This document shows, in pieces, positions 1-64,000 of a stretch of 64,000 nt of DNA. Position 1 is the first letter of the stretch. Every line of letters begins with the position of its first letter. The position numbers and the translations under genes were made by a program. The stretch is from Lachnospiraceae bacterium MA2020. GTDB lineage: Bacteria; Bacillota; Clostridia; Lachnospirales; Lachnospiraceae. The stretch spans positions 1 through 64,000 of the forward strand of contig JQKK01000013.1 of assembly GCA_000746015.1 (NCBI GenBank), in the 5' to 3' direction. Below the pieces are notes generated by a model. That model was given only the letters and a program-made list of their open reading frames with translations, was not told the DNA's origin and did not search any database.

Positions 1-72
1 GGGGAGACTGTCTAAAAACTAGATGAATGATAAATTAAGTCAATCTTTGACAGTATATATTAATGGTTAATG

Positions 73-202
73 CACCTCAAAATATTGTGGTGTTTAACAT
101 ATAAATTCGTACATTGAAAACTGAATAAAGTGCATAAATTCAAGGTTTAGGAGTTTGCTTTTATGGTATAATAGATGTATTAAACCACTAAATATTGAGG
201 TG
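73..202 (+). promoter_or_regulatory. Transposase promoter and RBS-sequestering inverted repeat
   Basis: TATAAT at 167-172 is a clear -10 box, placing the transcript start near 179. The segment 73-90 can pair with 185-202 (15 of 18 positions), which would bury the GAGGTG ribosome binding site at 197-202. A transcript starting inside the element lacks 73-90 and leaves the site open; a transcript reading in from outside contains both arms and would be folded shut. This is the known logic by which several insertion sequences avoid activation by neighbouring promoters; its use here is inferred. Confidence 0.5.
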
Positions 203-208
203 ATAATT

Positions 209-1912
209 ATGCCATATGTAAAGACTTTTGATAGAAATCAATTGATGATGGTTGCATGGGATTCGCTGGTAGCGGATGATAGTGACGCAAGAATTATCGA
301 TAAGTTTGTTGATGGTCTTAATCTTGGGCAATTCGACATTAAGGAAGCTGCAATAGAAGGAAGACCTCTGTATGATCCGAAGGGAATGCTAAAGCTTTAC
401 ATTTATGGATATAAGAATCAGATTCGGTCATCACGAAAGCTTGCAAAAAATTGTAAAGTGAATATTGAAGTCAAATGGCTGATTGGTGGAGTTGAACCAG
501 ATTATAGAACTATTTCAGAATTCAGAAGAAAGAATGCTGAATGCTTGAAAAAAGTATTTCATGAGTTCAATAAAAGAATTGATTCGGCTGTTGAGTGGGG
601 ATTTATTTCCGTAGATGGAAGTAAATTTCAAGCATGTAATTCCAAGGACAGGAATTTTACAAAAAATAAGATTGATGACAGAATTAAATGGCTTGATGGA
701 CATATCGAAGAGTATATGAGGGTTTTGGACGCTGAAGATAAAGATGAAAATTCTGATTCTGAAGAAAGAAAACTTGTAGAGGAAAAGCTTAAAGAAGCCA
801 AAGAACGTCAGGAAAAATACAAATGCTATCAGCGTGAAATGGAAGAATCAGGTGCAGCTCAAAAATCACTTACTGATTCGGATGCCAGACTTATGAAAAA
901 TAAAAATGGGTTTACAGTATCTTATAATCCACAGACTGCGGTTGATTCAAACACTCATATTATTCGCGATTATAATACTACAAATCAAGTTACAGACCAT
1001 GGCCTATTGTTTTCAACTCTAAAAGATATAAAGAAAAATAATGGTGATGAAATAATCGAAGTTGTAGCAGATAAGGGATATGAACAAGAAGATGATATGA
1101 TATCTTGTCTTGAAAATGGAATTATCCCACATGTAATTACTGATGACGGAAAAGATAGTTATGAACTTGAAATTTCTTACGAAGAAGCAGAAGCGAATGA
1201 AAAAAGCAACAATCCAGAAGAAATAAAAAAATGTCTTCATGCCGGTGTTATTCCAGAAGTTTATAAAGATATAATAAGCGGAATGGAAGTTAAAACTGTG
1301 CGGCGTAAGGATCTTGACAGCGAGAAAATAGAGTCGGAAAAGTCTGTGTATGGTACAGAGGAATCCATGAAGGCACGAGCATTGGAAGGATATTTTGTAA
1401 GAGACCCAGAAAGAAATCTCGTGTATTGTCCCGCAGGAGAAATACTAAGACAGAAATGTATCAAGAAAAATGGAAGCATCAGATATGCAAATAAAACAGC
1501 CTGCCGTCATTGTAAAAATCGCAATAAATGCTACAAAGGAAAAAACGAGTGGAAGGAACTTGATTTTACAAAAGATGGATTAGAAAGACCTTGCAAAACT
1601 TGGAATGAAGCAGAAGAAACAATAGATGTGAGTCAGGCAAAGTCAAAAAGAAAAGCATCAAAGTTTCATTATAAAGTTTTGCAGGTAGTAAAGTTTTTCT
1701 TGAAGCCTGACAGACAAAAAACAGCCAAAAGAATGTGCCTGTCTGAGCATCCTTTTGGAACTATAAAAAGAGCAATGGGAGCCACTTACTTCCTGCTGAA
1801 AGGCATGCGGAAAGTGGATGGTGAATTTGCGCTCATGTGCCTGGGCTATAATATAGAACGGGCAAAAAACATGCTTGGATTCAATAAGTTAATGGAATTA
1901 ATGGTACAATAA
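209..1912 (+). CDS. IS1182 family transposase (DUF772 N-terminal domain)
   Basis: A 567-residue DDE transposase that would cut and join the ends of its own element. The N-terminal third has the DUF772-type region (YDPKGMLKLYIYGYKN, then EFRRKN). The DDE core can be followed: the first Asp in SVDGSKFQA, the second in VVADKGYE, and a Glu in the C-terminal SEHPFGTIKRAMG stretch. A Cys-rich segment (CPAG, CRHCKNRNKC) before the end is usual for IS1182 relatives. The start at 209 is preferred over an in-frame ATG at 155 because TTGAGGTG at 195-202 is a good ribosome binding site and the -10 box (167-172) lies downstream of 155. The gene is uninterrupted and looks active. Confidence 0.9.
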   Translation: MPYVKTFDRNQLMMVAWDSLVADDSDARIIDKFVDGLNLGQFDIKEAAIEGRPLYDPKGMLKLYIYGYKNQIRSSRKLAKNCKVNIEVKWLIGGVEPDYRTISEFRRKNAECLKKVFHEFNKRIDSAVEWGFISVDGSKFQACNSKDRNFTKNKIDDRIKWLDGHIEEYMRVLDAEDKDENSDSEERKLVEEKLKEAKERQEKYKCYQREMEESGAAQKSLTDSDARLMKNKNGFTVSYNPQTAVDSNTHIIRDYNTTNQVTDHGLLFSTLKDIKKNNGDEIIEVVADKGYEQEDDMISCLENGIIPHVITDDGKDSYELEISYEEAEANEKSNNPEEIKKCLHAGVIPEVYKDIISGMEVKTVRRKDLDSEKIESEKSVYGTEESMKARALEGYFVRDPERNLVYCPAGEILRQKCIKKNGSIRYANKTACRHCKNRNKCYKGKNEWKELDFTKDGLERPCKTWNEAEETIDVSQAKSKRKASKFHYKVLQVVKFFLKPDRQKTAKRMCLSEHPFGTIKRAMGATYFLLKGMRKVDGEFALMCLGYNIERAKNMLGFNKLMELMVQ

Positions 1913-2171
1913 CAAGCCTAACTTTTCTAAATATTATGCATTTTATTCAGTTTTCAATTGCGAAAGTAATAAAAGAAAAGTGAGGCTATTTTTGTGCTTA
2001 AAATTAGTAGATGTGGATTAAAAAACATCAACGAAAATGCTGATAAATCCCAGTTTTGGGACGGTCTGGGGGGGTATTATGTACCCAATGAAATGCACGG
2101 CTTGGAGAGGTGGCTGCGTAGTAGTAAAGTGTATGTTACTTTGGAGGGGTATCCAAGAGAAAGGAAGGATT

Positions 2172-4409
2172 ATGAGGAGTAAAAAGGCATTAGTGCTGCT
2201 TTTGTCAGCATCCATGGTGTTTACCATGAATAACATGACTTTTGCAAAGACAAAAACTGCGAGTTATGTGTCTTTGCAGTCTGAACCATATGTAGTGGAA
2301 GATAGAAATTCTGATAGTATTGAATTAAAATCTTCTTCTTTGAATGAACAGTCGGAAAATGATTGGGAAATCAAGCTGAGATCATCAACAGTTAAGATTC
2401 AGTCTGAAAATGTAAAGAAATTAGCTGAGTTAAATAAAAAAATAACCCTTCATTCAAGCTATAAGAATATTATTGATTCAGAACTTACAGAACTTACAAC
2501 TGATCATCCTGAATTAGATTATGGTGAAGGGATGAAAGTAAAGAGTTATAGTATAAGATTTGCTACGGATGATGTTGAAGATATGAATATGAAGGTGTAT
2601 GTCAGCATTGCTGGAGATGACTTAAAAGACTTCAACAAAATTACAGCATGGACTACAACAGGTAATGAATATAGTAGTCTAGGCGATGATAAATTTGGAT
2701 TTGAAAGTGGAAAGATTGAGTTAAAGGCTGTAGGTACAGGAACATATTTATTCGTTTGCAGTAATACATCAGAGGAACCAACAAAGGAACCAGAACCAAC
2801 ACCTACACCAAAACCAACGCCGGAGCCAACACCTACACCAAAACCAACGCCGGAGCCAACACCGGAGCCAAAACCAACACCGGATCCAAAACCAACACCA
2901 TTAGATAATACTGTTTCGCCAAATAAGCCAACACCATCAGATAATACTGTTTCGCCAAATAAGCCAACACCATCAGATAACACGGTTTCACCAAATAAAC
3001 CGGAGGAGCCAAAGACGGTTAGTGAGGATGATGTAGAGATTCCTGAAGACAAGACAAAGCCGGCAGTTATTGATGCAAGCGAGAGTAATACAGCAGAGAT
3101 TCCTACAGATGTTCTTGAAAAAGCTAAGGAAAATGAAAGCACGGAAGTCAAGATAAAGGACGCGGTGCTTACACTTCCACAATCTGTAGTAAACCAGCTT
3201 CTTGATTATTTCAATGGTTCAGACATTGCAATAAGCCTTGCTAAGGAGACAATCAGCGCAGAAGAGGCAGCTGAAAAATATGGCATAGTAACTGACAAGC
3301 CAATGGAAGTAATCAATATTACTATCGAGAATTTCCATGAATCATTTGCAGAGCCTATAACTGTAGCATTTGTAGTAAATGAAGATACTATGGAACTTGG
3401 AACAGGCTTCATGTATTGCACAAGTGTAGAACCGATTGAGTTTATAGGCAGTGATGATGTTACAGATGGAGAGTTCACAGCAACACTTAAGCATTTCTCA
3501 GAGTTTGTAATTTCAGAGGAAGCTGAAGCTAATGGTAAATACTCAGGAAGCTTTGCAACAACAGGAATGAGATTGTATGCGACATACAGTGGCAATGAGT
3601 ACTACACAAGTAATGGAGTGGAAGTAATATTTGCTGATGGTACGGAAGAAAAGAAGCTTGCAACAGATGCTGCAGCAGGTTTCAAGGTAACAGCACCTTA
3701 CGCAGCAGCAGGTGGATACAAGGTTGTTAAATGGATTCCACTTGAAGATGGTGAGCTTGTACAGGAATATCCTGCAATAGCTCCAGGCGCAACAGCAGCA
3801 CTTCCTACTCTTATCGATGGCTCCGAAGTTAATGTTAATTACTATCCTGTAGTAGAGTCACTGAGCAATGTAAGCTCAAACACTATCTCTGCAAATGGAC
3901 ATACAGTTACGATTGAATATGATAAGACACCGGCATTTACAGGTAAGAAGCTGACTCTTGCAGATCTTGACCTTGCAGTAACTATCGATGGCAGCAGAAT
4001 TGACAACAGCCTTGTAAAGATTAAGACAAAAGGCAAGAAGACAGTCGGCTCAGATGTTACTATCACGCTTAAGACAATCAAGGGACTTGATAAAGTAACT
4101 AATAAGGAACTTAAGAATAAGGAAATTGGAGTAGCAAAGATTCGTCCAATACAAGCAGTTTACACAGGACTTTACTCAAAGCAGTGGAGCGGATCAGAAG
4201 GCAAAGTAATGGTAAGCATGAAGGGCGACACTGTAAAGAAAGTCACAGTAGAAGTGAACTCACACAAGGTAAAGACCGGTGTGGGGTATACTGCAAAGAA
4301 AGTAGTTGTAAACAAGAAATCATATTCATATGATTCAGCAACTAAGATGATAACCTTTGACGGAACAGTTCTGACTGGTAAAGTAAAGGTAAGATTAGCT
4401 TCAAAGTAA
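2172..4409 (+). CDS. Secreted surface protein with proline-rich linker, function unknown
   Basis: A 745-residue protein with a signal peptide (MRSKKALVLLLSASM..., likely cleavage after MTFA near residue 25). After about 180 unremarkable residues comes a PTPKPTPEPT linker, then three copies of a DNTVSPNKPTPS-like unit. The remainder is Thr/Lys-rich, probably beta-strand-rich domains, ending without an LPXTG motif or membrane anchor. The start is set by AAGGAAGG at 2161-2168; an upstream in-frame ATG at 2037 would run through the IS end and is rejected. The IS ends about 100 bp upstream, so the native promoter may have been displaced. No enzymatic motif is recognised. Confidence 0.75.
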   Translation: MRSKKALVLLLSASMVFTMNNMTFAKTKTASYVSLQSEPYVVEDRNSDSIELKSSSLNEQSENDWEIKLRSSTVKIQSENVKKLAELNKKITLHSSYKNIIDSELTELTTDHPELDYGEGMKVKSYSIRFATDDVEDMNMKVYVSIAGDDLKDFNKITAWTTTGNEYSSLGDDKFGFESGKIELKAVGTGTYLFVCSNTSEEPTKEPEPTPTPKPTPEPTPTPKPTPEPTPEPKPTPDPKPTPLDNTVSPNKPTPSDNTVSPNKPTPSDNTVSPNKPEEPKTVSEDDVEIPEDKTKPAVIDASESNTAEIPTDVLEKAKENESTEVKIKDAVLTLPQSVVNQLLDYFNGSDIAISLAKETISAEEAAEKYGIVTDKPMEVINITIENFHESFAEPITVAFVVNEDTMELGTGFMYCTSVEPIEFIGSDDVTDGEFTATLKHFSEFVISEEAEANGKYSGSFATTGMRLYATYSGNEYYTSNGVEVIFADGTEEKKLATDAAAGFKVTAPYAAAGGYKVVKWIPLEDGELVQEYPAIAPGATAALPTLIDGSEVNVNYYPVVESLSNVSSNTISANGHTVTIEYDKTPAFTGKKLTLADLDLAVTIDGSRIDNSLVKIKTKGKKTVGSDVTITLKTIKGLDKVTNKELKNKEIGVAKIRPIQAVYTGLYSKQWSGSEGKVMVSMKGDTVKKVTVEVNSHKVKTGVGYTAKKVVVNKKSYSYDSATKMITFDGTVLTGKVKVRLASK
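2763..3003 (+). repeat. Tandem repeats encoding Pro-Thr linker
   Basis: Two nested tandem repeats inside the secreted protein gene: short units encoding PTPKPTPEPT, then three about 36-bp units encoding DNTVSPNKPTPS. The units are nearly identical in DNA, so copy number probably varies between strains. Confidence 0.75.
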
Positions 4410-4459
4410 GATTACAAGTTTTTTCAATCTACTAAAATTATAGTAGATAACCTCTCATA

Positions 4460-4503
4460 CAGAACAGGTGGTTTTGTACACACCACCTGTTCTGCATTTT
4501 TTT
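4460..4503 (+). terminator. Rho-independent terminator of the secreted protein gene
   Basis: A perfect 13-bp stem (4460-4472 with 4482-4494) closes a 9-nt loop and is followed by a T-rich tract. Confidence 0.9.
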
Positions 4504-4576
4504 GCTTGACTTTCTGTTCTTTATAATAAAACTATGAAAAAACAAGGTGTTTTGTAGTTAAATTATAAGATAATGC

Positions 4577-4605
4577 TTGAAAAATCGTACAAATAATGAG
4601 ATAAT
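4577..4605 (+). promoter_or_regulatory. Promoter for the structured RNA
   Basis: TTGAAA at 4577-4582 and GATAAT at 4600-4605 are separated by 17 bp. Transcription would begin near 4612, directly ahead of the structured region. Confidence 0.5.
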
Positions 4606-4611
4606 ATGTAC

Positions 4612-5071
4612 AGCGAATTGTGCAAATGATGGGTAAAGGTGTACAACTTCGCCAACGTGCATCGCTTTAGCACAAGCAGTCTTAGACTGTAAGATTTATG
4701 CCTGGTGGGAAGAGATGATATAGCTACTCGGTTTTTGACTATATGCTTGTATCAAGTTGCTGCTCGATCATGTGCGGTTGTAGCAACACTTCCCCGATAC
4801 TTGCATATAAAAAAGGTGCTGCGGGAAAGTGTCATGGCGTATCAGCGCGTGATACCTTACACCGAAACATGTCGCTATGCGTCATGCGCCGGTGTTTTGA
4901 TCGCGGAGTACCGATTCCGGTGTTTGGGAGACATCGGATTGGGAGGAACTGGAGGAAGATATATTTATCAGGTAATACTGTTGTTGGTCGGAAAAATTAC
5001 CTAACTACTTGCAAGAATGGCATAATGAACAAAAAAGGCAGGACATTTGAGAAGGGTGTCCTGCCTTTTTT
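4612..5071 (+). ncRNA. Candidate large structured non-coding RNA, class unknown
   Basis: About 460 nt between a promoter and a strong terminator, with no convincing protein. Helices visible by eye: 4677-4681/4685-4689; a long arm 4740-4746/4803-4809, 4749-4753/4796-4800 and 4756-4763/4780-4787; 4839-4844/4850-4855; 4859-4864/4890-4895 enclosing 4869-4875/4879-4885; 4917-4923/4931-4937; and 4970-4976/4996-5002. Helices alternate with purine-rich joints, and the segment is more GC-rich than its flanks. Two open frames cross it, but they overlap, lack ribosome binding sites and have Cys/Arg-rich composition unlike neighbouring proteins. RNase P, tmRNA and T-box signatures are absent. Confidence 0.55.
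5031..5071 (+). terminator. Terminator of the structured RNA
   Basis: A 15-bp perfect stem (5031-5045 with 5057-5071) with an A-run on the left arm and a T-run on the right. It could work on both strands. Confidence 0.9.
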
Positions 5072-5101
5072 GGCGCTTTTTCACAAAGATAAAATGACAT
5101 A

Positions 5102-5182
5102 TTGATTTTTATACTTTGTGGTGATATAGTCAACTTATCAAGAGATTGGAAACGTTACCGGTAACGAAACCGGGAGCGTTTT
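5102..5182 (+). promoter_or_regulatory. Maltodextrin operon promoter with LacI-type operator
   Basis: TTGATT (5102-5107), a 17-bp spacer and TATAGT (5125-5130) form a good promoter with a start near 5137. Just downstream is a perfect 14-bp palindrome, CGTTACCGGTAACG at 5153-5166, and then a weaker palindromic stretch at 5165-5182 (GAAAC...GTTTTC). Central CG palindromes of this kind are bound by LacI-family repressors. The regulator encoded at 9990 in the same operon is the obvious candidate, with repression by road-block or polymerase exclusion. Site assignment is inferred. Confidence 0.65.
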
Positions 5183-5290
5183 CATACAGTATACATTCAG
5201 TTGTTGATAAGGAAAAAACATAATAAAAATGCGGTATAAACTTATACATAACTGGATTAAACAGATGGGTACAGAAAGGAAAGGGAGAAA

Positions 5291-6655
5291 ATGAAAAAGA
5301 AATTGATCAGTGCTTTACTCAGCACAGCAATGGTTGCAACACTTATTACCGGTTGTGGTTCATCATCAGGCGCAGCTAATGATACAGCAGCACCTGCGGC
5401 CAGCGAGGCAGCAGAAAAGACTGAAGGTGCAGCAAGTGAGGCAGCTACTCCGGCAGCCGGAGCAGGAAAGGTTTATTACCTTAACTTCAAGCCGGAAGCA
5501 GATGCGGCATGGCAGAGCCTTGCAAAAGCATATACAGACGAGACAGGTACACCTGTTACTGTAGTTACTGCAGCATCCGGTGAGTATGAGACAACACTTC
5601 AGTCTGAGATGGCAAAGAGTGATGCTCCTACACTTTTCCAGGTAAATGGTCCGGTAGGTCTTGCAAACTGGGCAGATTACTGCTATGACCTTTCCGGTAC
5701 AGATATATTCTCAAATCTTACATCAGAAGATTATGCACTTAAAAATGCAGACGGCGGTGTTGCCGGTATCGCATACGTTATCGAGTCTTACGGTATCATC
5801 ACAAACAAGACACTTCTTGATAAGGCAGGCTACAAGGTTGAAGACATCAAGTCATTTGATGACTTAAAGAAGGTGGCAGAGGACATCACAGCACGTAAGG
5901 ACGAGCTTGGCTTTGCAGCATTTGCTTCAACAGGTATGGATTCTTCTTCAGACTGGAGATTCAAGACACACCTTGCAAACCTTCCTATCTACTTCGAGTA
6001 TCAGGCTGATGGCATTACTTCTACAGATGCTATCAAGGGAACATACCTCGACAACTACAAGAACATTTTTGATCTTTACATCAACAATTCAACATGCGAG
6101 CCAAAGGAGCTTTCAGCTAAGACAGCTGATGATGCAAGAAATGAGTTCCTTGATGGCAAGGCAGTGTTCTATCAGAATGGTTCATGGGAGTACTCTTCAC
6201 TTTCTGAGAAGTATTCAGATGATGAGCTTGCTATGATTCCTATCTACATCGGAGCAGGTGATGAGGCAAATCAGGGACTTTGCACAGGTACAGAGAATTA
6301 CTGGTGTGTAAATGCTGAGGCTTCAGAAGATGATATCGCTGCAACTATCGATTTCATGAACTGGTGTGTAACAAGCGAGACAGGTACAAAGGCTATGGCT
6401 GAGGAAATGGGCTTCACAATTCCTTTCAAGACAGCAGTTACATCTCCAAACGCATTTGTTAAGCAGGATCAGGCATACACAGAAGCAGGACGTACACCTG
6501 TATCATGGAACTTCACAACAATGCCATCAGAAGAGTGGAAGAACGCACTCGGATCAGCACTTACAGCTTATGCAGCTGGTACAGGCGACTGGGATGCAGT
6601 AAAGAGCGCATTTGTTGATAACTGGGCAACAGAGTATAAACTGGCAAACGAGTGA
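5291..6655 (+). CDS. Extracellular solute-binding lipoprotein of a maltodextrin-type ABC transporter
   Basis: A 454-residue family 1 solute-binding protein that captures sugar outside the membrane and hands it to the two permeases that follow. The signal peptide ends in the lipobox LITGC, with Cys22 as the lipid attachment site, followed by an Ala/Glu/Ser/Thr-rich tether to about residue 60. The mature part has the family's usual features (Leu/Trp-rich central region, ATIDFMNWCVTSETGTKAMAE near the C-terminus). AAAGGGAG just upstream supports this start. The 3' neighbours (two permeases, MalQ, LacI) point to maltodextrins or starch breakdown products; substrate is inferred from context. Confidence 0.88.
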   Translation: MKKKLISALLSTAMVATLITGCGSSSGAANDTAAPAASEAAEKTEGAASEAATPAAGAGKVYYLNFKPEADAAWQSLAKAYTDETGTPVTVVTAASGEYETTLQSEMAKSDAPTLFQVNGPVGLANWADYCYDLSGTDIFSNLTSEDYALKNADGGVAGIAYVIESYGIITNKTLLDKAGYKVEDIKSFDDLKKVAEDITARKDELGFAAFASTGMDSSSDWRFKTHLANLPIYFEYQADGITSTDAIKGTYLDNYKNIFDLYINNSTCEPKELSAKTADDARNEFLDGKAVFYQNGSWEYSSLSEKYSDDELAMIPIYIGAGDEANQGLCTGTENYWCVNAEASEDDIAATIDFMNWCVTSETGTKAMAEEMGFTIPFKTAVTSPNAFVKQDQAYTEAGRTPVSWNFTTMPSEEWKNALGSALTAYAAGTGDWDAVKSAFVDNWATEYKLANE

Positions 6656-6718
6656 TATACTTGTAATTGAAGGGGCAGGCCAGATAAGCCTGCCTCATTA
6701 TAGTTGGAAGGATAAGTT

Positions 6719-7570
6719 ATGGAAAAATCTATTAGGAAATATTGGCCGGTATTCGTACTGCCGACATTAGTAGCTTTTACAATCGGTTTTCTTTGGCCTT
6801 TTGTTTGGGGCATATATCTTTCTTTTTGTAAATTTCAGACAGTTAACAAAGTTTCTTTTATTGGTATTTCAAATTATCTAAGAGTTTTTTCTGATGATAC
6901 ATTTATTCATGCTTTCGGTTTCACAGCGTTATTCACTGTGGTTTCCACACTTTCAATCAATATAATCGCATTTTTTATAGCAATGCTTTTGACACGTGGA
7001 ATCAAAGGAACGAATATTTTTCGTACGGTATTCTTTATGCCAAACCTGATTGGCGGTATTGTACTTGGATATATATGGCAGATCTTGCTTGATTGTCTTC
7101 TTTCAAGATGGGGCAAGCCACTTCTCGCACTTGATGCACGCTCAGGTTTCTTAGGACTTCTCATACTTATGAGCTGGCAGCAGGTAGGATACATGATGAT
7201 AATCTACATTGCAGGACTGCAGAACGTATCACCTGATCTTATAGAGGCTGCCGAGATAGATGGTGCGACACCATGGCAGATACTTACAAAGATCAAGATA
7301 CCTATGGTTATGCCAAGTATCACAATCTGTAGTTTTCTTACACTTACAAACTCTTTTAAGCTTTTTGATCAGAACCTCTCACTTACAGGTGGTGAGCCTG
7401 CAAAAGCTTCACAGATGCTCGCACTTAATATCTATGAAACCTACTATGCAAGAAGCGGCGCACAGTGGAAAGGTATAGGACAGGCTAAGGCAGTAGTATT
7501 CTTCCTGCTTGTTGTAGTTATTTCACTTATACAGCTCCATGCGACAAGATCAAAGGAGGTACAGGCATAA
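6719..7570 (+). CDS. Sugar ABC transporter permease, MalF type
   Basis: A 283-residue inner-membrane permease with about six membrane segments. The EAA loop that docks with the ATPase is clear: EAAEIDGATPWQI starting at residue 176. It lacks the large periplasmic P2 loop of the E. coli MalF protein, as is normal in Firmicutes. It pairs with the next gene, with which it shares one base (TAATG). A transporter ATPase is not encoded here, so the pair probably uses a shared MsmX/MsmK-type ATPase from elsewhere. Confidence 0.9.
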   Translation: MEKSIRKYWPVFVLPTLVAFTIGFLWPFVWGIYLSFCKFQTVNKVSFIGISNYLRVFSDDTFIHAFGFTALFTVVSTLSINIIAFFIAMLLTRGIKGTNIFRTVFFMPNLIGGIVLGYIWQILLDCLLSRWGKPLLALDARSGFLGLLILMSWQQVGYMMIIYIAGLQNVSPDLIEAAEIDGATPWQILTKIKIPMVMPSITICSFLTLTNSFKLFDQNLSLTGGEPAKASQMLALNIYETYYARSGAQWKGIGQAKAVVFFLLVVVISLIQLHATRSKEVQA

Positions 7571-8484
7571 TGTCTATGAATAGTCAGATCAAGACAAATG
7601 TAAATGCCCTGGCACAGCAGCAGGAAAGTAAAGAGCAGGCTCGTGCAAGACGCACCGAAAATGTAAATACCGTAATATCTGTTATTTTAGGATTAGTCTG
7701 CCTTGTTTATATCTATCCTATATTCATGATAGTTGTAAATTCATTAAAGGTAGAAAGTGCAATATCTACAAGTACTGCGTTTAATCTCCCTACAGCAGCA
7801 ACTTTTGCGGGAATTACAAACTATATATATGGTATTACACAGATGGACTTTTTGAAGTCATTCCTTTACAGCTTATTTATCACTGTTTCATCAGTTGTAC
7901 TTATCATACTTTGCTGCTCAATGTGCGCATGGTATATCACAAGAGTAAATTCACCACTTGCAAAGGCAATGTATTACCTCTGTGTTTTTTCAATGGTCGT
8001 ACCTTTTCAGATGGTAATGTTTACATTAGCCAAGACAGCTGATACACTTAAGTTGAATACACCGTTCAATATCTGCATAATCTATCTTGGATTCGGAGCA
8101 GGTCTTGCGGTATTTATGTTTACCGGTTTTATGAAGTCAATGCCTATTGAGATCGAGGAAGCAGCGATGATAGACGGATATAACCCTCTGCAGATGTTCT
8201 TCAAGGTTATCATGCCTATCACAAAGCCTACCACTATCTCAACGGCCATACTTGAAACTATGTGGGTATGGAATGATTATCTTCTTCCAACCCTCGTCCT
8301 CGACATCAAGAAGTACAGAACGATACCTATGGATATTCAGTATTTCCGCGGAAGCTATGGCAGCGTGCAGATGGCACCAATGATGGCATGCATAGTCATT
8401 ACGATCATTCCTGTGATCCTGCTTTATCTCTTCTGCCAGAAGTACATCATTGAAGGCGTTGTTGCGGGCGCAGTAAAGGGGTAA
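7570..8484 (+). CDS. Sugar ABC transporter permease, MalG type
   Basis: A 304-residue permease and partner of the preceding one. After a charged N-terminus of about 35 residues come six membrane segments. The EAA motif EEAAMIDGYNPLQ lies at residues 196-208. The start ATG overlaps the previous stop, and AAAGGAGG at 7552-7559 is its ribosome binding site. The long extra N-terminal charged segment is usual for MalG homologues in clostridia. Confidence 0.9.
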   Translation: MSMNSQIKTNVNALAQQQESKEQARARRTENVNTVISVILGLVCLVYIYPIFMIVVNSLKVESAISTSTAFNLPTAATFAGITNYIYGITQMDFLKSFLYSLFITVSSVVLIILCCSMCAWYITRVNSPLAKAMYYLCVFSMVVPFQMVMFTLAKTADTLKLNTPFNICIIYLGFGAGLAVFMFTGFMKSMPIEIEEAAMIDGYNPLQMFFKVIMPITKPTTISTAILETMWVWNDYLLPTLVLDIKKYRTIPMDIQYFRGSYGSVQMAPMMACIVITIIPVILLYLFCQKYIIEGVVAGAVKG

Positions 8485-8487
8485 GCT

Positions 8488-9978
8488 ATGCAGAAAAAGT
8501 CAAGAAAATGTGGCGTACTCATGCCTATATTCTCACTTCCGTCAAAGTATGGTATAGGTTGTTTTTCAAAGGAAGCGTATGAATTTGTAGATGCTCTTGC
8601 GGAGGCAGGGCAGTCATGCTGGCAGATACTTCCACTCGGTCCTACAAGCTATGGAGATAGCCCATATCAGTCTTTTTCGACTTTTGCAGGCAATCCGTAT
8701 TTCATTGATCCAGAAACACTTATCAGTAAGGGCTGGATAAGCGAGAAGGAGTGCGACGGCTTTAATTTTGGAAAGAATCCTACAAAGATTGATTATGGCA
8801 AGATATGGGATTCTCGTTTTAAGCTGTTGAAAATAGCGTTTGAAAACAGTAAAATAGAAAACGATGCTGACTTTAAGAAATTTGTCAAAGATAATGCTGA
8901 CTGGCTTCCTGACTATGCTCTTTACATGGCTATCAAAGCTAATAATGATAATAAGGCGTGGTCTGAGTGGAGCGAGGATCTCAAGCGTCGTGATAAAGAT
9001 GCGATAGATAAGGCAAAGATCAAATTTGCAGACGAAATATTATTTTATGAGTTTTTGCAGTATGAGTTTTTGCAGGAGTGGACAGCACTTAAAAAGTATA
9101 CCAATGAGAAGGGCATAGAGATCATTGGAGATATTCCTATATATGTAGCTTTTGACAGTGCTGATGCATGGAGTTCACCGGAGCTTTTCTGGTTTGATGA
9201 GGAGTGCAATCCTGTTGCAGTTGCAGGATGTCCTCCTGATGCATTTTCTGCTACAGGCCAGCTTTGGGGCAATCCGCTCTACAATTGGGATTATCATAAA
9301 GAAACAAACTTTGCATGGTGGATGAAGCGACTTGCGAAGTGCTTTGAGCTCTATGATGTTGTAAGGATCGATCATTTCAGAGGATTTGATTCATTCTACT
9401 GCATACCATTTGGCGCTACAGATGCAAAGAAGGGTAAGTGGAAGAAAGGCCCCGGCTATGCTCTTTTTGATACTATGAAAAAGGAGCTTGGGGATAGAAA
9501 GGTTATCGCTGAGGATCTTGGATTCCTCACACCTTCTGTAATAAGGCTCGTTAAGCGTACTAAGTATCCGGGAATGAAGATACTGCAGTTTGCTTTTGAC
9601 TCTCGCGATGATTCTGACTATCAGCCGCACAATTATGAGAGAAACTGTGTAGTTTATACGGGTACTCATGACAATGAGACAACACGTGGCTGGCTGAATG
9701 TCATTTCAGATAAAGACAGATCTTATGCATTGAGATATCTTCATCTTGAAGATGTGAAGGAAGATGAGCTTGCCTGGGAGTTTATCAGGGCAGCTTATCG
9801 AAGTGTTGCAGATCTGGCAGTCATTCCTATGCAGGATTTCTTAAATCTTGGCTCGGAGGCAAGGATAAATGAGCCTTCTACACTGGGCAAGAACTGGCAG
9901 TGGCGTATGAAGAAGAATGCATTTACCAAAAAGCTTCAAAAAAGAATGAAGGAACTGGCTAAACTCTACGCCAGATAG
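8488..9978 (+). CDS. malQ: 4-alpha-glucanotransferase (amylomaltase, GH77)
   Basis: A 496-residue cytoplasmic enzyme that transfers alpha-1,4-glucan segments between maltodextrins and releases glucose. The GH77 catalytic residues are in place: nucleophile Asp295 in VVRIDHFRGFD, acid/base Glu342 in VIAEDLGFLTP and the stabilising Asp395 in YTGTHDNETTRGW. The N-terminal SLPSKYGIGCFSKEAYEFVD and WQILPLGPTSYGDSPYQS are family hallmarks, and the length is standard. It lies 3 bp after the permease gene in the same operon, so imported maltodextrins would be processed directly. Confidence 0.96.
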   Translation: MQKKSRKCGVLMPIFSLPSKYGIGCFSKEAYEFVDALAEAGQSCWQILPLGPTSYGDSPYQSFSTFAGNPYFIDPETLISKGWISEKECDGFNFGKNPTKIDYGKIWDSRFKLLKIAFENSKIENDADFKKFVKDNADWLPDYALYMAIKANNDNKAWSEWSEDLKRRDKDAIDKAKIKFADEILFYEFLQYEFLQEWTALKKYTNEKGIEIIGDIPIYVAFDSADAWSSPELFWFDEECNPVAVAGCPPDAFSATGQLWGNPLYNWDYHKETNFAWWMKRLAKCFELYDVVRIDHFRGFDSFYCIPFGATDAKKGKWKKGPGYALFDTMKKELGDRKVIAEDLGFLTPSVIRLVKRTKYPGMKILQFAFDSRDDSDYQPHNYERNCVVYTGTHDNETTRGWLNVISDKDRSYALRYLHLEDVKEDELAWEFIRAAYRSVADLAVIPMQDFLNLGSEARINEPSTLGKNWQWRMKKNAFTKKLQKRMKELAKLYAR

Positions 9979-9989
9979 GGAAGGATAAA

Positions 9990-11021
9990 ATGGGCTCTGT
10001 AAATATTAAAGATATAGCGAGAATGTGTGGAGTTGGAGTAAGCACTGTGTCCAGGGCACTCAACGACCACCCGGATATCAATCAGGCAACAAAAGAAAAG
10101 ATAATGCGCTGCATTGAAGAAAACAACTATATTCCAAATAACAGTGCCCGTAACTTAAAGAGACAGGAGGCTAAGGTCATAGCGATACTGGTAAAGGGAC
10201 TTTCAAATATGTTTCTTATCTCTATGACCAAGCTTCTTGAGGCTGAGATCAATAAAAGAGGCTATTCTGTTGCGCTAGAGCGTATCAAGTTTGAAGAGGA
10301 TGAGGTTGATATCGCTCTAGAGCTTGTAAAAGAAAAGCGATTAAAGGGCATTATTTTCCTTGGAGGAGATTTCGAGCACCGGGTTGACAAGCTTAAGGAG
10401 CTCGATGTTCCTTTTGTGCTGTCTACCGCCGGTTCTAAGCCGGATCCTATTAATAAGGAAAACTATTCTTCAGTTTCAGTAGATGATATCCATGAAGCAT
10501 ATAGAATGACAGATTATCTTTGCAAAAAGGGCCATAAAAGAGTAGCGATGCTCTCGGCAAAGTCTGACGATAAGAGCGTCGGATATTGGCGATTAGAGGG
10601 ATATAAGCAGGCATTAAAAGATAATGGTATTAAATTTGACAAAGATCTTGTCATTTATATGAGACCTGACATAGAAGATTATTCTATGAAAAACGGCTAT
10701 GTTGTCACTAAGGAATTCCTTGAGAAAGGGGTTGACTGTAGTGCTATTTTTGCTATTTCCGATACGCTTGCCATCGGCTGCACAAGAGCCATACTTGAGA
10801 GTGGCAGAAGTGTGCCGGGAGATATAGCTGTTGCCGGATTTGATGGTGTGGAGGCAAGTGAGTTTTACTATCCGTCTATCACGACAATCTCTCAGCCGGC
10901 TGAGGAGATGGCGACTGCTACGGCAAAGATCCTTTTTGATATAATTAAAGGAAAAGGCGGACATCAGCACCTTATTTTCGAGGCGGAGCTGATAGAGAGG
11001 GAATCTACTAATGGAAAATAG
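9990..11021 (+). CDS. LacI family transcriptional regulator (MalR-like)
   Basis: A 343-residue regulator. Residues 3-55 form the LacI helix-turn-helix and hinge (IKDIARMCGVGVSTVSRALND, ending NNSARNLKR); the rest is a periplasmic-binding-protein-like sensor domain with the typical VAGFDGVEASEFYYPSITTISQP C-terminal stretch. It is the last sugar gene of the operon and most likely represses it through the palindrome at 5153-5166, released by a maltodextrin. A start is supported by GGAAGG 8 bp upstream. It overlaps the CYTH gene by 11 bp. The effector is inferred from neighbours. Confidence 0.9.
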   Translation: MGSVNIKDIARMCGVGVSTVSRALNDHPDINQATKEKIMRCIEENNYIPNNSARNLKRQEAKVIAILVKGLSNMFLISMTKLLEAEINKRGYSVALERIKFEEDEVDIALELVKEKRLKGIIFLGGDFEHRVDKLKELDVPFVLSTAGSKPDPINKENYSSVSVDDIHEAYRMTDYLCKKGHKRVAMLSAKSDDKSVGYWRLEGYKQALKDNGIKFDKDLVIYMRPDIEDYSMKNGYVVTKEFLEKGVDCSAIFAISDTLAIGCTRAILESGRSVPGDIAVAGFDGVEASEFYYPSITTISQPAEEMATATAKILFDIIKGKGGHQHLIFEAELIERESTNGK

Positions 11022-11487
11022 AGAAATCGAGCGTAAATGGCTGGTAAAGGATATACCGACTGATCTGGAAAAATACGAGTGCCATTTTATTGAGCAGGCA
11101 TATCTTCATAGTTCACCTACGGTCAGAGTTAGACGCGATAATGATGATTTTTATCTGACTTACAAGGGCTCTAAGAACTGGGAAGGCGAGAGTGAGATCT
11201 CTCATACTGAGTATAATCTTCCACTTGACGAAGAGGCTTACGAGCACCTTGCAGACAAGCGCGACGGCAGACTTATCACGAAGAAGAGATATATCATTCC
11301 TATTGAAAACGGTCTAAAAATAGAGCTCGATGTTTTCGAAGGAGATCTTGCTCCGCTTGTAGTTGCAGAAGTTGAGTTTGAGAGTGAAGAAGAGGCGATG
11401 GCATTTACCGCTCCAGAATGGTTTGGCGAAGATGTTTCCCGCGACTATCGCTACAAGAATGCATACATGGCGACCCGGGATATTTAA
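11011..11487 (+). CDS. CYTH domain protein (triphosphate-binding, phosphohydrolase-like)
   Basis: A 158-residue single-domain CYTH protein. The N-terminal EIERKWLV gives the ExExK signature (Glu5, Glu7, Lys9), and alternating charged beta strands follow (VRVRR, FYLTYKG, KIELDVFEG, AEVEFESEEEA), as expected for the eight-strand tunnel that binds triphosphates with a divalent metal. Relatives are inorganic triphosphatases or adenylate cyclases; short bacterial forms are mostly triphosphatases. It overlaps the LacI gene and so is probably co-transcribed, though no functional link is evident. Confidence 0.85.
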   Translation: MENREIERKWLVKDIPTDLEKYECHFIEQAYLHSSPTVRVRRDNDDFYLTYKGSKNWEGESEISHTEYNLPLDEEAYEHLADKRDGRLITKKRYIIPIENGLKIELDVFEGDLAPLVVAEVEFESEEEAMAFTAPEWFGEDVSRDYRYKNAYMATRDI

Positions 11488-11523
11488 TAAGGATTGTTTG
11501 TAGATTTAAACATTTGAAAGTGC

Positions 11524-11594
11524 TATAATCTAATAGGATTATCCGTTCGAGAGAGGGTGGCCTTTGGGCTGTCTAATCCACGACACTTTTTTCA
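11524..11594 (+). ncRNA. Possible small hairpin RNA upstream of tRNA-Gly
   Basis: A TGC-extended -10 box (TATAAT, 11524-11529) is followed by GGATTA, which can pair with TAATCC about 30 nt later. Inside lies a second wobble-rich hairpin closing on a TTTG loop, and a run of six Ts follows at about 11588. This may be a short stable RNA, the leader of the tRNA transcript, or a terminator for the CYTH gene. The RNA class is not recognised. Confidence 0.3.
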
Positions 11595-11641
11595 ATAGCG
11601 TAGGCTTATGCGGTGCATTTCGTGTGATTGCGGATGATCTT

Positions 11642-11712
11642 GCAGGGTTAGTACATCGGTAGTATGCAAGCTTCCCAAGCTTGAGAGGCGGGTTCGATTC
11701 CCGTACCCTGCT
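11642..11712 (+). tRNA. tRNA-Gly (anticodon CCC)
   Basis: The cloverleaf is complete. The acceptor stem GCAGGGT pairs with ACCCTGC, the anticodon stem is CAAGC/GCTTG with loop TTCCCAA (anticodon CCC, reading GGG), and the T arm GCGGG/CCCGT encloses TTCGATT. The D stem GTAC/GTAT has one G-U pair. The discriminator is T; CCA is not encoded. Length is 71 nt. Confidence 0.95.
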
Positions 11713-11734
11713 GAGATTTTTATGTTAATATATT

Positions 11735-11778
11735 AGACCATTGGATACAATGTATTAAGTGTGTTCAATGGTCTTTTT
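11735..11778 (+). terminator. Terminator after tRNA-Gly
   Basis: A 9-bp stem (11735-11743 with 11766-11774) with an inner ATAC/GTAT hairpin, followed by a T-run. Confidence 0.8.
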
Positions 11779-11780
11779 GC

Positions 11781-11810
11781 TTGACTACAGATATAAGGAA
11801 CTACTATAAT
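11781..11810 (+). promoter_or_regulatory. Promoter of the glycosyltransferase-uvrA unit
   Basis: TTGACT (11781-11786) and TATAAT (11805-11810) with an 18-bp spacer, 41 bp before the start codon. Confidence 0.7.
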
Positions 11811-11851
11811 AATATGATGCGAATTGAAAAGGAAAAGAAGGTATATATTCT

Positions 11852-12616
11852 ATGAAAAAATTATCGGTTGTAGTACCAACATATAATGAAAAGGGAAATG
11901 TTGAGAACCTTGTTGAGCAGATTGGTGCTGCTTTAGAGGGGATCAATTATGAAATAGTTTTTATAGATGACAGTAAGGACGAAACTCCTGAGATCCTTGA
12001 GAGGCTTTCAAAAAGTAACAGTCACGTTCGTTATGAGCATAGAGTAGGCGAGACAGGTCTTGCTACAGCAGTTATAAGAGGCTTCAGAATCGCAGATGGC
12101 GATTTTCTTGCATGCATGGACGCAGATCTTCAGCATCCACCGGCAATTCTCAGACCTATGTATGCAGCACTACTCTCTGGAGCAGATTTCTGTATCCCAT
12201 CAAGACTTATACCGGGCGGTGATGACGGTGGACTTAACTGGTACAGAAAGTTTGTATCTGGAACAGCAAGGGTTATCGGTCAGATAGCACTTCCTTGTCT
12301 TAGGAAGGTTTCAGATCCAACAAGCGGTCTTTTCATGTTTAGAAGAGAGTGTATCGAGCATGCTGATCTCAGACCTGTAGGATGGAAGATCATGGTTGAG
12401 GTGCTTGCTATGAGTGAGTACAAGACTATAGTAGAGATACCTTATGCATTCCAGGATCGTACTTCAGGTGAGTCAAAGCTTTCGTCTAAGGTTACAATGC
12501 AGTATCTGCAGCAGATCTTTGGACTTATGTTCAGAGCTTCCAAGCGCGGCGGATATTCTGTAGAGAAGTGGACACAACAGCATACTGACGACATGGTTAA
12601 GCAATATTTGGGATAA
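11852..12616 (+). CDS. Family 2 glycosyltransferase (polyprenyl-phosphate glycosyltransferase-like)
   Basis: A 254-residue GT2 enzyme of the dolichol-phosphate-mannose-synthase type. The N-terminus LSVVVPTYNEKGNVENLVEQI is the nucleotide-binding start, VFIDDSKDETPEIL carries the first acidic motif, and LACMDADLQHPP the metal-binding DxD-like motif. The EIPYAFQDRTSGESKL segment typical of this group is present. It has no membrane anchor segments, so it is of the compact form that moves a sugar from a nucleotide donor to a polyprenyl phosphate at the inner membrane face. The acceptor and sugar are not known. uvrA follows 22 bp later and may be co-transcribed. Confidence 0.85.
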   Translation: MKKLSVVVPTYNEKGNVENLVEQIGAALEGINYEIVFIDDSKDETPEILERLSKSNSHVRYEHRVGETGLATAVIRGFRIADGDFLACMDADLQHPPAILRPMYAALLSGADFCIPSRLIPGGDDGGLNWYRKFVSGTARVIGQIALPCLRKVSDPTSGLFMFRRECIEHADLRPVGWKIMVEVLAMSEYKTIVEIPYAFQDRTSGESKLSSKVTMQYLQQIFGLMFRASKRGGYSVEKWTQQHTDDMVKQYLG

Positions 12617-12638
12617 GTGTTATCCCTGAGGATAATAT

Positions 12639-15485
12639 ATGGAAGAAAAAAAGTATATTAAAATCCGAGGTGCAAAAGCACATAACTTAAAAAATATTAG
12701 TATCAATATTCCAAGAAATGAGCTTGTTGTACTTACAGGTCTTTCGGGCTCAGGTAAGTCTTCTTTGGCATTTGATACAATTTATGCAGAAGGACAGCGG
12801 CGCTATATGGAGTCGCTGTCTTCTTATGCCCGCCAGTTTTTGGGGCAGATGGAAAAGCCGGATGTGGATTCTATAGAAGGACTTCCTCCGGCTATTTCTA
12901 TCGACCAAAAATCTACTAATAGAAATCCGCGTTCAACAGTTGGAACTGTTACTGAGATATACGATTATTTCAGACTTCTTTTTGCACGTGTCGGTACACC
13001 TCACTGCCCTAAGTGCGGCAAGGAGATAGAGAAGCAGACTGTTGATCAGATGGCAGACCAGATCATGGCTTTGCCGGAAAAGACAAAGATACAGCTTCTT
13101 TCACCTGTAGTAAGAGGTAAAAAGGGACGCCATGAAAAAGTACTTGCGCAGGCAAAGAAGAGCGGATATGTGAGAGTAAGGGTAGATGGCAATCTCTATG
13201 ATCTTTCTGAAGAGATAGTACTTGATAAAAATATCAAGCACAGCATCGATATCGTTGTAGATCGTCTGGTTGTAAAGGAGGGCATAGAGTCGCGTCTTAC
13301 TGACTCTATTGAAAATGTTCTCGCACTGTCAGAAGGCCTTATGACAGTCGATGTGATAGGCGGAGAGGAGCTGCATTTTTCTGACAGCTTTTCATGCCCG
13401 GACTGCGGTATAAGTATTGATGAGATAGAGCCTCGAAGCTTTTCTTTCAATAACCCTTTCGGCGCGTGTCCTGAGTGCGTGGGACTTGGCTATCACATGG
13501 AGTTTGACGAAGATCTCCTGATACCTGATAAGTCACTTTCCTTTAATCAGGGATGCGTGCAGGCAATGGGATGGCAGTCTTCTAATAAGGAAGGAAGCTA
13601 TACGCATGCGTTGCTCGTCGCGCTTGCAGAGCATTACAATTTCTCGCTTGATACTCCTTACAATGAGCTGAGTGATGAAGTAAAGGATATGTTTATCAAT
13701 GGTACGAAAGGCGAGATCGTAAAGGTACATTATAAAGGACAGCGTTCTGTAGGTGTTTATGATGAGGATTTTGAAGGTCTCTTAAAGAATATGGAGCGCC
13801 GCTATAGAGAAGCATTCTCTGAAGCACAGAAGGCTGAGTATCAGAAGTTCATGCTGGTGACACCATGCTCTGCGTGTCATGGACAGCGCTTAAAGAGTAC
13901 TTCACTTGCCGTTACAGTCGGTGATAAAAATATATATGAAGTAACATCACTTCCTGCAAGACAGCTTATTGAATATATGCAGAACCTCGGGCTTGATGAG
14001 CACAAGGCTATCATCGGTAAGAGGATCATCAAAGAGATAAACAATCGTGTGCAGTTTTTGATAGATGTCGGGCTTGAGTATCTGACACTTTCGAGAGCAA
14101 CAGCTTCACTTTCTGGTGGAGAGGCACAGAGAATACGTCTTGCAACTCAGATAGGCTCAGGTCTTGTAGGTGTGGCATATATACTCGATGAGCCTTCTAT
14201 CGGACTTCACCAAAAGGATAACGACAAGCTTCTAGCAGCGCTTAAGAGGCTAAGAGACCTCGGAAATACTCTTGTGGTAGTTGAGCATGACGAGGATACT
14301 ATGCTTGAAGCAGATCACCTTGTAGACATTGGTCCGGGAGCCGGTACTCACGGTGGACAGGTAGTAGCTGAGGGTACTGCCGAGGAAGTTATGAAAAATC
14401 CTGATTCGATCACGGGAAAGTATCTTTCAGGCGAGCTGTATATACCGGTTCCGGCTGAAAGACGCAAGGAGACAGGCTGGATAACTATCAAAGGTGCCCG
14501 TGAGAACAACTTAAAGAATATAAATGTAGATATACCGCTCGGCATAATGACTGTAGTGACCGGTGTTTCCGGCTCAGGCAAGTCATCACTTATAAATGAG
14601 ATACTCTATAAGAGCCTTGCACGCAAGCTTAACCGTGCTCTTACACGAGCAGGAAAGCATGATGCGATAGAGGGTGTTGAGCAGCTTGATAAGGTTATTG
14701 ATATCGATCAGTCTCCTATAGGACGTACACCCAGGTCAAACCCTGCCACATACACAGGTGTGTTTGATCAGATAAGAGATCTCTTTGCCCAGACAGTTGA
14801 TGCAAAGGCAAGGGGATACAGCAAAGGACGTTTTTCTTTCAATGTAAAGGGTGGAAGATGTGAAGCCTGCTCAGGCGATGGTATAGTTAAAATTGAGATG
14901 CACTTTTTGCCTGATGTCTATGTGCCATGTGATGTATGCCATGGTCAGAGGTATAATCGTGAAACTCTTGAGGTCAGATATAAGGGCAAAAATATTTATG
15001 AAGTCCTTGATATGACGGTTGAAGAAGCGCTTAAGTTTTTTGAAAATATCGAGTCGATCAGGAGAAAGATACAGACGCTTTATGATGTGGGACTTGGCTA
15101 TATCAAGCTTGGACAGCCTTCGACAGAGCTTTCCGGCGGTGAGGCGCAGCGTGTAAAGCTTGCAACGGAGCTTTCAAGGCGAGGCACAGGCAAGACAATA
15201 TACATTCTTGATGAGCCTACTACCGGACTTCATTTTGAGGACGTAAGGAAGCTGGTTGAGATACTGAGAAGACTTTCTGACAACGGCAATACAGTAGTTG
15301 TCATAGAGCATAATCTTGACGTCATAAAGTGCGCAGACTACATCATAGATATGGGACCTGATGGCGGAGACGGCGGCGGAACTGTTGTTACAAGCGGTAC
15401 ACCGGAAAAGGTCGCACGCAGCAGAAAATCATATACTGCCAGCTATATAAAGAAAATGCTTGATAAAGACAAAAAGCTCAAATAA
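12639..15485 (+). CDS. uvrA: Excinuclease ABC subunit A
   Basis: A 948-residue DNA damage sensor of nucleotide excision repair; as a dimer it loads UvrB at lesions. Two ABC ATPase modules are intact: Walker A GLSGSGKS at residues 34-41 and GVSGSGKS from residue 642, each with an SGGEAQR signature and a YILDEP Walker B. Zinc-binding cysteines appear in CPDCG...CPEC and in CEAC...CDVC near residues 745-770. Length is normal. The neighbouring glycosyltransferase gives no functional link. Confidence 0.97.
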
Positions 15486-15602
15486 TAATTAAAAGTATAC
15501 AAAAAAATACAATGCCAAGGTTGATTGGCAGGCTGTTATAACCGATAAATAAAGTGATAAAACATAGAATATTAGTTTTTCCTAAATTTTTTCTAAGATA
15601 TA

Positions 15603-15630
15603 TTGTAAAAGCGATTTTTTCGGTTATAAT
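15603..15630 (+). promoter_or_regulatory. Promoter of the mbl-flagellar rod operon
   Basis: TTGTAA (15603-15608), 16 bp, TATAAT (15625-15630). A 9-bp hairpin at 15654-15677 lies in the leader before the mbl start. No sigma-28 motif is seen here. Confidence 0.6.
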
Positions 15631-15719
15631 AGCATTGTATGCCTAGAAACAGGTTCTTTTTGTGTATGCAAAAAGAAGTAAATAGATATAATGTTTTACA
15701 GTTTTGAAAGGGGAACCGA

Positions 15720-16724
15720 ATGGTCGCAACAGATATAGGAATTGATTTGGGAACAGCTAGTATCCTTGTTTATATTAGAGGCAAGGGCGTTGTTTTAAAA
15801 GAGCCCTCAGTAGTTGCTTTTGACAGAGATAAAAATACCATCAAAGCTATCGGAGAGGATGCACGTCTCATGCTTGGACGTACTCCGGGAAATATCGTAG
15901 CAATCAGACCTCTTCGCCAGGGTGTTATTTCTGATTATACTGTTACAGAGAAGATGCTCAAGTACTTCATACAGAAGGCAGTAGGCAGAAGAACCTGGCG
16001 TAAGCCTCGTATCAGCATCTGTGTACCAAGTGGTGTTACAGAAGTTGAGAGAAAGGCCGTTGAGGATGCAGGTTATCAGGCAGGAGCAAGAGAGGTTTCC
16101 ATCATTGAGGAGCCTATCGCAGCTGCTATCGGTGCAGGTATCGATATTTCAAAGCCATGTGGCAATATGATAGTTGATATAGGTGGTGGTACATCTGATA
16201 TCGCAGTTATTTCTCTTGGTGGTACTGTTGTTTCTACTTCAGTAAAGATCGCCGGAGATGACTTTGATGAAGCTATCGTACGTCACATGCGTAAGAAGCA
16301 TAAGCTTCTTGTCGGTGAGAGAACAGCCGAGGATCTTAAGATCAAGATCGGTCGCTGCTTCCCATCAAAGGAGCCGGAAGAGATGGATATCAGAGGACGT
16401 GACTTAGTCACAGGACTTCCAAAGACTGTCAGGGTTACTAGTGAGGAGACTGAAGAAGCTCTTAAAGAGACCACTTCACAGATCGTGGAGGCTATACATG
16501 GAGTTTTGGAGAAGACTCCACCAGAGCTTGCAGCTGATATCGCAGATCGTGGTATCGTGCTTACTGGCGGCGGAAGTTTACTTCGTGGTCTTGAAGAGCT
16601 GATAACTGATAGAACAGGTATCAACACTATGACCGCAGAAGATCCTATGACAGCCGTAGCTATCGGCACAGGACGTTATGTAGAGTTCATTGCTGGAGAC
16701 AGAAGCGACTTTTCAGCAAAGTAA
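15720..16724 (+). CDS. mbl: MreB/Mbl family rod-shape actin homologue
   Basis: A 334-residue bacterial actin that forms membrane-bound filaments guiding lateral wall synthesis. The actin-fold nucleotide motifs are present: GIDLGTASILVYIRGKG near the N-terminus, MIVDIGGGTSDIAVISLGG in the middle and GIVLTGGGSLLRGL near the C-terminus; EEPIAAAIGAGIDI is also diagnostic. Bacillus subtilis has the order mbl-flhO-flhP, and here too the next genes are flgF and flgG, so Mbl is the likelier paralogue than MreB (whose usual neighbours mreC and mreD are absent). Confidence 0.92.
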   Translation: MVATDIGIDLGTASILVYIRGKGVVLKEPSVVAFDRDKNTIKAIGEDARLMLGRTPGNIVAIRPLRQGVISDYTVTEKMLKYFIQKAVGRRTWRKPRISICVPSGVTEVERKAVEDAGYQAGAREVSIIEEPIAAAIGAGIDISKPCGNMIVDIGGGTSDIAVISLGGTVVSTSVKIAGDDFDEAIVRHMRKKHKLLVGERTAEDLKIKIGRCFPSKEPEEMDIRGRDLVTGLPKTVRVTSEETEEALKETTSQIVEAIHGVLEKTPPELAADIADRGIVLTGGGSLLRGLEELITDRTGINTMTAEDPMTAVAIGTGRYVEFIAGDRSDFSAK

Positions 16725-16761
16725 TTTACTAATGGCGGTCAGACATAAGGGGGACCGCTAA

Positions 16762-17535
16762 ATGGTAAAGGGGCTTTACACTGCTTATACTGGCATGATA
16801 AACGAGCAAAACCGGATGGACACTATTACGAATAATCTCGCTAATATGAACACTACCGGTTTTAAGAAAGAAGGGGCAACTTCCCAGGCTTTCAAGGATA
16901 TCTTGTCATATGAAATAAAAGACAAGTCGGAGTACTATCTCTCCAAGCGCATGGGGACACTGAATCCCGGTGTAAGGATTGGAGAGAACTATACCGACTG
17001 GAGCGAGGGAGCTTTCAAGGAGACCGCCAATACCTATGATCTTGCGATCCAGGGCAGCGGTTTCTTCCAGATAGAATTTGCAGATAAAGCGGGCAATACC
17101 TCTGTGAAATACAGCAGGAATGGTGCCTTCACACTAAATAATAACGGCGATCTGGTCACACCGGATGGTGATTTTGTACTTGATACCAATGGCAATCACA
17201 TCACTGTTAATCCTAATCTTGAGTCTATAGTAGATACATCGGGAAGGATATGGCAGGATGGCAGGAATATTGCAACTATCGGTCTGACGGATTTTGCCGA
17301 TTATAATTATATCGAGAAATATGGTGAAAACCTGTATCAGACTGTAGATGGAGCGACAGAGCAGGAGTCTACAGCAATGATACGTTCAGGATATTTGGAG
17401 CAGTCAAATGTGAACACTGTCTATGAGATGGTAAACATGATATCTATCCAAAGACAGTATGAGTCTAATCAGAGAGTCATTACGACAATTGATAAGACAT
17501 TGGACATTGCAGCAAATAATCTCGGTAGAGTCTGA
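16762..17535 (+). CDS. flgF: Flagellar basal-body rod protein FlgF-like (FlhO)
   Basis: A 257-residue proximal/distal rod protein exported by the flagellar type III apparatus. The family N-terminus is clear (MVKGLYTAYTGMINEQNRMDTITNNLANMNTTGFKKE), as is the C-terminal EMVNMISIQRQYESNQRVITTIDKTLDIAANNLG used for helical packing in the rod. It has no cleaved signal. It pairs with the next gene, as flhO-flhP does behind mbl in Bacillus. FlgF versus FlgG is assigned by gene order and the weaker similarity of this copy to FlgG. Confidence 0.88.
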   Translation: MVKGLYTAYTGMINEQNRMDTITNNLANMNTTGFKKEGATSQAFKDILSYEIKDKSEYYLSKRMGTLNPGVRIGENYTDWSEGAFKETANTYDLAIQGSGFFQIEFADKAGNTSVKYSRNGAFTLNNNGDLVTPDGDFVLDTNGNHITVNPNLESIVDTSGRIWQDGRNIATIGLTDFADYNYIEKYGENLYQTVDGATEQESTAMIRSGYLEQSNVNTVYEMVNMISIQRQYESNQRVITTIDKTLDIAANNLGRV

Positions 17536-17565
17536 TAATAGACAGAAGTGAAGGAGGACACAGGT

Positions 17566-18384
17566 ATGATTCGTTCTTTATGGTCAGCAGCTAGTGGAAT
17601 GATAGCTCAGCAGAATAATGTTGATGTTATAGCAAATAACCTCGCAAACGTTAATACAACAGGTTACAAAACAGAAGCAAATGAATTCAAGTCATTGCTT
17701 TATCAGACAATACAGACAAGTACGACAACTGCTAATGGAGAAGCAAAGCCAATAGCTGCTCAGGTTGGACTTGGCGTAAGGAATGTTTCTGTAGCTTCAC
17801 AGTTTTCACAAGGTTCTCTGCAGGATTCTGACTCTAATTCAGCCTGCGCTATCGATGGTAATGGTTTCTTTGCTGTAAGAGGTACTGACGGAAACAATTA
17901 CTATACAAGAAATGGTGACTTTGTATGGGCTGTAAATGGTGCAGGAGGCATAAGCCTTACTACATCTGAGGGGCTTCCTGTCCTCAATACATCTGGTACC
18001 CAGATTACTTTGGGTTCGACTTATATTTCCAATAGGATACAGATAGGTGATAATGGTGTGCTTATGTATCCCGACGCTGATGGCAATCTCGACGAGGTAG
18101 GACAGCAGATCGGGCTTTGGCAGTTCCAGAATCCAAAAGGTCTCGAAAAGATAGGCAGCAGTTTATATCAGACATCTGCAGCATCTGGAGATCCTTTAAA
18201 TGAAAATACCAACAACAATTTGAAAAAATCATCAATCATAGCAGGCTATCTCGAGGCATCTAATGTTCAGATCGCAACAGAGATGGTTAATCTTATCATT
18301 GCACAGAGAGCATATGAGTCAAATGCAAAGGCTATCACAACTTCTGATGATATGATGCAGCTCGCTAACCAGCTTAAGAGCTGA
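17566..18384 (+). CDS. flgG: Flagellar basal-body rod protein FlgG-like (FlhP)
   Basis: A 272-residue distal rod protein. The N-terminus MIRSLWSAASGMIAQQNNVDVIANNLANVNTTGYK and C-terminus GYLEASNVQIATEMVNLIIAQRAYESNAKAITTSDDMMQLANQL are classic FlgG features. AAGGAGG at 17551-17557 fixes the start at 17566; an in-frame GTG six codons earlier lies before that site and is rejected. Part of the mbl-flagellar operon. Confidence 0.92.
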   Translation: MIRSLWSAASGMIAQQNNVDVIANNLANVNTTGYKTEANEFKSLLYQTIQTSTTTANGEAKPIAAQVGLGVRNVSVASQFSQGSLQDSDSNSACAIDGNGFFAVRGTDGNNYYTRNGDFVWAVNGAGGISLTTSEGLPVLNTSGTQITLGSTYISNRIQIGDNGVLMYPDADGNLDEVGQQIGLWQFQNPKGLEKIGSSLYQTSAASGDPLNENTNNNLKKSSIIAGYLEASNVQIATEMVNLIIAQRAYESNAKAITTSDDMMQLANQLKS

Positions 18385-18405
18385 TAATTTCAGGAGGTGT
18401 TATCT

Positions 18406-18774
18406 ATGGATATTTCTACTGATTACATTAGCAGCATTGCTGATTCGGCTCTTTCAGAGAGTACTGCCGCAAAGGCAAAGTCTCTGGCAAATGCAAATAC
18501 TGAGGAAGATGACAAAAAGCTTATGGAAGCCTGTAAGTCATTCGAGCAGTATTTTATAGAGCAGATCTTTAAGCAGGGATTTGATACAGTTCTCAGAGCA
18601 GACGATGATATGTCGGCATCATCAAAATCACTTCGCGGCTTTTATGAGGATACTCTTTTTAAGGAGGTCGCTGCGAGTGCTACTCAGCGTGAAGACGGAC
18701 TTGGACTTGCAAAGATGATGTATGAGCAGATGAAACGCGAAGATGCGTGTGTTAAGCTTGATGATGATACATGA
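18406..18774 (+). CDS. flgJ: FlgJ-type rod-binding protein, N-terminal domain only
   Basis: A 122-residue protein matching only the rod-cap (rod-binding) domain of FlgJ: KKLMEACKSFEQYFIEQIFKQGFDTVL followed by LRGFYEDTLFKEVAASATQREDGLGLAKMMYEQM. The muramidase domain found in proteobacterial FlgJ is missing, as is usual in Firmicutes. AGGAGG at 18392-18397 sets the start at ATG 18406. It would cap the growing rod made by the two upstream products. Confidence 0.82.
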   Translation: MDISTDYISSIADSALSESTAAKAKSLANANTEEDDKKLMEACKSFEQYFIEQIFKQGFDTVLRADDDMSASSKSLRGFYEDTLFKEVAASATQREDGLGLAKMMYEQMKREDACVKLDDDT

Positions 18775-18787
18775 TAAGGATAATACA

Positions 18788-21010
18788 TTGACTACTTTGA
18801 CAGGTTTTGTTGAACATATAATATATAGAAATCCGGAAAATGCCTATACAGTGATGGATCTCTCTACCGGCGACGGTGGAGAGATTACGCTTGTAGGCAT
18901 TTTTCATGTTATCGATGAGGGAGACTATATAGAGGCAGAGGGGGATTTTACCAATCATGCTTCGTATGGTATGCAATTTAAGGCAACTTCATATACTATA
19001 AAAGTACCGGAAGATAGAGAAGCTATGTACCACTACCTGGCATCGGGTGCTGTAAATGGCATCAGAGAGTCACTTGCGGGAAAGATAGTGGAAAAGTTTG
19101 GAGATGATACTTTCAGGATCATCTCTGAGGAGCCGGAGCGGCTTGCTGAGATAAAAGGGATAAGTATCAAAAAAGCACAGACTATTGCAGCTTCATTTGC
19201 TGAAAAGGCAGGCATGAGACGTGCCCTGATATACCTGCAGCGCTATGGTATCTCAAATGCAATGGCTGTTAAAGTCTATGAAAAATATCATGAAAAGATG
19301 TATGCCATCATAGAAGAAAATCCATACAAAATGACTGAAGATATCGAAGGCATCGGATTTAAGAAGGCTGATGAGATAGCTGAAAGGTCAGGTATTGAAA
19401 GACATTCTGCTTTCAGGATACGCGCAGGGATACTGTATGCGCTGAATCTTTCTTTGGGCGAGGGAAATGTTTTTTTGCCGGAAGAGGAGCTTATAGAAAA
19501 GACAGCTGCACTGCTTGCTGTTGAGAAGTCGGAGATTGATTCGCTTCTTTCAGATCTGGCAATGAAGCATGAGATAGTATGCAGAAAGACAGGAGACGAG
19601 GTAAATGTCTATCTTTCAAATTACTATAATATGGAGATTGAGTGTGCAAAGAGGCTGCTTGAGCTTAATATCTGTGAAGAAATGTCAGAGGAATCGATCG
19701 AGGCTGATATCAGAAAGATAGAAAAAAGGACTGATCTTACACTTGAGGAGCATCAGAGAGAGGCTGTAAAAGTTGCCATTCAAAATGGTGTCTTTGTTAT
19801 GACAGGAGGCCCTGGAACGGGCAAGACGACCACTTTAAAGGTTCTTTTGAAGTATTTTGTGTCTAAGGGTATGGACGTGATGCTGGCGGCTCCTACGGGG
19901 CGTGCAGCTCGTCGTATGACGGAGGCTACAGGTATAGAGGCGCGTACTATTCATAGAATGCTTGAAGTAAATGGTGAGGCAGGGATAAGCGACTCAAGGC
20001 GGATGTTTGCAAGAAATGAAGAGAATCCTCTTGAAACTGATGTGGTCGTGATCGATGAGATGTCGATGGTAGATCTGCCGCTTTTTAGAGCGCTCCTACG
20101 GGCGGTGAGTCCCGGTATGCGTATAATCCTTGTAGGGGATGAGCATCAGCTGCCGAGCGTGGGTCCCGGAATGGTGCTCAGAGATCTTATAAATTCACAT
20201 TGCTTTGAAGTTGTAACCCTTAAAAAAATCTTCAGACAGGCTGGTGAGAGCGATATAGTAATGAATGCGCATGCCATACTTGAAGGCAGGGCGCCAAAGC
20301 TTGACAATCAAAGCAAGGATTTTTTCTTCTTACAGAGAAATGATGCGGAGACAATTATTCAGGGAATTATTTATCTGGTATCGCAGAAGCTGCCGCCGTA
20401 TATTGGAGCAGAGTCGTCTGAGATACAGGTAATGACACCTATGAAAAAAGGCGCGCTTGGTGTCGAGGTATTAAATCAGAGACTTCAGGAGGCACTTAAT
20501 CCAAAAGAGCCGGGGAAAGTTGAGAGAACTTTTGGAAGCGGCGTATTAAGAGTTGGAGATAAGGTCATGCAGACCAAGAACAACTATCAGCTGGAGTGGG
20601 AGATATCTTCGGTTCATTCTTCACTTAAGGAGAGTGGAAGTGGAGTGTTTAACGGTGATATGGGTGTTGTCGAATCTATAGATCCCGGCTTTGGAAACGT
20701 GGAGGTTCTCTTTGATGATGGAAGGAGAGTAGTCTATCCATCAGCAAGTGTAAGTGAGCTTGAGCTTGCGTATGCGATAACTATACATAAATCCCAAGGG
20801 TCAGAGTATCCGGCAGTGATCATGCCGCTTTTCACGGGACCTGAGATACTTATGAACAGAAATCTCATCTACACCGGAGTTACTCGCGCAAAGACATGTG
20901 TGGTACTCATGGGAAGGCGCGCAACGATAGATAACATGATACAAAACACTCATGAACAGCGCCGATATACGAGCCTCAGCAAGCGAATTGTAGAAGTATT
21001 TAGTATGTAA
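18788..21010 (+). CDS. recD2: RecD2-type ATP-dependent DNA helicase (5'-3')
   Basis: A superfamily 1B helicase of about 740 residues, as found in bacteria where RecD is not part of RecBCD. The N-terminal OB-like region (LTGFVEHIIYRNPENAYTV) and the helix-hairpin-helix region (EDIEGIGFKKADEIAE) precede the motor: Walker A TGGPGTGKTT near residue 340, VVIDEMSMVD, GDEHQLPSVGPGMVL, and the C-terminal LAYAITIHKSQGSEYPAV and YTGVTRAK motifs. A TTG at 18788 with AAGGA seven bases upstream gives the family-typical N-terminus; ATGs at 18761 and 18764 are alternatives that overlap the previous gene. Confidence 0.92.
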   Translation: MTTLTGFVEHIIYRNPENAYTVMDLSTGDGGEITLVGIFHVIDEGDYIEAEGDFTNHASYGMQFKATSYTIKVPEDREAMYHYLASGAVNGIRESLAGKIVEKFGDDTFRIISEEPERLAEIKGISIKKAQTIAASFAEKAGMRRALIYLQRYGISNAMAVKVYEKYHEKMYAIIEENPYKMTEDIEGIGFKKADEIAERSGIERHSAFRIRAGILYALNLSLGEGNVFLPEEELIEKTAALLAVEKSEIDSLLSDLAMKHEIVCRKTGDEVNVYLSNYYNMEIECAKRLLELNICEEMSEESIEADIRKIEKRTDLTLEEHQREAVKVAIQNGVFVMTGGPGTGKTTTLKVLLKYFVSKGMDVMLAAPTGRAARRMTEATGIEARTIHRMLEVNGEAGISDSRRMFARNEENPLETDVVVIDEMSMVDLPLFRALLRAVSPGMRIILVGDEHQLPSVGPGMVLRDLINSHCFEVVTLKKIFRQAGESDIVMNAHAILEGRAPKLDNQSKDFFFLQRNDAETIIQGIIYLVSQKLPPYIGAESSEIQVMTPMKKGALGVEVLNQRLQEALNPKEPGKVERTFGSGVLRVGDKVMQTKNNYQLEWEISSVHSSLKESGSGVFNGDMGVVESIDPGFGNVEVLFDDGRRVVYPSASVSELELAYAITIHKSQGSEYPAVIMPLFTGPEILMNRNLIYTGVTRAKTCVVLMGRRATIDNMIQNTHEQRRYTSLSKRIVEVFSM

Positions 21011-21738
21011 TGAAGATAGATTTAAACAAAATAAAAGAAAGTCTGATCGATGTTGTTTTTCCAAGGCGCTGTCCGGTGTGCGATCGGGTGCTGGCAATGG
21101 GGAACAGGGCAGTATGTCCAAAGTGCAGAAAAAGCCTTGTATTTATCGGCTCCAAGGGGTGCAGAAAGTGTGGAAGGCTTCTTACTGACAGCGATGAGGA
21201 GTATTGTGAAGACTGCAAAAGTACAGCTCATGTTTTTGACAGAGCTCTTTCTGCCTTCGTGTATAATGATGCCTTCAGAAAGTCTGTGTTCAGATTTAAA
21301 AATGGCGGCAGAAAGGAGTATGCAGACTTTTATGCAGAGGCACTTTACAGGATATACGGAGCTGAGATCCGTGCCTTTGATGCGGATGCTATAGTGCCTG
21401 TTCCACTGCATAAAAGCAAAATGAAGGAGCGCGGATACAATCAGGCAGAGTTAATTGCATCAAAACTTGCAAAAAAGTTGTATATTCCTATGTGCAATAA
21501 TCGGATAATCCGCGTAAACCGCGCAACTGCGCAGAAAACACTAGGTGCATCACAAAGACGTAAAAATTTGAAAAAGGCTTTTATAATCAAAGGAAATGAT
21601 GTAAAATTAAAAAGAGTTATTATAGTGGATGACGTGTATACTACGGGCAGTACTATTGATGAAATTTCCGTTGTATTAAAGCGTCATGGTACAGAGAAGG
21701 TATTGGCGTTGACCGTAGCGAGCGGTACGCCAGTCTGA
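21010..21738 (+). CDS. comFC: ComFC-family phosphoribosyltransferase-like protein
   Basis: A 242-residue double-zinc-ribbon plus phosphoribosyltransferase-fold protein. Four CxxC pairs sit in the first 75 residues (CPVC, CPKC, CRKC, CEDC). The C-terminal PRPP loop is VIIVDDVYTTGST near residues 203-215, preceded by KERGYNQAELIA. ComFC takes part in natural DNA uptake in Bacillus, though homologues also occur in non-competent bacteria. Its start shares one base with the recD2 stop. comFA is absent, but the next gene is the YvyF-like protein that follows comFC in Bacillus. Confidence 0.88.
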   Translation: MKIDLNKIKESLIDVVFPRRCPVCDRVLAMGNRAVCPKCRKSLVFIGSKGCRKCGRLLTDSDEEYCEDCKSTAHVFDRALSAFVYNDAFRKSVFRFKNGGRKEYADFYAEALYRIYGAEIRAFDADAIVPVPLHKSKMKERGYNQAELIASKLAKKLYIPMCNNRIIRVNRATAQKTLGASQRRKNLKKAFIIKGNDVKLKRVIIVDDVYTTGSTIDEISVVLKRHGTEKVLALTVASGTPV

Positions 21739-21766
21739 ATTACATTTTACAAGGAGGGGGCACATA

Positions 21767-22177
21767 ATGAATGTCAAGAATTGTAGAAAGTGCGGTAGAA
21801 TTTTCAATTACATGGGAGGTCCACCTATCTGCCAGGCTTGCCTAGAAAAGCAGGAAGAACAGTTCCAGACAGTTAAAGCCTATATTAGGGAGAATCGCGA
21901 TGCTACTGTGGCACAGACTGCAGAGGCATGCGAAGTTGATGTTAATCAGATCAAGCAGTGGATCCGAGAGGAGAGACTCGAGCTTTCATCTACTGAGGGT
22001 GCTGAGATTGTATGTGAGAGCTGCGGAACACCTATCCTTAGCGGAAGATACTGCGACAAATGTAAAAGGGAGATGGCAAACGGTCTTAATGCTTCTATCA
22101 AGAAGCCTGAGATGCCGAAACCTGAGGTCAAGAAGGAGCGCCCTGGCGAGGGTATGCATTTCCTGAACAGAAAATGA
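21767..22177 (+). CDS. yvyF: Flagellar operon protein YvyF-like (TIGR03826 type)
   Basis: A 136-residue protein with an N-terminal zinc ribbon (CRKCGRIFNYMGGPPICQAC), a central helix-turn-helix-like part (VAQTAEACEVDVNQIKQWIREERL) and a second zinc ribbon (CESCGTPILSGRYCDKCK). This arrangement matches the YvyF/TIGR03826 family found next to comFC and flgM. A regulatory role in flagellar gene expression is suspected for the family but not defined. The ribosome binding site AAGGAGGGGG is very strong. Confidence 0.85.
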   Translation: MNVKNCRKCGRIFNYMGGPPICQACLEKQEEQFQTVKAYIRENRDATVAQTAEACEVDVNQIKQWIREERLELSSTEGAEIVCESCGTPILSGRYCDKCKREMANGLNASIKKPEMPKPEVKKERPGEGMHFLNRK

Positions 22178-22199
22178 CTCAGGTGTAATGCCTTAGTTT

Positions 22200-22586
22200 A
22201 TGTTGGATAAAGACAAGATCATACTGATGACGCGAATGGCGTCATACGAGGCTACTGAGGGTAAAAAGATGATCCCCATAGCCGGATATTTCAGAAGTGA
22301 CTATGTAGGATTCAATATAATAAAGAGCGCGGTTTCAGTTACGCTTGCTTTCATAGTTATCGTTTCTGTATATCTCGTCTGCAATGCAGACAAATTTATA
22401 TCTGAGTTTTATGAGGCGAATTTCATGGATGTTGTAAGCAGGTTTATCAATATCTATGGATTCGTCCTCATAATATACATCCTGGTATCGTATATAGTAT
22501 ACTCATTCAAATATACGGCAGCCAGGAAAAGTGTCAGGATATACCAAAAGGCACTGAAAAAGTTAATTTCGATGTACGGAAGGTAG
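22200..22586 (+). CDS. Small membrane protein of unknown function
   Basis: A 128-residue protein with two hydrophobic segments (about residues 45-62 and 79-100) and basic ends. No conserved motif is recognised. It begins 22 bp after the YvyF-like gene and ends 6 bp before another unknown membrane protein; both precede cdaA, so they may be co-expressed with it. Confidence 0.65.
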   Translation: MLDKDKIILMTRMASYEATEGKKMIPIAGYFRSDYVGFNIIKSAVSVTLAFIVIVSVYLVCNADKFISEFYEANFMDVVSRFINIYGFVLIIYILVSYIVYSFKYTAARKSVRIYQKALKKLISMYGR

Positions 22587-22592
22587 ACTGAC

Positions 22593-23516
22593 ATGGATAA
22601 TTTGATATCAATAAGGGACAGGATCAAGGAAGTATACTCTGGATACGCAACATATATAGATGCATTCTTTAGGTTTGTCCTGGCTCTAATAGTTTATGTA
22701 ATGGTAAATAACAGCGTTGGTCACATGGAGGCACTCAAAAGTCCGGTGTTGATCACATTGCTCGCGCTGCTCAATGCAGTGCTTCCGGCTAATGCTATCA
22801 TCATTTTTGCCGCAATATTGACAGTGTTACATCTGTATGCGTATTCATTACTGTGTGCAGGTGTTGTTGTTGTGTTATTTGTACTTTTGTTCTTGCTGTA
22901 CTTCAGATTTTCACCTAAAGATTCACTTACGGTCGTTCTTACGCCATTGGCATTTGCAATGCATGTGCCATATGCAGTTCCAATATGTGCGGGGCTTTCG
23001 GGAAGCCCATATTCGTGTGTATCAGTTGCGTGTGGGGCAGTGGCATACTACGTTGTTAATTATGTGAATATGAGCGGTGCTGATATTGAGATTGAAGACG
23101 TTGAGATGGTGGCATCGACGCTTAGAAATCTCATAAATGGTATCATAGGCAATAAGAATATGCATCTTGTCATATATGCTTTTATGGCAACTACACTTGT
23201 TGTATATGTTATCAGGCGCAGTAAGATCAATTATTCATGGATCATAGCTATCTTCTCGGGTGCAGTTTTTGACCTTTTATTTATTCTTGTGGGAAGTGCT
23301 GTGATGCATACATCGGTGTCTGTATTGGCACTGTTTACAGGTACGCTTTTTGCGCTGCCGATAGCACTTATCTTGATGTTTTTTGTATTTATGGTGGATT
23401 ATTCCAGGACAGAGTATCTTCAGTTTGAGGACGAAGAATATTATTATTACGTCAAGGCAGTGCCAAAGATAAGCAGTGGAGGTTTTGAACAAGAAGAAAG
23501 GAACTTTAGGCGATAG
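22593..23516 (+). CDS. Polytopic membrane protein of unknown function
   Basis: A 307-residue protein with about eight membrane segments and a short acidic, Tyr-rich C-terminal tail (DEEYYYYVKAVPK). Family not recognised. It ends 2 bp before cdaA, a spacing that suggests translational coupling, so it may act with the cyclic di-AMP or wall precursor system. That link rests on position alone. Confidence 0.65.
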   Translation: MDNLISIRDRIKEVYSGYATYIDAFFRFVLALIVYVMVNNSVGHMEALKSPVLITLLALLNAVLPANAIIIFAAILTVLHLYAYSLLCAGVVVVLFVLLFLLYFRFSPKDSLTVVLTPLAFAMHVPYAVPICAGLSGSPYSCVSVACGAVAYYVVNYVNMSGADIEIEDVEMVASTLRNLINGIIGNKNMHLVIYAFMATTLVVYVIRRSKINYSWIIAIFSGAVFDLLFILVGSAVMHTSVSVLALFTGTLFALPIALILMFFVFMVDYSRTEYLQFEDEEYYYYVKAVPKISSGGFEQEERNFRR

Positions 23517-23518
23517 TC

Positions 23519-24415
23519 ATGACGACAACAGGACTAAGTGGATTTTTGGATTTACTTGATAAGTACATCTCGTTTGACGCTGTGCCGAGAATGGTCATAA
23601 CTGACTACGTTGAGATTCTGATCATTGCTGTGCTTGTTTATGAGATACTTGACTGGGTACAAAGTACTAAGGCTTGGTCGCTTCTCAGGGGAATTGTTGT
23701 AATTGCGGTCTTTATCTTTTTAGCATATATATTCCAGATGAACACTATCATCTGGATAGTGCGTAATGCATTGAATGTTGCTATCATGGCTGTCATAGTT
23801 ATATTTCAGCCTGAGCTCAGAAGGGCTCTTGACATGATAGGACGAAAGAATATCCTGGCTTCATTCATTCAGTTTAACACTGGAGCTGCAAAGGTTCAGG
23901 ATAAAGGCAATATATTTACAGAAAAGACAATAAACGAGATAGTGAAGGCAAGCTATGAGATGGGAAAGGCACGTACAGGTGCCCTCATAGTAATTGCCCG
24001 TAATGACCCTCTCGATGAATATATAAGAACTGGTATTGATATTGATGGACTGGTGAGCAACCAGCTCCTTTTGAATATTTTTGAGCATAATACGCCGCTT
24101 CATGACGGAGCTGTCATCATCATTGGTAATAAGGTGGTTTCAGCAACCTGCTATCTGCCGATGTCTGACAACCTGGCGCTGTCAAAAGAGCTTGGTACAA
24201 GACACAGAGCAGGTGTCGGTCTGTCTGAGGTAACAGATTCGTTTACTATAATTGTATCAGAAGAGACAGGTCATGTTTCATTTGCCGTGGAAGGTGACCT
24301 GTTTAGGAACGTTGACGAAGACTTCCTTAGGACAAGACTTGAAGAGTTGCTTGAGAAACAGGAAGAGGAGACGAAGTTCCTTTTCTGGCACAAGAAAGGT
24401 AAGGCTAAGTCATGA
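23519..24415 (+). CDS. cdaA: Diadenylate cyclase CdaA
   Basis: A 298-residue membrane enzyme that makes cyclic di-AMP from two ATP. Three N-terminal membrane segments (about residues 30-100) are followed by the DAC domain with its two signature motifs: DGA at 196-198 (TPLHDGAVII) and RHR at 228-230 (GTRHRAGVGL). The first residues are longer than in Bacillus CdaA but the catalytic part is standard. The next gene, cdaR, overlaps by 4 bp and encodes its regulator. Confidence 0.96.
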   Translation: MTTTGLSGFLDLLDKYISFDAVPRMVITDYVEILIIAVLVYEILDWVQSTKAWSLLRGIVVIAVFIFLAYIFQMNTIIWIVRNALNVAIMAVIVIFQPELRRALDMIGRKNILASFIQFNTGAAKVQDKGNIFTEKTINEIVKASYEMGKARTGALIVIARNDPLDEYIRTGIDIDGLVSNQLLLNIFEHNTPLHDGAVIIIGNKVVSATCYLPMSDNLALSKELGTRHRAGVGLSEVTDSFTIIVSEETGHVSFAVEGDLFRNVDEDFLRTRLEELLEKQEEETKFLFWHKKGKAKS

Positions 24416-25917
24416 AAGATTTTCGTAAGATGGATGAAAAGCTTTCCGGAAAAAAGTGGTACTCGAATCTTAAGGAATTCCGGCTTTTCCATAATATTAA
24501 ATTAAAGCTCATATCCCTTGGACTTGCGTTGCTTTTGTGGCTTGTTGTGGTTAGTATAGATAACCCGGTGATGACATTGCCGTTTGCGCCTATCAATATC
24601 AATGTAGTCAATGCGGATATAATGGAAGAAGAGGGCAAGGCTTTTGAGATAGCCGAGTCTTCAAAATCGATCGGGATAAGTGTAAAGGCTGAAAGATCCA
24701 TATTGTCGCTTTTATCCAAGGATAATTTTGTTGCGACGATAGATATGGCAAATCTTGATGGCAATCGTGTTCCGATTGAAGTAAAAGCTAACAAATATTC
24801 GGACAAAATTGAGAGTATCACGCCAAGACAGCGTTTTGCGACGGTCATAGTCGAAAACCTTAAAAGTCAGCAGTTCAGGATTCATGTTGTACCTACGGGA
24901 GAGGCTGCTGAAGGATATGCTGTGGGAAATACATCAGTTGCTACAAATGTGGTAAGAGTATCGGGACCTGAGTCGATAGTATCTACGATCGACAGAGCGG
25001 AAGTACATGTTAACGTCTCGAATATGACAAGTGAGATACATTCAAATGAGCGTCTCATCCTATATGATAAGAATGGAAGTACTATAGATGCCTCAACTCT
25101 TTCTTTGTCTATTGACTCTACAAACGTTAAAGTCGAGATATGGAAAACAAAGGAAGTGTCGATCACTGCCGGATATGAGGGAACAGTTGCAGGAGGATAT
25201 GCTGTAAGTGGTGTATCTCTTTCAAAGGCCTCTGTAATGGTTGCTGGTGATGACAGTGATCTTGATGAGATCTCTTCAATATCCATACCTTCATCAGTAG
25301 TTAACGTTGAAGGTATAAACAAGAATCTTTCAGCGGAAGTGGATCTTTCAAGATATCTTCCGAGCGGTATTATAATAGTCGATGAAGACAGGACTGTCAC
25401 AGTCAAGGTAAAGGTAGAGCAGCTTCAGAGTGCAGTGCTTGAGGTACCTGCGTCAAATATCGCTTTTGTAAACGTACCGGAGGGCATGACTGCTTCAATG
25501 ACAAATCCGGATGAGAATGTTCATCTTGGAGTTATAGGTCTTTCAGCACATATTTCTGCAATAGATGCGGGTGCCTTGCAGGGAGTGGTAGATATTGGTA
25601 CAATAAAGGCTGCTGATGGTTTAGATGTGCTTACAGCAAATATGTATGATGCTTCGGTAGCGTTTGCGCTGCCAAGTGGTATAACTCAGGCAAATGAGGT
25701 TAAAGTATCGATAATGCTTCAGGGGCATGCTGCAGTAGATGACAGCACAGTATCAGAGGGATCGGTTTCTGAAAATGTGCCCGACGGGGAAGTATCAGAT
25801 AATTCTGAGCAGGAAGAGAATGCAGATCAGGAAGCAGAATCACATGATTCTGAAGAAGACGGTGCGGCAGACTCAGAAAAAAATACAGAAGACTCTGAAA
25901 ATAGTGAGTCGAATTAA
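24412..25917 (+). CDS. cdaR: CdaR, YbbR-domain regulator of CdaA
   Basis: A 501-residue protein with a single N-terminal membrane segment (about residues 33-50) and an extracellular region of YbbR repeats, recognised by [10 protein letters not shown]-type strands. It binds CdaA and modulates cyclic di-AMP synthesis. The C-terminal about 60 residues are an acidic, low-complexity Glu/Asp/Ser tail with no obvious counterpart in Bacillus CdaR; it would lie outside the membrane. The ATGA overlap with cdaA indicates coupled translation. Confidence 0.9.
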
Positions 25918-25949
25918 AGAATAATTTGAAGGAATGGAAGGAAATAGAA

Positions 25950-27299
25950 ATGGCTAGACTTTTTGGAACAGATGGCGTTAGAGGTGTTGCTAATACAGAG
26001 CTTACACCGTTATTGGCAATGCAGCTTGGAGCAGCTGGAGCGTATGTACTTACAGAGCAAAATGCATATAGACCTACTATCATGGTTGGATGTGACACAA
26101 GAGTTTCGGGAGATATGCTTGCAAACGCGCTCATGGCAGGTATCTGTTCTGTTGGAGCTAATGCAGTTTATGTTGGAGTGATACCTACACCTGCTATTGC
26201 ATATCTTACAAGACAGTACAAGGTTGATGCAGGTGTTGTGATCTCAGCATCACATAATCCGGTAGAGTTTAATGGCATCAAGTTCTTTAATGGTGATGGA
26301 TATAAGCTTTCTGACGAGCTTGAGGACAAGATTGAGGCTTATATCAAAAATGGCAACAAGGATCTGCCGGCACCTATCGGATCAGGAGTAGGCAAGATCA
26401 AGTATAGACGCGATGCTAGGGAAGAGTATATCAATCACTCTATGAAGCAGATCCACACAGATCTTCATGGTATGAAGATAGTTGTAGACTGTGCAGAAGG
26501 AGCTTCACATTATACTTCGGTTGAGACATTAAAGGAGCTTGGAGCGGAAGTTATAGCTATCCACAATAATCCTGACGGTACAAACATCAATGCAAACTGT
26601 GGTTCTACTCACATGCAGGAGCTTTGTGCAAGGGTTGTAATGGAGAAAGCAGATCTCGGTCTCGCTTTTGACGGAGATGCTGACCGACTTTTGGCTGCTG
26701 ACGAGAATGGTAAGGTTGTTGATGGCGATCAGATCATGGCTATCATCGGCACTCATATGAAGAAAAAAGGTGAGCTCAAGAATAACACTATTGTTGTTAC
26801 TGTTATGACAAACCTTGGATTCCTTCTTATGTGCAAAAGAGAGGGTATAAAGGTTGATCAGACGAAAGTAGGTGATCGCTATGTACTGGAGCATATGAGA
26901 GAGATAGATGGCTCACTTGGCGGTGAGCAGTCAGGACATATCATTTTCTTGGGTGAAAATACTACAGGTGATGGACTCCTTTCAGCACTTCATTTGCTTG
27001 AGGTTGTAAAGGAGAGCGGCAAGCCGTTGTCAGAGCTTGCAAAGATAATGGAGGTACTGCCACAGGCATTATGCAATGCTACAGTGCCAAATCATAAAAA
27101 AGAAAAATATCTTGAGTATCCTGAGATCAAGGAAGCTATTGATAAACTTGAGGCTAAGTATGCAGGTGAGGGCAGAGTTCTTATAAGACCTTCAGGCACA
27201 GAGCCTTTGGTAAGAGTTATGATCGAGGGAAAAGATCAGGCTGTTATAGATGAAGATGCTAAAAGTTTGGCTGATTTAATTGAAAGTGTTGTTATGTAG
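25950..27299 (+). CDS. glmM: Phosphoglucosamine mutase
   Basis: A 449-residue enzyme converting glucosamine-6-phosphate to glucosamine-1-phosphate for UDP-GlcNAc and peptidoglycan. The phosphoserine loop SASHNP has its active Ser at residue 101, the metal site is [12 protein letters not shown], the sugar loop GGEQSGH and the phosphate site [11 protein letters not shown]. The start is ATG 25950, which gives the family N-terminus [12 protein letters not shown] behind GGAAGGA; an earlier in-frame TTG at 25926 is rejected. Together with cdaA and cdaR it makes the conserved cyclic di-AMP/wall operon. Confidence 0.97.
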
Positions 27300-27335
27300 T
27301 AATTGTTTGGCACAGTCCGAAGCATTTGCTGCTGA

Positions 27336-27433
27336 GGACGTGTGAACATAATGTGGGTATGAGCATGTCCTTTGCCGAAGGCAAATTTGCATGGACATGC
27401 GAAGCTGTATCTGTGAAGGTACTGAACAGATAC
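27336..27433 (+). promoter_or_regulatory. Structured leader of the HPr gene with alternative pairing
   Basis: The 163-bp gap between glmM and ptsH folds strongly. GCATGTCC (27363-27370) pairs perfectly with GGACATGC (27393-27400), with an inner TTTGCC/GGCAAA hairpin (27371-27376, 27380-27385). The same GCATGTCC can instead pair, with two wobbles, with GGACGTGT at 27336-27343. A third hairpin, GTATCTGT/ACAGATAC (27407-27414, 27426-27433), precedes the ribosome binding site. Such mutually exclusive stems are typical of regulatory leaders; no riboswitch class is recognised. Confidence 0.45.
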
Positions 27434-27462
27434 GTAATGTGAAAATAAGGAGTGGTTCATAG

Positions 27463-27726
27463 ATGGTAAGCCAGAAAGTTACAGTCAAGAACCCAACTGG
27501 TCTGCATTTGCGTCCGGCGGGTATCTTGTGCAAAGAGGCAATGAAGTTTAAGTCTCTGGTTACATTTAGGTTTAAGGAAAATACCGCTAATGCAAAGAGT
27601 GTACTGAGTGTTCTCGGTGCATGTGTAAAGAGCGGAGATGAGATCGAGCTTATGTGCGAGGGAGAGGATGAGCATGAAGCGCTCAGCACCATCGTTGGAG
27701 TTATAGAAGCAGGTCTTGGGGAATGA
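27463..27726 (+). CDS. ptsH: HPr phosphocarrier protein
   Basis: An 87-residue HPr. The PEP-dependent phosphorylation site His15 lies in PTGLHLRPAG, and the regulatory Ser46 in NAKSVLSVLG is kept, so HPr kinase/CcpA control is possible. It thus serves as the phosphate relay of PTS sugar uptake and likely as the carbon-catabolite signal. The ribosome binding site is AAGGAG about 10 bases upstream. It is not in a ptsHI operon; the next gene is unrelated. Confidence 0.93.
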   Translation: MVSQKVTVKNPTGLHLRPAGILCKEAMKFKSLVTFRFKENTANAKSVLSVLGACVKSGDEIELMCEGEDEHEALSTIVGVIEAGLGE

Positions 27727-27728
27727 TT

Positions 27729-27758
27729 AAAAGCCATGCAGCAATGCATGGCTTTTCA
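27729..27758 (+). terminator. Terminator of ptsH
   Basis: A 12-bp stem (27729-27740 with 27745-27756) capped by a GCAA tetraloop, ending in TTTT. Only a short U-tract, but the stem is perfect. It also rules out a start for the next gene at 27736. Confidence 0.8.
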
Positions 27759-27771
27759 AACGGGTAAAAAT

Positions 27772-29265
27772 ATGAGAGAGAAGAATAAAATTTCGCTTGT
27801 GATAGCGGCTATCCATCTGATCATAGTGACATTTGCTGAGCGGATGGTATTTACAGCGAGAATAGGGGATAAGCCGTTTAACTACTTGGTGTGTAAGGTT
27901 GCTGCGTATATTGTATTGTTTTTGGTCTGGAGGGCTATAATTGTCCACAGTGATAAGACGAAGGCTATACTGAAGTATGCGCTTATATATGCAGTTCCGA
28001 TAGTGGCGGTTTTGGTATTTAAGCTTCCGCAGGGGTTTCTCAGCAATGATGAGACACTTATTTTTTCGGAAGCGAGGAAGCTTGCAGACTACACATGGTT
28101 TTACTATTTGACGACGTATTATTACATTATTTCGATGATGATAATACCTGCATGGTTTGGGCCAATACTTATAAAGGTCGCAATCCAGCTGCTTGTGTGC
28201 GGATACTCGGTATACAGGCTTGAAAAGTATATTGGCTTTAAGTATGGTAAGTTTATATATCTTGCATTTATGATCCCACCTGTACTTGCATATACGACAA
28301 GTGCTCACCGGATACCGATATATTTTTTGCTGTATCTGTTCCTGGTGTTTAAGCTTCTTATGGATAAGATTGAAAATGTTGAGATAGACAATCTTACAAT
28401 AGTATGGATGACATTCCTTGGAGCTGTGCTGACACAGTGGAGAACTGAGGGAATATATCTATTGGCACTTGTTCCGATACTTATGTTTATTGTCTATCCG
28501 GATTTACGCACTAAGAGCGGGGTACTGAGAGTGATACTTATATCACTTCTGATGCAGTATCTTGTGCAGATACCTCAAAATGGTGTATTCCCTATGGGAA
28601 TGGACAGTAAGGCAAACGACAGGATGGGACCATTTTATGCCTACACTATCACAAATATGTTCAGAAATGGTCTTGATGAGGATAAGAATAAAGAAGATAT
28701 AGAGAGAGTAGGAAAGTATCTTGATATTGATACTATCAAAGCAATAAACAGAGATCTTGGAGATATCAATTATGAAGACGTACTTATCCTTTACTATCAA
28801 GGCTATACGGGCAAGAAAGAAGATGCAACCTATGGAGACTATGTTGAATATACAAAGGGCTGCATAAATATTTTCAAGAATAATCCGGATGTCTTGCTCC
28901 GCACAAGGATAGGAGCGTTTGACTACGCGGCAACTCCATATGATATAAAGTGGGAGCAGGGTGGACTAAAGGGCTTTGCATTGTTTTGTGTAAGTATAGT
29001 AAAAACAATAGCTTACAATCTTTATATCCCGCATATTTTGCTGGTTTTAATGGGAATATATGCTATTGTACGCAGACGCTGGTATACGTTCTTTTTGGCA
29101 GGAGGGCTTTTGTGCCATTTTATCATAGTGTTTGTGCTTGCACCTGCATCATATTTCAAGTATTATTTTCCGATATATATGACAATGTATTTCCTTACAA
29201 TACTGGTTATGATAAGTCTGGTCTGGAACAGGAATAATGACAAAAAGGTAACATTCTTGCAATAA
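27772..29265 (+). CDS. Polytopic membrane protein, possible lipid-linked sugar glycosyltransferase
   Basis: A 497-residue protein with about ten membrane segments. The first extracellular loop has an Asp-Glu pair (LSNDETLIFSEARKLADYTW), a layout seen in GT-C/GT39-like enzymes that use polyprenyl-phosphate sugars, and a soluble stretch of about 100 residues lies in the second half. The family is not firmly recognised. It opens the surface polysaccharide region. ATG 27772 is chosen because an upstream in-frame ATG (27736) lies inside the ptsH terminator stem. Confidence 0.7.
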   Translation: MREKNKISLVIAAIHLIIVTFAERMVFTARIGDKPFNYLVCKVAAYIVLFLVWRAIIVHSDKTKAILKYALIYAVPIVAVLVFKLPQGFLSNDETLIFSEARKLADYTWFYYLTTYYYIISMMIIPAWFGPILIKVAIQLLVCGYSVYRLEKYIGFKYGKFIYLAFMIPPVLAYTTSAHRIPIYFLLYLFLVFKLLMDKIENVEIDNLTIVWMTFLGAVLTQWRTEGIYLLALVPILMFIVYPDLRTKSGVLRVILISLLMQYLVQIPQNGVFPMGMDSKANDRMGPFYAYTITNMFRNGLDEDKNKEDIERVGKYLDIDTIKAINRDLGDINYEDVLILYYQGYTGKKEDATYGDYVEYTKGCINIFKNNPDVLLRTRIGAFDYAATPYDIKWEQGGLKGFALFCVSIVKTIAYNLYIPHILLVLMGIYAIVRRRWYTFFLAGGLLCHFIIVFVLAPASYFKYYFPIYMTMYFLTILVMISLVWNRNNDKKVTFLQ

Positions 29266-29293
29266 GCTGGTATAAGTATTAAAATAAATGAAT

Positions 29294-29322
29294 ATGACTT
29301 TGAGAAGAAAAACTACTATATA
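29294..29322 (+). promoter_or_regulatory. Possible promoter of rfbD
   Basis: ATGACT (29294-29299) and TATATA (29317-29322) with 17 bp between; the -35 box matches consensus at four of six positions. Confidence 0.4.
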
Positions 29323-29340
29323 AAAATCGGTGAGGTAGAA

Positions 29341-30213
29341 ATGAAAAAACTTTTGATCACAGGAAGCAATGGACAGCTTGGAAGAGCTATCAATATCGAG
29401 CTTGCAGGCAACAGCGAATATGAATTATACAATACTGATGTAGCTGAGGGAAATGGCATACATTCACTTGACATCACAGATGTAGATGCTGTTACATCAC
29501 TGGCAAAGGAGATCAAGCCTTATGCTATCATCAACTGTGCAGCTTATACTGCAGTAGATGCACAGGAGAAGGACAGGGATCTTTCATACAAGATCAATGC
29601 CATCGGACCAAGAAACCTTGCTATAGCAGCGTCAGATACAGGTGCTAAGCTTGTTCACATTTCAACTGACTATGTATTTGCAGGTGACGGAAACAGACCA
29701 TATACTGAGTTTGATAAGACAGGCCCTGTAAGTGCTTACGGTATTACAAAGCTCGCAGGAGAGAATTTCGTGAAGCAGTTTGCTCATGACTTTTTCATCC
29801 TTCGTACAGCATGGCTTTATGGCGATGGAAAGAACTTTGTTAAGACAATGCTCCGTCTTTCAGAAAACCATCCTGAGGTAAGCGTAGTAAACGATCAGCT
29901 TGGTACACCTACAAGCACTAAGGAGCTTGCAAGAGCTATACATTCACTTCTGCCTACAGAAAATTATGGACTTTTCCACGCTACATGTGAAGGCTCTACA
30001 AACTGGGCAGACTTTACAGAGGAGATCTTCCGTTTAGCAGGTAAGGATACAAAAGTAAATCACGTTACAACAAAGGAGTATGCAGCGATCAATCCTCAGA
30101 CAGCTCCACGTCCTGCATATTCAATCCTTGACAACTACATGTTCCGTCTTACAGGTGGCTACACATTTGCAGACTGGCATGATGCTATTGAAACATACAT
30201 AAAAGAAATGTAA
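29341..30213 (+). CDS. rfbD: dTDP-4-dehydrorhamnose reductase
   Basis: A 290-residue short-chain dehydrogenase of the extended type. The NADPH-binding loop GSNGQLGRAI is at residues 8-17, and the catalytic YxxxK is in SAYGITKLAGE; STDYVFAGD and LRTAWLYGDGKNFV are typical of RmlD/RfbD. It makes dTDP-L-rhamnose, a likely building block of the polysaccharide whose genes follow. rfbA, rfbB and rfbC are not in the window, so they would have to be elsewhere. Confidence 0.92.
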   Translation: MKKLLITGSNGQLGRAINIELAGNSEYELYNTDVAEGNGIHSLDITDVDAVTSLAKEIKPYAIINCAAYTAVDAQEKDRDLSYKINAIGPRNLAIAASDTGAKLVHISTDYVFAGDGNRPYTEFDKTGPVSAYGITKLAGENFVKQFAHDFFILRTAWLYGDGKNFVKTMLRLSENHPEVSVVNDQLGTPTSTKELARAIHSLLPTENYGLFHATCEGSTNWADFTEEIFRLAGKDTKVNHVTTKEYAAINPQTAPRPAYSILDNYMFRLTGGYTFADWHDAIETYIKEM

Positions 30214-30383
30214 TTATGCCAGGGTCTAAAGTCTTTTCCCATGGCAAGCTAGCTTGCCAGTGGGTAACAGACTTTATGACCCGCCCAAATATGAGTGTGG
30301 AGTGGTGCAAAGCAGCACGAAAACACGAATATTTGATAGGATTGTGGGAGTGCAAAGCACGTAACAATCCGTTGGCATAATTA
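30211..30383. repeat. 173-bp four-way-junction palindromic element (RNA structure or MITE-like)
   Basis: The element begins in the rfbD stop codon. A perfect 11-bp closing stem (30211-30221 with 30373-30383) encloses three arms: arm 1 at 30222-30282, with a 12-bp stem bearing one bulge and a 16-nt perfect palindrome at its tip (30243-30258); arm 2 closed by 30286-30292/30329-30335; arm 3 closed by 30339-30345/30364-30370 with an inner GTGC/GCAC hairpin. It is inside an operon, 20 bp before fcl. The terminal repeats would also fit a small non-autonomous transposon. Confidence 0.7.
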
Positions 30384-30402
30384 GTAGGAAGGATTTAAGA
30401 TA

Positions 30403-31350
30403 ATGATAGAGAAAAACGCAAAAATCTATGTTGCAGGACACCGCGGACTTGTAGGATCTGCAATCGTCAGAAGTCTTGAGAAGGACGGATACACAAACAT
30501 CGTAAAGAGGACACACAGCGAGCTCGATCTTACTGATCAGAGGGTAGTATTTGACTTTTTCGCTGAGGAGCGTCCGGAGTATGTAGTGCTTGCAGCTGCA
30601 CATGTTGGAGGCATCAATGCAAACCAGACATGCCCTGCAGATTTTATCTACATCAATTCTATCATTCAGTGCAATGTCATAAAGGCAGCACATGATTACA
30701 AGGTTAAAAAGCTTCTTTTCCTTGGAAGCTCATGCATATATCCAAAGATGGCGCACCAGCCAATATCTGAGAGCGAGCTTTTAACAGGTCCTCTTGAGAC
30801 AACAAACGAGGGATATGCAGTAGCAAAGATCGCAGGTCTTGAGATGTGTAAGTTCTTCAAGCGTCAGTATGGTGATGATTTCATCAGCTGCATGCCTACT
30901 AACCTTTATGGACCAAACGACAACTTCAATCTTGAGACAAGCCATGTTCTTCCTGCACTTATCCGTAAGTTTGATGATGCAAAGAAGAATGGCGCTCCAT
31001 CCGTAGAGCTCTGGGGCACAGGCAGCCCTCTTCGTGAGTTCCTTTACGTTGATGATATGGCTGATGCATGCGTATATCTCCTTCAGAACTACAGTGGTGA
31101 AGAGCATGTAAATATTGGTACAGGTAAAGAGATATCTATCAAAGAGCTTGCTGAGATAGTTAAGGAGACAGTTGGATTTGAAGGTGAGATCGTATGGAAT
31201 TCAGCTATGCCAGACGGTACTCCACGTAAGCTTCTTGATGTTTCCAAGCTCCACAACATAGGCTGGAAGGAAAAGGTTGGTCTTAGAGACGGTATCCGCC
31301 TTGCTTATGAGTGGTATCTTGCACAGGATGAAAAGGATCTTAAAAAATGA
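30403..31350 (+). CDS. fcl: GDP-L-fucose synthase
   Basis: A 315-residue epimerase/reductase that turns GDP-4-keto-6-deoxymannose into GDP-L-fucose. The NADP loop [14 protein letters not shown] is near residue 9, and [14 protein letters not shown] holds the YxxxK pair; [15 protein letters not shown] and [10 protein letters not shown] are characteristic of Fcl/WcaG. The partner GDP-mannose dehydratase (gmd) is not in the window. The product suggests fucose, or a related 6-deoxyhexose, in the surface polymer. Confidence 0.94.
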
Positions 31351-31673
31351 TATTTCGCGTTAGTATAATTCTTGTAGGGATTATTCTACTGCTTACCATG
31401 CGTTTTACTGAGGAGCCGGTCACAAGATTGATTGAGCTCTTCAGCTTTCGCAAGGCAGACACCTCATCAAATATGGATAATGAGGAGGACGACATATTGA
31501 GCAACAAGACGAAGTGGAGACTTATCATATCGGGATATGTGATCTTTATATTATTCGCGATATTTGCAATGGTCTCTATTTTTACACTGAATAAAAAGAT
31601 CAACACTCTGTACGGCAGCATACAGAATCTTGAAGAGACAGTACAAGAGATGCAGGCAGTGTATAGTGATTAA
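31347..31673 (+). CDS. Small membrane protein in the polysaccharide locus, unknown
   Basis: A 108-residue protein with two membrane segments: one at the very N-terminus (residues 3-18) and one at about 58-80, with a charged loop between and a coiled-coil-like tail. The start overlaps the fcl stop (ATGA), so translation is coupled. Family unknown; its position suggests an accessory role in assembly or export of the polymer. Confidence 0.65.
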
Positions 31674-31687
31674 TGGAGTGCTGACAG

Positions 31688-32776
31688 GTGACGATTCAGA
31701 TAGTTCTAAGTATCGTAATGATACTCGTTAATATAATTTTATACTTTGTTTTTGGATCGCTGGTAATGGCAATAAATAAAGAAAAACCATTGCGAGCGAC
31801 ACTTTCAGTTTTAGTGGGTTTTTTTGTATACTACTGTTTGTTTGACATTCCATGTCTCATAGTTATGCTGCACTGGAGACCGCTTAGTGTACTTTCTATG
31901 ACATGGGCTGTTATTCTTGTATTGGTAGTGGTCATTTCGGCTGTTATGTCGTTCACACGTTGGAAGAGCGGATTTGCTTCTCTTACACAGTACGTCCGTG
32001 AAAATATGGCATTTTGTATCACAGCTGTAGCAATAGTTGCAGTGCAGATGATATTGATAATGCATGCGTATGAGTTTACATTGGATGCGGCATACTATGT
32101 TGCAAATGTTACCACATCGCTTCGGACCAACACAATGAATATCTATGATCCTTTCACAGGTGACTGGCAGAATCATTTTGAGACAAGGTATCTTTTTGCA
32201 ACCTATACGATGAATGATGCTGTGATGTGCCAGCTGACGGGGATACATCCACTGCTCTGGACAAAGACTATAATGTCCGGGACAGCCGTTATTCTGACAA
32301 ATATCGTTTATTACAAGATAGGAAGAAAGCTATTTGGAAATTCAAACGGCAAGATATTGCTTATGCTGTTCTTTGCCGGAGTACTTAATTTCTTTTATAT
32401 ATCAACCTTCACAAGCTCAAACTTCATGACAACAAGGACTTATGAGGGTAAATCTCTTGTCGGAAATATCGTACTTCCGATGATACTTTATATATTCATC
32501 TGTCTCGGTGAAGATCACAAAAACAGAAAGTACTACCTGATGCTGTTTTTGACATGTATCGGGTCAACTATACTTTCGAGTTCATCAAATATGCTTGTTC
32601 CTGCGACGGTTGCAGTATTTGCACTGCCGCTTGCGATAAGAAAAAAGAGTATCGGAGTACTTGTAAAAAGTGCTTTATGCGTATTGCCATGCCTTTTTAT
32701 GATGGTAATGTATGTTCTGTACGTTAAAGGACTTTTTGTTTTTTATACTTATCCGCCACTTTTTGGCAAACATTGA
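31688..32776 (+). CDS. Polytopic membrane protein (DUF6077-like, N-terminal part)
   Basis: A 362-residue protein with about nine membrane segments; GTG start 15 bp after the previous gene. It resembles, from memory, the N-terminal half of the long DUF6077 membrane proteins of clostridial polysaccharide loci. It ends abruptly after a membrane segment (FYTYPPLFGKH). The next frame starts 8 bp later with further membrane segments and a soluble tail, so one ancestral gene may have been split. Family identification is tentative. Confidence 0.6.
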   Translation: MTIQIVLSIVMILVNIILYFVFGSLVMAINKEKPLRATLSVLVGFFVYYCLFDIPCLIVMLHWRPLSVLSMTWAVILVLVVVISAVMSFTRWKSGFASLTQYVRENMAFCITAVAIVAVQMILIMHAYEFTLDAAYYVANVTTSLRTNTMNIYDPFTGDWQNHFETRYLFATYTMNDAVMCQLTGIHPLLWTKTIMSGTAVILTNIVYYKIGRKLFGNSNGKILLMLFFAGVLNFFYISTFTSSNFMTTRTYEGKSLVGNIVLPMILYIFICLGEDHKNRKYYLMLFLTCIGSTILSSSSNMLVPATVAVFALPLAIRKKSIGVLVKSALCVLPCLFMMVMYVLYVKGLFVFYTYPPLFGKH

Positions 32777-32784
32777 GGTAGTTT

Positions 32785-33669
32785 ATGCAGACACTTAACG
32801 TTCAGGAGAGCGGTTTTTTATATATTTTCAAGTGCATAGGGCTATACAGCGGCGGATGCCTTTATCTTGCATTGTATATTGCGGCACTGATTTTTCTGTT
32901 TAAGAAAGGCACAAAGAGAGACAGGGAGATTTTTTTATACCCATCGCTTGTACTTCTTTTTACTGTGTTTAATCCAGTCTTTCCTGTAGCCATAAATTCA
33001 GTATTTGATATTAATAAAGAGTATTATAGATTTATATGGATAACGCCGGTTGTAATACTGCTGTCATATACGGCATCAAAGATCGTTTTTGAGAATGATT
33101 ATTCAAAGGGAAAAAGAACGATCATAGGTGCAGCTATCACCTGCATACTAATGGGACTTGGTGTGAGTGTCTATGCTAAGGGATATACACCGGCAGCAAA
33201 TATCTACAAGATGCCTGAGGAAGTATTGCAGGTATCCGAAATGATCCACAATCATGCAAATGTAGAGTATCCAAGAGCGCTTTGCGACTACAACATGAAT
33301 ATGGAGATAAGGCAGTATGATGCTTCGATACTGCTTGCGGCTGATCGTGAGCAGTACATGAATGCTGTTGCAGGACAGATCTCTGATGAGATGATCGCGT
33401 CTGAGGGAAACTATCCGGAAAAGCTGCTTGCCATGCTCGTAATGGGAAAAGAGCTCGACTTTGATGTATTTAAGGAGGCTCTTGATGCTACTAATACAGA
33501 GTATATTGTCCTCGATCACTACAGCAGGATGATATATTATCTCGAAAAGGCAGGGCTTAATAAGGTTGGAGAAACCCAGACACGCGTCATAATGCACTAT
33601 GACCTTAAAGATCCTAAAAAGTTTGAGCTTGCAGACTATAGCGAAGTATGGAAAGAGCAGAAATTTTAA
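32785..33669 (+). CDS. Membrane protein, likely C-terminal half of the DUF6077-like protein
   Basis: A 294-residue protein: three or four membrane segments in the first 130 residues, then a soluble extracytoplasmic domain. GAGG at 32775-32778 is a usable ribosome binding site placed over the upstream stop, and the frame differs by two from the preceding gene with a stop at 32779, so translation must restart. This is either a natural two-subunit arrangement or a frameshifted gene with a fortuitous restart. Confidence 0.6.
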   Translation: MQTLNVQESGFLYIFKCIGLYSGGCLYLALYIAALIFLFKKGTKRDREIFLYPSLVLLFTVFNPVFPVAINSVFDINKEYYRFIWITPVVILLSYTASKIVFENDYSKGKRTIIGAAITCILMGLGVSVYAKGYTPAANIYKMPEEVLQVSEMIHNHANVEYPRALCDYNMNMEIRQYDASILLAADREQYMNAVAGQISDEMIASEGNYPEKLLAMLVMGKELDFDVFKEALDATNTEYIVLDHYSRMIYYLEKAGLNKVGETQTRVIMHYDLKDPKKFELADYSEVWKEQKF

Positions 33670-33670
33670 G

Positions 33671-34537
33671 ATGCAGACATTGACAGTTTTTACACCTACA
33701 TACAATAGACAGGATATGCTCGGACGTGTTTATGACAGCCTCAAGGAGCAGACCAATAAAGACTTTGAATGGCTGATAGTAGACGATGGTTCTACAGACA
33801 GCACCGAAGATGTTGTAAAAGGTTTTAAGAAAGAAAATATCATAAATATACGCTATTACAAAAGAGAGAATGGCGGTAAGATGAGAGCGCACAATGATGG
33901 AGTCAGGCATACCGATTCTCCATTATTTGTCTGCCTTGATTCAGATGACTATTTTACAAAGACGGCAGTTGATGATATATTGAGAGCATGGGAAAACGCT
34001 GATGATAAAGAGAGTCTTGCCGGTATAGTTGCCCACAAGGGCAGGAGTGAGACGGAAGTCCTTTATGACCAGAAGTTTCCCGATATTGAGCGAACTACTA
34101 TTTTTGACTTGAAACTGCGTGGATTTAATGGTGAGACAACCTTGATCTTTAGGACAGATATATTGAAAAAATATCCGTTTCCTGAGATAGAGAGGGAAAA
34201 GTATGTCCCGGAGGACTATGTGTATGACCTCATAGGACAGGAGAAAGAGCTGCTTGTATGCCCTAAGATCCTTACCGTCTGTGAGATAGTTGAGTCAGGC
34301 TATACAGACAGCGTTGAGAAGCTCCGCTGGAACAATCCGACAGGCTGGTATCTTTACTATGTTAATCGCGCAAAGTTTGCTCCAAATGGAGTTTTGAAGC
34401 TTAAATATGCGGCACACTGTCTTAGATTTTCTCTTCTTGCTGAGGATAGCTATAAAAGGGAAAACAGGCTGCCATTTTCATTGGTGCTTGCAGGGCTGCC
34501 CGGGGCAATATTACTATCGCTAAGGAGAAAATTATAA
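33671..34537 (+). CDS. Family 2 glycosyltransferase
   Basis: A 288-residue GT2 enzyme. LTVFTPTYNRQDMLGRVYDSL is the N-terminal nucleotide-binding motif, WLIVDDGSTDSTEDVV the first acidic motif and FVCLDSDDYFT the DxD. Sequences such as GFNGETTLIFRTDILKKYPFPEIEREKYVPEDYVYD suggest a compact single-domain enzyme. ATG 33671 lies 1 bp after the previous stop; an earlier in-frame ATG at 33599 overlaps the upstream gene and lacks family similarity. It adds a sugar to the growing repeat unit; the specificity is unknown. Confidence 0.88.
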   Translation: MQTLTVFTPTYNRQDMLGRVYDSLKEQTNKDFEWLIVDDGSTDSTEDVVKGFKKENIINIRYYKRENGGKMRAHNDGVRHTDSPLFVCLDSDDYFTKTAVDDILRAWENADDKESLAGIVAHKGRSETEVLYDQKFPDIERTTIFDLKLRGFNGETTLIFRTDILKKYPFPEIEREKYVPEDYVYDLIGQEKELLVCPKILTVCEIVESGYTDSVEKLRWNNPTGWYLYYVNRAKFAPNGVLKLKYAAHCLRFSLLAEDSYKRENRLPFSLVLAGLPGAILLSLRRKL

Positions 34538-34540
34538 TAG

Positions 34541-35956
34541 ATGAGACGTATGGTTTCAGAAGATGCGGTAAAACGTCTATATACATTACTGGTATGCACA
34601 GCCATGATAGCTGTAGATGCGCTATTGATATGGTGTGCGCTGCACTTCGTTTACAACAATGAGTTTAGGACACAGCTTTATTTTAAAGGTCATCTCTTCG
34701 TAATGGCAATGTACGTCGGAGTACTGCTGTTTTTGGGACGACTCTATGGAGGACTTTTAGTCGGTATCAGGCGCGCAGGGGAAGTAATGTTTTCCTTTGT
34801 GTTTACGGCGATAACGTCAGGCGTGTTTTTCTACCTTGTAGTAATGCTTCTTTCCTATAAGTTTCCTAATCCATTGCCGCTCTGCGGGGCTGTGGCAGGA
34901 CAGATAGCACTTTCCGGTATGTGGATATATCTGACAGCGTGGCTGTATCAGAGGCACTTTAAGCCTTATGATGTTTTGCTGATATACCATGGCAAGTCGA
35001 TACAAAACTTTCGTGATAAACTTGCTACGAGGCAGGATCAGTTTCATATCGCTGAGTCACTAAATATAAAAGAGGGCGAAGAGAGGCTCTGGCAGGCGAT
35101 AGATAAGCACAACACAATCATGCTTTGGGATATACCATCGGGCTACCGCAATCAGATATTTAAGCATTGCTACGAAAAATCAAAGCGCATTTATGTAATG
35201 CCGAAGATATCAGATATCATCCTTAACGGATCTTCACCGGTCAATCTTTTTGATACACCGCTTCTTCGTACGGATGGCAATCCGCTCCAGTATGAGGAGA
35301 GAGTCATCAAGAGAGCTATGGATATACTTTTGGCGCTGGTCCTTATCGTGATCACTTCACCTATAATGATCATCGCGGCATTGGCTATAAAGCTCTATGA
35401 TGGAGGTCCGGCGCTTTACAGCCAGGTAAGATGCACTTTAGGAGAGCGTGAGTTCAGGATCTATAAGTTTAGAAGCATGATAGTAAATGCAGAGAGCAAA
35501 GGAGTTGCTGTACTTGCAGCGGAGTCAGATCCGCGTATCACACCTATTGGAAGATTTATACGTGCCTGCAGGATAGACGAGCTTCCACAGCTCTTTAACG
35601 TGCTCAAGGGTGATATGTCATTTGTAGGACCAAGACCTGAGAGACCGGAGTTCATTGAGAAATATAAACGTACCATGCCGGAGTTTTCATACAGAATGAA
35701 AGTAAGGGCAGGAATTACGGGGTATGCACAGCTATACGGCAAGTACAATACACTTCCGTATGATAAGCTTAAATTTGATCTGTATTATATTGAGCAGTAT
35801 TCATTATGGCTGGATATCAAGATGATGATACTTACTCTCAAGATACTGTTTACCAAGGATAGTACTGAGGGGACTCATGAGACTGTGACAGCTGCGACAG
35901 AAGGGGAAACATCAGATGAAGATGCCAAAGGTTTCAATAATAATACCGGTGCATAA
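34541..35956 (+). CDS. Polyprenyl-phosphate sugar-1-phosphate transferase (initiating enzyme)
   Basis: A 471-residue membrane enzyme of the WcaJ/EpsL/bacterial sugar transferase group. The N-terminal half has four membrane segments and a small cytoplasmic domain; the second half has the conserved catalytic region (RAMDILLALVLIVITSPIMI, YKFRSMIVNAE, RIDELPQLFNVLKGDMSFVGPRPERPEF, KVRAGITGYAQ). It transfers a hexose-1-phosphate to undecaprenyl phosphate, starting the repeat unit. Its end overlaps the next GT gene by 41 bp. Together with the flippase and polymerase candidates this defines a Wzx/Wzy-type pathway. Confidence 0.93.
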   Translation: MRRMVSEDAVKRLYTLLVCTAMIAVDALLIWCALHFVYNNEFRTQLYFKGHLFVMAMYVGVLLFLGRLYGGLLVGIRRAGEVMFSFVFTAITSGVFFYLVVMLLSYKFPNPLPLCGAVAGQIALSGMWIYLTAWLYQRHFKPYDVLLIYHGKSIQNFRDKLATRQDQFHIAESLNIKEGEERLWQAIDKHNTIMLWDIPSGYRNQIFKHCYEKSKRIYVMPKISDIILNGSSPVNLFDTPLLRTDGNPLQYEERVIKRAMDILLALVLIVITSPIMIIAALAIKLYDGGPALYSQVRCTLGEREFRIYKFRSMIVNAESKGVAVLAAESDPRITPIGRFIRACRIDELPQLFNVLKGDMSFVGPRPERPEFIEKYKRTMPEFSYRMKVRAGITGYAQLYGKYNTLPYDKLKFDLYYIEQYSLWLDIKMMILTLKILFTKDSTEGTHETVTAATEGETSDEDAKGFNNNTGA

Positions 35957-36692
35957 TGCCGGCAGATTCATTGAAGATACGATCAGATCCATCATGTCAG
36001 AGACATATCAGAATTGGGAAATAGTGCTTGTAAATGACCATTCTGATGATGACAGCATTAAGCGTATAGGCTACATGATGGAGGAGTTTGCAGAGAAGGG
36101 GATGGCAGATAAGATAAGTCTTTTTCACATGCCCGAAGGACAAAGAGGAGCTGCAAACACCAGAAATTATGGGGTGAAGGAAGCAAAGGGAAGGTTTATT
36201 GCTTTCCTGGACGCAGATGATCTTTTTGAGCCGCCTAAGCTTGAGATGCAGCTTAAGTTTATGAAGGAGAATGATGCAGCTTTTTCCTTTACAGGCTATG
36301 AGTTTGCAGACGAGACGGGCATAGGCATAGAGAAGATAGTCCGGGTACCAAAGAAAATGAGCTATAGATCTGCTCTGAAAAATACGACGATATTCACAAG
36401 TACGGTGATGTTTGATACTAAAAAGATAGATAAGTCATTGATACAGATGCCCGATGTACCAAGTGAGGATACAGCCCTTTGGTGGAAGATACTTAAAGAG
36501 GGGTATACTGCCTATGGACTTGACAGACCGCTGACACTCTACAGGAGAAGTGCGGGTACGCTGTCAGCAAACAAAAAAACAGCGATAGCAAGAATCTGGA
36601 ATCTTTACAGAAATGTGGAGAAGCTGAGTCTGCCATATAGTATGTGGTGTTTTATCTGCTATGCTGTACATGCTGTTTGGAGAAGATTATGA
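35916..36692 (+). CDS. Family 2 glycosyltransferase
   Basis: A 258-residue GT2 enzyme: VSIIIPVHNAGRFIEDTIRSI at the N-terminus, WEIVLVNDHSDDDSI for the first acidic motif and FIAFLDADDLFEPPKLEMQL for the DxD. It is closest in layout to TuaG/EpsE-type enzymes. It starts inside the sugar transferase gene (41-bp overlap), with GAAGATGCCAAAGG context and no strong ribosome binding site, and its stop overlaps the following start (ATGA). Confidence 0.88.
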   Translation: MKMPKVSIIIPVHNAGRFIEDTIRSIMSETYQNWEIVLVNDHSDDDSIKRIGYMMEEFAEKGMADKISLFHMPEGQRGAANTRNYGVKEAKGRFIAFLDADDLFEPPKLEMQLKFMKENDAAFSFTGYEFADETGIGIEKIVRVPKKMSYRSALKNTTIFTSTVMFDTKKIDKSLIQMPDVPSEDTALWWKILKEGYTAYGLDRPLTLYRRSAGTLSANKKTAIARIWNLYRNVEKLSLPYSMWCFICYAVHAVWRRL

Positions 36693-37507
36693 ACGACAAT
36701 ACCCATATGGGAAAGGATAATGCCAGCCGCTTTGAGGTGCTGCTTTCAGCTATGCACCTTAGTGACTGGCATTATATCGACAAGCTGAATATTAAGGGCA
36801 GGGTCACAGTTATAAATCAGTGTGATTCTGAAGGCCGTATCACAGACGACAACGGACGTGTAAAGTTTATCTCGACCAAAGACAGGGGACTTTCAAAGAG
36901 CCGGAATATGGCACTTAGGGAGGCCTCAGGAGAGATATGCATGTTTTGCGACAATGACGTCTGCTATGTTGATGATTATGCTGACAGGATAGTGGGAGAG
37001 TTTGATAAACATCCCGATGCAGACATAATTGTGTTTTTTATAGAGAGACCTGAGAGAAAGGCACCGATTTTTAATTCTGCACAGAAGATGGGCTGGCTTT
37101 CGACCATGAAGATATTTTCACCGGAGGTTGCGTTCAGGCGTGCTGCCGTAAAAGAGGCAGGGCTTTGGTTTGATGAGAGCTTTGGTGCCGGCGCAGAGTA
37201 CAGCATGGGTGAGGAGAATATCTTTTTGTATGACGCAATGCGCGCGGGGCTTAAGATAGTATATGTGCCGGTAAGGATAGCCGGACTTTTAGATACTGAG
37301 TCGACCTGGTTTAAGGGATATACAAAAAAGTTTTTTATCAACCGCGGTGCGGGATATTATCGCATGACAAATATGTTTTATCACATTTTGATATGGCAGT
37401 TTGCGCTTAGAAAATATAAGCTCTATGGCAGTGAGATATCGCCGATCGATGCGATAAAAGCAATGTATGAGGGGGCGAGAGAGTATGCGTCTGTTTCTGG
37501 TAGGTGA
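36689..37507 (+). CDS. Glycosyltransferase, family 2-like with atypical N-terminus
   Basis: A 272-residue GT-A fold enzyme. The first part is unusual (FEVLLSAMHLSDWHYIDKLNI in place of the SIIxPxYN motif), but the later motifs are present: GLSKSRNMALREASGEICMFCDNDVCY, with the metal-binding acidic residues in DNDV. Similar proteins act in the same kind of loci with O-unit or capsule assembly. The ATG at 36689 overlaps the previous stop by 4 bp and is preferred over the ATG at 36644. Confidence 0.78.
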   Translation: MNDNTHMGKDNASRFEVLLSAMHLSDWHYIDKLNIKGRVTVINQCDSEGRITDDNGRVKFISTKDRGLSKSRNMALREASGEICMFCDNDVCYVDDYADRIVGEFDKHPDADIIVFFIERPERKAPIFNSAQKMGWLSTMKIFSPEVAFRRAAVKEAGLWFDESFGAGAEYSMGEENIFLYDAMRAGLKIVYVPVRIAGLLDTESTWFKGYTKKFFINRGAGYYRMTNMFYHILIWQFALRKYKLYGSEISPIDAIKAMYEGAREYASVSGR

Positions 37508-38486
37508 TGACTGGTCGGGCACAGGACCGGCTAATGCTACGCTGGCGCTAAGAAAAAGCCTTCCGTCAGATACTTTGTACCTTAAGACAAAGAATAAGCT
37601 TTTGAGGGCATCAGAGCTGCTTTACAAAATGAAAAAAACTGAGACAGTAGTATTCTCCGGGCATTCAAAGCAAAATATCCTTGGCATGAGGATCGCAAAA
37701 AAGATGCATATACCGAGTATCTACATCATGCACGGATGCGTCGAGTATGAGAACAAGATCAATAAGCGCGAAGATGCCGAGATGGCAGCGGATGAGCGGA
37801 CAATGATGAAGGAAGCAGATCTCTTGCTTGCTGTATCGCGCCAGTTTGAGGATTGGCTTAAGGATAATTATCCCGAGTACAAGGATAAGATAGCACATCT
37901 TACAAACGGCATTGACTGGGATCAGTTAAAAGAAACGCATGATATGTTGCAGCGGGATATGGATGCTGTGCTGTCTGTGGGCGGAGGTATGCCGAGAAAG
38001 CGCATAGTAAATATCTGTGAGGCAATCGGGATATTGCGCAAAGAAGGATACCCGAATCTGCACCTCATAGTCGCAGGGGCAGAGGGAGAAGATACCGACA
38101 AGATCAATTCATATGACTATGTAGAAAATATCGGGCTGGTAGATGCAAAAAAGATGCAGGAAACCTATAGAAATTGCAGGCTGTTTATACAGAACAGTAT
38201 CTTTGAAACCTTTGGGCTTGCACCGGTTGAAGCTTTGATGGCAGGAGACGATATATTGCTTTCTAAGCATTGTGGAGTGCTTTCTGTGCTCGGTGGAGTA
38301 GGAAGCGATGACATTATAGAAGATCCTGATAATACAGAAGAGATAGCTGAGAAGATCAGAAATATTTTAAAAAATGAAAATCATACCAGACTTCTGGTAG
38401 AGACAGATAAGGAGTCAACATCATGGAAGAAGCGCGCAGAAGAGCTGATGCAGATAGCAGAAGAAGTGCGGCAAAAGACATACTAA
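37485..38486 (+). CDS. Family 4/1-type glycosyltransferase (GT-B fold)
   Basis: A 333-residue GT-B enzyme. MRLFLVGDDWSGTGPANATLAL is the N-terminal domain start; the C-terminal donor domain holds GGGMPRKRIVNICEAI and the NSIFETFGLAPVEALMAGDDIL motif with the characteristic E-x7-E pair. The start is ATG 37485, 23 bp before the upstream stop, with GAGGGGG nearby; ATG 37467 is possible but adds only MRGRES. Its tail overlaps the following gene by 64 bp, showing tight packing. Confidence 0.88.
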   Translation: MRLFLVGDDWSGTGPANATLALRKSLPSDTLYLKTKNKLLRASELLYKMKKTETVVFSGHSKQNILGMRIAKKMHIPSIYIMHGCVEYENKINKREDAEMAADERTMMKEADLLLAVSRQFEDWLKDNYPEYKDKIAHLTNGIDWDQLKETHDMLQRDMDAVLSVGGGMPRKRIVNICEAIGILRKEGYPNLHLIVAGAEGEDTDKINSYDYVENIGLVDAKKMQETYRNCRLFIQNSIFETFGLAPVEALMAGDDILLSKHCGVLSVLGGVGSDDIIEDPDNTEEIAEKIRNILKNENHTRLLVETDKESTSWKKRAEELMQIAEEVRQKTY

Positions 38487-39583
38487 ATTGGATCGCTCTT
38501 GCGATAATGATGATATTTTATGCAGGAACATGGACGTTTCCGCTGTTTTATCATTATACAGAAAAGTTTAATACGTTAATTATTTTTATTGCGTTGGCAA
38601 TACTTTTGTTTAATAACATCAATATTTTGGAAAAAATAAGAGCTAAAGAAAAAATGCTTATAGCGCTCGCTTTGACAGTACTCATCGCATTTGCAAATCT
38701 GTTTATCATCGGCTCAAACAAGGGCTGCATACTTATACTTGCAGATTTTCTTATGATCTGGTATCTGGGACCTGAACTTGAGTTTAGCGAGAAGCAGAAA
38801 AAGACGCTAGAGGTGTTTTTCCTCATAATGTTTGCGTCATGGTTTGTTTATGACAGAGCGTTTTCATACAATTCAAACACAGGAGCCACTGTCACAGTAT
38901 TTACACTCCTTGGAGCTATGATACTTTTGACAAAGCTTACTTCAAAGAAAGAGATCTATGGATTTTTCATAGTGATAGCAATGATGAGGACAGTGACGCT
39001 CGTTCTTTGGCATCTTGCAAGAGGCGCCTTTATAGCACTGTTTCTTTTCATCTTGTTTTATTATATTGTGCCGGCAAAGTGGTGGGAAAAGCGAAAGGCA
39101 TTTACTGCTTTGTCAGTATTTGCGACAGTAGGTTCGCTTGCCTTTGTAGCGTTTTATGTGGCACTTGCATCGACAGGTTTCAATATGCAGCTTCCATTTT
39201 TCTATAAGAGCATATTCTCAGGCAGAGAGCAGATATGGATGGAAGTGTGGGATATCCTGAAGGGCTCACTTTTAACTGGAATAGGCTCAGGGCGTCAGCT
39301 TAAGTCATTCTTTGAGTATAATATGCACAATGCGATGTATGATATTTTTGCTGTTCATGGTGTTATCGTACTTGCAGGCTCTTTATTCATCATATTGAAG
39401 AGGCTTCGCCAGATCCAGGCGGGAGTAAAGCATACAGACCAGACAAAGATATGTGCTATAGCAGCATTGTTTGCAATATTCATTGAGTCATTTATAGATA
39501 TGGATCTCATGTGGGCGGATTATTCACCACTCCTTTTATTTTTAGTAGTAGAGGCATTTGGTAATGGCAAAGGGAAAGTATAA
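38423..39583 (+). CDS. O-antigen ligase/polymerase-like membrane protein (Wzy candidate)
   Basis: A 386-residue protein with about ten membrane segments and a central long extracellular loop. GSGRQLKSFFEYNMHNAMYDIFAVHGVIVL near residues 290-320 is the motif typical of the O-antigen ligase/Wzy family, with a conserved His. AAGGAG at 38409-38414 supports the start inside the previous gene. It would polymerise or ligate the repeat units. A second protein with the same layout follows the flippase gene. Confidence 0.82.
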   Translation: MEEARRRADADSRRSAAKDILNWIALAIMMIFYAGTWTFPLFYHYTEKFNTLIIFIALAILLFNNINILEKIRAKEKMLIALALTVLIAFANLFIIGSNKGCILILADFLMIWYLGPELEFSEKQKKTLEVFFLIMFASWFVYDRAFSYNSNTGATVTVFTLLGAMILLTKLTSKKEIYGFFIVIAMMRTVTLVLWHLARGAFIALFLFILFYYIVPAKWWEKRKAFTALSVFATVGSLAFVAFYVALASTGFNMQLPFFYKSIFSGREQIWMEVWDILKGSLLTGIGSGRQLKSFFEYNMHNAMYDIFAVHGVIVLAGSLFIILKRLRQIQAGVKHTDQTKICAIAALFAIFIESFIDMDLMWADYSPLLLFLVVEAFGNGKGKV

Positions 39584-40976
39584 GTATCTTTTTCAGAATA
39601 TGGCACTATTTACGATAAGCAGCTTCGTTTCTAAAATGCTTGTGTTCTTTTTAGTGCCGTTTTATACATCGGTCCTTACAGGATCCGAATATGGAATCGC
39701 AGATGTCATGCAGACAACACTGCTTCTTACAGTGCCGCTTCTATCCCTCAATGCGGGAGAAGCGGCACTTAGATTTGGTCTTGATAAGGATGCCGATCAT
39801 AGCGCAATCTTAAAGATTGGTTTAGGCAGGGTTTTCAAAGCAGATATCATAATGACCATAGCTTTGGGCATTGCAATGCTTCTGTCGTTTAAAAGACTTA
39901 TTCCTATAAGCATGGCTCATATAGCGCTGTTTTATGTACTCTTTTTATGCGCCAGCTTTTATGAATACATGCTGCTTTATTGTCAGGGAACAGAGAAAGT
40001 GCAGATAATGATCACCGGAAGCGTGACATGCACTATGCTGGTCATCATGTGTAATCTTTTATTCCTGCTCAGATTTTCCATGGGACTTAACGGATATCTC
40101 TTTGCGCAGATGATCTCCTATGTGGGATCGGGGCTTTTGATGTTTAATCTTATAGGTGGGTTAGAGAGCCTAAAAAGTCATACGGAGAATGAGAAACTGG
40201 AAAAAGATATGAAAAAGTATGGCTCACAAATGCTTTTGTACTCTACATCAAGCTGGATAAATAATGCTCTCGACAGATATTATATAGCGATAATGATCGG
40301 AAGTACTGCAAATGGACTCTACGGCGTAGCTTACAAGATACCGGCGATACTACAGGTGTTTCAGCGTATCTTTGCCCAGGCATGGCAGATGTCGGCGGCA
40401 AAGGAGTTTGAAGGAGAAGAGAGAGATAAATTCTTCTCAAATATGTATCGGGTTTACAATGCGATACTCGTTGTCGGCTGCGCAGGTATCATCTGGATAC
40501 TTAAAATACTGGCAGCTCTGATGTACCAGAAGGAGTTTTTCGAGGCGTGGATACTTGTGCCGCCGCTCCTTATCTCTGTTATATTTGGTGCGTTGGAGGG
40601 CTTTTTGGGCTCTATCTGTCTTGCCTTTAAGGATGGCCAGAGTATCGGCAAGGCGACCGGAGCAGGAGCGATTGTTAATATCGTGCTCAATTATATCTTC
40701 ATAGTTGAGTTTGGAACTATGGGTGCCGCAATAGCGACGCTGGTTTCGTACTTTGTGATGTTTGCTCTTGCCTTGATAATGGTCAGAAAGTACGTAAAGC
40801 TGAGGATACACTTATTCCGAGATGTTGTGGCGTATCTGCTTTTGGTAGCGGAAGCGCTGCTGGTCATCATGAACATGAAGAATTATTTTTGGATAAATGC
40901 AGGTATCGTGATAGTTCTTGCAGCAATATACTGTGGAGAACTTGGAGAAATGGTGAAGAAATGCTTGAAAAGATAA
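39564..40976 (+). CDS. Polysaccharide flippase, Wzx family (MOP superfamily)
   Basis: A 470-residue exporter with about 12-14 membrane segments. The N-terminus (KYLFQNMALFTISSFVSKMLVFFLVPFYTSVL) and the TGAGAIVNIVLNYIFIVEFGTMGAAIATLVSYFVMF segment near residues 365-400 are hallmarks of oligosaccharide flippases. It carries the undecaprenyl-linked repeat unit across the membrane. ATG 39564 is chosen over an in-frame TTG at 39558. It overlaps both neighbours (20 bp and 16 bp). Confidence 0.92.
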   Translation: MAKGKYKYLFQNMALFTISSFVSKMLVFFLVPFYTSVLTGSEYGIADVMQTTLLLTVPLLSLNAGEAALRFGLDKDADHSAILKIGLGRVFKADIIMTIALGIAMLLSFKRLIPISMAHIALFYVLFLCASFYEYMLLYCQGTEKVQIMITGSVTCTMLVIMCNLLFLLRFSMGLNGYLFAQMISYVGSGLLMFNLIGGLESLKSHTENEKLEKDMKKYGSQMLLYSTSSWINNALDRYYIAIMIGSTANGLYGVAYKIPAILQVFQRIFAQAWQMSAAKEFEGEERDKFFSNMYRVYNAILVVGCAGIIWILKILAALMYQKEFFEAWILVPPLLISVIFGALEGFLGSICLAFKDGQSIGKATGAGAIVNIVLNYIFIVEFGTMGAAIATLVSYFVMFALALIMVRKYVKLRIHLFRDVVAYLLLVAEALLVIMNMKNYFWINAGIVIVLAAIYCGELGEMVKKCLKR

Positions 40977-42070
40977 AGAATAAATCAGATATTTTGTACG
41001 GTGCTGTGTTCACCTGGTTTATATTGTCATCGTTTATCGTGCAGAAGTTTTATGGAATTACAACTAAATTTGCAACGTTGATAATTTTTGCCGTGCTTAT
41101 AATCCTTGCTTTGATGCAGGGCTGTTTTAAGCAGATGACTAAAAAGGACATGATGGAGGCAGCGGCAGCAGGTCTTACTATGGTGATCGCAGCGGCAAAT
41201 CTTGTGATCATTAAGTCGGGAAAGGGCGCGTTTTTTGTGCCTGCAGACCTTGCACTCATGCTCTTTTTAGTGCCAAGGATAAGCTTTTCAGAGGGCTTAA
41301 AGCGCTATGTGACCGGAGTGGGTGCATCACTCATGATATGGTGGTATGCCTATGTGCACTGGGAGTATGGCTTTAACATGGCAGGTCTTATCTATATGAT
41401 ATTCATGCTCATGGGTGAGATCTTCCTTGAGTACATTAAAAATGACCTTGAACTGGATTACTTAAAGTATGTGCAGGGTGCCTTGATTTTTGTTACTTTC
41501 CTTTTGGAGATATGCTATCATGCACGTTCGGCAGCAGTATGCGTGATAATCTATGCCATCATATGTATTTTACTGCCAAAGATTGCAGGCAATAAGTTTT
41601 TGTACGGCGGACTGGTTGTCCTTTCAACTTTGGGAAGCATAGCATTTACAGTTATCTATTCAGCAATGGGAAAACTCGGAATCGATGTGACGATCCTCTA
41701 TAAAAATCTTTTGTCAGGAAGAGAGGATATTTGGGCTGAGCTTTGGCAGGAACTTCTGAAACACCCGATAACAGGTATTGGCTCTTCATATACCCTGAAA
41801 AGTTTTTTTATTTTTGAAGTGCATAATGGACTTTTTGATATTTTGTCTGTGCACGGAATACCTGTGTTTTTATTGGTGACTTTATTGCTCATAAAGAGGC
41901 TTTGGGAGCTTAGGACGATAGGCTTTGCATTCCGCCCTGAGTGTACACTTGCTGTGGCAGGAATATATGCATTTTTGATTGCTTCATTTTTTGAAAATGG
42001 CTTTATCGTGCCACCATACAGTGTAATTTTTTTGACTTTATTTATCATCGCTGAAGATGGAGTTAGCTAA
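40961..42070 (+). CDS. Second O-antigen ligase/polymerase-like membrane protein
   Basis: A 369-residue protein with about nine membrane segments and the motif LSGREDIWAELWQELLKHPITGIGSSYTLKSFFIFEVHNGLFDILSVHGI, matching in order the central loop of the gene at 38423 (SGREQIWMEVWDIL, TGIGSGRQLKSFFEY, HNAMYDIFAVHG). The two are paralogues, about 25-30% alike by eye. One may be the polymerase and the other a ligase to the wall. ATG 40961 overlaps the flippase end by 16 bp; the earlier in-frame ATG 40889 is buried in it and rejected. Confidence 0.8.
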   Translation: MLEKIKNKSDILYGAVFTWFILSSFIVQKFYGITTKFATLIIFAVLIILALMQGCFKQMTKKDMMEAAAAGLTMVIAAANLVIIKSGKGAFFVPADLALMLFLVPRISFSEGLKRYVTGVGASLMIWWYAYVHWEYGFNMAGLIYMIFMLMGEIFLEYIKNDLELDYLKYVQGALIFVTFLLEICYHARSAAVCVIIYAIICILLPKIAGNKFLYGGLVVLSTLGSIAFTVIYSAMGKLGIDVTILYKNLLSGREDIWAELWQELLKHPITGIGSSYTLKSFFIFEVHNGLFDILSVHGIPVFLLVTLLLIKRLWELRTIGFAFRPECTLAVAGIYAFLIASFFENGFIVPPYSVIFLTLFIIAEDGVS

Positions 42071-42121
42071 ATAGACAGACAAAAATTGCTTTTTATGATA
42101 AAATGTATCAATAAAAGACTA

Positions 42122-42150
42122 TTGCATTCTTTATATCAGTGTGATATCAT
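42122..42150 (+). promoter_or_regulatory. Candidate promoter of the threonine operon
   Basis: TTGCAT (42122-42127), 17 bp, TATCAT (42145-42150), about 70 bp before the ACT protein start. Confidence 0.4.
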
Positions 42151-42218
42151 ATCTTTCATTGACGTACATTTGTATCTGAGAAGCGCACAAAGATTTATTT
42201 TATATTTCGGAGGCGATC

Positions 42219-42668
42219 GTGGAAGAGAGAAAAAGATTTTTTGTAGTAACAGAAAAGGCTATACCAGATGTACTTATCAAAGTTGTCAGCGCAAAGAAAC
42301 TCCTTGATTCGGGCAGGGCTCTGAGCGTTCAGGAGGCAACAGAAGCGGTTGGGATCAGCCGCAGTTCCTTTTACAAATATAAAGATGATATATTTCCATT
42401 TCATGACAGTGCAAAGGGCATGACAATCACCATTTCGGTTCAGATGGATGATGAGCCCGGGCTTTTGTCAGATGTATTAAAGATAATCGCTGAGTTTAAG
42501 GCAAATATCCTTACAATACATCAGTCCATACCTATAAATGGTGTGGCGTCACTCAGTATTTCCATACAGGTATTGAGCGATACAGGAGATATATCAGACA
42601 TGATAGATAAGGTGGGGGCTGAAAAGGGTGTACAATCCGTAAGGATTCTTGGTAAAGAGCAGGGCTAA
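42219..42668 (+). CDS. ACT domain protein (PheB/UPF0735-like)
   Basis: A 149-residue protein with an N-terminal helix-turn-helix-like segment (SVQEATEAVGISRSSFYKYKDDIFPF) and a C-terminal ACT domain (ISVQMDDEPGLLSDVLKIIAEFKANILTIHQSIPINGVASLSISI). ACT domains bind amino acids. It starts at GTG 42219 behind CGGAGG and precedes hom by 51 bp, which suggests a role as an amino-acid-sensing regulator of the threonine genes. The regulatory role is inferred. Confidence 0.9.
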   Translation: MEERKRFFVVTEKAIPDVLIKVVSAKKLLDSGRALSVQEATEAVGISRSSFYKYKDDIFPFHDSAKGMTITISVQMDDEPGLLSDVLKIIAEFKANILTIHQSIPINGVASLSISIQVLSDTGDISDMIDKVGAEKGVQSVRILGKEQG

Positions 42669-42719
42669 TCATAGCGCTAACATATCAGCGCTCTAACAAT
42701 ATAGAAAGGTGGTAGTAAG

Positions 42720-43949
42720 ATGACAAAGATAGCAGTCCTTGGTTATGGAACGGTAGGCTCAGGTGTAGTAGAAGTGCTTACCCAAAATGCCAAGCTCATC
42801 AACAACAAGGCAAAAGAAGAGATAGAAGTAAAGTACGTTCTTGATCTTAGAGATTTCCCTGGAGACCCGATCCAGGAAAAGATAGTCCATGATTTTGATG
42901 TTATTCTTAAAGATCCTGAAGTAAGAGTAGTTGTAGAGGTTATGGGCGGACTTCATCCGGCTTATGAATTTACAAAAGCTGCTCTGGAAGAAGGAAAGAG
43001 CGTATGTACATCTAATAAAGAGCTGGTTGCAGAGCATGGTCCTGAGCTCATTTCAATCGCTCACGCAAATAATGTTAATTACCTGTTTGAAGCAAGCTGC
43101 GGCGGTGGTATCCCGATCATCAGACCGCTTAACAGCTCACTTACAGCAGATGATGTTGATGAGATCACTGGTATCTTAAACGGAACCACCAACTATATTT
43201 TGACAGAAATGACACAGAAAGGTCTTAAGTACGAGGATGTTCTTAAGGATGCTCAGGAGAAGGGCTACGCCGAGAGAAATCCTGAAGCAGACGTTGAGGG
43301 ACATGATGCATGCAGAAAGCTTGCCATCCTTTCTTCACTTGCCTATGCACGTACTGCAGACTACAAGGGCATCTACACAGAGGGTATCACAAAGATCACT
43401 CCTGAGGATATCGAGTATGCCAAGGCTCTTGATATGCAGATCAAGCTTCTTGCAACAAGCCGTAAGGTTGTTGTGGATGGAGTTAAGCACTGCTACGCAC
43501 TTGTTGCTCCATTCCTTATCAGTCAGAATACACCTCTTTACAGCGTAAATGGCGTTTACAATGCGATCTTAGTTCATGGAAATATGCTTGGCTATGCAAT
43601 GTTCTACGGAGCAGGCGCAGGCTCACTTCCTACAGCAAGTGCAGTTGTTTCTGACGTAGTTGATGAAGTAAGACATCTTGGCAGAACGCTGGTATTCAAC
43701 TGGAATCCTGCAATGCTTGATCTTGCTTCTATCGAGGATGACAAGAGAAGATTCTTTGTAAGAATCAAGGAGAGCCAGCTTGATAAGGCTCGCGAGCTCT
43801 TTGGAGAGATCGGAACTATCAGCGTAGGAAGCCTTCCGGATGAGGTTGGTTTCATTACGGATGAGATTTCTGAAAAGGATTTCAATGCAAATGTAGAAAA
43901 GCTTGGCGGTGTAATAAGCCGTATCCGTATCAAAGAGGACGCAGTCTAA
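42720..43949 (+). CDS. hom: Homoserine dehydrogenase
   Basis: A 409-residue enzyme reducing aspartate semialdehyde to homoserine with NAD(P)H. The Rossmann start is IAVLGYGTVGSGVVEVL, VVVEVMGGLHPA follows, and the catalytic region has NGTTNYILTEM and DVEGHDACRKLAILSSLAY; the C-terminal ACT domain (FFVRIKESQLDKARELFGEIG) gives feedback control by threonine. Length fits the ACT-containing form. It sits between the ACT protein and apgM, and lysC follows, so the operon serves the aspartate pathway. Confidence 0.96.
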   Translation: MTKIAVLGYGTVGSGVVEVLTQNAKLINNKAKEEIEVKYVLDLRDFPGDPIQEKIVHDFDVILKDPEVRVVVEVMGGLHPAYEFTKAALEEGKSVCTSNKELVAEHGPELISIAHANNVNYLFEASCGGGIPIIRPLNSSLTADDVDEITGILNGTTNYILTEMTQKGLKYEDVLKDAQEKGYAERNPEADVEGHDACRKLAILSSLAYARTADYKGIYTEGITKITPEDIEYAKALDMQIKLLATSRKVVVDGVKHCYALVAPFLISQNTPLYSVNGVYNAILVHGNMLGYAMFYGAGAGSLPTASAVVSDVVDEVRHLGRTLVFNWNPAMLDLASIEDDKRRFFVRIKESQLDKARELFGEIGTISVGSLPDEVGFITDEISEKDFNANVEKLGGVISRIRIKEDAV

Positions 43950-43971
43950 ATTGCTGGAGGAGCCAAAGATT

Positions 43972-45192
43972 ATGAAATATGTCATCGTACTGGGCGATGG
44001 AATGGCGGATCGTCCGATAGAGAGTCTTGGAGGAAAGACTCCTATAGAAGTTGCTGAGACACCTACACTTGATGAGATAGCCCCAAAGTCAGAGCTTGGA
44101 CTTTTGCATACCATACCGGAAGGTATGAAGCCGGGATCTGATACAGCTAATCTTTCAGTACTGGGCTATGATCCAAAGAAGTACTACACAGGACGTTCAC
44201 CGCTTGAAGCTTTATCGATCGGTGTTCCTATGAAGGATACTGATGTGGCACTTCGCTGTAACATTGTGACACTTACAGAGGATGAAACCTTGGGATTTGA
44301 GGATCAGACAATACTTGATCACAGCTCCGGCGAGATTTCTACTGAGGACTGTGCAGTGTTGCTTAAGGCTGTGAAAGAGGTTTTGGAGGATGCCACTTTT
44401 CAGTTTTATGTAGGCACAAGCTACAGACACTGCCTTATCTGGGATAAGGGAAGTGTAGTAGACCTTGCAGCACCACATGATCATCTTGGTTCCAAAATAG
44501 GAGAGTTTCTTCCTAAGGATGAAGTCCTCAGGGAGATGATGAGAAAAAGCTATGAGATACTTAAAGATCATCCAATGAATCTCGAGCGTAAGAAAAAAGG
44601 ATTAAATCCGGCCAACTGCTGCTGGTTCTGGGGAGCCGGCACGAAGCCTACCCTTTCTTCATTTGAAGAAAAGACAGGCAAGAAAGGTGTGATGATATCC
44701 GCAGTTGATCTGCTCAAAGGTATCGCAATCGGATCTTCTATGAAGGTAGAAATAGTAGAAGGTGCTAACGGGGGTCTTGATACCAACTATGAAGGTAAGG
44801 CAGATGCAGCTCTTAAAGCTCTCTTGGATGACGGATATGATTTTGCATATATTCATGTAGAGGCTCCTGATGAGATGGGACATCAGGGAAGCATCGAGAA
44901 AAAGATAAAGGCTATCCATTATCTTGATACAAGGGTTATCGCAAGGGTAAAGGCAGGACTTGAGAAGGCAGGTGTGGACTATCGCATGGCTGTACTTCCG
45001 GATCATCCGACACCGATCGAGATCAGGACACATAGTTCTGAGCCTGTACCTTATCTGATATACGATAGTACAAAAGAGGAGAGTCACAGCTACCATTACA
45101 GCGAGAGAGAGGCGGCACTTACAGGTATCGACCTTAGTGCAGGACCTATGCTCATAGAAAGGCTTTTAGGAGAGGAGAACCAATGCTTGTAG
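43972..45192 (+). CDS. apgM: 2,3-bisphosphoglycerate-independent phosphoglycerate mutase, ApgM type (candidate homoserine kinase)
   Basis: A 406-residue metal-dependent alkaline-phosphatase-superfamily protein of the archaeal-type ApgM group. VIVLGDGMADRPIE carries the first metal Asp, GSDTANLSVLGYDPKKYYTGRSPLEA the nucleophile region, and HVEAPDEMGHQG and LPDHPTPI the remaining metal ligands. Its place between hom and lysC, with no thrB in the window, fits the proposal that proteins of this group act as homoserine kinase (ThrB2-type) in some bacteria. ATG 43972 follows GGAGGAG; an upstream TTG is rejected. Sequence alone cannot separate the two activities. Confidence 0.85.
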   Translation: MKYVIVLGDGMADRPIESLGGKTPIEVAETPTLDEIAPKSELGLLHTIPEGMKPGSDTANLSVLGYDPKKYYTGRSPLEALSIGVPMKDTDVALRCNIVTLTEDETLGFEDQTILDHSSGEISTEDCAVLLKAVKEVLEDATFQFYVGTSYRHCLIWDKGSVVDLAAPHDHLGSKIGEFLPKDEVLREMMRKSYEILKDHPMNLERKKKGLNPANCCWFWGAGTKPTLSSFEEKTGKKGVMISAVDLLKGIAIGSSMKVEIVEGANGGLDTNYEGKADAALKALLDDGYDFAYIHVEAPDEMGHQGSIEKKIKAIHYLDTRVIARVKAGLEKAGVDYRMAVLPDHPTPIEIRTHSSEPVPYLIYDSTKEESHSYHYSEREAALTGIDLSAGPMLIERLLGEENQCL

Positions 45193-46391
45193 TCAAGAAG
45201 TTCGGCGGTACTTCCGTCGCAAACAAGGAACGCATTTTTAATGTGGCAAGGCGCTGTGTAGAAGACTACCGCGCAGGAAATCAGGTTGTTGTCGTGCTTT
45301 CAGCAATGGGAAAGCAGACTGATGTGCTTATCGATATGGCTAAGGATATTAACCCAAAGCCACCTAAGCGTGAGATGGATATGCTCTTTACAACAGGTGA
45401 GCAGATTTCCGTAGCCCTCATGGGTATGGCTATGGATGCTCTTAATGTTCCGGCTATTTCACTCAATGCTTTTCAGGTAGCTATGCACACAACAAGTGTA
45501 TATGGTAATGCCAGACTTAAGAGGATTGATACAGAGCGTATTCAGCACGAGCTTGACAATAAGAAGATAGTTATTGTGACCGGATTCCAGGGTGTAAATA
45601 AGTATGATGACTATACAACACTTGGAAGAGGCGGCTCTGATACTACAGCAGTTGCTCTTGCAGCAGCCCTTCATGCTGATAAGTGTGAGATATATACAGA
45701 CGTTGACGGAGTATATACAGCTGATCCCCGCATTGTTCCAAATGCAAGAAAAATGACAGAGATCACTTACGACGAAATGCTTGATCTTGCAACATTGGGT
45801 GCAGGCGTACTGCACAACCGCTCAGTTGAGCTTGCGAAGAAATACAATGTACCGCTCGTGGTACGTTCTAGTCTGAATGAATCTGAGGGAACTACAATTA
45901 AGGAGGTAGTTAAAGTGGAAGGAATGCTCATTAGCGGCGTAGCTGCAGAGAAGAATGCAACCCGTATTTCAGTTATCGGTCTTGAAGACAGACCTGGCAT
46001 GGCGTTTAAGCTTTTCAACTTAATTGCTAAGGCTAACATCAACGTGGATATGATTCTTCAGTCAATCGGCAGAGACAATACAAAGGATATTTCATTCACT
46101 GTACCTGAGGATTCTGCTGATGAGGCATATAATCTTCTTGAAGACAACATCGAGTCACTTAAGGCTCACAAGGTTCTTATGAACAAGAACGTTGCAAAGG
46201 TATCTGTTGTAGGTGCCGGTATGATGAGCAATCCTGGAGTAGCTGCAAAGATGTTTGAGGCACTCTATGGATCAGATATCAACATCAATATGATCTCAAC
46301 TTCTGAGATCCGCGTAACTGTTCTTATCGATGAGAAGGATACAGAGCGCGCAATGGTAGCAGTTCACAATGCATTTGGCCTTGAAGATTGA
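45183..46391 (+). CDS. lysC: Aspartate kinase (lysine/threonine-type, with ACT domains)
   Basis: A 402-residue enzyme phosphorylating aspartate. The N-terminal KFGGTSVAN binds ATP, GFQGVNKYDDYTTLGRGGSDTTA is the family signature and DGVYTADPR the aspartate site. Two C-terminal ACT domains (ISVIGLEDRPGMAFKLF; VSVVGAGMMSNPGVAAKMFEAL) give allosteric control. The gene overlaps the apgM end by 10 bp. An internal ribosome binding site with an in-frame start lies at its centre (see separate entry). Confidence 0.95.
   Translation: MLVVKKFGGTSVANKERIFNVARRCVEDYRAGNQVVVVLSAMGKQTDVLIDMAKDINPKPPKREMDMLFTTGEQISVALMGMAMDALNVPAISLNAFQVAMHTTSVYGNARLKRIDTERIQHELDNKKIVIVTGFQGVNKYDDYTTLGRGGSDTTAVALAAALHADKCEIYTDVDGVYTADPRIVPNARKMTEITYDEMLDLATLGAGVLHNRSVELAKKYNVPLVVRSSLNESEGTTIKEVVKVEGMLISGVAAEKNATRISVIGLEDRPGMAFKLFNLIAKANINVDMILQSIGRDNTKDISFTVPEDSADEAYNLLEDNIESLKAHKVLMNKNVAKVSVVGAGMMSNPGVAAKMFEALYGSDININMISTSEIRVTVLIDEKDTERAMVAVHNAFGLED
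45915..46391 (+). CDS. Possible internal-start beta subunit of aspartate kinase
   Basis: Inside lysC, AAGGAGG (45900-45906) lies 8 bp before a GTG (45915) that is in frame as codon 245; ATG follows at codon 248. Initiation here would give a protein of about 158 residues containing only the ACT regulatory domains, the arrangement known for Bacillus subtilis aspartokinase II (alpha2-beta2 from one gene). The sequence shows the site; use of it is inferred. Confidence 0.55.
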   Translation: MEGMLISGVAAEKNATRISVIGLEDRPGMAFKLFNLIAKANINVDMILQSIGRDNTKDISFTVPEDSADEAYNLLEDNIESLKAHKVLMNKNVAKVSVVGAGMMSNPGVAAKMFEALYGSDININMISTSEIRVTVLIDEKDTERAMVAVHNAFGLED

Positions 46392-46413
46392 TAAAACAAT
46401 ATAACACACAAAG

Positions 46414-46448
46414 AAAAACTCCGATGTGCGATGCACGTCGGAGTTTTT
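46414..46448. terminator. Bidirectional terminator between lysC and the membrane protein gene
   Basis: A 16-bp stem (46414-46429 with 46433-46448; one G-U pair) with an A-run on one side and a T-run on the other. It can end transcription from both convergent genes. Confidence 0.9.
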
Positions 46449-46450
46449 GC

Positions 46451-47293
46451 TTAGAAACGATTGTATGGATTATATCTGGTATTATCTATATTTGAAAAAT
46501 CTGCATTACTGATATATGGTCTCCAATCCGGTTTTGCTTTTGGCTTTTTACCAAAAAGTGAGAAATAGAAATTAGCTTCTGTGACCATTTTGTATGGTGA
46601 AAGCCATAAGTTTGCAATCCCGAATGTAAGGATACTGAGCAAAAATATTGGAATAAAGCTTATCTTGAGGTAGAGGAGCCTTCCCTTATTCCCTTTCATA
46701 AGCTGCATTGACTGCTTTACGATCTGGAAAGCCGGCATATCATTGTTCTCAAAATAGATGAACTTACAGCAGAATAAAAGCAGATCCATCAGTACCATTA
46801 AGATCAGGATCAAAATAACAAAAACGCTGTAAGCAAGCAAAATATTTATTAAGCTGTCCATGGAGAGGACAAAGGTGAAAAGCAGGACCAGCCCGACCGT
46901 AAATGGTATGCATAGCAGCACTGCTATTCCAATCTGTATGAGAAACAGCTTTATCACAGTAAACGGATTATGTGAGAATACATAAAATATATCTTCTACT
47001 GTAGTTTTTTTGCCCTGAGCGATCCTGTAGTTCACATATGTATATCCACAGTTCAAAATATCACTTAAGAATACGATTATCAGGTATGCTAAGTAGAAGA
47101 GCACCAATGTCGGAATTGAAATACCATGTGTGAGCATTTTTAAGATAGAGAAGCCTTCGATCGGGGCGGTCAGGATTGAAGAGACTATCCTTATCATTAT
47201 ATTTATTACGATAGCTGCACCGATAACGATACTGTAGTTGCCAAGCAGCTTTTCTCTGGCAGCTTTTTTTAACTCTGATGCCGGTATATTCAT
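46451..47293 (-). CDS. DUF975 family membrane protein
   Basis: A 280-residue protein with about six membrane segments. The N-terminus MNIPASELKKAAREKLLGNYSIVIGA and the C-terminal stretch with INLxxSPY-type spacing resemble DUF975 proteins of Firmicutes. The ribosome binding site (AAAGGAGGG on the minus strand) is strong. Function of the family is unknown. It may be transcribed with the next upstream gene (47314), also on the minus strand, 20 bp away. Confidence 0.75.
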   Translation of the reverse strand: MNIPASELKKAAREKLLGNYSIVIGAAIVINIMIRIVSSILTAPIEGFSILKMLTHGISIPTLVLFYLAYLIIVFLSDILNCGYTYVNYRIAQGKKTTVEDIFYVFSHNPFTVIKLFLIQIGIAVLLCIPFTVGLVLLFTFVLSMDSLINILLAYSVFVILILILMVLMDLLLFCCKFIYFENNDMPAFQIVKQSMQLMKGNKGRLLYLKISFIPIFLLSILTFGIANLWLSPYKMVTEANFYFSLFGKKPKAKPDWRPYISNADFSNIDNTRYNPYNRF

Positions 47294-47313
47294 AAATAAT
47301 TATCCCTCCTTTT

Positions 47314-47766
47314 TCAGATGTGGTCGTTTGAGTTGTGGTTATAGTAATAGTGATAATTATTCTGAGTGTCTACATTGTCATCATCAAAGAAGTCAAAATA
47401 GGCATCGTCTGAATATTCATCATCGAAGTATTCGTGGTAATACTCAGTAAATCCATCTATCATCGGCTGCACTACATTATTTCTGAAGGAACTGTTTACA
47501 AAAAATGCTACTATTAAAGCAACTATTGTAATATTTGAAACCAGCACACTTATAAGACCGGCTATGAAACCTGCCTTTGCCCGTCCCGCAAGCCTGCCCT
47601 CTATATGTGAGAGGTGAGCAAATATTATGGCCAGTGTGCCGAGCATGATACTTATTGGCAGTATTGCTGTAAGTATAAAAAATATTGATATGATGCCTAT
47701 GATCAAAGAAGCTGTCGCCATTGAGCTTCCTTTAGGTTCTGTTTTTCTAGAATAGTAATTATCCAT
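47314..47766 (-). CDS. Small membrane protein (DUF4190-like)
   Basis: A 150-residue protein with two membrane segments (MATASLIIGIISIFFILTAILPISIMLGTLAIIFAHLSH and a following AGFIAGLISVLVSNITIVALIVAFF) in the DUF4190 pattern, and an acidic Tyr/Asp/Asn-rich tail (DDEYSDDAYFDFF). Start at 47766 with AAGGGGA upstream is preferred over one 11 codons earlier. Unknown role; probable two-gene operon with the DUF975 gene. Confidence 0.7.
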   Translation of the reverse strand: MDNYYSRKTEPKGSSMATASLIIGIISIFFILTAILPISIMLGTLAIIFAHLSHIEGRLAGRAKAGFIAGLISVLVSNITIVALIVAFFVNSSFRNNVVQPMIDGFTEYYHEYFDDEYSDDAYFDFFDDDNVDTQNNYHYYYNHNSNDHI

Positions 47767-47842
47767 AGTGAATCCCCTTCTTAATTTACAACTGTACAAT
47801 TCTATAGTTTACAACAAATGTGAGGATTTGCCAATGCGGATT

Positions 47843-47853
47843 AGTAATGGTGT
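47843..47853 (+). promoter_or_regulatory. Extended -10 promoter of the acetyltransferase gene
   Basis: TGATATAAT (T-G-A plus TATAAT at 47848-47853) is an extended -10 box without a good -35 partner, about 70 bp before the start codon. Confidence 0.4.
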
Positions 47854-47924
47854 ATGATATAATCAATAGAACCAAAAGCAACAGCTTATACATAAAATTG
47901 AGAAAGGTTATCTTGGGGGAATTT

Positions 47925-48530
47925 ATGACTTCAATGAAAGAGAAGATGCACACCGGAGAATTATATCTTCCGGGAGATGAGGAAATTGTTAAGGAGCAGG
48001 TGGTTTATCAGGATCTGCTTTGTGAGTACAACATGACTAAGCCGTCTGAATCGGAGAAAAGAACAGAGCTTTTGAAGAAGATGCTTGGAGATTGCGGAGA
48101 AGGCGTATATATTGAGGCTCCTTTTTATGCGAATTTTGGCGGGCATCATTGTCATTTTGGCAAGATGGTATACGCAAATTATCATCTGACTTGCGTGGAT
48201 GATACACACATTTACATAGGCGACTATACAATGATCGGTCCGAATGTAACGCTGGCTACTGCAGGCCATCCTATATTACCGGAGCTTAGGGAGAAGTTGT
48301 ATCAGTATAACATGCCGATACATATCGGAAAGTGCTGCTGGATCGGGGCCGGGGCAATAGTCATGCCGGGAGTTACCATAGGTGACAATACTGTGATAGG
48401 TGCCGGAAGTGTGGTAACTAAGGATATTCCAGCAAATGTAGTTGCAGTCGGTAATCCATGCAGAGTCATGAGAGAGATAAATGAGCATGACAGAGAGTTC
48501 TACTACAAAGATAGGAAAATAATGATATAA
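47925..48530 (+). CDS. Maltose/galactoside O-acetyltransferase-like hexapeptide protein
   Basis: A 201-residue left-handed beta-helix acetyltransferase of the MAT/GAT group. MTSMKEKMHTGELYLPGDEEIVKEQ is the family N-terminus; the hexapeptide repeats (GDYTMIGPNVTLATAGHP, GAGAIVMPGVTIGDNTVIGAGSVVTKDI) include the catalytic His in ATAGHP. It transfers acetyl from acetyl-CoA to a sugar hydroxyl, probably for detoxification or modification of free sugars. ATG 47925 follows GGGGGA; 35 earlier in-frame residues are unrelated to the family. Confidence 0.9.
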   Translation: MTSMKEKMHTGELYLPGDEEIVKEQVVYQDLLCEYNMTKPSESEKRTELLKKMLGDCGEGVYIEAPFYANFGGHHCHFGKMVYANYHLTCVDDTHIYIGDYTMIGPNVTLATAGHPILPELREKLYQYNMPIHIGKCCWIGAGAIVMPGVTIGDNTVIGAGSVVTKDIPANVVAVGNPCRVMREINEHDREFYYKDRKIMI

Positions 48531-48555
48531 TGATAATCAAAAGGAGGGTATTATC

Positions 48556-48783
48556 ATGGCAAATGTAGAGGAATTATTAAAGCAGGTACTTTCAAACGAT
48601 GAGCTTAAGAACTCACTTATCAAGGCAGCATCAAGCAAGGAAAACCTTGAAGCTTTTCTTAAAGAGAAGGGCATCAATGTTGACGTTGATGAGGCTATGA
48701 AATTTGTCAAGGAAAATGCACTTAAGAGCGGCGTATCAGTAGATTCGATCGCAAAGATGGCGAGTGGATTCCTGGCTAAGTAA
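48556..48783 (+). CDS. Small Nif11-like protein
   Basis: A 75-residue protein with a very strong AAAGGAGGG ribosome binding site. Residues 1-52 resemble the Nif11 leader domain (LLKQVLSNDELKNSLIKAASSKENLEAFLKEKGINVDVDEAMKFV). Nif11 domains occur in leader peptides of some modified natural products and in non-leader proteins; the C-terminal GVSVDSIAKMASGFLAK has no Cys, so a lanthipeptide core is unlikely. No modification enzyme or exporter lies nearby. The family match is from memory, so moderate confidence. Confidence 0.55.
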   Translation: MANVEELLKQVLSNDELKNSLIKAASSKENLEAFLKEKGINVDVDEAMKFVKENALKSGVSVDSIAKMASGFLAK

Positions 48784-48849
48784 GCAGTAAAGGGAATATC
48801 TGTCAAGATACCGGACTTATATAATTCTGCATAAATAAGGGGGAGTGGT

Positions 48850-49653
48850 ATGATAAATGAAGTTATTATAGATGATATTTTTGGTATATCAGTACTTCTT
48901 ACTGAGCAGAAATACAGGCCTGACCTTGACAGATATCGCTCCCTTAGTATTTATCGGGGCATGCCTGATGCCAGTTTTAAGATAATCACGTCATTAAATA
49001 GGATATGCAAGGATAAAAAGAAATTTCTTGAGCCGGTAATACTTTCTACTTTTACCAAATATGCCGTTTTAGAGGACCCTTCGATTGAGGAAAGTGTGTG
49101 GCGTCAGATGATAATGGGACAGCATCACGGTCTCCCTACGCGCCTTTTAGACTGGTCTTTTTCGCCTCTTATCAGCCTTCATTTTGCAGTTACAGAGAAC
49201 AATCTTGAAGAAATGGATGCGCACGATGCAGTCGTCTGGAGAATCGATGTTGATGAGCTTCATGAGATGCTTCCACAAAAGTATCAGGATATTATGAAAA
49301 GGGAAAAGACTACTGTGTTTTCTCTTAAAATGCTGACAGAAGCATGCTCAGGACTTGATGAATATGACAGAGATATGGGCGACAGATCACTGCTTATTGT
49401 CGAGCCGCCATCTATAGAGCAGCGCATTATAAATCAGTACTCATTCTTTTCAATTGTGCCTAGTGATTTTCCTGATATGGAAGAATTTCTTGAGAAAAAT
49501 ACCGTCAAGACGACCAAGTTTGTAATAAAGAAAGAGATCCGCTGGCAGATACGAGATCTTTTAGATAAGCTGAACATCAGCGAAAGAGTGGTATATCCGG
49601 GATTAGACGGACTTTCGAGATGGCTTGCAAGGCATTATTATGTCAAAGAGTGA
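48850..49653 (+). CDS. FRG domain protein
   Basis: A 267-residue protein. The FRG (named after its conserved residues) domain is clear: SIYRGMPDASFKIITSLNRI, then EESVWRQMIMGQHHGLPTRLLDWSFSPLISLHFAV, the family's core signature QHHGLPTRLLDW. The function of this domain is not established; it is found in defence-island and phage-associated settings as well as alone. It lies after the Nif11-like gene and is followed by a long hairpin. AGGGGGAG is its ribosome binding site. Confidence 0.85.
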   Translation: MINEVIIDDIFGISVLLTEQKYRPDLDRYRSLSIYRGMPDASFKIITSLNRICKDKKKFLEPVILSTFTKYAVLEDPSIEESVWRQMIMGQHHGLPTRLLDWSFSPLISLHFAVTENNLEEMDAHDAVVWRIDVDELHEMLPQKYQDIMKREKTTVFSLKMLTEACSGLDEYDRDMGDRSLLIVEPPSIEQRIINQYSFFSIVPSDFPDMEEFLEKNTVKTTKFVIKKEIRWQIRDLLDKLNISERVVYPGLDGLSRWLARHYYVKE

Positions 49654-49709
49654 CGTGAGGTTTAGGCATAGGAAAATAAATAGATGAATTAAAGGAAATG
49701 TTAATGATA

Positions 49710-49753
49710 GAGTCCATGACTGTCAAAGTGATAAATTTGATAGTCGTGGGCTC
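49710..49753 (+). terminator. Long hairpin after the FRG gene
   Basis: An 18-bp stem (49710-49727 with 49736-49753; three G-U pairs) and an 8-nt loop. It is followed by TTGTG, a weak U-tract, so termination may be partial. It immediately precedes the LytTR-type repeats. Confidence 0.5.
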
Positions 49754-49760
49754 TTGTGCT

Positions 49761-49791
49761 ATTTACAACGAAAAAATAGCTATTCACAACA
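49761..49791 (+). promoter_or_regulatory. LytTR-type direct repeat upstream of the response regulator
   Basis: ATTTACAACG (49761-49770) and ATTCACAACA (49782-49791): direct repeats 21 bp apart. The same pair and spacing recur before two downstream transcription units (51995 and 54640). Direct repeats about two helical turns apart are the usual operator form for LytTR regulators such as AgrA. Here it would allow autoregulation. Confidence 0.6.
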
Positions 49792-49847
49792 TAAATATTT
49801 ATAATTGTTTGAACTTAGATGAAAATTAAAGCAGAGGTGATGTTTAG

Positions 49848-50585
49848 ATGAAACTGGCTATCTGTGATGATGAAAAAATAATAAGAGATCTGGTAGCGGA
49901 ATGTGCTCATGAAATTTCTAACGATTTAGAAATTGAGTTTTTTGAAAATACAAATGAAATTATAGAACCTTATTTTTATGCTGATATATTGATCCTTGAT
50001 ATACACATGGAAGGGATAGACGGCATGGAAGCGGCAAGAATACTTCGCAGAAATGGAAGTAACGCTATTATTATATTTTTGACAGCACTTGAGGAATACG
50101 TTTTTAGCGCATTTGATGTAGGAGCTTTTCAGTATATTGTAAAACCTTTTGAAAAAAAGAAGCTTAAAGGAATTATTGCGGATGCAATTGAGCAGGTTGA
50201 GGATAAAAATAGGATAGAACAGCTACTGCGTGACAGTAAGAATAAAATTTCAGATAAATCGTTTATCATAAAGAACGGTAAGAATACGACCAGAGTGAAC
50301 TTATCTGAAATACTATATGCTGAAGTTTTTAATCGTAAGGTGATTATTCATATGAAAGATGGTGTACCGATTGAATATTACGGAAAGTTAAAGGAATTGG
50401 AGAAAACTGTTGGAAAAGATTTTTTTCGAGTTCATAGGGCATATGTTATTAATCTTGCATATGTGAAAAATTATGATGCTAAAAATGTAAATGTGGCAGG
50501 GGAAATATTACCTGTTGCAAGAGGTAAATATCCGGAACTTGTAAAGGCGTATCTTTCTTATCACACCAAGAGGCTATGCTTATGA
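49848..50585 (+). CDS. LytTR family response regulator (AgrA-like)
   Basis: A 245-residue two-component regulator. The receiver domain has the acidic pair in CDDEK, phosphoacceptor Asp51 (ILILDIHMEG) and the conserved Lys in YIVKPFEKKK. The C-terminal LytTR DNA-binding domain (residues about 145-240) has SFIIKNGKNTTRVNLSEILYAEVFNRKVIIHMKDG and FFRVHRAYVINLAYVK, both characteristic. It overlaps the kinase gene that follows. Sites it likely binds lie upstream of itself and of the two unknown operons downstream. No agrB, agrD or peptide pheromone gene is nearby. Confidence 0.92.
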   Translation: MKLAICDDEKIIRDLVAECAHEISNDLEIEFFENTNEIIEPYFYADILILDIHMEGIDGMEAARILRRNGSNAIIIFLTALEEYVFSAFDVGAFQYIVKPFEKKKLKGIIADAIEQVEDKNRIEQLLRDSKNKISDKSFIIKNGKNTTRVNLSEILYAEVFNRKVIIHMKDGVPIEYYGKLKELEKTVGKDFFRVHRAYVINLAYVKNYDAKNVNVAGEILPVARGKYPELVKAYLSYHTKRLCL

Positions 50586-51991
50586 TGGACTTTATTATTA
50601 AGAATTTTGATACCTTCTCTAAGCTGTATATGGGGGCAACTATTGAAATTGTGTTTGCGGTTACGGCACTGCTGTATTCATACTGGCTAAGGCCATTTAC
50701 ACAAAAGCATAGGGCTTCCTATATCGCAGGTTTTTTCTATTGGATAGTTGAGGTTATAGGCAATCATGTAGATATAGTTACCCCTATAGATACCCTGTGT
50801 AAATTTGCAGGGATAATAATTATAGTGTACGTTGCATGGCTTATAGATGAGAAAAGAAACCTAGTTCAAAAATTTTTTCTCAGTATAGTATTTACACTTA
50901 CAAGTTGGGTAACACAGGAACTGTTATCTGAAATCGGATTTTATGAACGGGATTTCATATTCCAATACGACATTTTCATAAGTGATACGACAATAATTAT
51001 CATGGAGTTTGTGATATGGAATATCATACAGTATGGTTTGATGCTTTTACTTCTGTATTTGGCGGTAAGGCTTTTACATAAGGTATATAAGAATAAATCA
51101 GACGAATTATCGTGGAGAGAGTTCGTGATGCTGATGATGCCTTCGGGGTGTCTGCTGCTGGTAAAACCTATAATCCGAGCATATTTTCGTCTCTGGATGG
51201 ATGGTATAGCAAATGGGAGCATAAAGGCAAATATCCCCGGAAGTGTCTATAGGATATTGTTCTGCATTTTTTCGTATCTTTCAGTTTTGATAATTGTTAA
51301 GTTATATCAGGAAATAAAAGAAAATCAGTATTGCACTTTTGCAGATCGAGCTTTGGAGAGTCAGATTGAGGATACTAAAAGCCATGTGCAGAGAGTTGAA
51401 GAGATCTATGAGCAGATGCGAGCCATGAGACATGACATGCGAAATCATATGACTGTGATAGAAAGGCTGGCAGAAACAGGTAATAAAGAAGAACTGACCG
51501 AGTATATAGGCGAATGGCAGAGTAGGTTTGAGGCGATACAGCCCAAAATAAAGACCGGAAATGCGATTATAGATGTAATTCTCTCAGAGTTTGCCGACAG
51601 ATGTAAACAGGAGAATATAGTCTTCGAGAGTCAGTTTATTTATCCTGATGGGGTAATGGATAATCCTTTCGATATGAGTGTGATCTTAAACAATGCCATC
51701 CAAAATGCAATAGAGGCTTCAAAAGAGGTTGAAGATCCGAAGATAATGCTGATATCAGCTGATATGGAAAATGGAGTTATCATAAGCGTGAAAAACAGGA
51801 TATCCGGTAAGGTAAGTCTTGGTGATGAAGGGCTACCTGTCTCAACAAAAGTTGGAGCCGGGCATGGCTATGGATTAAAGAATATCAGGAGCATCGCCCA
51901 AAGATACAAAGGTGATATAGAGATCAAGCAGGATGAGTCGGAGGAAGGAACTTTCTTCATACTGAATGTTATGATGATCGCAAAAATATAG
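50582..51991 (+). CDS. GHKL-type sensor histidine kinase (AgrC-like)
   Basis: A membrane sensor of about 470 residues. The first about 230 residues hold six or seven membrane segments; the H-box is RHDMRNHMTVIERL, with a putative phospho-His. The ATPase domain has the N-box NNAIQNAIEAS and a GHGYGLKNI G-box. This is the AgrC/NatK layout. The start is one of three close ATGs (50576, 50582, 50585); 50582 has the best spacing to AAGAGG. Input ligand unknown. Confidence 0.9.
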   Translation: MMDFIIKNFDTFSKLYMGATIEIVFAVTALLYSYWLRPFTQKHRASYIAGFFYWIVEVIGNHVDIVTPIDTLCKFAGIIIIVYVAWLIDEKRNLVQKFFLSIVFTLTSWVTQELLSEIGFYERDFIFQYDIFISDTTIIIMEFVIWNIIQYGLMLLLLYLAVRLLHKVYKNKSDELSWREFVMLMMPSGCLLLVKPIIRAYFRLWMDGIANGSIKANIPGSVYRILFCIFSYLSVLIIVKLYQEIKENQYCTFADRALESQIEDTKSHVQRVEEIYEQMRAMRHDMRNHMTVIERLAETGNKEELTEYIGEWQSRFEAIQPKIKTGNAIIDVILSEFADRCKQENIVFESQFIYPDGVMDNPFDMSVILNNAIQNAIEASKEVEDPKIMLISADMENGVIISVKNRISGKVSLGDEGLPVSTKVGAGHGYGLKNIRSIAQRYKGDIEIKQDESEEGTFFILNVMMIAKI

Positions 51992-51994
51992 ACC

Positions 51995-52093
51995 ATTCAC
52001 GACAGAAATAGTGCTGTTCAAGACATTTTGCTTAATAATCAAATTTTGCAGACGATATAAGAATAAACGAAAAGATATTTTGGCAAGGAAGCC
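51995..52093 (+). promoter_or_regulatory. Composite promoter A: LytTR repeats, sigma-28-like motif and conserved leader element
   Basis: ATTCACGACA (51995-52004) and GTTCAAGACA (52016-52025) are 21 bp apart. Then comes TAAT (52033-52036), 15 bp, ACGATAT (52052-52058), close to the Bacillus sigma-D form TAAA-N15-CCGATAT. A TATAAG at 52056 could be a sigma-A -10 instead. GGCAAGGAAGCC (52082-52093) in the leader is shared with promoter B at 54726 and can form a small hairpin exposing AAGGA, like a CsrA site. All spacings equal those of promoter B. Confidence 0.6.
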
Positions 52094-52110
52094 GGGAAAG
52101 TGAGGTGTTT

Positions 52111-52899
52111 ATGAATGGAATCGCAGGGATATCTTTTCAAGAAACTGAGTCGGGACTACGAGTACATGTTAAAAAGAGCAAGAAGAGTTTTCAATCAGGA
52201 AAACTAAAGAAAAGGTTGCCATATAATTTTAAAGCATTATCAGGGGAAATTCTGAGAGCAAAGAAATCAGGGACGGCAAGACCTCTGATAATGAAGATGA
52301 AATCCAAGCTTTCGTGGCTATATAAGCAGTTGAAAAATGGTGAATATGGAGAAAGTGAAATCATGGCGGCAATTATTCACGCTGCAACGATGGAAAAAAT
52401 AGCTAAGCGTAAGGTCAGGCATCTCGAAGAAGAGGAAGCAGCTGAAAATGGTAATTGCAAAGGAGCATTACCTGGTGAGGATGAAGAAATATATGGCAAG
52501 AGCAATCTGGAAGACAGTCTTAGGGAAAATGAGGAACTGTCCAAAGAGATTATGGATGAACTTATGGATGAGATAGCGAGGCTTGAGGAGGAACTTACAG
52601 AGGATTTGATGACAGAGCTTCAGGATATAGTTTGCTGTTCGGGTAGAGATATGTCAGAAGAAGAAATTAAGGAAATGAAACAAAGACACAGAGATGATGA
52701 AGAAAGACAGCTTACAAAGGCTGACCTTGAGTATCTTAAATCATTATTTAACAGACTTGAGCAGGAAAAGAAACAAAACTCTACAAGTGCATATAATAGT
52801 GGATACCATGAAGCAACTATTTCATATACGGTTGAATGTATTCCCGAGATTGAAATGGCAGACATTGATGTTGGAGAAACGATTGACGTTAGTGTTTAG
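52111..52899 (+). CDS. Unknown protein 1 of the LytTR-linked cluster
   Basis: A 262-residue protein, no signal peptide or membrane segment. The Lys-rich N-terminal part (KKRLPYNFKALSGEILRAKKSG...AIIHAATMEKIAKRKVRHLEEEEAAE) resembles a family I recall from Lachnospiraceae but cannot name with certainty. The middle is a long Glu-rich helical or coiled-coil stretch. The protein ends GETIDVSV, the first example of the [ST][IV]D tail shared by four genes here. ATG 52111 follows GTGAGG; a GTG at 52105 is less likely. Confidence 0.6.
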   Translation: MNGIAGISFQETESGLRVHVKKSKKSFQSGKLKKRLPYNFKALSGEILRAKKSGTARPLIMKMKSKLSWLYKQLKNGEYGESEIMAAIIHAATMEKIAKRKVRHLEEEEAAENGNCKGALPGEDEEIYGKSNLEDSLRENEELSKEIMDELMDEIARLEEELTEDLMTELQDIVCCSGRDMSEEEIKEMKQRHRDDEERQLTKADLEYLKSLFNRLEQEKKQNSTSAYNSGYHEATISYTVECIPEIEMADIDVGETIDVSV

Positions 52900-52923
52900 A
52901 TTTTATGTCAAGGAGGACAGGCT

Positions 52924-53553
52924 ATGTCGATGAATATTGATTATTTGACGAATAAAGTGGGTTATACGAGCAACGCAATGGAGGATGCGTACTCCTCGAA
53001 AAATCAGAATGTTAAAAACGATGCCTTGAAAAAAGACAATGCTGATGATAAGGATGGAGTTATCTATGATAAATCATCCGGGAAAACTGATAATTCACTA
53101 TACTCTATCAACAAGATGAGTAAGAGTGACAGGGATGCGATTGTCAGCCAGTTGAAGGCTGAAACTGAGAAACGTCAACAGCAGCTCATGGATCTTGTGC
53201 ATAAGACACTTTCAGGTCAGGCAGGCGCGTATGGCGCAGCAACAGGTGACAATGTTTGGAAGATACTAGCAAGCGGAAACTTTACAGTCGATGCTGCAAC
53301 TAAGGCTCAGGCGCAGAAAGACATAAGTGAAGACGGCTATTGGGGTGTGAAGAAAACATCCCAGAGGCTTTTTGACTTTGCAAGTGCGTTGGCTGGGGAT
53401 GATGTTGAAAAGATGAAAAAAATGCAGGCAGCAATGGAAAAGGGTTTTCAAAAGGCTACTAAGACGTGGGGCAGAGAGCTCCCTACTATATGTAAGGATA
53501 CAATAGATGCGGCCAATAAACTGTTTGAGGATTATTATGCGTCGAAAGGGTAA
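52924..53553 (+). CDS. Unknown protein 2 of the LytTR-linked cluster (DUF5610-like)
   Basis: A 209-residue protein without signal peptide. Residues 1-65 are charged and probably disordered; the C-terminal half contains DISEDGYWGVKKTSQRLFDFASALAGDD and AMEKGFQKATKTWGRELPTICKDTIDAANKLFEDYY, reminiscent of the DUF5610 pattern (from memory, low certainty). It ends in ASKG and lacks the shared C-terminal tail. Strong AGGAGG. It lies 24 bp after the first gene and is probably co-transcribed. Confidence 0.6.
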   Translation: MSMNIDYLTNKVGYTSNAMEDAYSSKNQNVKNDALKKDNADDKDGVIYDKSSGKTDNSLYSINKMSKSDRDAIVSQLKAETEKRQQQLMDLVHKTLSGQAGAYGAATGDNVWKILASGNFTVDAATKAQAQKDISEDGYWGVKKTSQRLFDFASALAGDDVEKMKKMQAAMEKGFQKATKTWGRELPTICKDTIDAANKLFEDYYASKG

Positions 53554-53615
53554 TAGTTAATTGTTTATAGTAACATTGGAAAAGGATTTCAAATTAAGCT
53601 ACGGAGGGCAAGCAC

Positions 53616-54575
53616 ATGGCAATTGATTTAACAACGCTCAATGTACCCGGAATACTGCCGCAGAAAGTCTACGACTCGTACACTCCTAATAAGACCGAAA
53701 AAAAGTTGATCAACGATAACTGGGAAGAGAAGAAAGCATCTGCGATGGATCTTATCGAACAATCAAAAAAGAACGGCTCCTATCGGGAAAGTGCATCACT
53801 TAATGGTGCAGGTGTAAGTGGAATTACTGCTGGAAAGGGCACTTATTGTAATTATTCTTTGGATGCGTTTTTCAGGGAGAAAATGCCGATCGTTTCAGAC
53901 GAAAATGATAGCTTTACCATCGGAGGAGCAATGTTTTCCAGAGAAGAGCTTGAAGAATGCCGCGCAGTCATGAGGGCTGCTGTGGATGGGATCGGATGCG
54001 GAATTGGCAAGAATACAAATATTGATTATCGAAACTATGCGGAAATGGAGATCGCTGCCGGAGGTGTAAGGGCGTATGCAAGTGAAAACCTGACAGAGAG
54101 TCAGGCGGCTGTTGTCAATAAAGCAATGCAGGAATATAACGACGCACTTATCAAACTTGAAAAAGATACATTAGAAAGAGCAGGAGCAGTCGATGTTACG
54201 GGCAGTGAAGTGTCTAAGTATTACGGTAAAGCACAGCCGATCTCTAAGGAGACGCTTGAATGGATACATGGCATGAATAAGGACTCGAAACTGAGAAGTG
54301 GAGCAGCAGCGACCGTCCAGTCAGCTACAAATGAAGACCTTATAAATAAGATCAGAGATATGTTCTCAAAGCTTGACTATTCCGATAGCTCATCAATCAA
54401 TTCACTTCTGGAAAGATATAGTGAGTATGTAACTCCAGCTAAAATGGCATTTGGAGTCAGCAACTCAGGCGGTTATCTGGCGCAGGCATTGAGCCAAGAT
54501 GCCGCAGGCTTGCAAAATCAGTTTAAGAACATGTTAAATATCATAAGATATCGCTCTATAGACTATAAAGCTTAA
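53616..54575 (+). CDS. Unknown protein 3 of the LytTR-linked cluster (DUF3879-like)
   Basis: A 319-residue protein without signal peptide or membrane segment. MAIDLTTLNVPGILPQKVYDSYTPNKTEK opens it; a central KNGSYRESASLNGAGVSG and a Gly-rich YCNYSLDAFFREKMPIV follow. It may belong to DUF3879, a clostridial family of unknown role; that assignment is tentative. The last residues are IIRYRSIDYKA, nearly identical to the end of the protein at 54753. A terminator follows it. Confidence 0.6.
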   Translation: MAIDLTTLNVPGILPQKVYDSYTPNKTEKKLINDNWEEKKASAMDLIEQSKKNGSYRESASLNGAGVSGITAGKGTYCNYSLDAFFREKMPIVSDENDSFTIGGAMFSREELEECRAVMRAAVDGIGCGIGKNTNIDYRNYAEMEIAAGGVRAYASENLTESQAAVVNKAMQEYNDALIKLEKDTLERAGAVDVTGSEVSKYYGKAQPISKETLEWIHGMNKDSKLRSGAAATVQSATNEDLINKIRDMFSKLDYSDSSSINSLLERYSEYVTPAKMAFGVSNSGGYLAQALSQDAAGLQNQFKNMLNIIRYRSIDYKA

Positions 54576-54587
54576 GAGCAAAGAAAA

Positions 54588-54629
54588 GTATTCCTGAAAG
54601 TCCTGAGTGGCTTTCGGGAATATTTTTTT
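54588..54629 (+). terminator. Terminator after the first unknown operon
   Basis: A 13-bp stem (54588-54600 with 54611-54623; two G-U pairs), a 10-nt loop and seven Ts. It separates the first three unknown genes from promoter B. Confidence 0.9.
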
Positions 54630-54639
54630 GTCCGATGCC

Positions 54640-54737
54640 ATTTACAACAGAAATGATACCGTTCGAGACATTTGGGTTAATATTTAAATTTGGCAGACGA
54701 TATAAGGATATATGAATTATGGTGCGGCAGGGAAGCC
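54640..54737 (+). promoter_or_regulatory. Composite promoter B: LytTR repeats, sigma-28-like motif and conserved leader element
   Basis: ATTTACAACA (54640-54649) and GTTCGAGACA (54661-54670) are 21 bp apart; TAAT (54678-54681), 15 bp, ACGATAT (54697-54703). GGCAGGGAAGCC (54726-54737) in the leader matches promoter A. From repeat to -10 every spacing equals that of promoter A, and the block is about 70% identical. Between this site and the stop of gene 3 there is a terminator, so this starts a second operon. Confidence 0.6.
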
Positions 54738-54752
54738 GGAAGGGAGGTACTT

Positions 54753-55307
54753 ATGGATACAAAGGCAGCCGGGCTAAGGCTATTTAATGATTATAACGGA
54801 TTAAAAAGTACCAGAGACCGATTAGACAGGCAGTCAAAGCGTGATAATAAAATTGCATTTTACGAACATCAAAAGGAAAACCTCAAGAATATGAAGACAG
54901 ACTCTCTTGAGGACATTTCTAGGAAACTGGAATTTTTGCAGAGATATGATGATGCAATCGTGGCGGCAAAGGATGAATATAATCATTCGCAAATGTTCCA
55001 TGTTATGGATGAGGCAATGGAAAGAGCCGAGAAGATCGCTGAACAGGCAGAGAAGTATGCACCTAAGACACCTGAGGAAAGACGCGAGGAAATGATTGAA
55101 GAAGCAACGGGTGTAGATAAGAATGAAGGAATACTTTCAGAAGTTATGGACGAGCTTTCCGAGATTACTGAGAGAATGTCTGAGGAAATAGTAGAAAATG
55201 CAGAAGAGATTACAGAGGAATTGAGTACACCCGAGACAATGGTTCAGGCAGATAAAGCAGAGATGAACGCAAAGCATAAGTACAGGAGCATTGATTATCG
55301 TATATAA
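54753..55307 (+). CDS. Unknown protein 4 of the LytTR-linked cluster
   Basis: A 184-residue, mainly helical, highly charged protein with no signal peptide. Residues 15-75 (RDRLDRQSKRDNKIAFYEHQKENLK...) and 95-160 suggest coiled coils. The C-terminus is KHKYRSIDYRI, matching the tail of gene 3 in YRSIDY. ATG 54753 is chosen because GGGAGG precedes it at good distance; the ATG at 54690 falls within the promoter. Family not recognised. Confidence 0.6.
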   Translation: MDTKAAGLRLFNDYNGLKSTRDRLDRQSKRDNKIAFYEHQKENLKNMKTDSLEDISRKLEFLQRYDDAIVAAKDEYNHSQMFHVMDEAMERAEKIAEQAEKYAPKTPEERREEMIEEATGVDKNEGILSEVMDELSEITERMSEEIVENAEEITEELSTPETMVQADKAEMNAKHKYRSIDYRI

Positions 55308-55346
55308 GCATAAAAGGAATTAAAGAATATCTATGGAGGATGGCTT

Positions 55347-56096
55347 ATGAACGTTATAGGTATTGATGGAAATAGTAATGGAATTCGGGCTTTTTATATG
55401 AAATCTAATGAGCCTACTGATGCTGTCAGCAAAAATATTAAAAAGCAGATCGAAGATATGCAGAAAAGATTGCAGGAGCTTGGTGAGAATACGGAGCTGT
55501 CGCTTGAGGAAAAAATGAAAAAACGTCAGGAGATACAGCAGCAAATAAGTGAACTTCAAAATCAGCTCAGGCAGCATGAGATTGAGGTCAGGAAAGAAAG
55601 TCGGCAGAAAAAAAGCTCTGCTATGGATGAGGCATTGGGCGGATACAGAAAGGATGATAAGAAAAGCAAAAATTCTAAAGGTATGTCTAGTATAGATATG
55701 CAGACCATAATCGCTGCGGATGCTGCAATGGAGCAGGCAGAGGTGGCAGGAAATGTAAGACGGGAAATGGAAGGAAGAGCCGGAGTTCTTGAGGGTGAGA
55801 TCAGGCAGGATCATGCGCGAGGTTGGAGTGTGGAAAGCAAGAAGGAGGAATTGGCGGCAATTGAGGAAAAAGCTCAAAATGCAGAAGTTTCTCAGATAAA
55901 ATCACTTTCAGATGTCAATAAAAAGCTTGAAGAAACTGCTGAGAGTGAAGATAAAGCAGATGACAAGATTGATGATGAAGATAAAGCTGCAAAGGAGTCG
56001 GAAGGCGTTTCAGCTAAAACTGGTAATAAGCAGGATATAACTACAGATAAAGGAACAAGTGACGTAGTAGGAACTAGTGTGGATATAAAGCTGTAG
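55347..56096 (+). CDS. FlxA-like family protein of the LytTR-linked cluster
   Basis: A 249-residue protein without signal peptide. Residues 27-85 (SKNIKKQIEDMQKRLQEL, then SLEEKMKKRQEIQQQISELQNQLRQ) match the FlxA-like coiled-coil pattern; E. coli flxA is a sigma-28-controlled, motility-class gene, though of unknown function. The rest is low-complexity Lys/Glu/Asp. It ends GTSVDIKL, again the [ST][IV]D-type tail. GGAGG 10 bp upstream sets the start. Supports flagellar co-regulation of the cluster. Confidence 0.65.
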   Translation: MNVIGIDGNSNGIRAFYMKSNEPTDAVSKNIKKQIEDMQKRLQELGENTELSLEEKMKKRQEIQQQISELQNQLRQHEIEVRKESRQKKSSAMDEALGGYRKDDKKSKNSKGMSSIDMQTIIAADAAMEQAEVAGNVRREMEGRAGVLEGEIRQDHARGWSVESKKEELAAIEEKAQNAEVSQIKSLSDVNKKLEETAESEDKADDKIDDEDKAAKESEGVSAKTGNKQDITTDKGTSDVVGTSVDIKL

Positions 56097-56112
56097 GTTT
56101 TAAATAGAATTG

Positions 56113-56165
56113 GATGCCTGCTATACAGGCATCGTGCAAGGAGGTGAAGTTCTGTCAAGCACGAT
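56113..56165 (+). other. Hairpins with an orphan strong ribosome binding site
   Basis: Just after the FlxA-like gene, GATGCCTG (56113-56120) pairs with CAGGCATC (56126-56133). Next, CGTGC (56133-56137) pairs with GCACG, enclosing AAGGAGGTGA (56139-56148), a near-perfect Shine-Dalgarno. No substantial gene follows: the nearest in-frame options are CTG or TTG with about ten codons. Could be a regulatory decoy, a tiny leader peptide, or a decayed gene. Confidence 0.35.
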
Positions 56166-56221
56166 TGATAAGAAAAAGTGATTTAAATAATTCACTCTGT
56201 ATGCTATAAACTGTAAGAAAA

Positions 56222-56264
56222 ATATCCCTGAGAGCTTGTGTGAGTTTTCAGGGGTATTTTTGTA
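56222..56264 (+). terminator. Terminator after the second unknown operon
   Basis: AATATCCCTGA pairs with TCAGGGGTATT (one G-U pair), followed by TTTTTG. No gene is seen between here and the nuclease-fold gene at 56418; the gap includes an extended -10 box TGATATAAT ending about 56393. Confidence 0.8.
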
Positions 56265-56417
56265 GGCTTTACAAATCTGAATTATTTTTGTATACTAAGC
56301 AAGTCTTTTGCAAAAGATAAAACATATCTGAAACGTTACAGACATTCTGTCTGGTAATAACGTATTCCATTTATGGTAATTATGATATAATAAAATTTGT
56401 TAGAAAGGTTATTTTTG

Positions 56418-57347
56418 ATGTCTGAAAATAGCATAGTTTATCAGAACAAGGATGTTATAAGTAAGGTACTTGCAGAGTCCTTGCTGGGAAAATCCTTGAA
56501 GGTTTATGGAGTTGATATTCCAAAGATTATAAAGGTCTTACCGACTAATCTGCCGGAAGTTTCAGCGAATGAGTTGCGCCTAGATAATCTGTTTTTGCTC
56601 GAAGATGGCTCGATAGCTATCATTGATTATGAAAGTGAGTTTAAGCTGAGCAATCGCAATAAATATATGGACTATATAGCACGAGTTCTCAAGCGTTATG
56701 AGCTAGAGGGCATATATGATTTAAATATCAGATTAATAGTTATATATACCGGAGATGTACATAGAAAAAGCGTGAAAACCGAGTACGACATGGGAGCTGC
56801 AAAGCTTTCAGTTGAGGGAGCGTTTCTGTCAGAGCTTGATTCAGAGAAAATTAGAAACAGGATTACAAGTAAGGTAAATAGCGGAGAAAGTCTTACCGAT
56901 GAAGAGATAATGGAGTTTATCATTCTTCCACTCACATACAAAAATAAGTCTGATAAGCAGGCTTCAATCAAGGAAAGCGTAGAGCTTGCCAAGAAGATAA
57001 AAGATGAGAAGGTAATGACAACAGTACTTGCGGGTATACTGGTATTTACGGATAAGGTCATAGATGAGGAATTGGGAAATAAGGTAAAGGAGTGGCTTAT
57101 GATGACGAAAGTAGCAAGGTTGTTTGAAGAAGAGAAAGAAGCTGCATTAGCCGAAAAAGATGCTGTTATTGCTAAGCTTGTTGAAAATAATGTAAAGCTG
57201 GTTGCAGATAAAGAAGCCGATATAGCGAAGAAGGATGCATATATAGCTGAGAAGGATGCAGATTTAGCAAGGAAAAATTCAGATCTGGCTGAAAAGGACT
57301 TGCGTATAAAGGAACTTGAGGCAAGGCTTAAGAAATTAGAGGCTTAA
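56418..57347 (+). CDS. Predicted PD-(D/E)XK nuclease-fold protein with heptad-repeat tail
   Basis: A 309-residue protein. Residues about 30-85 (LPEVSANELRLDNLFLLEDGSIAIIDYESEFKLSNRNKY) fit a restriction-endonuclease-like core: an Asp before a strand-turn-strand and a DYESEF where the (D/E)xK element would lie, here with Glu-Ser-Glu and no Lys, so activity is uncertain. The C-terminal about 75 residues are seven-residue repeats (AEKDADL, AKKDAYI, ARKNSDL), a coiled coil. The group resembles Rpn/DUF4351-type proteins. sbcD starts 12 bp later. ATG 56418 is chosen over 56397. Confidence 0.65.
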   Translation: MSENSIVYQNKDVISKVLAESLLGKSLKVYGVDIPKIIKVLPTNLPEVSANELRLDNLFLLEDGSIAIIDYESEFKLSNRNKYMDYIARVLKRYELEGIYDLNIRLIVIYTGDVHRKSVKTEYDMGAAKLSVEGAFLSELDSEKIRNRITSKVNSGESLTDEEIMEFIILPLTYKNKSDKQASIKESVELAKKIKDEKVMTTVLAGILVFTDKVIDEELGNKVKEWLMMTKVARLFEEEKEAALAEKDAVIAKLVENNVKLVADKEADIAKKDAYIAEKDADLARKNSDLAEKDLRIKELEARLKKLEA

Positions 57348-57359
57348 AAGGAGCATACA

Positions 57360-58508
57360 ATGAAAATTCTTCACACTTCTGATCTTCACATTGGTCTGAA
57401 GCTTAATAATAGAGACCTTTGTGAGGATCAGAGATTTATTTTAAATCAGATGACAGAGAGGGCAGCGGCTCTGGAGCCGGACGTGTTTATCATTGCCGGC
57501 GATATTTATGACAGAGCTGTGCCGTCAGCTGAGGCAGTCGAGATTTTTGATGAATTTATTGGAAAGCTTGTGGACAGTTGCCCGAGGTGCAAGGTCATGC
57601 TTATCAGCGGCAATCATGACAGTGCCCAGAGAATAAACTGTTATCGAAATATTCTTCAGAGAGAAAATGTCTATGCGGTAGGTCTGCCGCCTCGTGATCC
57701 GGAAGAACATATTGAAAAAGTTGTAGTTGAGGACGAGTATGGCAAGGTGAATTTTTATCTCTTGCCGTTTATTAAGCCTTCCATGGTCAAAAAGATCACA
57801 GGGGAAGACGAAAATGGCAACAATCTTTCGTATGAAGAGACTATCAAAAAATTGATCGAGAGGGAGCATATCGATACTTCTGAGAGAAATGTGATCGTTA
57901 GCCACCAGTTTTATCTTCCGGTCGGAAAAAATGCTGATGAAGTCGACAGGATGGATTCTGAGATACAGACAGTCGGAAATGTCGATGCAGTAAGCGCTGA
58001 AGTGATAAGCTGTTTTGACTACGCTGCACTTGGACATATCCACAAGCCAATGAAAGTTGGAAGTGAAGTGCTCCGCTATGTGGGAACTCCGCTAGCATGC
58101 TCTGTAAGTGAGGCAGGGCAGCAGAAGGGTATGCTGCTTGTAAACATGCAGGAGAAGGGAAATATTGAAGTAGAAAATATCCAACTTAAGCCATTAAGAA
58201 AGGTCATGGTCATAAAGGGAAGCTATGCGGAAATTCTGAAAAAGGCTTGTGATGACTATGTAACAGTGATACTCGATGGCAAAGAGGAACTTGACGTGAT
58301 CGATGCACAGGAGCGCATCCGCATGGCGTTCCCATACTTACTGGAGATACGACGTGAAAATGTGAGACATTCTGATTACAAAGCAGGTGTTGATAGGGAA
58401 AAGCTCATGGATCCATATGAACTATGCATGTCTTTCTTAGGTGAAACTGATGACGAGGAAAAAAAGATCATGCAGGATATCATCAATAAGGTATTGGAGC
58501 GTGTTTAA
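57360..58508 (+). CDS. sbcD: Exonuclease SbcD (Mre11-type nuclease subunit)
   Basis: A 382-residue calcineurin-like phosphoesterase: ILHTSDLHIGLKL, DVFIIAGDIYDRAVPS, LISGNHDS and ALGHIHKPM carry the metal ligands. It forms the Mre11/Rad50-like complex with SbcC to open hairpin and blocked DNA ends. Three bases separate it from sbcC. A C-terminal capping domain (about residues 285-350) follows the core. Length and motifs are complete. Confidence 0.95.
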   Translation: MKILHTSDLHIGLKLNNRDLCEDQRFILNQMTERAAALEPDVFIIAGDIYDRAVPSAEAVEIFDEFIGKLVDSCPRCKVMLISGNHDSAQRINCYRNILQRENVYAVGLPPRDPEEHIEKVVVEDEYGKVNFYLLPFIKPSMVKKITGEDENGNNLSYEETIKKLIEREHIDTSERNVIVSHQFYLPVGKNADEVDRMDSEIQTVGNVDAVSAEVISCFDYAALGHIHKPMKVGSEVLRYVGTPLACSVSEAGQQKGMLLVNMQEKGNIEVENIQLKPLRKVMVIKGSYAEILKKACDDYVTVILDGKEELDVIDAQERIRMAFPYLLEIRRENVRHSDYKAGVDREKLMDPYELCMSFLGETDDEEKKIMQDIINKVLERV

Positions 58509-58511
58509 GAG

Positions 58512-61253
58512 ATGAAAATAAAGAAACTTACAATGCAGGCTTTTGGCTCGTATGCGGACAGAACGGTTATTGATTTTACCAAGCCTGATCAAAACCTGTT
58601 TCTTATAACCGGTGATACCGGATCAGGTAAGACTACTATTTTTGATGCGATAATTTTTGCTCTTTACGGAGAAGTTGCTTCTGCCAGCAATAAAAAAGAT
58701 GGAAATCTTTTGCAGAGCCAGTTTGCGTCATATAATGTAGAGCCGTTTGTAGAGCTGGAATTTACAGAGACCAATGGAATTGATGAGCTGACTTATACAG
58801 TAAAAAGGATACCAAGGCACGAGCGTCTCAAGCAGCGTGGGGCAAAAAGTGCGAACGACACAAGGCAGATAAATGGCTCAGTGTCACTTATCATGCCGGA
58901 GGGAAATGAGTATCCGAGCAAGGAAACTGACAAAAAACTGCAGGAGATAGTTGGGCTTACAAAAGAGCAGTTTATGCAGGTTGCCATGATCGCACAGGGC
59001 GAATTTATGGAACTTTTGCGGGCTAATTCTAATGACAAGAAAGAAATATTCCGTAAGCTTTTCGGAACAGAGATCTATAAAAGAATCGTTGATGAACTTG
59101 ACACAAGAGTTAAAGATAAGGGCAGGACACTTGCTATGATATCAACTGAGTGTCATACGCTTATAGGAGGCATGCATCTGATAGAAGATTATGAAAGGTG
59201 CGAGGAACTGAAATCGCTCTATGGTGAGATAAAAGAGGGGCGTCTTTCTGCACTTGATGATTTTATAGAAGAACTGGCAGGATTTTGTAATTATATAAAA
59301 AGCCGCAGGGAAGAGTCGGAAAAACATAGCAGAGAACTTCAAAAAGAGCGGGACTTAAAGCGGGACGAGCTTTCAAAGGGCGAAAACATCGTCAAGGTTT
59401 TTGAGAGCATAGAGACTGCAAAAATAAGGCTTTCAGAGCTGAATAGCAGGAAAGATGAGATAAAGGCAAAGGCGGAACTGAAAGAAAAAATAGAGAAGTC
59501 TTATACTTTGAAAGATGCTTTTGATAAGGTTATCGATAGTGAAAATGAAGTTGGAAAACTTGAGGAAGCATTGAATAAGGAAAAAGAAAAACTTCCGGCG
59601 ATGGAAGCTGAGTATAAAACAGCTTCAGAAGCAGAAGTGATACTTGATGCGGAAAACAAGAAAGCAAGTGGTGAGTATGAGCAGATACATGAGCGTGCCA
59701 AAAGGATTGCTGCAGATGCTGCTGACATAGACAGAGTTAAAAAAAATATAGATAAATTTGAAGCGGAAATTGAGACAAGGCAGAAAAGCTATACTTTGAT
59801 CAAATCAAAGTATGAACAAGCTTCTGCTGAATATGATCAGAATTTCAAGTTTTTTATGGACGAGCAGGCAGGTGTGCTTGCGGCAAGTCTTAAGGAGGGA
59901 GAGCCTTGTCCTATATGCGGTTCGAAAGTACACCCTTCACCATATAAGGCTAAAAATGATGAGCAGATAGTTTCAGAAGCAGTCCTCAAAGCATCAGAAG
60001 AGAAAAGAAATGAGCTGCAGAATAAAGTTCAGGAATGTTCTGAAGCGGTGAAAGAGGTCATCACTAAGAAGGAAGCTGCGAACGAGGAGTTTGAAAGAGC
60101 GATTGTCAAGTTGTCGGAGAGTGTTGGTGATCTTGTAGAAAAAAATGTAAGCGGAGCTGACTATAATTCTGTAATCAGAGCTGTAGAAGAATATCGCAGC
60201 AAGGCTCTGCAAAAAAAGAATGATACAGCGTTGGAATATGAGAAGGCTAAGGACATATCTGGAAAACTTAAAACTTCAATAGAAAGATCAAAGACACTTA
60301 TAGCATCTTATACTTCAGAGCTTCCAATCCGAAAGAAAAAGCTTGATGATGCAAAGATGGCTTATGATGCAAAAAAGAACGAGCTTAGCATAGATGAAAC
60401 TGTCTGGAAAGAGATATGCAGAGACCACGAAAGAGAAGAAGCTAAGCAGATCCAAAGGGAAATATCTGCGTATGACAATCAGATTGCTGAAGTCTCGGGA
60501 GCACTCAAAGCTTCTGAAAAGCTTATAGAAGGAAAAGAACTTCCTGATATGGAAAAGCTGAAAATTACCTATCAGGAGAGCGAGGAAAGACTTAATGTCG
60601 TTGCAGCTCGATTAAAACAGCTTGAATCTGATGAGAGCGCGAATAAAAGTGTATATGATAAACTTACAGAAAAGCTGTCAGACAGGAAACGTGAAGTGAC
60701 AGAGTACAGCCGCCTTAAAGCTCTTTTTGATCTTGCAGCGGGCAAGGTCAGTGGCTCAAGAATGGATCTTGAGACCTATGTGCAGAGGTATTACCTCGAG
60801 CATATATTGCGTGCTGCAAACAGAAGATTTGAAGATATGACTATGGGGCAGTATGAGCTACGCATGGTGGATATCGATAGAGCCGGAGACGGAAAAAACC
60901 GCGGTCTTGATCTGATGGTTTATTCATGTATCACTATGAAGGAAAGAGAGATCAAGACGCTGTCAGGCGGAGAGTCATTTATGGCAGCCCTTGCCCTGGC
61001 TCTTGGCATGGCTGATGAGATAAGTGCAGGCTCAGCGGCTATAAATCTTGATATGATGTTTATCGATGAGGGCTTTGGCTCGCTCGATGATCACTCAAGA
61101 GAGCAGGCAATCAAAGTGCTCAAGGATATGGCGACAGGTGATAAGCTTATCGGTATCATATCGCATGTCACAGAGCTTAAGCAGGAGATCGATGATCAGC
61201 TTATAGTTTCAAAAGATGAAAATGGAAGCCGGGTTAAGTGGCAGATAAGTTAA
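58512..61253 (+). CDS. sbcC: Exonuclease SbcC (Rad50-type ATPase)
   Basis: A 913-residue SMC-like protein. The N-terminal Walker A is GDTGSGKT at residues 34-41. A long coiled coil of heptads runs through the middle, with a zinc hook CPIC at residues 466-469 (EPCPICGSK) at its tip. The C-terminal ATPase half has the signature LSGGESFMAALALALGMAD near residue 816 and Walker B MMFIDEGFGSLD. It is the SbcD partner in DNA end processing. Confidence 0.96.
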   Translation: MKIKKLTMQAFGSYADRTVIDFTKPDQNLFLITGDTGSGKTTIFDAIIFALYGEVASASNKKDGNLLQSQFASYNVEPFVELEFTETNGIDELTYTVKRIPRHERLKQRGAKSANDTRQINGSVSLIMPEGNEYPSKETDKKLQEIVGLTKEQFMQVAMIAQGEFMELLRANSNDKKEIFRKLFGTEIYKRIVDELDTRVKDKGRTLAMISTECHTLIGGMHLIEDYERCEELKSLYGEIKEGRLSALDDFIEELAGFCNYIKSRREESEKHSRELQKERDLKRDELSKGENIVKVFESIETAKIRLSELNSRKDEIKAKAELKEKIEKSYTLKDAFDKVIDSENEVGKLEEALNKEKEKLPAMEAEYKTASEAEVILDAENKKASGEYEQIHERAKRIAADAADIDRVKKNIDKFEAEIETRQKSYTLIKSKYEQASAEYDQNFKFFMDEQAGVLAASLKEGEPCPICGSKVHPSPYKAKNDEQIVSEAVLKASEEKRNELQNKVQECSEAVKEVITKKEAANEEFERAIVKLSESVGDLVEKNVSGADYNSVIRAVEEYRSKALQKKNDTALEYEKAKDISGKLKTSIERSKTLIASYTSELPIRKKKLDDAKMAYDAKKNELSIDETVWKEICRDHEREEAKQIQREISAYDNQIAEVSGALKASEKLIEGKELPDMEKLKITYQESEERLNVVAARLKQLESDESANKSVYDKLTEKLSDRKREVTEYSRLKALFDLAAGKVSGSRMDLETYVQRYYLEHILRAANRRFEDMTMGQYELRMVDIDRAGDGKNRGLDLMVYSCITMKEREIKTLSGGESFMAALALALGMADEISAGSAAINLDMMFIDEGFGSLDDHSREQAIKVLKDMATGDKLIGIISHVTELKQEIDDQLIVSKDENGSRVKWQIS

Positions 61254-61296
61254 AAAAAGAGGTAGTTTCCTAAATTATGGGAAACGGCCTCTTTTT
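61254..61296. terminator. Bidirectional terminator after sbcC
   Basis: Stem AAAAAGAGG/CCTCTTTTT with inner GTTTCC/GGAAAC and a short loop. T-runs on both strands mean it also serves the convergent minus-strand gene. Confidence 0.9.
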
Positions 61297-61308
61297 GAGC
61301 GAAAATGT

Positions 61309-62088
61309 TTAATGTCTCTCGTTTTCATTTTCAAAACACTCGCAAAATCTTGCTGAAAATGATGGCTTTTCATTGCCTATAGTCAGATGAGTAGTATCAC
61401 CGAATCTGAGTCCTCTGAATATAACTTTTCCTTTTTCACGCTCTTCAGTAACGATTTCTGTAACTGATGTAGGTGCTGACGCCAAAAACTGAAGAGGAAT
61501 AAATGGTGAAATATTCCAGATGGCAGAAAGCAGAACAGCGGTAATTCCAAAGTGACAGAAAAAAGCGATCGTTTTATTATTTCCATTTTCGGCTTCAAAA
61601 ATATCGCCATTTTTCTTATATCCGTATGAGGCTAAAAGCTCAAAGAGGGATTTTGAAACATAGTCATATTTTTCTGCCATATCGCTGCACTTAACAAGCT
61701 CACTGTCTCGCCAATTATCTTTATCAAAAAGCTCAGGGTGACTGCAGTAGTAAGAAGGTAAGATATCCCACAATATACGTTTTTCATAGTTACCTTCCGA
61801 ATTTTTCTTTAATTCCGTAGCATAAGCCATCCTTGCTTTTTCAGAAAGATTTGGATCAAATTGAGCATTGAACTCTCTCAGCCAGTCATATGTTATGGCA
61901 TCTTTACCAAGCTTTTTCAAAGAATAAGCTGCAGTAGCCTGTGCTCTGCCGAGCGGTGACTGGTATATGTCATCTATGCCAAGTTTATCTATCATGTTTG
62001 CCAAAAGCTCAGCCTCGACCTTGCCTTTCTCAGTCAGAGTATCATTAATATAGTCAGGATCACCGTGTCTTATAAACAAAATACGCAT
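61309..62088 (-). CDS. Histidine phosphatase (phosphoglycerate-mutase-like)
   Basis: A 259-residue branch-1 histidine phosphatase. MRILFIRHGDPDY has the catalytic RHG; SPLGRAQATAAYSL is the second arginine motif, and FFCHFGITAVLL the second His. The insert (about residues 80-150) is larger than in GpmB/CobC types. Start at 62088 with AGAGG upstream is preferred over one 10 codons earlier. Substrate unknown; it faces sbcC across the terminator. Confidence 0.85.
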   Translation of the reverse strand: MRILFIRHGDPDYINDTLTEKGKVEAELLANMIDKLGIDDIYQSPLGRAQATAAYSLKKLGKDAITYDWLREFNAQFDPNLSEKARMAYATELKKNSEGNYEKRILWDILPSYYCSHPELFDKDNWRDSELVKCSDMAEKYDYVSKSLFELLASYGYKKNGDIFEAENGNNKTIAFFCHFGITAVLLSAIWNISPFIPLQFLASAPTSVTEIVTEEREKGKVIFRGLRFGDTTHLTIGNEKPSFSARFCECFENENERH

Positions 62089-62189
62089 AATATGCCTCTT
62101 TCTATTTATCACTTTCATTTATTGAACATAACGCTTTGATTAGTTTACAATATAATCATGCCTTTTTAAAGCATTGATAAAAGTGTAAA

Positions 62190-62219
62190 TTGACAATTTC
62201 GAAAACTATTGGTTATACT
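62190..62219 (+). promoter_or_regulatory. Promoter of the pectate lyase gene
   Basis: TTGACA (62190-62195), 18 bp, TATACT (62214-62219), 44 bp before the start codon; the -35 box is a perfect consensus. Confidence 0.75.
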
Positions 62220-62263
62220 AATAGCTGCATTACAGAAGGACATCTTATTTATTGGAGGTTAAG

Positions 62264-63784
62264 ATGTTTTTCAATTTGAAAAAAGGGTTGGTTACAGCAT
62301 TTGCACTCAGCTTTGCTATTTCAAATGCACTTTGTGTAACACCCGCACAAGCAGCAAGCAAGACATTGATTTCTAACGGTTGGTACTACATTAAAAATGT
62401 AAACAGCCAGAAATATGTCGAGGTTGCAAACGGTACTGATAAAAATGGAGCCAATGTTCAGCAGTACCAGGGAAATGGTAATAATTGCCAGAAATGGTAT
62501 CTTACAAACCTTGGCAACAACTATGTATCACTCAGAAGCGGTCTTCAGAGCGGACGTATGATGGATGTTGCCAACGGCGGAACTGAAAATGGTACAAATA
62601 TCCAGATTTACGATGCAAATGGTAAAGATACACAGATCTTCAGAATTAAGAAGAGATCTACAGGCGTTTACAACATTGTTTCAAAGTCATCAGGTGAAAA
62701 GCTTGCGCTTGACGTCTACAGTTGGTCAAAGGAAGATGGTGGAAACATTAATCTTTGGAAAGCCAGCAAAGATGCATGTCAGCAGTTTAAGTTTGAAGCA
62801 GTAAACACTGATAGCAGCAAGGAAAAAGAAAAAGACAATAATTCAGGAAAAAAAGAAGAACCTAAAATAACAGGATCTACTATTGAAGTAAAGAATGGTG
62901 GAACAACTCTTTCTGCAGCTATTAGCAAAGCTAAATCCGGTACTACTATCGTTATCAATGGTACCGTAAAATCCGGCGCTGTTAAAGTTCCGGCAGGAGT
63001 AAATATAGCAGGTAAGAATAATGCTGTAATTGATTTTTCTTCTACATCAGGCAGCAATGGTCGAGGATTAACATTCGAAGGAAACGGAAGCACAGTTTCT
63101 GATATCACTATCAAAAATGCTTCTGATAACGGTGTATATATAACTGGATCTAACAATACCTTTAAAAATGTAACTACATGTTATAACCATGATGCGGGAT
63201 TCCAGGTCTGCAACGGTGGTTCATACAACAAGTTTTACAGTTGTCGTTCACATCACAATGCTGATGAAAAGGGTGAAAACGCTGATGGTTTTGCCAACAA
63301 GCTTCATTCAGGCGTTGGAAACTACTACGAAAGCTGTGTAGCTGAGTACAACAGTGATGACGGATGGGATTGTTATGCCGCACATGGCGCAGTTACGCTC
63401 GTAAACTGTCAGGCTAATTACAACGGTTATTGCGATGGTATTTATGGCGATGGTAATGGTTTTAAGATGGGTGGTGTAGATAACAAGACACCTGGACAGA
63501 AAGCCCATCTTGACCCACTTGCTCATAAGCTCACAGGATGTATAGCGAAAGGAAACTATGCAAGTGGTTTTGACCGCAACAACCAGAGTGGTGTTGTTAC
63601 AATGACTGACTGTACAGCTGAATCTAACAAGAAGAATAACTACAACTGGCCTGCAAATGGTAAGCCTTCAGCTCTTGGCTATCAGGTTACATTTGGCAAG
63701 GCTAAGATCATAAACTGCACTTCTATCAACGGAAAAAATAATATCTCAGGTGCAGTTCTTTCTGGATCCTGCAAGGGATTCTAA
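62264..63784 (+). CDS. Secreted pectate lyase (PL9-like) with ricin-type lectin domain
   Basis: A 506-residue secreted enzyme. The signal peptide ends in TPAQA before ASKTL (about residue 32). Residues 35-185 form a ricin-type beta-trefoil with three repeats (NSQKYVEVANGTDKNGANVQQY; GRMMDVANGGTENGTNIQIY; KLALDVYSWSKEDGGNINLW). A Lys/Glu/Asp-rich linker leads to a right-handed parallel beta-helix with family 9 lyase motifs: NADGFANKLHSGVGNYYESCVAEYNSDDGWDCY and DGNGFKMGG. It would cleave polygalacturonate by beta-elimination outside the cell. ATG 62264, behind GGAGG, is preferred over a TTG at 62252. Confidence 0.9.
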   Translation: MFFNLKKGLVTAFALSFAISNALCVTPAQAASKTLISNGWYYIKNVNSQKYVEVANGTDKNGANVQQYQGNGNNCQKWYLTNLGNNYVSLRSGLQSGRMMDVANGGTENGTNIQIYDANGKDTQIFRIKKRSTGVYNIVSKSSGEKLALDVYSWSKEDGGNINLWKASKDACQQFKFEAVNTDSSKEKEKDNNSGKKEEPKITGSTIEVKNGGTTLSAAISKAKSGTTIVINGTVKSGAVKVPAGVNIAGKNNAVIDFSSTSGSNGRGLTFEGNGSTVSDITIKNASDNGVYITGSNNTFKNVTTCYNHDAGFQVCNGGSYNKFYSCRSHHNADEKGENADGFANKLHSGVGNYYESCVAEYNSDDGWDCYAAHGAVTLVNCQANYNGYCDGIYGDGNGFKMGGVDNKTPGQKAHLDPLAHKLTGCIAKGNYASGFDRNNQSGVVTMTDCTAESNKKNNYNWPANGKPSALGYQVTFGKAKIINCTSINGKNNISGAVLSGSCKGF

Positions 63785-63817
63785 TTTAATGTCGCTTCTG
63801 TAATGTACTAAAACTGT

Positions 63818-63861
63818 AAAAGCTCAGAAACAAGGCAATCAGCCTGCTTCTGAGCTTTTCA
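63818..63861. terminator. Bidirectional terminator after the pectate lyase gene
   Basis: A 12-bp stem (63818-63829 with 63848-63859) with an inner AGGC/GCCT hairpin; A-run left, T-run right. Confidence 0.9.
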
Positions 63862-63886
63862 ATTTACTACATCTTATTACGATGTC

Positions 63887-64000
63887 TTATCGATTCTTTC
63901 TGAATACTGTAAAAAGTGTTGTTGAAACAGCTGTTGCTGCGATGCAGCAGATAACTGCTTCGATAGCTCCCTGTACGCCTACAAAAGCTACAACGAAAGC
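63887..64000 (-). CDS. C-terminal end of a minus-strand membrane protein (partial)
   Basis: The last 37 codons of a gene that continues beyond the window. The product ends in a hydrophobic membrane helix rich in Ala, Val and Ile, closing with TLFTVFRKNR and a stop at 63887-63889. The composition fits the final helix of a transporter subunit, perhaps an ECF-type permease, but too little is present to name it. Confidence 0.55.
   Translation of the reverse strand, partial: AFVVAFVGVQGAIEAVICCIAATAVSTTLFTVFRKNR

Follow-up and report, generated by a model that had tools for sequence, protein, structure and literature searches.

A FliK-type C-terminal tail shared by unrelated, flagellum-linked small proteins of a LytTR-associated gene cluster in a Lachnospiraceae bacterium

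Four of five small proteins encoded behind a LytTR two-component system in Lachnospiraceae bacterium MA2020 end in the same C-terminal linear motif, hydrophobic-D-hydrophobic-x-hydrophobic-COOH, frequently with G as the eighth residue from the end. Judged from sequence, the motif of known function that it most resembles is the C-terminal pentapeptide of FliK. This identity was absent from the original prediction on this DNA and is new here. The tail is concentrated in flagellum-linked families and falls in regions of low model confidence, and the promoters of the cluster carry LytTR-type repeats and sigma-28-like boxes. We slightly favour the reading that these are accessory proteins of the late flagellar stage, controlled by LytTR and a sigma-28-type factor, whose FliK-type tail would engage the export switch (FlhB/FlhA).

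Results

Layout of the cluster

The window, that is the whole analysed stretch of 64,000 nucleotides (contig JQKK01000013.1), contains five open reading frames, A to E, downstream of a LytTR response regulator/GHKL kinase pair, all on the plus strand; the start codons of A and D were picked by eye. The features are as follows.

49761..49790, plus strand: LytTR-type direct repeat ahead of the regulator gene, made up of two 9-bp repeats with a 21-bp period; pattern match
49848..50585, plus strand: LytTR response regulator; PF00072 at 1.6e-17, PF04397 at 1.4e-15
50576..51991, plus strand: GHKL sensor histidine kinase, AgrC/DcuS-like; PF14501 at 2.8e-21, PF14689 at 3.4e-07
51995..52024, plus strand: LytTR-type direct repeat before A, 7 bp ahead of the sigma-28-like -35; pattern match
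52032..52058, plus strand: sigma-28-like promoter TTAA-N15-GACGATAT before A-B-C; 10/12 matches
52111..52899, plus strand: A, 262 aa, ends TIDVSV; no accepted Pfam family
52882..52896, plus strand: tail of A, IDVSV; read from sequence
52924..53553, plus strand: B, 209 aa, tail-less, DUF6033 cluster; homologue L004:2543-3388 matches PF19498
53616..54575, plus strand: C, 319 aa, ends YRSIDYKA; no Pfam family
54558..54572, plus strand: tail of C, IDYKA; read from sequence
54640..54669, plus strand: LytTR-type direct repeat before D, 7 bp ahead of the sigma-28-like -35; pattern match
54677..54703, plus strand: sigma-28-like promoter TTAA-N15-GACGATAT before D-E; 10/12 matches
54753..55307, plus strand: D, 184 aa, helical in the model, ends YRSIDYRI; no Pfam family
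55290..55304, plus strand: tail of D, IDYRI; conserved above D's linker
55347..56096, plus strand: E, 249 aa, FlxA-like, ends SVDIKL; PF14282 at 4.1e-16, 59.4 bits (cut-off 26.3)
56079..56093, plus strand: tail of E, VDIKL; read from sequence

The locus thus bears out what had been described from the letters: the four tails with YRSIDY common to C and D and no tail on B, one FlxA-like protein (E), and a LytTR operator with a sigma-28-like box at the promoters, two of the three repeats lying 7 bp before such boxes. In the Pfam scan, a regulator with Response_reg and LytTR domains adjoins a GHKL kinase, the make-up of a LytTR two-component system. The kinase reaches 1.6e-07 with the NCBIfam AgrC model, under that model's cut-off, and the ten ORFs scanned with Pfam gave no match to AgrB or AgrD. 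Only E passes the gathering score of PF14282, A to D having no match above it, and PF02120, the Flg_hook/T3S4 switch domain of FliK, is not matched by any of A to E at E<=1. B itself has no match to PF19498 in the Pfam scan, its homologue in L004 scoring 56.4 bits against a gathering score of 25. For A, DUF4085 was reported at 24.6 bits against a cut-off of 24.1; we do not trust this assignment because the A homologue in L004 has no DUF4085 match. No signal peptides were seen by eye in the five proteins.

Promoter elements

The pattern RTTYRMRAC-N12-RTTYRMRAC has exactly three matches in the window against 0.00 expected from 100 shuffles, an expectation that is optimistic because the pattern was derived from the same three sites. 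Three independent sites in other genomes likewise lie upstream of operons with tail-family genes, and we regard the repeats as putative binding sites of the regulator. Linkage to LytTR is not general, since only 31/83 D genes have a regulator or kinase homologue within 6 kb.

The consensus of SigD (sigma-28) is TAAA-N15-GCCGATAT, which is the basis of our 12-position scoring. The promoters of A and D are imperfect by this measure (10/12); a flagellin gene of the same genome scores 11/12. Canonical DUF6033 genes carry a box in 21/28 cases against 0.55 expected from shuffles that preserve single-base composition only, which speaks for the proposed sigma-28 link. Across family D the box is weakly enriched (8/80 vs 47/1094 other ORFs). 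The control, FliK, has a box in 1/25 genes and in this respect differs from the cluster, two promoters of which look sigma-28-type, FliK often being intra-operon.

Distribution of the tail

The pattern [VILFM]D[YIVFMLT][KRS][AVLIM]$, itself drawn from the four tails, matches 4/169 window ORFs of at least 60 aa, and these are exactly A, C, D and E. Across 100 loci, the strict tail ends 138/1400 unique ORFs compared with 3.7 expected from the internal frequency of the motif, and 66/1317 ORFs remain when the query family D is left out. By family, strict tails are found in 72/83 D, 21/46 FlxA and 10/16 A proteins and, in samples of 30 loci each that are best matches and non-random (FliK was sampled in the same way), in 27/28 canonical DUF6033 and 25/28 YjfB proteins; other ORFs of the same loci have 5/1181. 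Two DUF6033 loci (L070, L076) and two YjfB loci (L161, L174) without a proper ORF were dropped from these samples, and where ORFs overlapped in either family the tail-bearing one was chosen for the tail, sigma-28-box and blastp counts. The loose form ends 16/16 members of the A cluster and all 28 resolved YjfB members. In the C cluster the tail is present in 3/12, the strict form being absent from 9/12; it is missing as well from 35/62 members of the wide DUF6033 cluster and from B.

The tails sit in low-confidence ends of the structure models, which is predicted disorder, and the tail of D is more conserved than its flanking linker. No PDB structure matched the DUF6033 model at E<=0.001 in a fold comparison. 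When the own genome was searched with a DNA pattern that includes G at P-7, 34 matches were obtained where the control had 50; there is no excess, and the motif is therefore not recognisable from the DNA pattern alone. Of the 34 matches, the 30 with an assigned locus were examined; 8 of them mark the in-frame end of an ORF, and 4 of these 8 belong to FliK or a tail family.

Comparison with FliK

FliK ends in SLDLMA (GGSLDLMA) in this genome and in GVDIFA in E. coli, where FliK and FlxA (TIDIYV) alone fit the strict form among 74 CDS examined. In the phylum of the window, 23/30 FliK proteins have the loose tail, for example TIDYRV and GIDYRA, and only 8/30 the strict one, with N, S or E frequently found at the position where other families have D. 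Within Lachnospiraceae, 19/20 operons could be counted (L228 gave no FliK); 14/19 FliK proteins have the loose tail, 19/19 the alternating hydrophobic pattern and 18/19 a final A. FliK tails mostly close on A, while the accessory proteins favour I, V, L or G. The window proteins share with FliK the C-terminal pattern, which in FliK closes a region described as disordered in Salmonella, and differ from it in being smaller and without the switch domain. In form, A, C, D and E carry the FliK C-terminal pentapeptide, the function of which is known from work on FliK.

The available text of PMC10965912 states that FliK's C-terminal five residues are important in export-specificity switching and that fliK(A405V), an exchange of the final residue, suppresses an FlhA mutant. 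It describes the C-terminal region of Salmonella FliK as disordered, and the crosslinking cited there is that of the FliK core domain. The published model, as given in the accessible part of PMC13344023, proposes FlhB-CCD as the site of action of FliK's five C-terminal amino acids. The corresponding tail of Caulobacter FliK is LDIRI according to the available text of PMC8545394.

Co-occurrence with flagella

Family D is found in 15/298 genomes of the family, 15/15 with FlhA (p=2e-5), and DUF6033 in 98/298, of which 96/98 have FlhA (p=2e-36) and the remaining two have flagellins; both p-values are optimistic because the species are related. At the threshold used, 53 FlhA genomes are without DUF6033. 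The motility link that had been proposed is supported, with flagellar genes in 98/98 DUF6033 genomes and FlhA in all D genomes; the further expectation of co-occurrence with LytTR genes does not extend to the D family as a whole.

Discussion

Relation to known families and systems

E is a member of the FlxA family (PF14282, E. coli b1566), and E. coli FlxA carries the tail as well. E is longer, with 249 aa against 110 aa, and lies in a LytTR-linked cluster. E. coli flxA is described as FliA-dependent and without obvious motility role in the accessible part of PMC4183435. One record of the phage collection contains FlxA. YjfB (PF14070, putative motility protein) resembles the window proteins in its tail and differs in its length of about 60 aa. 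The family is uncharacterised and has been placed in a flagellar module with sigma-28 and flgV, as far as the available text of PMC11607428 goes; no YjfB homologue was found in the own genome. DUF6033 (PF19498) has both tail and sigma-28 box in most of its canonical members, whereas the window holds only the tail-less relative B, the canonical copy lying elsewhere in the genome (L018). The regulatory part of the locus is similar to AgrA/AgrC-type systems in its LytTR regulator, its GHKL kinase and its direct repeats of 21-bp period, and differs in its putative targets, here flagellar accessory genes with sigma-28-like boxes.

In the open-access literature searched, no paper was found that relates the FliK tail to FlxA, YjfB or DUF6033. 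The presence of the tail in E. coli FlxA and FliK and in YjfB throughout the phylum rules out a mark confined to Lachnospiraceae. Of the original interpretation, the motility and sigma-28 links, the LytTR elements at these promoters and the non-random nature of the tail are supported.

What reads the tail

Four proteins with a FliK-type pentapeptide would act at the export gate. We propose that A to E are flagellar accessory proteins made late, from sigma-28-type promoters, and that the LytTR two-component system would also tune their expression, the kinase presumably sensing a signal. By analogy with FliK, the pentapeptide of the four proteins would bind FlhB/FlhA, and once the hook is complete the proteins would hold, re-set or compete for the specificity switch at this gate. 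They may themselves traverse the gate.

Such passage bears on the role as an export or sorting signal, which was part of the original prediction and which, from sequence features, is a possible one. Export of the tail proteins is possible because in composition their N-termini resemble those found on flagellar export substrates: the N-terminal STNQGA fraction is 0.52 in DUF6033, 0.54 in FlxA and 0.45 in D, nearer to the 0.59 of 13 E. coli flagellar export substrates than the 0.32 of other ORFs. These N-termini are of low confidence in the models, and FliK is itself secreted, as stated in the accessible parts of PMC10965912 and PMC13344023. The proteins would then be exoproteins leaving via the flagellar apparatus, the tail a gate-docking signal that marks late cargo and not a device of switch action; with the strict tail in only FliK among the 13 E. 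coli substrates, we consider this unlikely. Chance or common descent, by which short hydrophobic ends merely look alike, is the least credible reading and in our view very improbable. Five residues do hold little information and the tail is inherited within each family, but the strict tail is enriched across families, the four window matches coincide exactly with one cluster, and the tail of D is conserved above its linker. Moreover, with the last 14 residues cut, blastp between D, DUF6033, FlxA, A, C, YjfB and FliK (297 proteins) gave no cross-family match at E<=1e-3, so that common descent was rejected as the cause of the tail. The tail as a mark of recognition, as first put forward, is supported by these data.

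The recognising partner could be one other than FlhB/FlhA. A flagellar chaperone, or a domain that binds peptides, for instance the PDZ found in HtrA-type or C-terminal processing proteases, would suit hydrophobic residues at 0, -2 and -4, which may fit a beta-strand ligand, and tails placed in low-confidence model ends; however, 13/28 canonical DUF6033 proteins end in G, which would be unusual in PDZ ligands, and we think such a reader improbable. About equally improbable, to our judgement, is a C-terminal Lon degron that clears leftover flagellar proteins. Lon is present in the own genome, and FliK-C of Caulobacter is a Lon substrate whose degradation is abolished by removal of the last five residues, LDIRI (available text of PMC8545394). 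Yet Lon_C is missing from 48/298 genomes of the family, and Lon alone is not the reader because 24/98 DUF6033 genomes are without it and 8/8 of those inspected keep the tail, which disfavours Lon as general tail reader; the scarcity of the tail among other ORFs is also contrary to a general degron.

Implications

The phenomenon is larger than first noted, since the tail ends at least five families without mutual blastp similarity. It gives small uncharacterised proteins of the cluster a candidate job, and, with the mechanism by which FliK's terminal pentapeptide turns over the export switch being an active research question, one tail links the puzzles of FlxA and YjfB to FliK switching and predicts a common binding partner. 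More tentatively, and with somewhat less than even confidence, we suggest a FliK-tail class in flagellates of at least two phyla, made up of sigma-28-linked, mutually unrelated small proteins that would address the export switch once the hook is finished. Some of them may, in this lineage, have come under a LytTR system responding to an extracellular signal, which would allow the cell to retune export specificity or to release exoproteins via its existing flagella.

The five-gene cluster

The five small-protein genes A to E form two blocks behind a LytTR two-component pair:

49848-50585, LytTR response regulator
50576-51991, GHKL kinase
52111-54575, block A-B-C, downstream of the regulator and kinase
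54753-56096, block D-E, the second block

Two transcripts (A-B-C and D-E) are likely, because an inverted repeat that leads into a T-run is visible by eye between C and D and a second one after E. The C-terminal residues are TIDVSV in A, SIDYKA in C, SIDYRI in D and SVDIKL in E, and these four proteins are the only ones among the 169 ORFs (≥60 aa) of the 64-kb window that match the tail pattern. E is an FlxA-family protein, and no convincing Pfam family was found for A, C or D. B has none itself, yet it groups with DUF6033 proteins on clustering. Tail-less B (52924-53553) and many relatives (e.g. L095:9332-9970) carry an alternative conserved C-terminus, ANKLFEDYY-SK. An FRG-domain protein (48850-49653; PF08867, 73.4 bits) lies immediately ahead of the LytTR pair, and just upstream is a 75-aa Nif11-like protein (48556-48783; PF07862 5e-4, below cut-off; TIGR03798 0.0096), possibly a leader peptide.

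The tail as a C-terminal motif

The tail (hydrophobic-D-hydrophobic-x-hydrophobic-COOH, at a strict and a loose stringency) was counted in 100 loci. These comprise the window, five paralogue or relative loci, 14 D neighbourhoods located by searching 298 family genomes (D occurs in 15, including the own genome) and 80 named loci, the best 80 of 228 relatives from a D-alignment scan of the genome collection (Lachnospira, Butyrivibrio, Pseudobutyrivibrio, Roseburia, Eubacterium, unnamed Lachnospiraceae and others). Proteins identical over their last 60 residues were counted once, which reduced 1555 to 1400. The strict tail is found in 138 of 1400 versus 3.7 expected from the pattern frequency inside the same proteins, and in 66 of 1317 without family D, the basis of locus choice. 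The original prediction that the tail is commoner at C-termini than chance is thus borne out.

When the proteins are clustered without their last 14 residues, strict tails fall in D (72/83), the wide DUF6033 cluster that holds B (27/62), FlxA (21/46), A (10/16) and C (3/12), with one tail in each of five additional clusters; among other ORFs the count is 5/1181. Among 297 proteins of D, DUF6033, FlxA, A, C, YjfB and FliK, equally shortened, blastp gave no between-family match at E≤1e-3. Entropy in D is 0.5-2.3 bits over the last eight positions versus 3.0-3.8 for the preceding 22. The eighth residue from the end is G in canonical DUF6033 (PF19498; 28/28), YjfB (25/28), A (16/16), FlxA (28/46) and Lachnospiraceae FliK (17/19), and Y in 77/83 D proteins. 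Judged by sequence, the tail is a motif, and chance is disfavoured. A DNA-pattern search of the own genome that required this G, and was by design blind to D, C and canonical DUF6033, gave 34 matches versus 50 in the control. Eight of the 30 matches given as loci are in-frame ends of ORFs ≥50 aa: FliK, A, E, the C11 paralogue and four more. One of the four, an uncharacterised protein of 173 aa (L273:1501-2022), is G/Y/S-rich and ends GMNIDYAA. SSKIDTKE-like ends, similar to the tail but closed by E, occur at L083:2111-2923, L037:4779-5519 and L107:7090-7866; two of these proteins belong to a 38-member cluster, and the end is perhaps a variant tail.

Co-occurrence with flagella and relation to FliK

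FlhA is present in 149/298 family genomes, in 15/15 with D (p=2e-5) and in 96/98 with DUF6033 (p=2e-36; relatedness ignored in both). The other two have flagellins, and their DUF6033 proteins end TIDYSV and RVDYTA. The predicted co-occurrence of the tail families with flagella is therefore supported. The reverse relation fails, with 53 FlhA genomes lacking DUF6033 at the threshold used. A flagellar gene region also encodes a protein of 105 aa (L228:6443-6760) that ends HSFDMRI and may be another tail protein; an ORF with a flagellin N-terminal match (L018:4001-4762; G000:C6:175081-175386) lies ~4 kb from the canonical DUF6033 gene.

In the phylum, taken as Bacillota from the named relatives in the D-alignment scan, 208/249 genomes have a FliK domain. 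Fetched FliK ORFs carry the loose tail in 23/30 and the strict tail in 8/30 cases, including STIDYRV and AGIDYRA, which come close to the D and C tails. For Lachnospiraceae, 19 FliK were found in 20 flagellar operons (strict 12/19, loose 14/19, alternating hydrophobic pattern 19/19); the own-genome FliK ends GGSLDLMA. YjfB occurs in 36/249 phylum genomes, and ORFs from 28 of 30 fetched loci have the loose tail in 28/28 and the strict tail in 25/28. A published survey groups YjfB with sigma-28 in one flagellar module (PMC11607428). In E. coli K-12, FlxA ends GTIDIYV; in four stretches holding most E. coli flagellar genes, 3/74 CDS have the loose tail (fliK, flxA, flgJ), with fliK (GVDIFA) and flxA strict. 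The flxA promoter is FliA-dependent, and no obvious role of the gene in building flagella or in motility is reported (PMC4183435). Our open-access literature search found no paper on DUF6033 and, by title or abstract start, none linking FliK with FlxA or YjfB.

Promoters and LytTR-type repeats

The SigD consensus is TAAA-N15-GCCGATAT. TTAA-N15-GACGATAT before A and D agrees with it at 10/12 positions, and the box of one own-genome flagellin gene at 11/12. Scores ≥10 are found for 21/28 canonical DUF6033 genes versus 0.55 from shuffles, for 6/28 YjfB genes versus 0.35 and for 1/25 FliK controls versus 0.6. In D loci, the box precedes D in 8/80, the wide DUF6033 cluster in 12/60, FlxA in 3/45, A in 1/16 and C in 3/12; other ORFs score 47/1094 versus 22.4 expected, so shuffles underestimate the background here.

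The repeat RTTYRMRAC-N12-RTTYRMRAC was derived from promoter regions of the window itself, which contains three copies, ahead of the regulator, A and D, versus 0.00 expected; at A and D it ends 7 bp ahead of the sigma-28-like box. It is present in 7/241 fetched loci. Three of these (L001, L013, L020) are the window sites again and two (L031, L045) are a single place in genome G276, leaving three independent outside sites (G276, L039, L147), each upstream of an operon containing tail-family genes. A regulator or kinase homologue lies ≤6 kb from just 31/83 D genes, some contigs stopping sooner. LytTR linkage is thus limited to some clusters. At L036:10433-14289 and L041:13126-19467, another LytTR pair is accompanied by small proteins whose N-termini are similar. 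These proteins are mostly tail-less (ends such as GGGLI and GMGMF); one in L041 ends HKLDYWG. In a genus relative, gene A is separated from the LytTR kinase by an ORF (L008:6997-7737) that has a weak FliD_C match (0.0015) and ends SRFDGWI.

Possible readers of the tail

In models of D (mean pLDDT 53 over the last four residues) and DUF6033 (<50 for residues 275-294) the tail is a low-confidence coil, which fits a linear motif. Export of the D, DUF6033 and FlxA proteins is plausible, because their N-termini are nearer in composition to E. coli export substrates than other ORFs are: the S/T/N/Q/G/A fraction is 0.45, 0.52 and 0.54, respectively, compared with 0.59 for 13 substrates and 0.32 for other ORFs. 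Charged residues plus L are not low in D (0.38 vs 0.34), in contrast to DUF6033 and FlxA.

Caulobacter FliK ends LDIRI. When these residues are deleted, FliK-C, a Lon substrate, is no longer degraded and loses its effect on motility, and only a mild effect on flagellin remains (PMC8545394). By analogy, Lon is a candidate reader. Lon_C is absent from 48/298 family genomes and from 24/98 DUF6033 genomes, and the tail is kept in 8/8 inspected of these 24 (e.g. GQRFDYSI, GQTIDFKG); where present, Lon may use the tail. Lon absence is itself associated with DUF6033 (24/98 versus 24/200 others, p=0.007). Among the putative readers, the FliK literature speaks most strongly for the export switch, FlhB with FlhA. 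FliK mostly has A as last residue, whereas the accessory proteins mostly have I, V, L or G. We speculate that the accessory proteins might be stronger ligands, like A405V, the last-residue change in FliK that suppresses an FlhA mutant.
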